Below, in pieces: positions 1-31,341 of a stretch of 31,341 nt of DNA. Numbering within the stretch: the first letter of the stretch is position 1; each line of letters opens with the position of its first letter. The notes beneath the pieces are model-generated. The model searched no databases. It was given only the letters and a program-made list of their open reading frames with translations, and was not told the DNA's origin. A program made the translations under genes and the position numbers. Source of the DNA: a virus; IMG/VR virus record IMGVR_UViG_3300044701_003472, positions 1 through 31,341 of that record, one strand, 5' to 3'.

Positions 1-433
1 TCCATGGTTGGGGTGGTGTTTTTGCCGCCCCTTCCGCCCCTTTTTTGCCGCCCCTTTCTGCTGAAACCGCCGCCCCTTTTGCTGAAACCGCCGCCCCTTC
101 CGCCCCTTTTAAGGGTGGTGTTTTTGCCGCCCCTTCCGCCCCTTCCGCCCCTTTTTCTTGGGACGTAAAATCGCCCGGCGTCACCAGTCGATACACCGCC
201 GGTTCGCCTCGGAAAGCGTCGCGGTCACAGGCGATGAATCCGGCACCCCTCAGCCAGCGGGTCCCGTCCTGGGAGACGTTTCGACCGAGCCGGGAGTGGA
301 GGCCAGGGGCTGCCTTTCCGGTCGCGCTGTTACAGTGCTCGGCCAAGACGACGGCCACCTTGACAGCGGCCAACCTGGCCCCGTCTGAGGTGGCGATGCG
401 ATGCAGCCACGAAATTCGGTCAATTGCGTTCAT
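1..433 (-). CDS. Replication initiator-like protein, winged-helix N-terminus, truncated by window edge
   Basis: This frame is open from an ATG at 433 to the left edge (144 codons, no stop), so the C-terminus is missing. The first ~85 residues look like a helix-turn-helix or winged-helix domain of phage O-type replication initiators: helical segments around SWLHRIATSDGARLAAVKV and SRLGRNVSQDGTRWLRGAGF, then the wing-like strand AVYRLVTPGDF. The following ~50 residues are low-complexity repeats of KGAEGAA, AAVSAKGAA and KTPP type. They are encoded by the repeated DNA described as a separate feature. In lambda, the initiator O gene contains the origin iterons in the same way. The start overlaps the stop of the upstream gene by 14 bases and has no strong ribosome binding site. 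The replication role is inferred from domain type, embedded iterons and position at the end of a recombination/SSB operon. Confidence 0.72.
   Translation of the reverse strand, partial: MNAIDRISWLHRIATSDGARLAAVKVAVVLAEHCNSATGKAAPGLHSRLGRNVSQDGTRWLRGAGFIACDRDAFRGEPAVYRLVTPGDFTSQEKGAEGAEGAAKTPPLKGAEGAAVSAKGAAVSAERGGKKGAEGAAKTPPQPW
11..153. repeat. Iteron array inside the initiator gene, candidate phage origin
   Basis: The 9-mer CCGCCCCTT (plus strand; AAGGGGCGG on minus) occurs nine times, at 25, 34, 48, 70, 91, 100, 127, 136 and 145. Higher-order repeats are also present. A 32-base block beginning GGGTGGTGTTTTTGCC is repeated exactly at 11-42 and 113-144. A block beginning GCTGAAACCGCC is repeated at 60 and 81, a 21-base period. 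Runs of A/T separate the G/C-rich cores. Short direct repeats inside a replication initiator gene are the classic arrangement of lambdoid origins, so this is probably the site the initiator binds. The array may continue beyond the window. Confidence 0.7.
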
Positions 434-632
434 GTGCGACCAAACAGAGCGACCAAGTGGCAATCGTGGTGAAGCACCCCAGGAGGGTCACGGTTGCCGC
501 TTGGTCGTTCGGTTTGAAATCAGCCTGGACTGTCTCGGTGCCGGGCAGGGCTTCACACCTGGCCAGCGAGCGGGACCGTACTGGGTTTCCCATTTCGTCA
601 ATCCCTAATTTTTTTACCATTGACATTTCCAT
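420..632 (-). CDS. Small hypothetical early protein
   Basis: This is an ORF of up to 70 residues between the 157-residue early protein and the initiator. I do not recognise it. The N-terminus (MVKKLGIDEMGNPVRSR) is charged, and the C-terminal ~20 residues (VTLLGCFTTIATWSLCLVA) are hydrophobic with two cysteines. A purine-rich site AGAAGGG lies at 637-643. It sits close to the first ATG (632) and better placed for the ATG at 626. A third ATG at 620 gives MVKKLG. The end overlaps the initiator start by 14 bases, which suggests coupled translation. It could equally be a short regulatory leader ORF for the initiator. Confidence 0.5.
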   Translation of the reverse strand: MEMSMVKKLGIDEMGNPVRSRSLARCEALPGTETVQADFKPNDQAATVTLLGCFTTIATWSLCLVAHERN

Positions 633-650
633 TTTACCCTTCTCTGCACC

Positions 651-1124
651 TCAAAGCGTGACGCTATGGCTGTCACGCTTTGGCTCCGCCAGCACCCCCG
701 CCCCGACGGGGTCCAAGAACTCGCCGCAGTACCCTTCCACCGGCCACCCGTTGGACTTCGCCACCGACGCGACGGCCTGCAAGACGCGGGCCGCAGATGC
801 CATCGCCCGCTTGAGCGATTCTCGCTCCTGCACCCGCTGGCCTGCCTTCCAGGTTTTGCGTGCGCCACGGGGCGGCGGGTTGCGTTCGATGACCGCCAGG
901 TTGTGGGTGACGATCTCCGCCTGTTCCTTGCACCACGCCTCCAGGTGGTCCCGCAATCGCGGGATCATGGCCTCCGGGGTGTCGCAGGCTCCGACGATTT
1001 CGTGGTTGCCCAGCTCCTTGTCGGTGATCCGCCACGAGCCGTCTGCCTCGCCCTTGGCGTAAAGGTAGCCGATCTTGCCAACGGCGCCCATCACGGTGGG
1101 CAAGCGGACGGAAAACGGCTTCAC
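651..1124 (-). CDS. Hypothetical early protein
   Basis: This 157-residue protein has no family I can name. It is mostly charged and helical in appearance (ESLKRAMASAARVLQAVASVAK) and has two scattered cysteines, with no transmembrane segment. The GTG start shares four bases (GTGA) with the stop of the methyltransferase gene upstream, so the two are almost certainly co-translated. Its position between the methyltransferase and the replication initiator places it in the early DNA-metabolism operon. No function can be given from sequence. Confidence 0.68.
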   Translation of the reverse strand: MKPFSVRLPTVMGAVGKIGYLYAKGEADGSWRITDKELGNHEIVGACDTPEAMIPRLRDHLEAWCKEQAEIVTHNLAVIERNPPPRGARKTWKAGQRVQERESLKRAMASAARVLQAVASVAKSNGWPVEGYCGEFLDPVGAGVLAEPKRDSHSVTL

Positions 1125-2146
1125 GGCAGATCCCCGCAGAAAAGGCCCAACTGCACACCCTCACCGTTTTCTGGCTCTCCCTGGAGGCAGTGCGGAGAAA
1201 TCCACAGCCGTTCCCTGGCGTCGCTCTTGCCGCTGTATCCGCCGCTTTTTTTCTGGTCCCACTCCTGGATGCGCCATCCATGGGCCTCCAGTTCGTGGTG
1301 TTCGCCTTCGTGTCCGCAAAGCACAATACGGAGGTCCTTGTTGTCGCCGTTGGCCAGGCACCACGCACGGACCAGATGGGCCACGGTGCTTGAATCGCTG
1401 GCGTAAACGGCATCTGTTTGTGAATACGGGGGATCGAGAACAACGCCGCACGGCCCGTTCAGCGTCATCGTTCCCGGCGAGCAAACGCGCTCCCAGTCTC
1501 CGCACGCAACGCGAACCTCGCGCAGGTTGTCGGCTAATTCGCCGAACCAGTTTTTTAGCCACAAAATACGGTCTTGGCACACACCGTTCCCTCCGTCGCC
1601 CAGGTGTGGGAGTTTGCGGTTGACGCCTTTCCCTGCGTCCCCCAGGTGCGGGAGTTGGCGGTTGACGCCTTGCCCTCCGTGGCCCTTTGTGAAGACCGGG
1701 ATTCCGTGCTCGTCGTGCGCGAAATTCCACGGCCCGTTACCAGCGCACCAGCCAGAGCCTATCCAAACCGCCGCGCCCCAGGCCCACCAACCGGCAAGAA
1801 CGGGTTCGCAATAGTTGGGGTCCGCCATCAGTCGATCACGCAATTTTCCCGATCCGTTGACGAGCGCGAGGTGACGAGCGTGAAGGTCGCACTCATTCAC
1901 CGGATTGCATGCCGCCTCTGCGGTGGCGTCGGGGAATTTTTTCACGGACCTCCAGAAATTGGCCAGGTTCCCGTCAATGTCGTTCACCACGGCCCACCCA
2001 CTGAAACCGGACGGACGGCCAAGCCAGACTGCGCCAGAGCCGAAAAATGGCTCGACGTAATTTCCAGCGTCGTGGCCAATCGCCCGCCAGATTTGCGTGG
2101 CCGCCTTGGACTTTCCGCCAAACCAGGGAAATGGGGCCTTTGTCAC
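1121..2146 (-). CDS. DNA N6-adenine methyltransferase (D12 class)
   Basis: The protein transfers a methyl group from S-adenosylmethionine to adenine in DNA, and probably protects phage DNA from host restriction or tunes phage gene control. From the GTG at 2146 it has 341 residues. Visible motifs are PFPWFGGKS near the N-terminus (start of the D12/Dam fold), VEPFFGSGAV about residues 31-40 (motif I, cofactor pocket), and DPPY about residues 238-241 (catalytic motif IV). Between them lies a tandem 14-residue repeat, GVNRQLPHLGDA/GVNRKLPHLGDG, in the target-recognition region. I chose the GTG at 2146 because it overlaps the upstream stop as GTGA, the pattern used throughout this operon. A GTG at 2158 would add four residues. 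The target sequence cannot be read from the protein. Confidence 0.9.
   Translation of the reverse strand: MTKAPFPWFGGKSKAATQIWRAIGHDAGNYVEPFFGSGAVWLGRPSGFSGWAVVNDIDGNLANFWRSVKKFPDATAEAACNPVNECDLHARHLALVNGSGKLRDRLMADPNYCEPVLAGWWAWGAAVWIGSGWCAGNGPWNFAHDEHGIPVFTKGHGGQGVNRQLPHLGDAGKGVNRKLPHLGDGGNGVCQDRILWLKNWFGELADNLREVRVACGDWERVCSPGTMTLNGPCGVVLDPPYSQTDAVYASDSSTVAHLVRAWCLANGDNKDLRIVLCGHEGEHHELEAHGWRIQEWDQKKSGGYSGKSDARERLWISPHCLQGEPENGEGVQLGLFCGDLP
1589..1672. repeat. Tandem 42-bp repeat within the methyltransferase gene
   Basis: Two adjacent 42-base units (1589-1630 and 1631-1672) differ at only a few positions, and the start of a third follows. They encode the 14-residue units GQGVNRQLPHLGDA and GKGVNRKLPHLGDG. 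Because 42 is a multiple of three, copy number can change without breaking the frame. The repeat lies between the cofactor motif and DPPY, where D12 enzymes carry their variable target-recognition segment. Confidence 0.85.
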
Positions 2147-2358
2147 GCCCGCCCCCACCGATTAAACGCCCGCCGCACAACGTACCCACGGGCCACGCTT
2201 GCGACCGTGAAAATTGCGGTGATTTGGAGGTTGTCGCCAAGCGTGACGGCGTGGCCGTAGGCTGGCAACACCAGGGCGGTGAGGCCCACCGAGACAGCGA
2301 AGCCGATGGCGATTGATAGGCAAGTTTCAGAGAGGCTTGATAAACGGGATTGGCTCAT
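2143..2358 (-). CDS. DUF7220-type small membrane protein
   Basis: The 71-residue protein begins MSQSRLSSLSE, has a long hydrophobic stretch (TCLSIAIGFAVSVGLTALVL) and a second (ITAIFTVASVARGYVV), and ends in a basic tail (RRAFNRWGRA). This matches my recollection of a widespread small phage/prophage family now called DUF7220. Its function is unknown. Two membrane segments place it in the host inner membrane. The gene ends in GTGA overlap with the methyltransferase. No convincing ribosome binding site is seen in front of the ATG. Confidence 0.75.
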   Translation of the reverse strand: MSQSRLSSLSETCLSIAIGFAVSVGLTALVLPAYGHAVTLGDNLQITAIFTVASVARGYVVRRAFNRWGRA

Positions 2359-2366
2359 GGTGGGAT

Positions 2367-2552
2367 TTATTTTGCGGATTCCTTGGATTCCTTGGCGACC
2401 TCTCTGGCCTTGCGCGATCTAAGTTCTACGGTGCATGACGTGCTGCACGCTATCGACCGAGTGAATCCAGCGCGTGGAGTTCCAGGCGAGGGAAGCGAAC
2501 GGAATGCGATGGGCCTTCCGCAAATCGGGCAGCCCGTGGCTTGTGGTTTCAT
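2367..2552 (-). CDS. Small treble-clef-like zinc-binding protein
   Basis: The 61-residue protein starts MKPQATGCPICGRPIAF and carries CPIC and CSTSC cysteine pairs separated by ~25 residues. This spacing resembles a treble-clef or zinc-ribbon fold. The C-terminal tail is lysine- and glutamate-rich. Small proteins of this type are common in phage early operons, but a precise role is unknown. I chose the ATG at 2552 because AGGA precedes it by 6 bases. An in-frame ATG at 2606 has a weaker site and would add 18 residues rich in Arg and Cys. The ~70 bases upstream of 2552 hold no other gene. Confidence 0.62.
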   Translation of the reverse strand: MKPQATGCPICGRPIAFRSLPSPGTPRAGFTRSIACSTSCTVELRSRKAREVAKESKESAK

Positions 2553-2623
2553 GTGTCGTCCTGACGCCTTGACCCTCGGGCCACAACGGCACGAGGGTAG
2601 GCGCATGGCTGCCGCTTTTCCGG

Positions 2624-2932
2624 TCAGTCGATCCGCTGTTGTCCCGGCGTCTCGCTGATCTTCCAGGCGTGCTCCACCTCGGGATCGGTCCACGATGTCT
2701 GGTCAGTGTTCGGCGATTTGGGGTGCTTGATTTTCTCTTGAACCTCCATGTTCAAAAGCCCTTCTTTTTCCTTATCAAACGCGATTTTAACACTCAGCGT
2801 CACCACGCTGCCGCGCTCATGCTGTGCGGTTTCTTTTACGGCGCGGGCGATTTTTTCAGCGAGGGAAGCGTTGTGCATGGCCAGGAATTGGGCCACCTCG
2901 GCTTCTTGTTGTTCGGTTAGGGCGTAGGTCAT
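2624..2932 (-). CDS. Hypothetical early protein
   Basis: This 102-residue, strongly charged protein has no transmembrane segment. The N-terminal half (LTEQQEAEVAQFLAMHNASLAEKIARAVKE) looks helical, and it is followed by a beta-like stretch (GSVVTLSVKIAFDKEKE). The start shares ATGA with the stop of the resolvase-like gene upstream, so it belongs to the recombination operon. The family is a common phage hypothetical that I cannot name. A DNA-metabolism accessory role is only suggested by position. Confidence 0.68.
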   Translation of the reverse strand: MTYALTEQQEAEVAQFLAMHNASLAEKIARAVKETAQHERGSVVTLSVKIAFDKEKEGLLNMEVQEKIKHPKSPNTDQTSWTDPEVEHAWKISETPGQQRID

Positions 2933-3348
2933 TTGCTGCCTTTCATGTCGATAATGTCCGCCGCCGGTTCGACGGTGAGGACGTTGGAGGAATTGAAGTA
3001 GGAAACCAAAACGACGGCCCCGGCCCGGTGCCAGGCTGCCAGGGTTTCGCGCTGGTGCGGCTGGAAATCAGACGGCACCGGACGGCGGTGTACCCCGCCG
3101 TCCGTGCGGCGCTTGCACTCGACCAGGACGGTTCGGCCCTCCACGCCAACACCTATCAGGTCCCCGACCACCTTGGCCAGGTAACGCTTCCGGCCACCGA
3201 CCACCGCGCACGGCGTGGCGATCCGTTGGGCCATGACACCACGGGCCACGAGGTAGCGGAGAGTCAGCTCTTCCAGGGTGTCCCCGGCCTTGCGGGACTT
3301 GGCTCCGCGCACCTTTCGGCGCAGTTCTTCAGCGGTCAGGCTTTTCAT
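2929..3348 (-). CDS. Holliday-junction-resolvase-like PD-(D/E)xK nuclease
   Basis: The 139-residue protein has the layout of small resolvase/VRR-NUC-like nucleases. A glutamate lies in helix one (E26-E27), Asp63 is in the strand VGDLIGVG, and VECK at residues 76-79 supplies the Glu and Lys of the PD-(D/E)xK core. FQPHQRETLAAWHRAGA follows with conserved Gln and aromatic positions. Such enzymes cut branched DNA made during recombination or replication. The gene lies directly after SSB and a winged-helix gene and downstream of RecT/RecE, a logical place for a junction-processing nuclease. The start overlaps the upstream stop as ATGA. Cleavage of Holliday junctions specifically is inferred. Confidence 0.78.
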   Translation of the reverse strand: MKSLTAEELRRKVRGAKSRKAGDTLEELTLRYLVARGVMAQRIATPCAVVGGRKRYLAKVVGDLIGVGVEGRTVLVECKRRTDGGVHRRPVPSDFQPHQRETLAAWHRAGAVVLVSYFNSSNVLTVEPAADIIDMKGSK

Positions 3349-3605
3349 TTTGCCACCTGCGGGCCGGTCAACAGGCTCAATGCCCTGGACACCGAACCGG
3401 CGTCAGTGGCTCGGTAATCGTAGGGGCCTGCCCGCTTGCCGGGTCGAACGGCGACGATCAGGCGGAACGGAGACTTGCGGAGGTCGCGGATTCTGGCGGA
3501 GCAACCTGCGGTCGAGAGTCCGCAGCGGCGGGCCACGGTCCGCAGGTTGTGCCACTGGCAATCCGACAGGGCGGAGAGGACGCGGCGGAGAGGGCGGGCG
3601 GTCAC
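3345..3605 (-). CDS. Small winged-helix DNA-binding protein
   Basis: The 86-residue protein reads as one winged-helix domain: helix (RRVLSALSDCQWHNLRTVA), turn and recognition helix (RRCGLSTAGCSARIRDLRK), then a beta wing (FRLIVAVRPGKRAGPYDYRAT). It resembles helix-turn-helix proteins found next to SSB and resolvase genes in phages. Small phage regulators and DNA-modification accessory proteins share this fold, so the exact role is open. The start overlaps the SSB stop as GTGA, and the end overlaps the resolvase-like gene as ATGA, so it is translated in step with both. Confidence 0.72.
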   Translation of the reverse strand: MTARPLRRVLSALSDCQWHNLRTVARRCGLSTAGCSARIRDLRKSPFRLIVAVRPGKRAGPYDYRATDAGSVSRALSLLTGPQVAK

Positions 3606-4078
3606 GGCAGGTGCTCCAGCTCGGAGCGAGAGAAGGGAAGCCCGTCGTCACCGTCGGGGCCACCGGCAGCGGGCCGCGGAACATGGCGGCGGGGCTGCTC
3701 GTCCACAGGCTCCGGGCTAGGCCGGTCGCCCGGCTCGCCCTTCTTACCTTCCACAAACTGGATCCGCTCGGCCACGATACGGAGGCGGCTCTGCTTCTTC
3801 CCTGTTTCCTTGTCGTCCCAGAGGTCGAGTTTTAACCGCCCTTCCAGAAAGATGGGAGTCCCCCGCTGGAAGTACTGCCCGACGATTTCCGCCTCTCGAC
3901 CCCAGCACTCCACATCTACGAAGGTCGTTTCCTCGACCTGCTGGCCATCGGTCCCCTTGTGGCGGCGGTTGATGGCCAGCCCAAAGTTGGCGACCGCCTT
4001 TTCGTTGGCGACAAACTTCACTTGCGGATCCCGTGTCAGGTTCCCCGCCAGCAGTACCCGGTTGAGGTTGAGGCTCAC
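3602..4078 (-). CDS. ssb: Single-stranded DNA-binding protein
   Basis: The protein coats single-stranded DNA at replication forks and during RecT-mediated annealing. Residues 1-112 form a typical bacterial/phage OB fold: LNRVLLAGNLTRDPQVKF, VANFGLAINRRHKG, TFVDVECWGREAEIVGQYF, GTPIFLEGRLKLDLWDDKETG and LRIVAERIQF. A proline-rich linker follows. Residues 144-149 (DDGLPF) are the acidic tip that normally ends SSB and recruits partner proteins. Here nine more residues (SRSELEHLP) follow it. The gene starts with GTG in a GTGA overlap with the upstream gene, and its own stop overlaps the next start. Confidence 0.94.
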   Translation of the reverse strand: MSLNLNRVLLAGNLTRDPQVKFVANEKAVANFGLAINRRHKGTDGQQVEETTFVDVECWGREAEIVGQYFQRGTPIFLEGRLKLDLWDDKETGKKQSRLRIVAERIQFVEGKKGEPGDRPSPEPVDEQPRRHVPRPAAGGPDGDDGLPFSRSELEHLP

Positions 4079-4386
4079 AGCGCCACCTCCCCGAGCAGGC
4101 TCTTAGCCTTGGCGCGGATCCCCGCCACCTGAGCGGCCAAGAGGTCCGCGAAGATCTCCGCCGTGGTCCGCCCGGTCAGGTCGGACGGGGCCAGGATTTC
4201 GTCGGGGATAGTCACGGTGATCTTGTTTCCGCGAAGATGGGCGCGGACCGAGGGCGTGGCCTCGGTCTGCCCCTCGGCAGCGGCAGCGCCGGGGCTGGGG
4301 GCGGTGGTGGGGGCGAGGCCCAGGGCCTCGGATTCGTTGGCGGTGGTGGCGGACACAGTGGATACCTTGTTGGTGAGGCCGGGCAT
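4075..4386 (-). CDS. Hypothetical early protein upstream of ssb
   Basis: This 103-residue protein has a low-complexity first half rich in Ala, Thr, Ser and Pro. The more ordered C-terminal half contains KITVTIPDEILAPSDLTGRTTAEIFADLLAAQVAGIRAKAKSLLGEV, with a beta strand followed by helices. I do not recognise the family. It sits between the RecE-type nuclease and SSB and ends in a GTGA overlap with ssb, so a recombination or replication accessory role is plausible but unproven. No strong ribosome binding site precedes the ATG. Confidence 0.62.
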   Translation of the reverse strand: MPGLTNKVSTVSATTANESEALGLAPTTAPSPGAAAAEGQTEATPSVRAHLRGNKITVTIPDEILAPSDLTGRTTAEIFADLLAAQVAGIRAKAKSLLGEVAL

Positions 4387-4426
4387 CAGCGCCGGGCCGG
4401 GGAGGATGGACAGTTGCGGGAGGCAG

Positions 4427-5248
4427 TCATTGCGCGGGCACCATTTTGCGAGCCATCCATTCCGGGATCGGAAGCGGCTCAGGCTGCTCCTGGCGGTCGA
4501 TCCAGTTCCCGGATTGAAGCCGTGCGGAAATCTCCTTCGCCGTCTCCGTCAACCGTGAAAGGCCATCGTCGAGGGCGTAATCAGGAATTTCGTACACACG
4601 ACACCGCGCACCTCGCTCCCACTCGACGGCTACCAGGGCGGCACGCTCCATGGCGATGTGCTCACCGGCCAGGCACCAGCCAGCGATTGCGGCCTGGAGG
4701 TGATACCCCAGATCGATGGCCTGCCGACCGAACGCGGACAGATCGGCGGTTTTCTTGAGGTCGAACACAACCCCGCGCGGAATGTCGATCCAGTCCGGGC
4801 GGGACTGAAGTCCAAGGCCAAGGGCTGCCGATTCGCGGCGAAGCGTTACCTGAGCCTCGCATTCTAGGATCTCCGGCCACACCGAGCAGTTGCGGACGGC
4901 ATCCACGGCGTCCCGCAGGATGTCGAAGTCCTCGGCTCCAATAAAGTTTTTGATCCCACGCGCTTCCTGCTCCGCCCTCCACTCCTTGCCCTTTGTCGTG
5001 GCAAAGCTCATGTCTTTCGGCTTCACGGCGTAGCGGGCCGCAAATGCCGCCTCGCCCTCGGTGAGCATGCAGTCCAGGGCCAGTCCCTCCGCAGCACCTC
5101 CCGGCGTCTTGCGGGCCACGGTGCGGCTCAGGTGGGCCAGCTTCCACCACGCCGGGCCGTACGAGCGAAACTCGTTGATCGTGGTTTTCGACAGCCACGC
5201 CGGGGCGCTGGCGTGGTATTCCTCAATGGGGAGGCCACGCAAAATCAC
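4427..5248 (-). CDS. RecE-type PD-(D/E)xK exonuclease
   Basis: This is the nuclease partner of RecT. It degrades one strand of linear double-stranded DNA to expose single strands for annealing. From the GTG at 5248 (GTGA overlap with the recT stop) the protein is 273 residues. The N-terminal YHASAPAWLSKTTINEF is typical of the exodeoxyribonuclease VIII/DUF3799 PDDEXK-like family. Core residues visible are E129/E131 (ECEAQ), D152 (RPDWID), D163 and K165 (VFDLKKT), and the QxxxY-like segment GYHLQAAIAGW near residue 185. It is far shorter than E. coli RecE, like other phage versions that keep only the nuclease domain. The adjoining recT supports the call strongly. Confidence 0.88.
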   Translation of the reverse strand: MILRGLPIEEYHASAPAWLSKTTINEFRSYGPAWWKLAHLSRTVARKTPGGAAEGLALDCMLTEGEAAFAARYAVKPKDMSFATTKGKEWRAEQEARGIKNFIGAEDFDILRDAVDAVRNCSVWPEILECEAQVTLRRESAALGLGLQSRPDWIDIPRGVVFDLKKTADLSAFGRQAIDLGYHLQAAIAGWCLAGEHIAMERAALVAVEWERGARCRVYEIPDYALDDGLSRLTETAKEISARLQSGNWIDRQEQPEPLPIPEWMARKMVPAQ

Positions 5249-6057
5249 GGGCGCACCTGCTCGGCGGTCGTGTCCACGGTCTTGTGGTCTTCGCCGCCAA
5301 GGTCGCCAGCGAAGCGATCCACGGCAGCCGGTGCAACGGCGGCGGTCAGGTCCACCTGGTCCGCGTCGGTGTCCAGGGCGCGGGCCAATTCTGCCGACAT
5401 GGGGAGGACCTTGGAATGGCGACGGATGCAGGTTTTTACCGCCATTGCCTCGTAGTCCGTCACCCACGGTCCGGAGCCAGCGGCACGGCTGCGGCCCTTG
5501 ATGGCGTCCACCTCGCGGCGGGTCATGACCTCGACACTGGGCATATCGCAACCCTTGAGGTGGACCACGGAGTAGACGTGGGTCATGGCCCCCGGCTCAT
5601 CGCACGGACGGTGCTCCAGCTTGGGGGCCATCCCCCGCTCGTAGAGCCAATGGTCTCCCTTGTGGACCACACCGGTCTGGACCATGTTGATTCGCTCGGA
5701 TCTGTACATCAGATCGATCAATCCCTTGTATCCGATAATCAACTGACACGCCACGATGCCCTGGCGCTTGTTTTCGTACGGGACCAGATAGGCGCGACCA
5801 AGCGCGTCAGGCTCAAGCCCGAGGCTGGCGCAGTCCATGACGGATTGCCACAGACTTTCCTTGGTGCATTCGAGGAGCTTTGGATTGCGATTAATCGCCG
5901 TAAGCACCACGCGCACCATTCGATCTGCGGTGATGTGCTTGGGCAGAGCCGCCGCCAGGCTCGCCTTGTAGGCGTCCGACAGGATCAGGTCGCGGAAGGT
6001 CCTGGGGGCTGCCGCAGAAACGGCGTTCCCGGTGGAGTTGGAAATGGCTGTGGTCAT
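5245..6057 (-). CDS. recT: RecT single-strand annealing recombinase
   Basis: The protein binds single-stranded DNA and anneals complementary strands for phage recombination. The 270 residues match the RecT family: FRDLILSDAYKASLAAALPKHI, the MVRVVLTAINRNPKLLECTKESLWQSVMDCASLGLEPD block, the AYLVPYENKRQGIVACQLIIGYKGLIDL motif, and the C-terminal AMAVKTCIRRHSKVLPMS. A good site (AAGGGA) precedes the ATG. The gene is the first member of the RecT/RecE/SSB group, and its end overlaps the nuclease gene as GTGA. A pair of hairpins lies in the 79 bases in front of it (separate feature). Confidence 0.96.
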   Translation of the reverse strand: MTTAISNSTGNAVSAAAPRTFRDLILSDAYKASLAAALPKHITADRMVRVVLTAINRNPKLLECTKESLWQSVMDCASLGLEPDALGRAYLVPYENKRQGIVACQLIIGYKGLIDLMYRSERINMVQTGVVHKGDHWLYERGMAPKLEHRPCDEPGAMTHVYSVVHLKGCDMPSVEVMTRREVDAIKGRSRAAGSGPWVTDYEAMAVKTCIRRHSKVLPMSAELARALDTDADQVDLTAAVAPAAVDRFAGDLGGEDHKTVDTTAEQVRP

Positions 6058-6069
6058 GATGTTCCCTTG

Positions 6070-6122
6070 CCCGTTGTTTTTGCGACGGGTGGCGCTGTTG
6101 GCCGGGCATTGTCAGGCCCGGC
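6070..6122 (-). promoter_or_regulatory. Two hairpins in the recT leader
   Basis: The gap before recT holds two inverted repeats. One pairs 6101-6107 with 6116-6122 (GCCGGGC/GCCCGGC, 7 bp, 8-base loop). The other pairs 6070-6076 with 6083-6089 (CCCGTTG/CGACGGG with one G-U pair, 6-base loop) and ends only a base or two before the recT ribosome binding site. Neither has a U-tract, so these are not ordinary terminators. They could control recT translation or mRNA processing. This is read from sequence only. Confidence 0.4.
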
Positions 6123-6136
6123 GGCTGTCGGTTCCG

Positions 6137-6436
6137 TCAATGGTCATCGACCAATCGAGCGGCCTCTTCCCGCACCAGCTCCTCCAGCAGCCCCACCGCG
6201 ACGCTGGCTGCTTCGGAGGCTTGCCCGTAGCAATTCGTGCTGCGGACCTCGAAATCACCCCTGAAAATCGAAGCCCAATACACGCCCCCTTCGATCCGTA
6301 AGATCCTGATCTCGTGCGAGTCCAGATACTCTTCGCGGATCTCTTCGGACTTCATCTCGATGGCCGCTTCCCGCGTCTCTGCCGCCTCCACCTCCGCGAG
6401 GTAGACGCCCAAATCGCGCATTGCCTGGCAGATCAC
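6137..6436 (-). CDS. Hypothetical early protein
   Basis: From the GTG at 6436 the protein has 99 residues. It is acidic and helical (VYLAEVEAAETREAAIEMKSEEIREEYLDSHE), with a central beta-like part (IRILRIEGGVYWASIF) and a C-terminal helix (VAVGLLEELVREEAARL). I do not recognise it. I chose the 6436 GTG because it overlaps the stop of the membrane-protein gene as GTGA. An upstream in-frame GTG at 6457 is possible. It precedes recT in the early operon. Confidence 0.65.
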   Translation of the reverse strand: MICQAMRDLGVYLAEVEAAETREAAIEMKSEEIREEYLDSHEIRILRIEGGVYWASIFRGDFEVRSTNCYGQASEAASVAVGLLEELVREEAARLVDDH

Positions 6437-6711
6437 CGGACGGCCTCGCCGGTCCACGTCCGTTCGGCCTCACGCTCGCATGCGGTGGCGGTGTCCTCGG
6501 TGGATAGGACTCGCAGGTGCCCGTCGTCCCCGCCATCGTGGACCGGGCCGGACTGCCGCCAGATCGACGGCACGAGGTAGCCGAGGACGAAGGCAATGCC
6601 CACGCAGCCCAAGAACTCAAAGGCCCCAGGCCCGGACTGCCAGGCCGTAATGGCCAGGACGAGTGCCAGCAAGCCGCAGCCCACCGAAAGAAAAACCGCA
6701 GTCAATCGCAC
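6433..6711 (-). CDS. Small two-helix membrane protein
   Basis: This 92-residue protein starts with a GTG at 6711, inside the end of the repressor gene, preceded by the purine-rich GAGGGGG. Two hydrophobic segments (LTAVFLSVGCGLLALVLAITAW and FEFLGCVGIAFVLGYLVPSIW) are followed by a soluble, charged C-terminal tail. It should sit in the inner membrane. The family is unknown to me. Its position right after an autoregulated repressor suggests early expression, for example in membrane remodelling or superinfection exclusion, but nothing in the sequence proves this. Confidence 0.65.
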   Translation of the reverse strand: MRLTAVFLSVGCGLLALVLAITAWQSGPGAFEFLGCVGIAFVLGYLVPSIWRQSGPVHDGGDDGHLRVLSTEDTATACEREAERTWTGEAVR

Positions 6712-6962
6712 AATTCCCCCTCTGCCGGGACCCGCCCGGCGGTTTGTTTGTCGAGTCTTTCCAGCCGGTCGCTGGCGACGATTTCCGCCAGCCGTGCCAG
6801 CGGAATCCCCAGGGCCTTGGCCAGGCCCGGAAGGCGCGTGCGCGGTGGCAGCGATGCCCCGCGCTTCCACGCGGAAATCGTGGTCTGGCTCACGCCAAGC
6901 CGGGCCGCAATCTTGGCCTGCGGCCCGGTGAGCCGTTCGTTGAGGATTGCTGCCAGCGGCAT
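6702..6962 (-). CDS. XRE/Cro-type helix-turn-helix repressor
   Basis: The 86-residue protein contains a Cro/CI-type helix-turn-helix: LTGPQAKIAARLGVSQTTIS, then AWKRGASLPPRTRLPGLAKALG, about residues 11-53. It is a single DNA-binding domain plus a short tail, with no cleavable oligomerisation domain, so it is Cro-sized rather than CI-sized. Two identical palindromes (TAGCA-N4-TGCTA) lie immediately upstream, the nearer one 10 bp from the ATG, implying autoregulation. It is the first gene of the early operon and probably sets expression of RecT, SSB and replication genes. Confidence 0.88.
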   Translation of the reverse strand: MPLAAILNERLTGPQAKIAARLGVSQTTISAWKRGASLPPRTRLPGLAKALGIPLARLAEIVASDRLERLDKQTAGRVPAEGELCD

Positions 6963-6972
6963 GCCGGGACCC

Positions 6973-7020
6973 TAGCAAAACTGCTAAACGATCCAGGGCT
7001 GAAGTTTAGCAATTCTGCTA
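6973..7020. promoter_or_regulatory. Paired operators for the XRE repressor
   Basis: Two 14-bp palindromes of the form TAGCA-N4-TGCTA occupy 6973-6986 and 7007-7020, with centres 34 bp apart (about three helical turns). The nearer one lies just in front of the repressor's ribosome binding region. A weak minus-strand promoter candidate overlaps the farther site: GTGACA (7024-7029) and TAAACT (7003-7008) with a 15-bp spacer. Binding there would block both transcription and initiation. No divergent gene is present, so the sites serve the early operon. Confidence 0.72.
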
Positions 7021-7075
7021 ATGTGTCACACGGTAAAATGGCAATTGCAATTGCTTATGTTTTGTATAGGCGCGG

Positions 7076-8149
7076 TCAAAAAAGGTTGCCGTCAACGTCA
7101 GGTATCGAACCGGCAGCCACAGCGGCAATCGCATCGTCAGGTATCCTGCCATTATATAGCCACACGTTGTCGGCTGTGTATGGTCCACTGGCGCTCACGC
7201 CTCCACCGGCGGAATCGTAGACCACTCCAACCGTTGCGCTCGTCGGCTTGTCGCTGGCAAGGACTGTTTTTGAGCCAACGTAGGTTCCGTCTGCGTAAAC
7301 GCGCATCTCACGAGTTGAGGTGTTGAGAACTGCCGCAAGTGCAACTGACGCCCTGACCCCAGAAGTCACTAGAGTCGAAAACCCCTGGTTGCTACCACCG
7401 GCCACAATATTTCCAGTGTTATTGTACGGGTTTACACCGACGTAAACGGCCTTTGCAACTCCTAACTCGGCCAGCCTAACGAATCCCCCGGCACGGGTTG
7501 CGCCAGAAAATAAAGCGCCGAAAGATATAAAGTCACCCGGTGTTACCCCCGAGGAAGATCCTCGACCACTATATGGGCCGAACTGGAGGACGTTGCCAGA
7601 TAAGACAGAAAGCGGTATTGGTCCCAGCCCATCTAGAAGTTGGGCAGAAATCGGTGGATTCCCAACGACAATAGAATCGGCAGAATCTCCGGAAAAATCG
7701 TAAAACCCACCCCACAACAAAGGGTCCACAAGGCTTGGAATTATTGGCGGCTGATCCGCCACTTCCGGAACGCTAATCCGTAGGGTAATCGAAGTCACCA
7801 TCCGGCCATCGGGGAACAGTCGCTCCCCGCCCTGCTCGGTGGCGAAGGCCCACAAGACAATCGGATCGAACTCACGCCCGAGGTCGTCGGGATAGGTTAC
7901 GACCACCTGTTCGGGAGGACGGCCCACCAAGGACACGGCGGCAGGGTCGTAATCGAAAACGGCCTGCACGGTCCCGAGGTCACGTGTCTCGCCGGGCTTC
8001 TTGGCCTTCGCGCTTTCGGTCCCCAGGTGGGTGGTGTCGATGGTCTCGCGGCCCACTTCCGGAAGCGTCAATGCGATAAGATCCGCCTCGAATCCCGAGG
8101 CGGAGAACCGGATTTTTACACCTAGACCTTCGAGCGCCAGGGCGTTCAC
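7076..8149 (-). CDS. Second tail-tube domain fused to a lectin-like C-terminal domain
   Basis: From the GTG at 8149 (GTGA overlap) the protein has 357 residues. Residues ~1-130 are clearly paralogous to the tail tube protein at 19749-20159. Both share ALEGxG, ADLIxLTLPE, IDTTHLGT, a KKP turn and FDxDP in the same order. The remaining ~220 residues are a beta-rich module with features of a concanavalin/LamG-like fold: REMRVYADGTYVGSKTVL, then DNVWLYNGRIPDDAIAAVA near the end. The C-terminal DNA is visibly more A/T-rich than its surroundings, suggesting a swapped-in receptor-binding module. It is the last late gene before the early region. A tail-tip or decoration role is inferred. Confidence 0.75.
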   Translation of the reverse strand: MNALALEGLGVKIRFSASGFEADLIALTLPEVGRETIDTTHLGTESAKAKKPGETRDLGTVQAVFDYDPAAVSLVGRPPEQVVVTYPDDLGREFDPIVLWAFATEQGGERLFPDGRMVTSITLRISVPEVADQPPIIPSLVDPLLWGGFYDFSGDSADSIVVGNPPISAQLLDGLGPIPLSVLSGNVLQFGPYSGRGSSSGVTPGDFISFGALFSGATRAGGFVRLAELGVAKAVYVGVNPYNNTGNIVAGGSNQGFSTLVTSGVRASVALAAVLNTSTREMRVYADGTYVGSKTVLASDKPTSATVGVVYDSAGGGVSASGPYTADNVWLYNGRIPDDAIAAVAAGSIPDVDGNLF

Positions 8150-8469
8150 GCGGTGGCCTGGTCGCGTGCCACCTGCTGCTTGCGGACCCACGAATAAATC
8201 AGGGCCATGGCCTGACCTACCGTGGCGGTGGTGCCGGTGAGCGCGTCGGTGTTGGGGTCGCGCACGTCGAAGGTTTCGCTCGGGTCGAAGGTTGCGATTG
8301 GCAGGTTGCCAAGGTCGGCAAGGACAGCCTCGCCGGATGCGATCCGCACCACGTCCTGTTCGAGCACCTCGATTTGCGGAACGCTGTTGAGCGGGGTCCG
8401 GATCCCAATGAAGCGGCACCGGCGGCGCGTGTCGCCGGGGGTTTGCGTGGGGGCGTAATTGGTGGTCAT
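8146..8469 (-). CDS. Hypothetical tail-region protein
   Basis: This 107-residue protein follows a fibre gene (ATGA overlap) and precedes the tail-tube/lectin protein (GTGA overlap). It looks mixed alpha/beta: RRCRFIGIRTPLNSVPQIEVLEQDVVRI in the first half and TVGQAMALIYSWVRKQQVA as a C-terminal helix. I do not recognise the family. Close coupling to fibre genes suggests an adsorption-apparatus component or a fibre assembly factor. Confidence 0.6.
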   Translation of the reverse strand: MTTNYAPTQTPGDTRRRCRFIGIRTPLNSVPQIEVLEQDVVRIASGEAVLADLGNLPIATFDPSETFDVRDPNTDALTGTTATVGQAMALIYSWVRKQQVARDQATA

Positions 8470-9497
8470 TGGGCAAGTCCCAGATTGATAAGGATTGTTC
8501 GCAGCGAATTAGCCAGCGTCTGCGTGGTGGCGGCGTCGGTTGCCGCTGCCGCTGCCGTGGCACGAGCCACGGGGGCCACGCCATAGAAGCCGATTCCGGT
8601 GCCGTTCCACGTTACCCGATCAAGCCACGTAATGGGGTTCCCGGCGGTGCCAGACGCAGCGGCCCGCAAGTAGTGGTCGCCGCTGCTGGAGTTGAGCCAC
8701 AACTGACCAGCGTACCCGGTCTTGAGGTAATTCCCCGTGCTCGCGTCGGTCGAGTTTTGCGAAAGGTACGTCGAGTTCACATCGCAGTTGAGGTTCGTTG
8801 CATCCGACATCCGGAGCTTGTATCCGCCTTGCCAGATCGACCCGTCAGAAATACGCAGGCTGCCGCCTACCCGCAGGAATTCACTTCCACCGGGATCTGT
8901 GCCGAAATAGGCCGCACCGTTGACGCACGTCAGCACGCGACTGCCGCCGGTGGCACCGACACCCAGGACTATTTCACCGCTCGCCGAATCGCTCACCAAG
9001 CGGATGGGCCTCTGTGAATACAGCACGGCGGATTCCGCCACCACCAGGCCATATCCGCCAAACGACGATCCAGGAACAAGGAGTTCCAGGCTGTAACTCC
9101 CGCTGTTCCGGTCGTTGCGGATCGACAGGGCCGCGTTGGCGTTGCTGGCATCCGTCTGGCGGATGGTCTGGGTGCCGGATGCCGTGGTGAAACTGTTGGC
9201 CCCAGTCCATGCATTCGCCGCCCCAAACAAATCGAACCACGCAGGAGCCGCCGCCCCGTTGGCCTGTAAAAACCGCCCCGCAGCACCTGCCGCAAGGGTC
9301 GTTACCTGTGTGCCGCTGGCTCCGTAAAGCAACGCGCCAACGGAGAGGCCGGACAGGACGATGGTGTCCTGGACCTTGCGGATAGCATCGGCCATTTGCT
9401 GGTGCGCGTCGGTGTGCGTTGGCATCGATCCGCCAAGGGTGGCGGAGCCGGACGGGACGGTGAAGGTGTCGGAGCTGGAGGGGTAGGAGCTGGGCAT
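8466..9497 (-). CDS. Tail fibre-type structural protein
   Basis: This 343-residue protein has an N-terminal segment (TFTVPSGSATLGG, HTDAHQQMADAIRKVQDTIV) typical of fibre attachment regions. The long body is rich in Gly, Ser, Ala, Asn and Thr, with beta-like repeats such as FLRVGGSLRISDG and GQLWLNSSSGDHYLRAAA. The C-terminal helix (TTQTLANSLRTILINLGL) is a plausible trimerisation end. The family is not named, but composition and position next to a glycine-rich fibre support a role in host attachment. Confidence 0.72.
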   Translation of the reverse strand: MPSSYPSSSDTFTVPSGSATLGGSMPTHTDAHQQMADAIRKVQDTIVLSGLSVGALLYGASGTQVTTLAAGAAGRFLQANGAAAPAWFDLFGAANAWTGANSFTTASGTQTIRQTDASNANAALSIRNDRNSGSYSLELLVPGSSFGGYGLVVAESAVLYSQRPIRLVSDSASGEIVLGVGATGGSRVLTCVNGAAYFGTDPGGSEFLRVGGSLRISDGSIWQGGYKLRMSDATNLNCDVNSTYLSQNSTDASTGNYLKTGYAGQLWLNSSSGDHYLRAAASGTAGNPITWLDRVTWNGTGIGFYGVAPVARATAAAAATDAATTQTLANSLRTILINLGLAQ

Positions 9498-9506
9498 GGG
9501 TTGGCC

Positions 9507-10319
9507 TTAGAATCGGATGCGGGCGAAGCCTGGAGCGCCATCTCCGCCGTCTGGCGCGGAGCCGTTGCCGCCAATGCCACCGGCACCAATCGTCACCGTG
9601 ATGGTTTCGCCAGGAGTCACTGAATACCTGCGCGACACGCCTCCACCTCCTCCACCTCCTCCACCTCCCGCCCCCGAGGTCGCACTGGCATTACCGCCTC
9701 CGCCTCCGCCGCCGTAGCCGGATCCATCTCCACTCGCCCCCCCTCCGATGCCGGCGTTTCCGCAGCCGGGCAAGGTGACTGCGCCTGCTGTGCCGTTGCT
9801 CGCTGTGCCAAAAAGAGAAGCCCCGCCACCGCCACCGGCGGTATCGTCGCCGCCGCTCACGCTGCCGCCGCCGCCGCCGGTCCCGGAGGGGCCGGTCCCT
9901 CCGCTTCCTCCGGCTCCGCCGTTCACGGCCCCCTCCAAACCAGCTCCACCGCCTCCGCACGAAGCCAGAGACCCTGATACACTACCGGAAACCGTCGTTG
10001 GGGATCCGGCTGTTCCGTCCACTCCACCGGTCCCGCTAAATCCAGTGCCGCTGCCGCCGCCACCGCCACCACCAACACCCTCGACTTCAATCAACGTCAC
10101 CCCCGCCGGAACCACAAAAGTGTACGGCCCCGGAGCCGCCCCGCTCACGGTCGGAAACGCCCCCGCCGTCGTCGCAGCCGTGCGAGTGAAGAAGCACTCG
10201 CCGTGTGCCGTCGCGCCGTTGTACGCTTGATTCGCGTTCTCCACGAGCTGCGCGTATTCCTCGAAGGAAATGGCCTTTCCGACTGTGTAATCGGCGGGAT
10301 CAAGATAGACGTAGGGCAT
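9507..10319 (-). CDS. Glycine-rich tail fibre/adhesin protein
   Basis: In this 270-residue protein the first ~75 residues form an ordered attachment part (MPYVYLDPADYTVGKAISFEEYAQLVENANQAY is the start). Residues ~75-250 contain long poly-glycine runs separated by short Ser/Thr/Ala segments. The C-terminus (ETITVTIGAGGIGGNG, then GAPGFARIRF) matches the end of glycine-rich phage proteins. In adhesins such as phage S16 gp38, glycine runs fold as packed polyglycine-II helices that display variable receptor loops. By analogy this protein may be a receptor-binding tip. The reverse strand of this region shows long proline-rich frames that are artefacts of composition. Confidence 0.75.
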   Translation of the reverse strand: MPYVYLDPADYTVGKAISFEEYAQLVENANQAYNGATAHGECFFTRTAATTAGAFPTVSGAAPGPYTFVVPAGVTLIEVEGVGGGGGGGSGTGFSGTGGVDGTAGSPTTVSGSVSGSLASCGGGGAGLEGAVNGGAGGSGGTGPSGTGGGGGSVSGGDDTAGGGGGASLFGTASNGTAGAVTLPGCGNAGIGGGASGDGSGYGGGGGGGNASATSGAGGGGGGGGGGVSRRYSVTPGETITVTIGAGGIGGNGSAPDGGDGAPGFARIRF

Positions 10320-10324
10320 GGAAA

Positions 10325-12121
10325 TTATCCAAGGACGTAAGGTGGATCATCGACACCGAAAGGCCCGCCGCCAGCCGGAGCGAGGAACCAGCCGGGGTCG
10401 CGCTGGGAAGCGGTGGCGGACGGGTAGTCCGGCAGGCCAACGGGGCACAGGTGGATGAACCTCCCCCCGCTGGTCTGTCGGTCAAGGGTGTACCGATAGG
10501 CGCTGCCCTCGCGCACCGGCTCGCGCTTGATGACCAGCCCGCGCACGGTCTGCACCTGGCCCCGGCGGTCCACGAGGTCGCGGGATTGCAGGGCCACCAC
10601 CTCGCCAATCTGAACGTAGGCGTCCTTCGCGGACACCTCCACGTCGATGGTCCGTCGCCCGTCGCGCAATTGCGAGGTGACGAGCCACGAGGCGCGGAGA
10701 GCAAGGCTGGCCTGGTTTGCCGACAGCCAGCGCGAGGTGAGGACCTTCACCTTTGGAGAGCCGTATTGCGTGGCCTCTTCGCCCTGGGGCAGGCCAACCA
10801 CGCGCACGCGGTAGGACCCCAATTCCTTGGCGTCCTTTGTCGGGTCGCGGAGTTCAATGGCCACGTCACACCGGCTCACACGTTCGGTCGGTTCGGTGCG
10901 CGATGCCGTGCGCGAGAGCAGGTGGAAGCGGTCCGTCCAGGTGGCCACCGCCGCCACGCTGGGGCGGACGGCCTTGAACTTGACGAGGTTTGTCTGGTCG
11001 TCCCACCAGAGGATGGAACCGCTGGCTTCAAGTAATTCCTGAACCAGGTCCATGACTTTCGCCGGTGCGCTCACCACGCCGGAAAGATCGTAGAGCGTGA
11101 GGTATGCCGCCTGTTCCGCCGCCCACCCGGCGAGGTCGAGCAGGGCCGCATCAATTCCGCCGTAGGTGGTGAGCAGGTCCTCCAGGATCTCCACCAACGG
11201 CGTGGCGGTGTACGAGAGGCACACCTGCACGGCGTCGTCTGTGAAGTGCGCTTCCGCCGTCGTGCGCTGTTGCCCGCGCACCAGGGTCAGGGCAGTGCCC
11301 GACCGGGTGAAACTCACAATTTCATCGCCGATTCTGGCAAGTCCGCTGGTCGGGTAATCGGCGGCGGCGGTGGCGCTAGACAGTGTGGCGGCGGTAGCTA
11401 CGTCGGTGATGTCCGCTGCGAGGGTCCCGCCGCTGGCCTTGGGGGCCTCGGTGTCCTTGAGATTCAGCAATTGCAGCGGACCCACCGCCGTCAGCGTCAC
11501 CTTGCCGTCGTTCGGCCCCTGGATGTCGCGGACGCGAAAGTAATGCACGAGCGTGTCTGCCGGGTGCCAGACGCCATCCGTTGCCCACCCTTCGATGATG
11601 CGGATTGGCCGGTTTTCCCACCAGGGATTTCTGGCCAGGAGCTTGCTCCAGAAGGTGCCAGCCGACAGGTCAAGCCCGGTGCGGCTCGCGTCACCGGAGA
11701 ACGGATCTTCCTCGCGGGCGTCGTTGTCCACGAAGTCCCCGAAGGCGACGGTTGCGCTGCCGAAGTACCCGAGGCCACGACCGACGCGCACTTCCTCGCC
11801 GCCCATCCGCACGGACTGGACGCAAGGGATGGCCCCCAATTCCGGCAGGGCCTTGACGTTGGCCGATTGCCAGCGGCGGGTCTTCGTCACCGCCGGAAGC
11901 GTGCCCTGGTCCGTCGTCGCTGGCGTGCGGTAGCACAGCGACCCGTCGGGGTTGGTGGCGGTCACGCTGCCATCGTCGATCCAATCAAGGTCTACTTCGA
12001 CAACCACACACGGCGTGCGTTTCCCTCGCGCTGCGTGGGTGGCCCATCCGGCGGAAAAGGTCTGGTTCCACTGTGCAATCGTGGAATCCCAGGTGATGCC
12101 AAGATCGTTCCAGGTGGTCAA
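10325..12121 (-). CDS. Tail hub/baseplate-type protein
   Basis: The 598-residue protein starts with TTG in a TTGA overlap with the previous gene, preceded by GGAGG at a good distance. The N-terminus (TTWNDLGITWDSTIAQWNQ) is followed by a beta-rich region and a segment RIGDEIVSFTRSGTALTLVRGQ seen in tail-tip proteins. Then come alpha/beta parts with EILEDLLTTYGGI and a late domain near DVEVSAKDAYVQIGEVVALQS. It is by far the largest protein after the tape measure and occupies the slot of the tail-tip hub. It is probably the central tail protein carrying fibres. Exact homology to lambda J or L is not established here. Confidence 0.72.
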   Translation of the reverse strand: MTTWNDLGITWDSTIAQWNQTFSAGWATHAARGKRTPCVVVEVDLDWIDDGSVTATNPDGSLCYRTPATTDQGTLPAVTKTRRWQSANVKALPELGAIPCVQSVRMGGEEVRVGRGLGYFGSATVAFGDFVDNDAREEDPFSGDASRTGLDLSAGTFWSKLLARNPWWENRPIRIIEGWATDGVWHPADTLVHYFRVRDIQGPNDGKVTLTAVGPLQLLNLKDTEAPKASGGTLAADITDVATAATLSSATAAADYPTSGLARIGDEIVSFTRSGTALTLVRGQQRTTAEAHFTDDAVQVCLSYTATPLVEILEDLLTTYGGIDAALLDLAGWAAEQAAYLTLYDLSGVVSAPAKVMDLVQELLEASGSILWWDDQTNLVKFKAVRPSVAAVATWTDRFHLLSRTASRTEPTERVSRCDVAIELRDPTKDAKELGSYRVRVVGLPQGEEATQYGSPKVKVLTSRWLSANQASLALRASWLVTSQLRDGRRTIDVEVSAKDAYVQIGEVVALQSRDLVDRRGQVQTVRGLVIKREPVREGSAYRYTLDRQTSGGRFIHLCPVGLPDYPSATASQRDPGWFLAPAGGGPFGVDDPPYVLG

Positions 12122-12885
12122 GGCGTGAGCCTCCGATCATAGCCGGTGTCAGCGTCGAACTGCACCGACACATCACACAGGCCACGCTGGGAGAAGCCGG
12201 TCGTGCCGAACTTGGCATTGGAGCACAGGCACGCCGATCCGCTCCATTCGTCCTTGTTCCAATTCAACAGGAAGGGCCGCGTTGAGCAGGTACGAAGAAA
12301 CGGCAGCCAGGTGTCGCGGACCCACGAGGCTTCAACGGCCTTGATGTCCAACGACAGCTCCGCATCCCACAACTCCACGGCGGTCCCGAGGAACACGCCG
12401 CCCCGGCTGATCTCTGGCGTGGTCCTGGCCCGCTGGGCAAGCATCGGATCGGTCCACCCGCCAGCGATTCCCTCGGGCAGGATCATGTCCTGGCCCACGA
12501 AAATCACCGAAGCGAAGGCCAGGGAATCAAACCGGAAACGGACCTTGGTGGTGCTCACCGCGTCGCCAGTCAGGTAGATCACCGCGCCACCGGCCACGGC
12601 CTCAGTGGTGGCGAACTCGACCCAGGCCGCTCCGTTCCAGGTGTCCATGGCCACGGTGTCCAGGCAGTCATGACCGGCCACGGCAAAGCAGGTGACGGTC
12701 TTGGTTGCGCCGAAGTCCGCTTCGAGCGTCCACGGTGCCGCCCCGGTGGGTCGCCAAAAGGTCCAGGGCGTCCAGTCCGTGAGGTTCACCGTGCCGCCGC
12801 CGGACACGGTGGTTGCCGGGTTCGCCGTGAGCGTGGCCGTGGCCATCAAGTTGTCCCACGCGATGCGCGGAAGGGCATCAGGCAC
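12118..12885 (-). CDS. Distal tail protein with discoidin-like carbohydrate-binding region
   Basis: The true start is the GTG at 12885, which overlaps the tape measure stop and follows GAGG. A longer upstream reading is a shadow of the tape measure. The 255-residue product includes TVNLTDWTPWTFWRPTGAAPWTLEADFGATKTVTCFAVAGHD and later WNGAAWVEF, a pattern like F5/8 type C (discoidin) sugar-binding folds in tail proteins. The C-terminal part (VRDTWLPFLRTCSTRPFLLNW) resembles distal tail components. Its position between tape measure and hub fits a distal tail protein. Confidence 0.7.
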   Translation of the reverse strand: MPDALPRIAWDNLMATATLTANPATTVSGGGTVNLTDWTPWTFWRPTGAAPWTLEADFGATKTVTCFAVAGHDCLDTVAMDTWNGAAWVEFATTEAVAGGAVIYLTGDAVSTTKVRFRFDSLAFASVIFVGQDMILPEGIAGGWTDPMLAQRARTTPEISRGGVFLGTAVELWDAELSLDIKAVEASWVRDTWLPFLRTCSTRPFLLNWNKDEWSGSACLCSNAKFGTTGFSQRGLCDVSVQFDADTGYDRRLTP

Positions 12886-14884
12886 GGCGTACCTCGTCGA
12901 TAATATAGCCCTTCTCCTTGGCCTCGCGGAAGATCCTGGCCAGGGATTCGGGGGAGAAGTAATCGCCTTGGAGAACGAGCGTCTGCGACGGCTGCGCCGG
13001 GGCCGCCGGGCCGATGGACGAGCCGGGGCCGCCGATGTTGGGCGAGCCGCCGCCGCCGATTGAGTTCTTGCCGACGTTGTTGATCTGCACAACGCCTGCC
13101 GCAATTGCAGCGGCGGCAGCGGCAGCGCCAAGGGCCGGGCCAACGATGGGGATACCGGCCAGCGCAGAATACGAGGCCATGGCCGCGCTTGCTGTGTCGG
13201 TTGCAATCTTTGTTTTCGCGGCTGCTTCGCCGATTGCCCTAGCTCTTTTGCTGTGGCTCTGTTGCAGCACGGAAAGATTGTTCATGAACTTGCCATATTC
13301 TTGGGCAAGTAGCTGCTCGCGCTCTTTTTTCCTTCGGGCTTCCTCCTCTGCGTTTTCTATTTTTTTCCGGATTGCCTCTTCGTCGATTGCTACGATTTTA
13401 TTGGCCGTATTTTGCGCGTCCGTCACCTCCGCAGCCCGTGCCTCGGCACGAGACTGGGAAGCGGCCTGAGCAGCGTCAACGGCGGCTGCAACGCGATCCG
13501 ATGGAAGTGCGCCGTCTACAATCGCCGCAATCGCCGCAGATTCCTCGGCGGCCAGATCGCGGAAACCAGCGGCGGTGCCAGCAAGGAACTGGCTCCCCTC
13601 GGCTTGGTATCCGCTGAAAAGCGTGCGATACGACTCCATGGCCTTGGCGGAAGATGCCGACAGCCCCTTCATGGATTCGTCGAAATCCTTCCGGGCGGTG
13701 GCCCCCATGTCTCCCACCGCCACCTGCACGGCATTGGCGGCGGAGAGCATCGCCGTGCCCGCCTCAATGTCGAACCGCATGACGGCCTCGCTGGTCATGC
13801 GAAGCAGCGAGGCCAACTGTCCGCCAACGAACTCGACGAAATCGTAAACTGGGATTTTTGCCCCAGTCCATCCAACCTTGAGAACAGAGAAGAGGACATC
13901 AGCCCCGGCCTTGATGGCGTCCCATGCGCGGCCAAGGTAGACACCGATGGTCTGCGCGACCTTGACCACGGTGTTGCCGGTCTGGAGCCACGTTTCTGCG
14001 TACCAATAGACACCGACCCGCAGGCTGCGGAAAACCACCTCCAACCCTGACCACGCATCGGCCAGGAAGCCCACGATCTTGACCCCCCAACTGATGACGG
14101 AATCCATAACCGTCCCGAAGCCACCAGTTTCCTTGCTGGCGTTAACCAGGTACTCGGAAATCAGGTTGATGATCGGGGCCAGTTTCACGGCGGCGACGTT
14201 AAACGCACCCTCCATGACCATCTGGATGCGGGCGAAGGACCTGTTCGATTCCTCCACCTTGGCCGCATCCACGCGGGACAGGGCGAGGCCCAACTTGCTG
14301 GCCTCGTCTCCGGCCTTCGCAAGGTCCTTGCTGCCGATGGCCAGGGCGTTGACCATCTTTGCGCCCTCGTCGCCCAAGAGGGCCACGGCTGCGGCGGTGC
14401 GTTGGGCGGGTGACTCAAGCCCCTTGATGGCGTCGGAAATTGCCGCGAATTGTTTATCGGCGGACATGCCGGAAAGGTCACTGACCGACAGCCCGAGGGA
14501 CTGGAAAGCCGCTTCGGCCTGCTTGTTTCCGGCGGCGGCTTGACCGACCTTCACGGATAACTTGGTCATCGCCTGTTCAAGCTGCTCCGTCTCGACCCCG
14601 GCATCTTTCGCAGCCAGGCGCATCCCCGCCAGGGATTGCGTGGTGACACCAAGGCGGTCAGCGGACTTGGCCAGGGCGTCGATCCGCTCCGACGCCCGCG
14701 CAACGCCAGCGGTCAGGCCCGCGACGGAGAGGCCAGCACTGATCGCCCCGAGCGGGGACAGCATCGAACTCTTGAGCTTGTTGCCAAACACCTCAGCCGA
14801 CTTGATCGCGGATTGCGTCGAGCGACGGAATGCGCCCGTCGTCAGGGTGAGCGCAACGTTGAGCCGGGTGAGGGTCGAGGACAT
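12878..14884 (-). CDS. Tape measure protein
   Basis: The protein fixes tail length and probably exits into the cell envelope during infection. The 668 residues begin MSSTLTRLNVALTLTTGAF, followed by the tape measure pattern LAKSADRLGVTTQSLAGMRLAAKDAGV and SLGLSVSDLSGMSADKQF. A long helical body has hydrophobic segments around VMDSVISWGVKIVGFLADAW. A coiled coil near EEAIRKKIENAEEEARRKKE precedes an alanine-rich hydrophobic region (AGIPIVGPALGAAAAAAAIAAG). The length is short to medium for siphoviruses. At roughly 0.15 nm per residue the tail would be about 100 nm, an estimate only. Confidence 0.92.
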   Translation of the reverse strand: MSSTLTRLNVALTLTTGAFRRSTQSAIKSAEVFGNKLKSSMLSPLGAISAGLSVAGLTAGVARASERIDALAKSADRLGVTTQSLAGMRLAAKDAGVETEQLEQAMTKLSVKVGQAAAGNKQAEAAFQSLGLSVSDLSGMSADKQFAAISDAIKGLESPAQRTAAAVALLGDEGAKMVNALAIGSKDLAKAGDEASKLGLALSRVDAAKVEESNRSFARIQMVMEGAFNVAAVKLAPIINLISEYLVNASKETGGFGTVMDSVISWGVKIVGFLADAWSGLEVVFRSLRVGVYWYAETWLQTGNTVVKVAQTIGVYLGRAWDAIKAGADVLFSVLKVGWTGAKIPVYDFVEFVGGQLASLLRMTSEAVMRFDIEAGTAMLSAANAVQVAVGDMGATARKDFDESMKGLSASSAKAMESYRTLFSGYQAEGSQFLAGTAAGFRDLAAEESAAIAAIVDGALPSDRVAAAVDAAQAASQSRAEARAAEVTDAQNTANKIVAIDEEAIRKKIENAEEEARRKKEREQLLAQEYGKFMNNLSVLQQSHSKRARAIGEAAAKTKIATDTASAAMASYSALAGIPIVGPALGAAAAAAAIAAGVVQINNVGKNSIGGGGSPNIGGPGSSIGPAAPAQPSQTLVLQGDYFSPESLARIFREAKEKGYIIDEVRRA

Positions 14885-14887
14885 GGA

Positions 14888-15715
14888 TCAGGATTTCCGA
14901 ACCCGCTTGATTCCCGCCAATATCATGCCGCGAACACCGGCCTTGCGGTGGATCTCGCGCACGTCCTTCCGCAGTCCTTCGATCTCGCCGGGCAGCATGC
15001 GGCCCGCGCTGTCGCCGTAGGCCACGGCGTGGACCACGGCGCGACCAAGTAGGACGACGGCGGCGAGCAGGCCAAGGCCAACCACCGTGCCCAGGACCGG
15101 GGCAAGCCACGGGCCAGCGGAGAGGACGCCAAGGCCCACGCCACCGGCAGAGGCCACGACGGCGGGAAGGGCGAGGCCAAGGCGCGGCAGGCCAAGACGG
15201 AACAAGACGACGGCAGCCACGACGGACGCAGCCAGGGCCAGGGCCAGGCCAACGACGGCAACCCGGCGATCCCGCACGGCCTGTTCCGCTGCTGCCTGTT
15301 CGCGGGCCTGTTTGGCGGCGGCGGCGGCGCGGCGGTCCAGCTCGTCACGCTGGGCCACGGCTCGGGATTCGGCGGCGGCGCGGAGGCTGGCCAGGGTCGC
15401 GGCCAGGGCCTGCTGTCGGGCGGCTTCTCGCACGGCTTGATGGCGGTCCTCGGTGGTGGCGGCGGTATCGGCGGCGGCACTGGCGCTGGCGGCAGCGAGC
15501 CGGGCGGCGGCTTCTTGGGCCGCGAGGTCATCGGCCTGGACCTGTGCCGGTACGGGCGTGCGGTCGATGGCCACGGCGGGAGCCGCAGCGCATGAGCTGA
15601 TGAGGCTGGCCAGCGCGATTAACGCGACGGCTGCCAAGGTCAGGCCGATGGCGTTGATGATGCCACGGGCGGCGGCAATGGGGTCGCCGTCGTTGTCGCC
15701 GTCGCCGTTCGTCAT
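14888..15715 (-). CDS. Membrane protein with lipobox-like N-terminus and coiled coil
   Basis: From the ATG at 15715 (ATGA overlap) the protein has 275 residues. The order is: hydrophobic segment (LTLAAVALIALASLISSC) ending in a lipobox-like Cys, a long alanine-rich coiled coil (~residues 60-150), three or so hydrophobic helices (VGLALALAASVVAAVVLF onward), and a basic C-terminus (IHRKAGVRGMILAGIKRVRKS). The mix of lipobox, coiled coil and membrane helices is unusual. It could act in lysis, as a spanin-like or holin-like factor, or be a tail/membrane component. I cannot decide. It is coupled to a coiled-coil/TM protein upstream and lies 3 bases from the tape measure start. Confidence 0.62.
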   Translation of the reverse strand: MTNGDGDNDGDPIAAARGIINAIGLTLAAVALIALASLISSCAAAPAVAIDRTPVPAQVQADDLAAQEAAARLAAASASAAADTAATTEDRHQAVREAARQQALAATLASLRAAAESRAVAQRDELDRRAAAAAKQAREQAAAEQAVRDRRVAVVGLALALAASVVAAVVLFRLGLPRLGLALPAVVASAGGVGLGVLSAGPWLAPVLGTVVGLGLLAAVVLLGRAVVHAVAYGDSAGRMLPGEIEGLRKDVREIHRKAGVRGMILAGIKRVRKS

Positions 15716-16089
15716 GCGTGCCCCTTGCTGGTAATCAAAGCCCACAGGGTCCCGCCAGCCAGCGTGGCAAGGGCTGCCAGAGCGGCCCACACCACGCCAA
15801 AGCGGGTACGGGTTTCAAGGTTGCGATCCTTCTCGGCCTGAAGGCTCTTTTCTAGGTCCTCAACGCGACGCTTCAATGCCGCAACCTCGGCTTCCAATTG
15901 CTCTTCCTGGCGCTCCAGGCGCTGGGCATGCTCGGCAAGTCGCAGGTCCCCGGCGTGCAGCCGGTCCACGATTCCATCGATCTTCTTGGCCATGTCGCGG
16001 ATCGTGCGAAGGACCTCCGTGCGGAAGGTCTGGTCGTCCACCCTGGTAGGGACTTCGCGGGGCAGGAATTCGGTATCTTCGTTGCTCAC
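15712..16089 (-). CDS. Coiled-coil protein with C-terminal membrane anchor (XhlA-like layout)
   Basis: The 125-residue protein starts with GTG after GGAGGA. Residues ~20-95 form a long charged coiled coil (HAQRLERQEEQLEAEVAALKRRVEDLEKSLQAEKDR), and a single C-terminal transmembrane helix (WAALAALATLAGGTLWALI) is followed by a short basic tail. This is the layout of haemolysin XhlA-type phage lysis accessory proteins. Homology is suggested by architecture only. Together with the next membrane protein it may form the lysis-membrane part of the phage, although no endolysin is seen nearby. Confidence 0.6.
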   Translation of the reverse strand: MSNEDTEFLPREVPTRVDDQTFRTEVLRTIRDMAKKIDGIVDRLHAGDLRLAEHAQRLERQEEQLEAEVAALKRRVEDLEKSLQAEKDRNLETRTRFGVVWAALAALATLAGGTLWALITSKGHA

Positions 16090-16091
16090 GG

Positions 16092-16451
16092 TCAGTCCTC
16101 CGGGCCAAGCCCGAAGGCCACCAAGAGACGCGCCGCCGCCGGGCTTGCCGCAAGCATCTGCTTGCCCTGGGCAGCCTCAAGTAGGGCCTTGATTGCGTCC
16201 CGGTCCTTCTCGCTGATTTCGATGGGCGGGAGCACCGTGCGGCCCCACGCCTTGGCAGCCTGCTCGTATTCGCGCCAGTCGCAGGGCTGGCCATCGCGGC
16301 CCGGCTGAATCGGGGGCAAGGGCAGGTCGGTCAGGTGGTCCTCCACCCACAGCCCGGCGCGGATGAGCTTAGGGCCGGACATGAGGCCGGGCTGCGCGGC
16401 GATCTGGCCCAGGAGTTGGGCGGAAGCAATGGTAAGGGTCAATGAAGTCAT
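16092..16451 (-). CDS. Hypothetical protein
   Basis: The ATG at 16451 (ATGA overlap with the previous stop) gives 119 residues. A longer upstream reading is a shadow. The protein appears soluble and helical: MTSLTLTIASAQLLGQIAA at the N-terminus, then WREYEQAAKAWGRTVLPPIEISEKDRDAIKALLEAAQGK. The family is not recognised. It lies in the block between tail chaperones and tape measure, among fibre and membrane genes. Confidence 0.6.
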   Translation of the reverse strand: MTSLTLTIASAQLLGQIAAQPGLMSGPKLIRAGLWVEDHLTDLPLPPIQPGRDGQPCDWREYEQAAKAWGRTVLPPIEISEKDRDAIKALLEAAQGKQMLAASPAAARLLVAFGLGPED

Positions 16452-16708
16452 GGGGTTTTTTCGCTGTTTTCTGCGGATTCTCGACGGGTGACGGCGGCGG
16501 AATAGCTCTCCGCCCACGCAGCGTCCGAGAGGAACGCGGCTCTGCAATGGCCACGTCCCAGCACGCTATCTATCCGCGCCTCTGACCACCACCGACAGCG
16601 GTAGGAACGCCCGCTGATAGACTCGTTCGGGTGGCCCCCCAGCAGGACGGCGTTACCGAGCTGAGACAGAGCCGAACCAACTGCCACGAGGTAGCGGGCA
16701 ACGCTCAT
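16448..16708 (-). CDS. Small conserved phage protein of unknown function
   Basis: The 86-residue protein begins MSVARYLVAVGSALSQLGNAVLLGGHPNESISGRSYR. This resembles a small protein family I recall from many proteobacterial prophages, often near lysis genes, with the pattern (F/Y)xxxGxALSQxxNAxxxGGxPxExxSxR. Its function is unknown. The start forms an ATGA overlap with the preceding gene, and its own end overlaps the next start. The gene is a hint that this block may include lysis functions. Confidence 0.65.
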   Translation of the reverse strand: MSVARYLVAVGSALSQLGNAVLLGGHPNESISGRSYRCRWWSEARIDSVLGRGHCRAAFLSDAAWAESYSAAVTRRESAENSEKTP

Positions 16709-17121
16709 TTTTCGGCCAGAATCTCAGCGAAGGAGTGCGGCGGTAAACCAGGGTCCGCCATCGTCGGATTGCCACCGGCCATGATAGACGCCTTGGCCGC
16801 GTAGTACCCCGACCAAACGGAATCCGCCCAAGCATAATTGGCCAGAATCTTCCCCTTGGCCGTGGCGGAAACCCCGGCGTCGATCAGCCAAAGCAGGTAG
16901 GCCGCCCGGTCGTTGTGGTCGATCCGCCGCCCCCATTCGTCCGCTTGCGTCCAAGCCGCCTGCACCAGGTCGGGCCGGTCGTCCTGGATGCGCTCCACGG
17001 TGGCCGGGCTGCCGGGGTGGCCCAAGCCCACGAGGAACGCCTGCGCGGCCTCGTGGGTCACGAACTCGACGGCACCGCCGGGGAACTCTGCACGGTAGCG
17101 GGTGACGGTGACGATGGGCAC
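16705..17121 (-). CDS. Hypothetical protein downstream of fibre gene
   Basis: The 138-residue protein starts with GTG after GAGG. Its N-terminus (MPIVTVTRYRAEFPGGAVEFVTHEAA) is beta-like. The C-terminal two thirds are helical with several Trp residues (RAAYLLWLIDAGVSATAKGKILANYAWADSVWSGYYAAKA). The layout suggests a small structural or fibre-chaperone protein following a fibre gene, but no family is recognised. Confidence 0.62.
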   Translation of the reverse strand: MPIVTVTRYRAEFPGGAVEFVTHEAAQAFLVGLGHPGSPATVERIQDDRPDLVQAAWTQADEWGRRIDHNDRAAYLLWLIDAGVSATAKGKILANYAWADSVWSGYYAAKASIMAGGNPTMADPGLPPHSFAEILAEK

Positions 17122-17123
17122 GG

Positions 17124-18113
17124 TCAGGTCCTCGGCGTGGTAAAGGTGCAGTCGAAATAGTAGTCGTCGATCTCAAAATTGCGGGCGGTCGTCCCCACGG
17201 ATTTGACGATCTGCCCAGGAAGAAGGCCAAAGGCCCGTGCGGTTCCGTTGGGGATATTGGTGGCGATGGTGGCGCAAAGCACGCCATCAATTACGAAATC
17301 CACCGAGTTTCCCGCCGCGTTTACGCTAATTTCGAGCCAGTAGTACTGATTCGCCACCACGGGCACCGTGCTGTCAGTCGCGGTTTCGGTGCTGTTAGAT
17401 CGGGATACACACGTCCAGTTCCCGCCGTTTTCAGTGTGAGTGTAACGGAAAAATACGGCGTCAACGCCGTCGCCATTGGCGGAATCCGATAGGCCACCGC
17501 CACGGAATAGGAATGTTTCCGTTCCGTCTGAGAGCGCGGCGATCCTGAGCCGAGATCCGGCCAAAATCTGTCCGGCCCCGGCGTGGAGCGTCTGGTTGAC
17601 GATTGAGGTTGTGGCCACCGAATTGACACTGCATCGCCCGGTGGCCGTCGTGCCGGTACCACAAATCAGCGTCCCCCAGGCTCCGCCGGAAGGGGCGAGT
17701 CCCGCGCTCGTGCCCGCGCCGGTCCCGCTGGAAATTATTCCAAGGCCACCAGCCAAGACCGAACCGACAAACGGCTCCACAAACGAAAATCCGCGCAGGA
17801 GGTCGCGCTTCTGCCCCACGTTGCGTACTCCCAGATTCTCGCGGGCTGTCACCACGTTGGTCACGTCCGACAGGTTAGACGCCCGTTGGCAGGACGCGGC
17901 GATGGCGTTGGCCTCGGCGGTGGCGGCGGCTCCCGCCGTCTCTGCGCTGATGGCCGTCCGTGCCCCGGCAGCGTTGGCCGCGTTCAAGAGCGTCACCACG
18001 TCAGCGGAAGGCTCGAAGCGATTACCTCCGGCGGTCGCGCCGTCGTCCAGTTCCATGGCGTCTCCGGACGCCAGGGCGCGGCTGGGAAGGTCTTTAATGC
18101 GAACGTCAACCAT
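17124..18113 (-). CDS. Fibre protein with lectin-like C-terminal domain
   Basis: In this 329-residue protein, residues 1-45 (VDVRIKDLPSRALASGDAMEL and onward) are a typical tail-fibre attachment motif. A short helical region (~residues 50-105, TAEANAIAASCQRASNLSDV) precedes a beta-rich C-terminal domain of ~210 residues resembling a concanavalin-like fold: NQYYWLEISVNAAGNSVDFVIDGVLCATI and FEIDDYYFDCTF. AAGG at 8 bases precedes the ATG. Gene position is unusual, ahead of the tape measure rather than after the hub. Host-surface binding is inferred. Confidence 0.72.
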   Translation of the reverse strand: MVDVRIKDLPSRALASGDAMELDDGATAGGNRFEPSADVVTLLNAANAAGARTAISAETAGAAATAEANAIAASCQRASNLSDVTNVVTARENLGVRNVGQKRDLLRGFSFVEPFVGSVLAGGLGIISSGTGAGTSAGLAPSGGAWGTLICGTGTTATGRCSVNSVATTSIVNQTLHAGAGQILAGSRLRIAALSDGTETFLFRGGGLSDSANGDGVDAVFFRYTHTENGGNWTCVSRSNSTETATDSTVPVVANQYYWLEISVNAAGNSVDFVIDGVLCATIATNIPNGTARAFGLLPGQIVKSVGTTARNFEIDDYYFDCTFTTPRT

Positions 18114-18116
18114 GGG

Positions 18117-18269
18117 TCAGGCCCTTACGATGCGGGGGTCGCCACCGCGCACGATGCGGCGGTCCCCGGTGGAACGAACGATGCGATAAGACGGAACGGG
18201 CGGGGGCGAAGGCGTGAGCACGCCGCGCCCGCTCCCGACTGAAAAAAGACGGGTGGAGCGGACGCGCAC
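18117..18269 (-). CDS. 50-residue basic repeat protein (RIVR motif)
   Basis: This small ORF starts with the GTG at 18269, sharing one base with the TAG stop of the upstream gene, and ends 3 bases before the next gene. Its C-terminal half repeats a short unit three times: YRIVRSTGD, RRIVRGGD, PRIVRA. Short tandem-repeat proteins of this style occur next to fibre genes in other phages, but the function is not known to me. The tail of the gene also provides the ribosome binding site of the following fibre gene. It is supported by tight packing on both sides and by the repeat. Confidence 0.62.
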   Translation of the reverse strand: MRVRSTRLFSVGSGRGVLTPSPPPVPSYRIVRSTGDRRIVRGGDPRIVRA

Positions 18270-18613
18270 TAGACCAGCTCCGTCACTTCCAGCGTGGCAT
18301 CCACACCGGCGGTGCGGATCGCGCTGATGCTGGCGGCGAGCGGCACCGCCACGTCAATCCGCTCGCCCTCGGCAAGATAGTGGCTGGACGCGGTGGCCGT
18401 CTCATTGATGGCGAAGCGCAAGGCCGCGCCCCGTGCGTGAATCGAAATCCGGGTCACGGTGGCCGTCAGGCTGGTGCTACCGGCAGCGACACCGGCGGCG
18501 ACTTGGCGGGCCACGCCGGGACGCCCCAGCGGCTCCACCGGGAACGGGTCCTGGTGGGAAACCGCCGTGGGCTTTCCGCGAATCAGGGAGACGAAATAGG
18601 TGGAGAGGGACAT
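18269..18613 (-). CDS. Small structural protein of the fibre block
   Basis: This 114-residue protein overlaps the T-type chaperone segment by 31 bases, and GGAG precedes the ATG by 8 bases. It is largely beta-like: TSLTATVTRISIHARGAALRFAINE, SSHYLAEGERIDVAVPL and VDATLEVTEL. This resembles small phage virion-associated proteins that precede fibre genes and carry an ARGAxxRFAI-type motif. I infer a fibre-base or tail-decoration role. Confidence 0.62.
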   Translation of the reverse strand: MSLSTYFVSLIRGKPTAVSHQDPFPVEPLGRPGVARQVAAGVAAGSTSLTATVTRISIHARGAALRFAINETATASSHYLAEGERIDVAVPLAASISAIRTAGVDATLEVTELV

Positions 18614-18864
18614 GGGGATGGCTCCGGTTTGACAATCTTCGCACGGCCACCGAGCAGGCGGTCAAGGGCCTGAGCGGCTTCTTCTTTGGTCTTCGGTCGC
18701 ACGGGCCGCTTTTCGGGCGGCACCGCCATATCTGCCTCGCGGGTGTAGTAGGCGATCCAGCACAGCAGTTCGGCCCAGCTCATGCGCTGGGTTAGGTCTG
18801 CCACCGTCATGCCGAGGTCTTTGGCAAGACGGAAGCAAACCAGCAACACCGGGTCGCTATTCAG
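18583..18864 (-). CDS. T segment of G-T tail chaperone, made by -1 frameshift
   Basis: This frame is the C-terminal extension of the G-T tail assembly chaperone. It is open without a stop from the slippery site (first shifted codon CTG at 18864) to 18583. Joined to G it gives a 238-residue protein. The segment contains LLVCFRLAKDLGMTVADLTQRMSWAELLCWIAYYTREAD, which matches the T part in lambda-like phages, and a Pro-rich tail. An internal GTG at 18849 could also make T alone, but the frameshift architecture is the better explanation. In lambda, G-T binds the tape measure and tail tube and recruits them to each other. Confidence 0.85.
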   Translation of the reverse strand: MNSDPVLLVCFRLAKDLGMTVADLTQRMSWAELLCWIAYYTREADMAVPPEKRPVRPKTKEEAAQALDRLLGGRAKIVKPEPSPCPSPPISSP

Positions 18865-19298
18865 TTTCCCGCGAGTTCTCCGGGCGCGTCGTCGGAGAGG
18901 TCGCCCTTCGACTCGATGGCGGTGAGCAACTGCTCCGCCACGCCGAACGGCATGGAGGAAGCAGCGGCCTCGTCAGCGTCAGAGAAAATCCGCTCGCCCG
19001 TCTCGTCAACCACGCAGTCCATGAGCATTACGGTGCTGGTGCGCTGCTTGGCGTTCTCGACAGCGGCCAGGGCGTCAGCCTCGGCCTTGAGCAGTTCGGG
19101 GTTCGTGGGGTCCTTGGCCAGCGCGACAGACGCCGCCTTGTGGCGGTCGTTGGGCGTGGCCATAAGCGCGTGGATTCGGCCCATCCCGGCGACGGTGAGG
19201 GGACGAACCCACACCTGTCCGCCAAGAATCGGCACGTCCACGGGCTTGCGCTGGAGCTTGCCCAGGGCTTCCAGGACTCGGGCCTTGGTCGCGCTCAC
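18861..19298 (-). CDS. Tail assembly chaperone G
   Basis: This 145-residue protein starts at a GTG overlapping the upstream stop (GTGA). It has the compact helical pattern of phage tail chaperones: ARVLEALGKLQRKPVDVPILGGQVWVRPLTVAGMGRIHAL, then MLMDCVVDETGERIFSDADEAAASSMPFGVAEQLL. The stop codon directly follows a slippery heptamer, so most ribosomes should make G and a minority the longer G-T. In lambda the two forms are needed in a set ratio to assemble the tail on the tape measure. Confidence 0.88.
   Translation of the reverse strand: MSATKARVLEALGKLQRKPVDVPILGGQVWVRPLTVAGMGRIHALMATPNDRHKAASVALAKDPTNPELLKAEADALAAVENAKQRTSTVMLMDCVVDETGERIFSDADEAAASSMPFGVAEQLLTAIESKGDLSDDAPGELAGN
18864..18870 (-). 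other. -1 ribosomal frameshift slippery site GGGAAAC
   Basis: On the minus strand the bases read G GGA AAC in the G frame, an exact X-XXY-YYZ heptamer, followed at once by the TGA stop of G. Slipping back one base gives GGG AAA, and the -1 frame is open for 93 further codons. Lambda uses the closely similar GGGAAAG at the same gene junction. Confidence 0.9.
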
Positions 19299-19720
19299 GG
19301 ACGCACCGCACGAGTAGACCAGGGACGCAGGACCACGCGGGTCGTGCTGCCGTTGGCGCCCACGCCAAGGATTGACGTGCGGTTGCCGGTGGCCAGGTCG
19401 GCAACGGGGGCGATGCCGCCGGGGGTGGCGGAGAGGACGTAGACCGAACCGGCGGCGACGGTCGCGCCAACGGTGTAGGGTCCGGCGGTCTGCACGCGCA
19501 GGGGCTGCCCGGCGGCGCAGTTGTTGAGCGCAACGCCAGCGATGACGGACAGCGTTTCCGACGTGTCGTTGTTGTCGGCCAGGCGATACTGGCTGTTGTT
19601 GTCCTTGTAGACCACCTGACCGGCGGTGACGGCCACGGCGGCAATGCCCTGCTCAAATTGTGCGCCCTCGGACTCGGTGCCGGGGAGGACGCTGGCGGCG
19701 GTGATGGAGAGATCGGCCAT
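19295..19720 (-). CDS. Cement/decoration-like structural protein
   Basis: The 141-residue beta-rich protein is poor in Lys and rich in Ala, Val, Thr and Gly: AAVAVTAGQVVYKDNNSQYRL, LSVIAGVALNNCAAGQPLRVQTAGPYTVGAT and GSTTRVVLRPW. The GxALNxxxAGQPLxV pattern recalls DUF2190-like capsid cement proteins. However, the gene lies between the tail tube and the tail chaperone, so it may decorate the tail instead. The product is probably a virion protein. Confidence 0.62.
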   Translation of the reverse strand: MADLSITAASVLPGTESEGAQFEQGIAAVAVTAGQVVYKDNNSQYRLADNNDTSETLSVIAGVALNNCAAGQPLRVQTAGPYTVGATVAAGSVYVLSATPGGIAPVADLATGNRTSILGVGANGSTTRVVLRPWSTRAVRP

Positions 19721-19748
19721 GATTTACGTGCTTTCTTGAGTGGGTGGA

Positions 19749-20159
19749 TTAAGCGCCAAGGGTTTTGGTGATGTCGCCGTTCACCACGATGGTGACTTTC
19801 GTCATCATCCGCTGGTCAACCTTCATTTCCTCGCCGCCCTGAGACGACACGAAGCCATTGAAGACCAGCGTGGTGGGCGTCGCCTGACCAGTGAGAAGCG
19901 GATAACGGATCGTGATCTGCTCCGGGTCGCGCTGCGTCAGGTTGAGCTGCGAGGGATCGTGGTCGAACTCGCAGGAAATCTCACCGACATTGATGAGTTT
20001 CGCGGGCTTTTTGGTCTTGGCCGCAGTCGTGCCAAGGTGCGTGGTGTCGATGACCTCGCGCGTAGATTCGGGAAGGGTCAGGCTGATGAGGTCAGCCGAG
20101 AACAGACTGGAGCCGAAGGCAATTGAAGCTCCGGTGCCTTCAAGGGCGATGGTGGGCAT
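19749..20159 (-). CDS. Major tail tube protein
   Basis: The ATG at 20159 with AAAGGAAAA about 8 bases upstream is preferred over an upstream in-frame start, giving 136 residues. The sequence is beta-rich with ADLISLTLPE, EVIDTTHLGTTAAKTKKP, ISCEFDHDP and a C-terminal KVTIVVNGDITKT. This is typical of siphovirus tube proteins that polymerise as hexameric rings. It occupies the standard place after the HK97 gp10-type and terminator-type proteins and before the chaperones. A paralogue of this domain is fused to another module at 7076-8149. Confidence 0.85.
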   Translation of the reverse strand: MPTIALEGTGASIAFGSSLFSADLISLTLPESTREVIDTTHLGTTAAKTKKPAKLINVGEISCEFDHDPSQLNLTQRDPEQITIRYPLLTGQATPTTLVFNGFVSSQGGEEMKVDQRMMTKVTIVVNGDITKTLGA

Positions 20160-20182
20160 GGGTGTTTTTCCTTTGGGAAGGG

Positions 20183-20701
20183 TCAAGAGGAGACGGAGGC
20201 AAGGTGCCTATGAAGTTCGGTTTCGACGGTGCCGAGGATGGCCCGGCGGTGGGTCGTGATGGCCCCTTCCAGGAATCGGGCCGGGCCAGCGCGGCGGCGG
20301 ATGCGGCCCTTGCGGTCCTTGCCGAACTCGATCAAGCGGGCGTACTGTTGGGCAGTCTTGCGGTCTTCGATTGCGCCCTTTGCAACCGCACGGTCGCGGA
20401 CCTTTCCACGGCCAGACACACGGCGCTCGCCGCTGGCGGTCTTATAAACGAAATCACGGCGCGTTCCCACGCGGGCGGTGAACGCATCCCCGCGCTTGTT
20501 GCTGCGGGCCAGCCTGCCGAGGCTCGCACGCAAGCGGCCCGTTGGCCCCACTGGCGCGTTTTGCTTGGCGGTGGCGAGGACCGGGGCCATCGCCGTGACC
20601 GTGATTTTGCGGGCCATTTGACGCAACTGCGGCCCGCCAAGGCGTCGCATTTTGCGTCCAAGTTCCTGCCAGCCTTCGAGCCTGATGAGGCTGTCGCTCA
20701 T
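20183..20701 (-). CDS. HK97 gp10-family head-tail connector/tail protein
   Basis: From the ATG at 20701 (ATGA overlap) the protein has 172 residues and is strongly basic. The pattern SLIRLEGWQELGRKMRRLGG, APVLATAKQNAPVGPTGRLRASLG, YARLIEFGKDRKGR, PARFLEGAI is the hallmark of the HK97 gp10 family. That family includes tail-completion and neck proteins that stabilise the joint of head and tail. Its position before the tail tube gene fits. Confidence 0.88.
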   Translation of the reverse strand: MSDSLIRLEGWQELGRKMRRLGGPQLRQMARKITVTAMAPVLATAKQNAPVGPTGRLRASLGRLARSNKRGDAFTARVGTRRDFVYKTASGERRVSGRGKVRDRAVAKGAIEDRKTAQQYARLIEFGKDRKGRIRRRAGPARFLEGAITTHRRAILGTVETELHRHLASVSS

Positions 20702-21192
20702 GCGGCCCTCGACAGATTGCAGGCAAAACACACCTCGAAGATGTCGCCCTCACTGGGGCGGTCCTCTTCCTTGGTGCGCATCGGAGGCACCGGCATTTCA
20801 ATCGACATGATGCCGGGGTATCCCTGTACGTAGTCGCCAGCGCGGGCTTCCATTTGTTCGAGGATCGCGCCCACGGCGTTCGTGAAGGTGAAGGTCGCGT
20901 CCGGCTCATCGCCAGAGGCTTCTGACCGGAACCACAACAGGAGGTCGGACCCCGAACGCATCTTCCACTTGCCGCCGGTGGTGACGGCCTGGCGCTCGCG
21001 GGCCACGTCGCCGAAGTCGATCAATGCCAGCGGGTGCGGCGGGTTTTCGGGAGTGACCAGGAGATGCACTCGCTCCAGCGCTTCGGCCTCCGACGCGGCA
21101 CCGACCCAAGCCTGAAAGGCCGGGCATGCGGCCACCAGCAACCGGAGGGTTGCCAGAGGTTCGCTCAGGATGCCGGTGGGGGTGACGGGCAT
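20698..21192 (-). CDS. Tail terminator-like protein
   Basis: This 164-residue protein has the mixed fold of minor tail/terminator proteins: LATLRLLVAACPAFQAWVG, HPLALIDFGDVARERQAV, SDLLLWFRSEA and FTFTNAVGAILEQMEARAG. The closing strand region contains IMSIEMPVPPMRTKEEDRP. It lies between a head-tail joining-type gene and the gp10-type gene, where the tail terminator is usually encoded. The assignment rests on position and general pattern. Confidence 0.7.
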   Translation of the reverse strand: MPVTPTGILSEPLATLRLLVAACPAFQAWVGAASEAEALERVHLLVTPENPPHPLALIDFGDVARERQAVTTGGKWKMRSGSDLLLWFRSEASGDEPDATFTFTNAVGAILEQMEARAGDYVQGYPGIMSIEMPVPPMRTKEEDRPSEGDIFEVCFACNLSRAA

Positions 21193-21196
21193 GGGG

Positions 21197-21559
21197 TCAG
21201 CGCTTGGGGTTGGTCAGGGCCTTGCGGCGGCGGGAAAGGTGGAGGACGTAGGTCCATGCGTCTTGTGGCTCGACGTGGCGAACGTCCCACGTCTCGCCTT
21301 CTCGGTCGATTTCGGTCCGGGCGTAGTTGGCGGCGGCGGTGAAGTCGGATCGCTTCACCACCAACAGGGCTTGTCCCGTGTACGTCACCATGCCCGCCCC
21401 GTCCGAATCCTGCACGCCGTCTGCGTTCACACGCTTCCAGACGCCCTGAATCGTGGACGGGGTGGAGCCGTCGAAGCGGATGGCCAGCGTCTCGGCATGC
21501 ACGGACCACAAGAGCGCACGGCCCCTGGAATCCATGAACGATGCCCAGGCGCTGGCCAT
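21197..21559 (-). CDS. Head-tail joining-type protein
   Basis: This 120-residue protein has beta-like segments (WSVHAETLAIRFDGSTPSTIQGVW, TYTGQALLVVKRSDF, GETWDVRHVEPQDAWTYVLHLSRRRK) typical of small head-tail adaptor or stopper proteins. The ATG lies five bases after the previous stop codon. It follows the capsid cement gene and precedes the tail terminator-like gene, consistent with a neck component. Confidence 0.66.
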   Translation of the reverse strand: MASAWASFMDSRGRALLWSVHAETLAIRFDGSTPSTIQGVWKRVNADGVQDSDGAGMVTYTGQALLVVKRSDFTAAANYARTEIDREGETWDVRHVEPQDAWTYVLHLSRRRKALTNPKR

Positions 21560-21565
21560 CTTCGC

Positions 21566-22384
21566 TCAACGCACAATGGCGTTGAAGGCCGTAGCGCGGG
21601 CGCTGTTGCTGGCGCTGGCCACGCTCTGCTGGCAGGTCAGCACCAGGGTTTGCTCGGCGGTCGTGTCCAGGGCGCTGGCGTCGAGCAGGGTGTTGAAGCC
21701 CGTGGTCTTGAGCATGCCATGCGAAGCGCCAACGATGGACCCGCTGGCACCGTCCTCACGAACCACGACCTGGCCGGAAATCACGGCAATATCGTTGTTC
21801 GCCAGGTCAATGGCGGTGGTGTCCGCAACCACGGCACCGGCCACGCCGCCCAGGCGCACACGATACCGGAAGGTGTCCGTGCTGTTGGTGCTGGTGGCGA
21901 TGGTGGCGGCAAAGAAGTCGATGATCCGTCCCTGCTTGAGGGCACCCGCCGGGATGGCGAAGGTGGACATCACGGTTTCGCTGGTGGTGTTCGTGACCGC
22001 CGTGCCGTTCGCGGTGATGACCTGACGCAGGGCCAGGCCAGCGGTGGCGTTCAGCAGGACGCGCACCACGAGGTCGCCGCTGATCTTGGCGCGGGTGGCG
22101 CGACCCACGCGATAGGTGGCGTCAGCGTGGCCAGCGGGCACGGCCAGGAAGTTGACGGCATCCCAGAAAACATCTTCGCCCTCGGAAAAAACCGTAGCCG
22201 AAGCGCTGTTGAAATCGAGGATGCCCTCAGCCACAACGGAGCCGAGGACGTTGGCGGCAATGGCCGTCAGCGTGACGCCAACGCGGCCATCCGGCAGCAG
22301 GACGACGGCACCGCCGTCGAGGGGGGCAGCAGGGGTGTACGGGAGATAATCGTCACACTGGACGAAAGAGGCGCGAATGGTCAT
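21566..22384 (-). CDS. Capsid cement protein, DUF2190-like, extended
   Basis: From the ATG at 22384, with AAGGA 8 bases upstream, the protein has 272 residues. The longer upstream start lies in the post-capsid hairpin and is rejected. The N-terminal ~100 residues (TIRASFVQCDDYLPYTPAA, GGAVVLLPDGRVGVTLTA, EGEDVFWDAVNFLAVPAGHAD) match the beta-barrel of phage capsid cement/decoration proteins. A second region of ~170 residues is beta-rich and longer than in ordinary cement proteins (typically ~110 residues). It could be a surface-exposed domain. The gene follows the capsid gene directly. Confidence 0.72.
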   Translation of the reverse strand: MTIRASFVQCDDYLPYTPAAPLDGGAVVLLPDGRVGVTLTAIAANVLGSVVAEGILDFNSASATVFSEGEDVFWDAVNFLAVPAGHADATYRVGRATRAKISGDLVVRVLLNATAGLALRQVITANGTAVTNTTSETVMSTFAIPAGALKQGRIIDFFAATIATSTNSTDTFRYRVRLGGVAGAVVADTTAIDLANNDIAVISGQVVVREDGASGSIVGASHGMLKTTGFNTLLDASALDTTAEQTLVLTCQQSVASASNSARATAFNAIVR

Positions 22385-22427
22385 GACCGAAGTCCTTGGA
22401 GAGAAGGGGGAGGGGCTTGTCACCGAG

Positions 22428-22455
22428 GCCCGCCACGGCACCACGCCGGGCGGGC
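22428..22455 (-). promoter_or_regulatory. Strong hairpin after the capsid gene
   Basis: An inverted repeat pairs GCCCGCC with GGCGGGC (7 bp). A nested CGGC/GCCG pair extends it to about 11 bp around a 5-base loop. It sits 19 bases after the capsid stop and about 44 bases before the cement start. No U-tract follows, so it may protect the 3' end of capsid mRNA, serve as an RNase site or reduce downstream transcription rather than act as a simple terminator. Confidence 0.45.
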
Positions 22456-22473
22456 TTTGGTGTCAGGGCTGGC

Positions 22474-24597
22474 TTACGCCTCGCCCTTGCTGCGGGCGGC
22501 GGCGCGGAAGTCCTGCTTCGCCACGCCGAAGTCGTGGTAGCCGCGCATCTGGATGCCGAGGGTGCCGAAGTCGGCGTCGGCGGTTTCGATGGTCGGGGAC
22601 TCCTGGCCGTTGAGAAAGGCCACCTCGATGGCCGCCAGGTCGGCAGGATTGGCCAGCAGGTAAAACGCCTTGGCACTGTTGCCGGTGTACTTGGCATTGC
22701 CCAGGTACGCGGACACCACCGGCTCGAACTTGCCAGCGTGGGGATTCTGCGTCGGAGTCTTGGTGTTCGCGGTGTTGTCGCGGACTTCCAGGCTCCGGGC
22801 GATGGCGTTGCCGAACGCGGCCAGCGCGGTGGGCAGCAGGAGGACGCCGGGGGTGACGCCCAGGGGGCGGCCCTCGGTGTCGGTCTGGTCGAGGAACAGC
22901 TGCTCCAGGGCGGACAGCGAATCAATCGACAGGGCGGTGGTGGCCCCGGTGATCAGGTTCTTGTTGCCGGTGGCGAAGAACGAGGCGTTGTTCATGAACT
23001 CAGTCCAGAACACGTCATTCAGCTTGGTGCCAGCGCCACGGCCAAGCTTGCGCGGGGCGGCGGTAATCGCGCCCAGGTCGTCGTTGATCATGTCCGTGCG
23101 GCTGATGCCCAGCAACTTGGCGTAGGTGTCCGCCTTGTTGGTGAACGACTGCTCGGTGGCGGTGCCGTGGGGGATCGCGCCGGTAGGACCAACCTTTTCA
23201 TACTGGTCGTCGCCCGTCATCCGGTAGCTGGTGATCGTCTTGAAGTCGTTCACCGGGCGGATGGCAGCGATCTTCTTCCACGCCTGTTCAACGCTGTTGT
23301 AGCCGTCCAGCAGGAACTTGTTCGCGCTGCTCGACAGGATGCCGCCCATATCGACGGTGGAGAACTGGCCCGAAGCCTGGAGGCTGAACGCAGCGCGGAG
23401 AACACCGGCCATGTCCTGGCGGAAGCTGCGGCCCGTGTAGCCGTTGCTCCACGCGGCTTCGAGCAGCAGCTCTTGCAGGCCAAGACCACGGCGGAACTTC
23501 TTGGCGGCGGCTTCCAGGGTCTTCTCGTCGAACAGGCTTTCGGCATCGCTGTGACGGCCCGACAGGCACACGGCGGCTTGCAGAATCTGATCCGTCACGC
23601 CGGACACGCTGCCCGAGTGGATGGCCGGGGCCTGGGCGCGGGAGGCCCGCAGGACTTCCAGCTCCGCCTTCTCGGAGGTCCAGCCTTCGCGGATGGCCTG
23701 AGCCAGGATCTTGGGGTGGGCGGCGGCGATGGCCTGGAGGGCAGCCACGCGCTCAACGTCAGCGGCGGCCTTCTCGCGCTGGGCCTGGAGGTGGTCAGCC
23801 TGGGCAGGCTTGGCCGTGGCGGGCTTGTGTGCGGCCTTGAAGGCCAGGGCCAGGGCGGCGCGGGCAGCCTTGGCTTTTTCGGGCGCGTCGGCAGCCTTGG
23901 AAGCCTCGGCTTCGTCGGCATCGCCCATGGCGTCGAACGCCTTCTGCAACTCGGCAGTGGCCTCGGGGGTGAGGGTGGCGGGGTCAAGCCCCAGGGATTT
24001 GAGCCAGTCGGCGAAGTTCATGATTTTGGATTCCTGAACGGGGGAGGGTGGAGCGGCGGCGGTCATGGCCGCATGGGTGGAATCGTCGTTTCCGAGGGCG
24101 ACGAAGGACACCTCGGACAGGCGAGAAGAACGGACCACGCAGAGCGGGCCGTTAAAGGTCTGGCCGTTAATCGTGGCCTCTGCCCCGGCGGCGATTTCCT
24201 CGATTGCGAGGATGTCGGCACCGATCGACGCTTGCCACGGGAAGCCATTGTCGCTGTTGGCCACCACTTCCGCAGCCGCTGGACCGGTGCCGGAAACGAC
24301 GCCATCAACCGCCAGGGTCTTGGCGTCGTTGGTGATGGCCGTCGAGTGGCCCACCACCTGCGCGGTGTCGTGGTCCTTGAGGATCGGGCGGGCCTTGTCC
24401 GTGACCTGGAGGCCGGTCAGGTCGAGCACCACCGGGGACGTGGACCACGGGAAGCGATAGACACCGCCGTTGTACGCGGCCATGTGGAACTTCCGCAGTC
24501 CCTTGCCGTCGCCTTCGACGGGGGCGAGGGTCGCTGCGCCGGTCAGTCGAATGGGCCGGGATTTCGCGTCGGAGGCGGTCAGGCGGCGGATGGTCAT
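22474..24597 (-). CDS. Prohead protease-scaffold-major capsid fusion protein
   Basis: The 707-residue protein combines three functions usually split between genes. Residues ~1-175 are a U35/S78-type prohead protease with a probable catalytic triad H76 (ILKDHD), S124 (GFPWQASIGAD) and E162 (LSEVSF). Residues ~193-330 are a charged, alanine-rich helical scaffold-like region. Residues ~370-707 are an HK97-fold major capsid domain (MTGDDQYEKVGPTGAIPHG, LGISRTDMINDDLGAIT, VLLLPTALAAFGNAIARSLE). Fusion proteins of this kind are known in some siphoviruses. The start overlaps the portal stop (ATGA). An internal ATG at 24021 with its own ribosome binding site may produce the scaffold-capsid part separately. 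Confidence 0.93.
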   Translation of the reverse strand: MTIRRLTASDAKSRPIRLTGAATLAPVEGDGKGLRKFHMAAYNGGVYRFPWSTSPVVLDLTGLQVTDKARPILKDHDTAQVVGHSTAITNDAKTLAVDGVVSGTGPAAAEVVANSDNGFPWQASIGADILAIEEIAAGAEATINGQTFNGPLCVVRSSRLSEVSFVALGNDDSTHAAMTAAAPPSPVQESKIMNFADWLKSLGLDPATLTPEATAELQKAFDAMGDADEAEASKAADAPEKAKAARAALALAFKAAHKPATAKPAQADHLQAQREKAAADVERVAALQAIAAAHPKILAQAIREGWTSEKAELEVLRASRAQAPAIHSGSVSGVTDQILQAAVCLSGRHSDAESLFDEKTLEAAAKKFRRGLGLQELLLEAAWSNGYTGRSFRQDMAGVLRAAFSLQASGQFSTVDMGGILSSSANKFLLDGYNSVEQAWKKIAAIRPVNDFKTITSYRMTGDDQYEKVGPTGAIPHGTATEQSFTNKADTYAKLLGISRTDMINDDLGAITAAPRKLGRGAGTKLNDVFWTEFMNNASFFATGNKNLITGATTALSIDSLSALEQLFLDQTDTEGRPLGVTPGVLLLPTALAAFGNAIARSLEVRDNTANTKTPTQNPHAGKFEPVVSAYLGNAKYTGNSAKAFYLLANPADLAAIEVAFLNGQESPTIETADADFGTLGIQMRGYHDFGVAKQDFRAAARSKGEA
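24019..24035 (-). promoter_or_regulatory. Internal translation start within the protease-capsid gene
   Basis: On the minus strand AGGAA (24031-24035) lies 9 bases before an in-frame ATG (24019-24021), which would start MNFADWLKSLGLDPATLTPE. The point is exactly where the protease domain ends and the scaffold-like helices begin. The product would be 515 residues of scaffold plus capsid. Lambda makes its scaffold Nu3 in a similar nested way inside protease gene C. Confidence 0.6.
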
Positions 24598-26243
24598 GGG
24601 GCCACCTCAGAGAGCGGTGCAGGGGTCGCCGCCGCAGCGTTGACCATGGCCTCGATCTGTTTGCGATCGACGCCGGGGAAGGCGATGGTCAGCACGCCGA
24701 TGGCGGCGTCTGCGCTCAAGCGTTTGGCGGTCACCTCGGCAAGAACGCCGGTCATCGCCGTGATTTGAATGCCGTTCATGGCCTGCATCTGCACGTCGCC
24801 GGAAGTTCCGTCGCCGCCGTACTGCGTCGCCAGCTCCTTGGTTCGCTGGGTGATTTTGGCCCGCATTTCCAGGCGTTCCTCCCAGTCGTAGCCCTTGGCC
24901 GCGTAGATTTCCGAAAGGTCGGTCGTGCCGTTTTCCAGTCGGATTTGATCGGCCTTCGCTTCGCTCTCCGGGTCGATGTGGGAGAATCCGTCCCAGTGCC
25001 ACGCATGGCCGGTATCGGTGGCCGACATCCGCAGCGGCTGCGAAAGGTACCCCTCGACCAGCACGGCCTCACGGAACCAAGCCGCAAAAATATCTTCGAG
25101 GACCTGGGCCTCCATGCGCTCGCGGTCAACGCCGATGGAACGCCCGTAAATCTGCCAGTCCAGACGGCCAGACGAGTAGTTGTACCCCGACGAATTGCAG
25201 GCCGCCACGTTGTACGGCATGTTGATCGTGCGTGCAATTTCGTTGAGGATTTCGCGCTTAACGTCGGAGTAAGTGGAGGTCGGATGCTTGGCCTCCATCT
25301 GCGTCACGTCCCACCCCTCGGGCAGGGTCAGGATGGCTCGGCGCTCAAACTCGATCCGCTCGAACTCCTCGGCCTTGGCGGCTTCCTCGGCACTGGCCGC
25401 GCCGTTCGTGTGCATGATCGCGGCCAGGTCGGCAGCGGTTTCAGCGGCGGCCAAGACGGCCAGGGTCCAGCGGCGAAGTTGTGCAAATAGGGGCAGCGCG
25501 GCGGTCAGTTCGGGGATGCCACGGCGCTGGCCCGGTCGCTCGGGCGTGAAGTAGTGGACGACTTTATCCGCCGGGATTTCCAGCGGGGAAAGCGTCAGAT
25601 ACGAACGCCCGCCGGGGTGCTCGCGGAGCACCTCGTACTTGGTCGGGTTGCCGAATGCGTCGAAGTGTATTCCGTCGATCTGGTACGGGTCGAGCACCGC
25701 GCCCATCGGGCTGGCGACCTGCTCGGCCTCGACAAGTCGCAGGTCCAGCTTCACGGCGCAGGGCAAGCGCGGGTTCGTTACCAGCAGGCCGAATCCCTCG
25801 CCGTCCGTGGCCTTGGCCATGCGGAGCGTGCGTAATTTCTCGGCCAGTCCGGCAGCCTTGGCCCACGTTGCAAACTTGCGCTCGACCTCGCGGGCCAGGT
25901 CGCGGGGCAGGCCGGTCATCTGGAGGCGCGGCCCGGTGCCAACGCAGTCGTTGGCCAGGGTGGATACCATGCCACGCGCGTAGGTGTTGTTCGCCACCTC
26001 GTAGCGTGCGCGGTTCCGCAGGATTCGGCGCACGCCGGGGGCGGCGGCGGCATCGGCGGAAAGGCCATCGGCCATCGCCCAATGGCGGCGGTTTTCGTCG
26101 GAGGTTTCGGCAGCGTCGTACCGCGCACGGAGACGGCCACCGGCCAAGCGGACGGCGGCTTGCATATCGCGCATGGAGGCGCGGGGGCCGGTGGACCTGG
26201 CGGGCTTTGCGGCCTTCAGCGATTTGGCGGGGCGGCTCTTCAC
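24594..26243 (-). CDS. Portal protein (lambda gpB-type)
   Basis: The portal forms the dodecameric DNA gateway of the head. The 549 residues match the lambda-type portal family (PF05136): RILRNRARYEVANNTYARGMVSTLANDCVGTGPRLQM near the N-terminus, then FDAFGNPTKYEVLREHPGG, KVVHYFTPERPGQRRGIPELTAALPLF and NMPYNVAACNSSGYNYSSGRLDW. The C-terminal helical region is typical. Starts and stops overlap as ATGA with the genes before and after, as expected in a morphogenesis operon. Confidence 0.95.
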   Translation of the reverse strand: MKSRPAKSLKAAKPARSTGPRASMRDMQAAVRLAGGRLRARYDAAETSDENRRHWAMADGLSADAAAAPGVRRILRNRARYEVANNTYARGMVSTLANDCVGTGPRLQMTGLPRDLAREVERKFATWAKAAGLAEKLRTLRMAKATDGEGFGLLVTNPRLPCAVKLDLRLVEAEQVASPMGAVLDPYQIDGIHFDAFGNPTKYEVLREHPGGRSYLTLSPLEIPADKVVHYFTPERPGQRRGIPELTAALPLFAQLRRWTLAVLAAAETAADLAAIMHTNGAASAEEAAKAEEFERIEFERRAILTLPEGWDVTQMEAKHPTSTYSDVKREILNEIARTINMPYNVAACNSSGYNYSSGRLDWQIYGRSIGVDRERMEAQVLEDIFAAWFREAVLVEGYLSQPLRMSATDTGHAWHWDGFSHIDPESEAKADQIRLENGTTDLSEIYAAKGYDWEERLEMRAKITQRTKELATQYGGDGTSGDVQMQAMNGIQITAMTGVLAEVTAKRLSADAAIGVLTIAFPGVDRKQIEAMVNAAAATPAPLSEVAP

Positions 26244-26428
26244 CGGGCACCGCCGGGCACGATCTTGCCGATTGTGAAGCCAAAGCCCCGGCGCTGCTTG
26301 GTGGCTAGGTACTTGTCTGCCTCGATCAACTGCGACAGGTCGTGCTGTGTCGCGGAACCGTTGTCGCCCGTCGCGCTTTTCGGCAGCGCGGCGGATTCAA
26401 CGATCTTTTCCGCGAGGTCGTCGGGCAT
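26240..26428 (-). CDS. Small head-assembly protein in the gpW position
   Basis: The 62-residue protein (MPDDLAEKIVESAALPKS, then HDLSQLIEADKYLATKQRRGFGFTIGKIVPGGAR) is directly upstream of the portal and overlaps it as ATGA. In lambda this slot is held by gpW, the head-tail connector. The sequence is similar in size but I see no convincing gpW motif, so the connector role is positional. It is the first minus-strand gene after the plus-strand cassette. A minus-strand AAGG is only two bases from the ATG, so initiation may be weak. Confidence 0.6.
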   Translation of the reverse strand: MPDDLAEKIVESAALPKSATGDNGSATQHDLSQLIEADKYLATKQRRGFGFTIGKIVPGGAR

Positions 26429-26507
26429 GGCCTTGGAGCGTAGTCAAGCGAAAAGTTGAGCGCCAGAGCGACAATAGGGCAGAATCGTACCTCTTGGAAA
26501 TTGGCCC

Positions 26508-26534
26508 TTGACGCAGTGCCAACGGCACTAGGAT
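26508..26534 (+). promoter_or_regulatory. Candidate promoter of the plus-strand cassette
   Basis: TTGACG (26508-26513) and TAGGAT (26529-26534) are separated by 15 bp, slightly short of the usual 17 but good matches to a sigma-70 -35/-10 pair. Transcription would begin near 26541, the first base of the conserved leader hairpin region. This is the only promoter-like sequence I find for the three plus-strand genes. Confidence 0.5.
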
Positions 26535-26601
26535 CCCCCCATCAGCCCAGGCAATCCAGCCTGCTGACCGAGCGCACAGCGCACAGCGCAGGAGCAAGAC
26601 C
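26535..26601 (+). promoter_or_regulatory. Structured leader, copy 1
   Basis: The sequence starts CCCCCCATCAGCCCAGGC. It can fold into a hairpin with stem TCAGC/GCTGA, a CC bulge, stem AGGC/GCCT and a six-base loop AATCCA. A GCGC-ACA-GCGC element then runs into the ribosome binding site AGGAG (26590-26594), which is 7 bases before the GTG start. Copy 2 at 27010 has nearly the same sequence and the same spacing to its start. I do not recognise it as a known riboswitch. Confidence 0.6.
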
Positions 26602-26985
26602 GTGAAGACCACCAAACAGAACACCCTGACCACCACCGTCGAAGGGCTGATCCAGGTCCTGATCAGCGAAGGCGACTGGACCGCCGAGGAGGGGTCGCTT
26701 GCGCACGCTGGCGGCTGGGCGAATACCGCCTATCACGCGGTAGAGGACTGCGTACTCGCCGCCGACTACGACGCGGGCGGCGGGCAGATCGGCCTACTGA
26801 TCCTGGCTTACGACCAGGAGGCGACCCTGGAGGCCTTGGCGGAACTCGGCTTTGGGGCGGAGGCCGCTCCGCTGGCCCCTAAGGGCGGCAAGAGTCGCTA
26901 CGGCGACGGCCACTTCGGAACGGTCGACGTGTGGCGCGACGGTGACGAGGTGCTGCTCGTCGAGGGCTCGCAGCCGCTGGGCTGA
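26602..26985 (+). CDS. Hypothetical protein, first gene of the counter-oriented cassette
   Basis: This 127-residue protein has a GTG start preceded by AGGAG at 7 bases. It is acidic and probably globular: VEGLIQVLISEGDWTAEEGSLAHAG, HAVEDCVLAADYDAGGGQIGLLILAYD, EATLEALAELGFGAEA and FGTVDVWRDGDEVLLVEG. There is no signal peptide or membrane helix. I recognise no family. It is on the plus strand while all flanking structural genes are on the minus strand, so it must be expressed independently of the late operon, possibly in the lysogen. Confidence 0.66.
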   Translation: MKTTKQNTLTTTVEGLIQVLISEGDWTAEEGSLAHAGGWANTAYHAVEDCVLAADYDAGGGQIGLLILAYDQEATLEALAELGFGAEAAPLAPKGGKSRYGDGHFGTVDVWRDGDEVLLVEGSQPLG

Positions 26986-27009
26986 CGACCCCACCAGCCG
27001 CCGGAACGT

Positions 27010-27068
27010 CCCCCCATCAGCCAGGCAATCCCGCCTGCTGAACCGCGCGAAAAGCGCAGGAAAATAAC
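27010..27068 (+). promoter_or_regulatory. Structured leader, copy 2
   Basis: This copy shares CCCCCCATCAGCC, AGGCAATCC, GCCTGCTGA and AGCGCAGGA with copy 1 in the same order. Differences are a one-base bulge instead of two, A to C in the loop, and a shortened second hairpin (GCGC-GAAAA-GCGC). The stems are unchanged. It lies between two plus-strand genes, with no promoter-like sequence upstream, and ends 7 bases before a GTG start. Confidence 0.6.
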
Positions 27069-27389
27069 GTGATCAAAACCTACAGCCACCCAGGCGCCAC
27101 GACCTTTCGGGCGGTTGTGCTAGCCGACCGTAAGTCAGTCACCGCCAAGGCGTTTTCCGCCTGGTGGTCCGCAATTCACGAAAGAAACGGCCCTTGCGCA
27201 CCTGGCGGACACGCATCCTACACACAGCGCGAGGCCTTGAGGTCTCGCTATCAGGACGGGTCTAGGATCTTCCGCCTCGGTCTAATTCCGGTGGTATTCG
27301 CGCCCGGATGTGTCCCTCCCAGCTTGCCGCTCGCTGGGTGGGAGCTCGTCGAAGGAAGCGGGTACGTCCTGCACTCGCCTAAGATCTGA
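27069..27389 (+). CDS. Hypothetical protein, second gene of the counter-oriented cassette
   Basis: This 106-residue protein has a GTG start preceded by AGGA at 7 bases. It is basic, with segments HPGATTFRAVVLADRKSVTAKAF, SAWWSAIHERNG, YTQREALRSRYQDG and FRLGLIPVVFAPG. There is no membrane helix. The pattern of basic helix plus beta strands might bind nucleic acid, but no family is recognised. It shares its leader architecture with the previous gene, which suggests the two are regulated by the same signal. Confidence 0.64.
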   Translation: MIKTYSHPGATTFRAVVLADRKSVTAKAFSAWWSAIHERNGPCAPGGHASYTQREALRSRYQDGSRIFRLGLIPVVFAPGCVPPSLPLAGWELVEGSGYVLHSPKI

Positions 27390-27395
27390 TCGTTT

Positions 27396-27454
27396 GCCAC
27401 CGCCTGGATACCCAGGCGGCAGGCGGTGGCCGCGAAAAAACCAAAGGAAAAATC
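27396..27454 (+). promoter_or_regulatory. Leader 3 with two mutually exclusive hairpins
   Basis: The segment 27400-27407 can pair with 27412-27419 (CCGCCTGG/CCAGGCGG, 8 bp, 4-base loop). Alternatively 27396-27406 can pair with 27420-27430 (GCCACCGCCTG/CAGGCGGTGGC, 11 bp). The two use the same 5' arm, so only one can form. CGCGAAAA follows, as in copy 2, and then AAAGGA, 6 bases before the ATG of the helix-turn-helix gene. This is compatible with a switch controlling that gene. Confidence 0.5.
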
Positions 27455-27826
27455 ATGGGCATCCACAACCCCCCCAAGCTCACCGCAAGCGAAAAAGCCG
27501 CCAACAAGGCCGCCGCCGCCGCCCGATTCCCCGACGGCGAGGGCGAGACGCGAATTGGCGGCCAACGCCAACCGGCCTGGATCACGCGACCTGACGGTCG
27601 CAAGGTGAAGGGGCGAGACCTTGGCGCTGAAGGTCGAGCGAGCCGCCTACGCGGCCTAATCGCCGCAGCAGGAATCAGCCAGCGCGAGGCAGCCCGGCGG
27701 CTGCACGTCGATCCGGCGACCCTGCGGCGGTGGCTGTCCCCGCCCACGCGGGCCAGTCACCGCGCCTGTCCGTGGGCGGCGGCGGAGCTGCTCCGCCGGA
27801 TCGTCGAAGATCAGGCGGCGGAGTAG
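27455..27826 (+). CDS. Helix-turn-helix protein, third gene of the counter-oriented cassette
   Basis: The 123-residue protein has a Lys/Ala-rich N-terminal part (ASEKAANKAAAAARFPDGEG), a basic linker, and a helix-turn-helix at about residues 72-95 (AAGISQREAARRLHVDPATLR). The N-terminal segment is low-complexity and possibly disordered. The start has AAAGGA at 6 bases. It could regulate its own cassette or other phage genes, or the N-terminal part could act as a separate module. Its 3' end overlaps the opposing lipoprotein-like ORF by 16 bases. Confidence 0.72.
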   Translation: MGIHNPPKLTASEKAANKAAAAARFPDGEGETRIGGQRQPAWITRPDGRKVKGRDLGAEGRASRLRGLIAAAGISQREAARRLHVDPATLRRWLSPPTRASHRACPWAAAELLRRIVEDQAAE

Positions 27827-27974
27827 GACTCCCCGCCGGAAGCCAGGGCCTCCGCGTCCTGGCGGGCCATCCCGGCCAGATACTCGCGGAGCCGCTGCCG
27901 CCACCGCCGGAGCCGCAGGCGGTCAGGGTGAGGAGGGTGAGGAGGGCGAGGAGGGCACGCATTGCAGTAGTCAC
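27811..27974 (-). CDS. Small lipoprotein-like ORF with an apparent frame switch
   Basis: Starting at the GTG (27974) or ATG (27962) that overlaps the terminase stop, the frame encodes a clear lipoprotein signal, MRALLALLTLLTLTAC, followed by GSGGGGS. Beyond about 27900 that frame loses coding character. The neighbouring (-1) frame becomes well behaved (RLREYLAGMARQDAEAL, ASGGESYSAA, high third-position GC) and stops at 27811. A single -1 shift would join both into a ~50-residue lipoprotein. The unshifted frame runs on to 27675, deep into the opposing gene, and looks like a shadow. A third possibility is a 59-residue ORF from the GTG at 27990. The likely place is the host envelope. Confidence 0.45.
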
Positions 27975-30052
27975 CTTCCCCGCTTTTCACGGGCGAGTCG
28001 TTGACGTTCAGAAAGGCTCACACGGGCGGCTGGGGCGACCTGGCGTGCGCCAGTGTCGAAGGATATTCCGCGAATCGAAGCCGCAACGTGGAGGCCCACC
28101 ACCACGTCGCCCAGGTCGTTGTCGCGGCCAGGTCGCAAGGTCCACTCTTCCACCGTCCTATCGGCGGTGCTCACCACCGTTCGCTTTTCTGCGGCCAAGT
28201 GGGCGGCGATCATCTCGTGTGCGCTCGGGCTGTCGCCCGGCAGGTAGAGCGCACCGAGGCCACCAATCGGCACCGACAGACGCGACGCAACGAAGGATTT
28301 CCAGAAATTGGTTCCGATGACAACTTCCCGCATTTTGCGGGCTTTATTGAGTTTTATGCGCCAGTCGGTGCCGATCTTTTCGCCCGGCTCCTTCTTCCAG
28401 TCGCTCATCGGCTGCCGCTTCGCCCCGATGCCAACGCCACGGGACGGCATGAGCCGATCCTTCCACGCGGACATTTTGCAGAATTGGAAGACGGTGTCGG
28501 TGGAAGTCCCATAGCCCGCGTCGATCAACGCCAGCGAGACACGCCGTGGCGTGCCGTCCTCGTCGGGCCAGTCTCGGTCGAGAATCTGCGAGCACACCGC
28601 GGAGAGCGCGGCGAACCACGTCCCCTGCATCGATCCGGCGGGGTGGGTTTTTTCGAGCATTCCGCGCATTTCCGCCTTGGCGAATACCCGGCGTGACGGG
28701 TCTGGGTAAGCGGAGTATGCCACCAGGTCGCCGCGAAACGCATTGCCGAACGCACCGACGCCCCACCACAAACAGCCCTCGCCTACGTCGATAAAGGCCA
28801 CGAGTTCCACCGCCTCGCGGGGCACGATTCCTGGCCTGATACGGTTCAACCGCCTTGCGATTCCGTCCGGGTCCAGCTGTGCTTGCTGGCTCGTTTCAAG
28901 GTCGCGGGGGGCGTTCTGGTACTCAGCCCAGAACGCCTCGTCCCCTCTGGTAATCAGCAGGCCCATCGCGTGCTGCACTGCCGATATTTCGCCCTCGGCC
29001 ATCCGGGCAGGCCATGCGGCTTGTGCGCCAGCGTCCATTTTTGCCCGGTTTCCACGATAAAACGCGGTGGCCCTGGCAATCTTATTTTCTTGCGGGATGG
29101 CATCGTCGCTCAGGTCTTGACGGTAAATCTCGGCGTACTGATCCCAGAAGATCATGGCCGAGCGCGACGGCATCGAGACCATCAGCCGGGCGGTTGACCC
29201 TTGCCATTCCGGGTGGCCCTTGCGGTCCAGGAGTTGGGCCGCGCCGTCGTTTTTCTGGATTACCGTGCAGGCACACAAACACGCCACGCGCTGCCCAGGG
29301 CCAGCGAGTCCGAGAATATCGGACGCGAGGATTTGCAGGCGGTTCGCGGTCTGGTGCGTGCTCTTCGCGGAGTCTCGGGTCTGGAAGTCGTCCACTAGGC
29401 ACAGGTCCGGTCGCACCTGCGAGCCGTCCGCCAGCGTGGCCTTCGCGCCACGGATTGCGCCGGTAATTCCCGCGATTCCGATAACTGACCCACCGCCCGC
29501 AGCCGTTGCGGGAAGGCGTACTTCTTCTTTGGTCCAGACTAAATGCGTGGGCACGCCGCCGCTGGTCTGCGCCTCGGCTCGACGGGCCACGCCACCCAGG
29601 GCACGGACGGCGTGAACGGCCTCGGGGAAGTCGGCTTCTAGCTCGTCGTTAAATGCCAGTTCGCTCCGCAAGTTTTCCATTATTTGACGGGCTGCCCTGG
29701 ACGTGGCCGCGACTACGAACAAAAACCGGCGATGGCCGTAAAGCAGCGCCCACGCCGCCGCCCCCTCAACAATCGTGGTCTTCCCGCTCCCACGAGGCAT
29801 CGCCAGCGCCCGCAAGCCACCGTGGAGGATTATCCCCTGGATGCTGGAAATCAGCGCTAGGTGGTCGTCGGAAAACGCAAGAGGAAACCTGGGGGCCATA
29901 TAGGTCCGCAGGAAACGCAGGAGGTCCAGGCGACAATCCTCCTTGATTTCGGGCCGCTGGACCGGAGGCGTCTGGCCTATGTCTCGGGCCTCGGCTCGTG
30001 AGGCTCGCTTGTGGGCGGCCTTGTAGGCGATGCGGGCCGGGGAATCGGTCAC
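27971..30052 (-). CDS. terL: Terminase large subunit (lambda gpA-type)
   Basis: The protein is the ATP-driven DNA packaging motor with end-cutting nuclease. The 693 residues show Walker A PRGSGKTT (86-93), Walker B LCLVDD (~217-222), and a gpA-type nuclease domain with D422 (VAFIDVGEG), D511 (LALIDAGYGTSTDTVFQFC) and D648 (DNDLGDVVVGLHVAA). The start overlaps the upstream stop as ATGA. The small subunit is not recognisable in the window. The gene is the first large late gene, and the head genes continue after the plus-strand cassette. Confidence 0.95.
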   Translation of the reverse strand: MTDSPARIAYKAAHKRASRAEARDIGQTPPVQRPEIKEDCRLDLLRFLRTYMAPRFPLAFSDDHLALISSIQGIILHGGLRALAMPRGSGKTTIVEGAAAWALLYGHRRFLFVVAATSRAARQIMENLRSELAFNDELEADFPEAVHAVRALGGVARRAEAQTSGGVPTHLVWTKEEVRLPATAAGGGSVIGIAGITGAIRGAKATLADGSQVRPDLCLVDDFQTRDSAKSTHQTANRLQILASDILGLAGPGQRVACLCACTVIQKNDGAAQLLDRKGHPEWQGSTARLMVSMPSRSAMIFWDQYAEIYRQDLSDDAIPQENKIARATAFYRGNRAKMDAGAQAAWPARMAEGEISAVQHAMGLLITRGDEAFWAEYQNAPRDLETSQQAQLDPDGIARRLNRIRPGIVPREAVELVAFIDVGEGCLWWGVGAFGNAFRGDLVAYSAYPDPSRRVFAKAEMRGMLEKTHPAGSMQGTWFAALSAVCSQILDRDWPDEDGTPRRVSLALIDAGYGTSTDTVFQFCKMSAWKDRLMPSRGVGIGAKRQPMSDWKKEPGEKIGTDWRIKLNKARKMREVVIGTNFWKSFVASRLSVPIGGLGALYLPGDSPSAHEMIAAHLAAEKRTVVSTADRTVEEWTLRPGRDNDLGDVVVGLHVAASIRGISFDTGARQVAPAARVSLSERQRLAREKRGR

Positions 30053-30327
30053 GGGCTGTCCTTGTGGTGTTCGTCCGCCTTGCCGTCTATTACAGCGCTA
30101 GACGACTGGCCGCTTATTGAGGTGTTGGGCGGATCGGCGGCAGGACATTTCCCAGCCTTGAAAATTAGGCACTCGTCACCGCATCCACCATTTAACCCAA
30201 CAACCTCGCAGTCATCCAGGCCAATTGGATAAACGGATTTTGCCATCCGATTTCGCGCAGCGTCAATGGCATCCTTGGTCGATACACCAAGGACCGCATA
30301 TGTTTTACGCTTATATGATTTGAGCAT
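30049..30327 (-). CDS. Small hypothetical protein upstream of terminase
   Basis: This 92-residue protein has a basic N-terminus (MLKSYKRKTYAVLGVSTKDAIDAARNRMAKSV) and four Cys in the middle (DDCEVV, GGCGDECLIF, AGKCPAA), possibly a metal-binding site. The family is not recognised. AGGA precedes the ATG by 6-7 bases. The stop overlaps the terminase start. It could take part in packaging by position, but it does not look like a Nu1-type small terminase. Confidence 0.62.
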   Translation of the reverse strand: MLKSYKRKTYAVLGVSTKDAIDAARNRMAKSVYPIGLDDCEVVGLNGGCGDECLIFKAGKCPAADPPNTSISGQSSSAVIDGKADEHHKDSP

Positions 30328-30343
30328 AAATAATCCTGGGGGG

Positions 30344-30532
30344 TTAAAGGTTAAATAATCCGCCCAACAACGTCATGCATCGGACGGCTTCGCCGCCAGG
30401 TGAGCCTGGGGGGTTGGCCCTGGACTTCCTCGGCCTACCACCGAGTTTCCCGTTCCTGGCGCTAGCTGCGGCCTTTCGCGGGGACTTGATCTTGCCGAGG
30501 GCCACGGCTGCCGGGTTCTTTTTTTTGGTCAC
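30344..30532 (-). CDS. Small basic protein with RNGKLGGRPRK motif
   Basis: The GTG at 30532 is preceded by a perfect AGGAGG at 8 bases, so I use it rather than the upstream ATG at 30559. The result is 62 residues. The sequence TKKKNPAAVALGKIKSPRK, then AASARNGKLGGRPRK, has the short basic motif (A-R-N-G-K-x-G-G-R-P-R-K) found in many small phage and bacterial proteins that may bind nucleic acid. The codons start with an A-rich run (AAAAAAAAG). The function is unknown. Confidence 0.66.
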   Translation of the reverse strand: MTKKKNPAAVALGKIKSPRKAAASARNGKLGGRPRKSRANPPGSPGGEAVRCMTLLGGLFNL

Positions 30533-30562
30533 TGGCGTGCCTCCTGTTGGCGCTTGCATATC

Positions 30563-30898
30563 CTAGCGCTGGGATTTGCAAGGGGTGGGTTCGGTCGCCT
30601 CCAGACGCGCAAGGGCGGCGTCGCATCTATATAGCATCTCACCGTCGCCATCGTCGTTGAAATCTTTCTGACGTTTACACATGGTCAGCAGATCCCGCAG
30701 CAAACTCGCACACTCGATCAGCACGGGGGAAGCGTCGATCATGGGAATTTCCGTGATAGTTTTCCTGAGTCGATCTTCCACCTCCCGCTTGTGTGTGGAA
30801 GAAACCATGCCGCCATCGGCGGAGTCCCCCTTGTCGATCTTCGCCTCAATAGCGGCGTCAATATAGTCAATCAGTGCAGCCAGTGCGGCGGGACTCAT
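30563..30898 (-). CDS. Hypothetical protein, paralogous C-terminus with neighbour
   Basis: This 111-residue helical protein starts MSPAALAALIDYIDAAIEAK in an ATGA overlap with the upstream gene. The C-terminal YRCDAALARLEATE resembles LERIDAALARLKGN at the end of the upstream neighbour, encoded by an 18-base exact repeat. The family is not recognised. Confidence 0.6.
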   Translation of the reverse strand: MSPAALAALIDYIDAAIEAKIDKGDSADGGMVSSTHKREVEDRLRKTITEIPMIDASPVLIECASLLRDLLTMCKRQKDFNDDGDGEMLYRCDAALARLEATEPTPCKSQR

Positions 30899-30934
30899 TT
30901 GTTATTTCCTTTCAGTCGCGCAAGGGCGGCGTCG
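30606..30934. repeat. 18-bp direct repeat at ends of two adjacent genes
   Basis: The plus-strand sequence CGCGCAAGGGCGGCGTCG occurs at 30606-30623 and 30917-30934. It encodes the shared DAALARL segment near the C-termini of the two neighbouring genes. It suggests a partial duplication or a shared C-terminal motif. Confidence 0.75.
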
Positions 30935-31287
30935 ATGCGTTCCAGGTAGTCATGTGGGGCGTCATCAGACGGGCTTGCCCACCGCAGCAGGGCTGCGAGT
31001 TCGTCAAGTCGTAGGTCATAATGAAATCTGGCAGGTCGTGGAGTGCGGCCACGGAGATGTAAGAATCGCCTAAATAACTCTGGGCAACTAACGTTAAACC
31101 AATCGGCAACTTCGCGGATTTCCAACGAAGCAACTAGCGCGTCGCTGGTTTTTGACACCTCGGCCAGTGCTACGTCAATAGATGCCACCCTCTCGGAGAT
31201 TGTCATGCAATAGGGTCGCGGTGCAATCTTTCGGAGGTAGTGGTTAATGGGATTATTAAAGATTTTTTTAAAGTCATTGTCGATCAT
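30895..31287 (-). CDS. Hypothetical protein at right edge
   Basis: The ATG at 31287 is preceded by AGGAG at 9 bases and is preferred to an in-frame ATG at 31332, giving 130 residues. The sequence is MIDNDFKKIFNNPINHYLRKI onward, with SKTSDALVASLEIREVADWFNVSCPELFRRFLHLRGR in the middle and a C-terminal ERIDAALARLKGNN. It looks helical and soluble. No family is recognised. It overlaps the next gene as ATGA. Confidence 0.62.
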   Translation of the reverse strand: MIDNDFKKIFNNPINHYLRKIAPRPYCMTISERVASIDVALAEVSKTSDALVASLEIREVADWFNVSCPELFRRFLHLRGRTPRPARFHYDLRLDELAALLRWASPSDDAPHDYLERIDAALARLKGNNK

Positions 31288-31341
31288 GCTGGTCTTCTCC
31301 TGGGTTAATCGTTCGCTGTCGTCAACACGCATGGAAAAAAT

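Follow-up and report, generated by a model that had tools for sequence, protein, structure and literature searches.

What keeps a leader of about 50 nt nearly unchanged ahead of genes that have nothing in common? The question is raised by a phage locus in which such a leader occurs twice within the window (the whole stretch of viral DNA analysed, an IMG/VR virus record of 31,341 nucleotides), each time ahead of one small gene, and the two genes are unrelated (Table 1). The initial annotation placed the copies at 26535-26601 and 27010-27068 and quoted four blocks that they share; the positions were borne out in the sequence, and all four blocks are present in that order in both copies, giving the consensus CATCAGCC(C)AGGCAATCC[A/C]GCCTGCTGA...GCGCAGGA. 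By BLAST the copies are 88% identical over 51 bases (E = 3e-10), well above chance, and 40/46 bases are identical in the alignment. Comparison of the cargo proteins agreed with the earlier description of them as dissimilar. The codon-position GC of cargo gene 1 is typical of the phage's genes.

Table 1. Positions of the leader elements and of the surrounding genes in the window.
Feature	Position	Strand	Description
Portal gene, left flank	24594-26243	-	phrog_21, E 3e-58
Copy 1, promoter-like hexamers	26508-26534	+	TTGACG (26508-26513), 15-nt spacer, TAGGAT (26529-26534)
Copy 1, hairpin 1	26540-26567	+	Inverted repeat; loop AAUCCA; bulge CC
Copy 1, hairpin 2	26568-26593	+	CC-GA-GCGC...GCGC-A-GG; contains a 7-nt tandem duplication
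Cargo gene 1	26602-26985	+	127 aa; no family match
Copy 2, weak promoter-like hexamers	26982-27009	+	CTGACG (26982-26987), 16-nt spacer, GAACGT (27004-27009)
Copy 2, hairpin 1	27015-27041	+	Loop AAUCCC; bulge C
Copy 2, hairpin 2	27043-27061	+	CC-GCGC-GAAAA-GCGC-A-GG
Cargo gene 2	27069-27389	+	106 aa; no family match
HTH gene, end of cassette	27455-27826	+	Homologue ends the L130 cassette (54% over 59 aa)
Terminase large subunit gene, right flank	27971-30052	-	phrog_38, E 3e-29

We also looked for further examples in related phages, on which the initial annotation had made its reading depend, and found one in each of two viral contigs, L009 and L130, which brings the total to four copies in three phages. 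The L009 copy was found with a pattern omitting the 5' part of the leader and belongs to a phage whose portal protein is 61% identical to that of the window; the L130 copy was found with a pattern demanding the second GCGC and GCAGGA, in a phage whose portal is only 22% identical. A third contig, L003 (IMGVR_UViG_3300043427_002931), matches the window at 100% over 5,733 bases and so represents the same phage. The leader thus turns up at independent loci and is always placed alike with respect to the gene behind it, each copy ending 7-8 nt ahead of a start codon, as expected of a structured cis-regulatory RNA.

A covariance model built from three copies, as had been proposed, recovered the fourth at 63.5 bits and found nothing further above 15.4 bits in 765 kb from 83 sources, including 78 other portal-related loci. 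Pattern scans of the viral contigs, including later and looser ones that added nothing, gave true copies only in L003, L009 and L130; their other matches had no promoter-leader-Shine-Dalgarno context, and a pattern used on genome contigs was too loose (at least 116 stretches, with no real copy among the matches inspected). Applied to 392 planctomycete genomes at E 0.05, after a first look that scored 14 candidates per genome, the model matched in 21 genomes, which is the chance expectation, and the best of these matches were inspected; no match was obtained in 23 genomes from the order of G063. Pattern searches of 29, 397 and 398 genomes of planctomycete classes, samples that like the others overlap one another and cover several hundred genomes, gave 3 chance matches, one of them antisense within a phosphofructokinase gene, and no true copy. 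A DNA search of INPHARED and plasmids found nothing related to the leader. As first stated, no known RNA family matches: Rfam 15 searched at the gathering threshold returned nothing, and a permissive search of the region gave just a chance miRNA model on the opposite strand. Since model and patterns together yield four copies in three phages, the leader is rare in public data.

The four copies could be aligned by hand as AUCA[G/A]-CC(C)-AGGC-AAUCC[A/C]-GCCU-(G)-CUGA-(0-2 nt)-CC-(GA)-GCGC-loop-GCGC-A-GGA. Hairpin 1 is made of a lower stem of 3-5 bp, a C bulge, an upper stem of 4-5 bp and a 6-base loop, of which bases 1-5 (AAUCC) are invariant across the four copies. Hairpin 2 consists of GCGC paired with GCGC, closed by a conserved CC opposite the GG of the Shine-Dalgarno, and runs into the AGGA at 26590-26593 in copy 1 and at 27058-27061 in copy 2. 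The stems had been described as unchanged between the copies, which is true of hairpin 1 but not of hairpin 2; the latter does not differ in size alone, as 7 nt (ACAGCGC) are tandemly duplicated in copy 1, and in copy 2 GCGC pairs in a shifted register. In the same way, the distance of 7 bases given to the GTG start is correct for the AGGA of copy 2, as it is for the start codons of L009 and L130, but copy 1 has 8.

Outside the leader little DNA is shared with the L130 phage. When the window region was compared with the DNA of this phage, the leader was the sole strong match (94% over 48 bp); next came part of the HTH gene at 67%, and hardly anything else aligned. The 80 nt upstream of the copies are 20-34% identical, which is background. 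The best promoter-like hexamer pair upstream of each of the four copies stops at one and the same distance from the leader, exactly 5 nt ahead of CATCA. With every hexamer pair at spacers of 15-19 considered, the joint promoter score of the four copies was 31, reached in 0 of 5000 dinucleotide shuffles (maximum 28), and the three leading copies alone scored 25 against a shuffle maximum of 24. The pair of copy 2 has 6/12 matches and may be inactive. A generic promoter scan did not list these hexamer pairs, because it demands spacers of 16-18 and at least 9/12 matches, and two of the leader spacers are 15. By the usual distance from the -10 element, transcription would start at about the A of CATCAG (in copy 1, about 26541). 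The earlier suggestion that the transcript of copy 1 begins almost at the hairpin was therefore upheld as a prediction from promoter position, and extends to all four copies. Given the fixed promoter distance, hairpin 1 should sit at the 5' end of the mRNA, its stem a predicted few nucleotides from the terminus. The conserved block spans the predicted +1 to the Shine-Dalgarno; that it extends as far as this element, 7-8 nt ahead of the start codon, suggests a role in translation.

Each of the four copies individually folds into the same two hairpins. The consensus fold has -17.9 kcal/mol, compared with -6.8 +/- 2.5 for 1000 column shuffles (z -4.5), which do not preserve dinucleotides. Folded as single sequences, copy 1 (z -0.75), L009 (-0.79) and L130 (-1.9) gave weak values and copy 2 a strong one (-4.95). 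The indels in the bulge and spacer of copy 2 and L130 leave the stem of hairpin 1 intact, and copy 2 preserves hairpin 2 by the register shift. The check for covarying base pairs proposed at the outset found no pair with both partners changed, and 9 of the 15 pairs are invariant, four copies being too few for a strong negative. When downstream sequence was added to the fold, hairpin 1 was still the main structure and pairing of the Shine-Dalgarno became mixed, its GG in copy 1 being about 45-55% unpaired by prediction. Masking is thus partial and depends on downstream context, and for this reason we treat it as a mere possibility. Two other elements were rejected, namely a pseudoknot between loop and Shine-Dalgarno (UCC:GGA, 3 bp), too short to claim, and a CsrA site, as no loop contains GGA. 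Selection had been proposed to act on the leader RNA. Considering the recurrence in two more phages, the unrelated cargo and the diverged flanks, selection does appear to act on the leader itself, while covariation does not place it at the level of RNA.

We give a probability of about one half to the reading that the leader belongs to a portable module, made up of promoter and 5' leader, that drives accessory (moron-type) genes of phages and affects how stable or how well translated their mRNA is; the phages carrying it probably infect Planctomycetota. Transcription would start at the A of CATCAG or at a neighbouring base, which would put hairpin 1 right at the 5' terminus of the mRNA, with hairpin 2 adjoining the Shine-Dalgarno. 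The leader would then most likely act post-transcriptionally, hairpin 1 shielding the 5' end from decay and/or offering the invariant loop AAUCC to a shared factor, and hairpin 2 setting the accessibility of the Shine-Dalgarno; for action at the RNA level as such, we see the chances as evenly balanced. The block spans the predicted 5' end to the Shine-Dalgarno and is indifferent to its cargo. Both facts speak against regulation through the product of the cargo gene itself; they favour a trans-acting factor shared by the messages or a general influence on how mRNA decays or is translated. A more specific version is tentative and in our view rather unlikely, namely a transferable phage 5'-hairpin module, comprising its own promoter and the double-hairpin leader and joined by phages to unrelated accessory genes, whose AAUCC loop is read by a common RNA-binding factor of host or phage; if true, this would make it a cis-regulatory RNA of a new class, confined to phages of Planctomycetota.

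It is well established that a stem-loop at the 5' terminus can stabilize an mRNA (Emory et al. 1992, as cited in PMC7509114). The leader resembles the E. coli ompA type in having a stem-loop predicted at most 1-2 bases from the 5' end, followed by the Shine-Dalgarno, which suggests by analogy that it may work as a 5'-terminal stabilizing stem-loop. Unlike the ompA type, it is near-identical on unrelated phage genes, has an invariant loop and carries a second hairpin abutting the Shine-Dalgarno. Leaders that mask the Shine-Dalgarno include translational riboswitches and RNA thermometers such as prfA (PMC7509114). Hairpin 2 is similar in that its 3' side includes the Shine-Dalgarno GG, but only two CC:GG pairs lie beyond the GCGC stem and masking is partial in silico. 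What would be new is a phage-borne portable leader with a private promoter; the leader belongs to no Rfam family. A near-invariant leader amid turnover around it would be a shared control point for accessory genes, and a handle for finding them.

The main rival to an RNA-level function is a DNA operator, in which the HTH protein of the cassette would bind the inverted repeat (core AGGC-N6-GCCT; roughly +1 to +27) and so repress or autoregulate the cargo. Operators of lac and of lambdoid/434-type repressors overlap the start site (+1), and the leader shares with them an inverted repeat just past the promoter, directly downstream of the hexamers, a 4-6-4 core and a linked HTH gene. Moreover, homologous HTH genes end the cassettes of both the window and the L130 phage, the core spacing is constant in all copies, and within the window AGGC-N6-GCCT is found solely in the two leaders. 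However, the outer arms differ from such operators in varying in spacing, copy 2 and L130 each showing a 1-bp shift of the half-sites; the centre, AATCC, is asymmetric and never varies; and conservation goes on past the repeat, across hairpin 2 and as far as the Shine-Dalgarno, an extent for which an operator has no use. In addition, the L009 contig ends before any HTH gene could show, and the L130 phage has an extra AGGC-N6-GCCT inside its leader-linked gene. We consider an operator a serious though minority explanation. The inverted repeat offers a clean test case; action as RNA and action as DNA make opposite predictions for stem-restoring double mutants.

We also considered that the leader could be a recombination linker, that is a conserved joint for the exchange of accessory genes, kept by repeated exchange and not by RNA function. 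Copy 1 is identical to the L130 leader at 46/46 aligned positions, the differences being three indels, although the phages are otherwise barely related; it is nearer to this leader than to copy 2, and different cargo lies behind each copy, all as a linker would have it. Nevertheless, the flanks are unrelated on both sides and yet the promoter keeps its fixed 5-nt distance, and the block ends at the Shine-Dalgarno. Both features indicate that the leader is functionally placed, and we regard a pure linker as improbable.

Less probable still is a metabolite-binding riboswitch in which the bulged hairpin 1 and its unvarying loop would form an aptamer gating hairpin 2 and the Shine-Dalgarno. Its structure is compact and the Shine-Dalgarno partly pairable, but the cargo genes share no pathway or family, Rfam gives no match, the loop is small and no junction or pseudoknot is backed by covariation. 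Least credible is ribosome docking, by which loop and stem bases of hairpin 1, AUCCAGCC, would base-pair with GGCUGGAU, the universal 3' tail of 16S rRNA beside the anti-Shine-Dalgarno, because this 8-nt complementarity, found post hoc in copy 1 (26554-26561), L009 and L130, is broken in copy 2 (AUCCCGCC) and would open hairpin 1.

A portable module of accessory genes, the reading we prefer, can also be considered in its genomic context. The terminase and portal genes of the window enclose the cassette, which runs antisense to them in the order copy 1, gene 1, copy 2, gene 2, HTH gene. In the L130 phage (L282) a cassette with the same place and orientation contains the leader gene, an Imm5-like gene and an HTH gene. 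L009 has its leader gene oriented divergently from the portal gene and truncated where the contig stops. The terminase-portal gap measures 1731 nt in the window against 250-860 nt in most relatives, and therefore the cassette can be regarded as an optional moron-type insert; judged from sequence alone, it is optional, on the opposite strand, equipped with its own promoter-like sites and absent from relatives. Phage moron loci have their own promoter and run antisense to lytic genes (PMC7067206). Leader cassettes are like them in consisting of small unknown genes that oppose the head genes and have a promoter-like site to themselves, but we know of no moron class with a common structured leader across phages of differing cargo. 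The gap (window 26243-27971; L196-L274) is 1-3 kb in some 16 relatives, with differing cargo, and looks like an insertion spot for accessory genes.

The portal family of the window reaches E of about 1e-177 among planctomycete genomes, whereas the best value in 299 Pseudomonadota genomes is 4e-32, which makes a planctomycete the probable host. The case is weaker for the L130 phage (30% identity in one planctomycete genome, 24% in INPHARED). A targeted literature search found no work on planctomycete phages, and gene control in them thus seems little known.

Some observations concern neighbouring genes. Structures of the cargo proteins predicted from single sequences were of too poor quality to use. 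A third, different hairpin, GCCACCGCCTG...CAGGCGGTGGC, lies ahead of the HTH gene at 27390-27454 (folding z -2.8), with an alternative pairing CCGCCTGG/CCAGGCGG. In L282, the gene behind the leader gene (3222-3761, minus strand) has an Imm5-like match (PF21805) just below cutoff, and its product ends with low-complexity AASSAYAASSA and arginine/leucine runs, plus a run of undetermined residues; the HTH protein (2610-3212, minus strand) has a weak sub-cutoff match to VC1465, a Xer recombination activation factor (E 1e-6). Finally, a single ORF on the minus strand of the window (22474-24597; phrog_4523, E 6.5e-66) seems to fuse a head-maturation protease and a major head protein.
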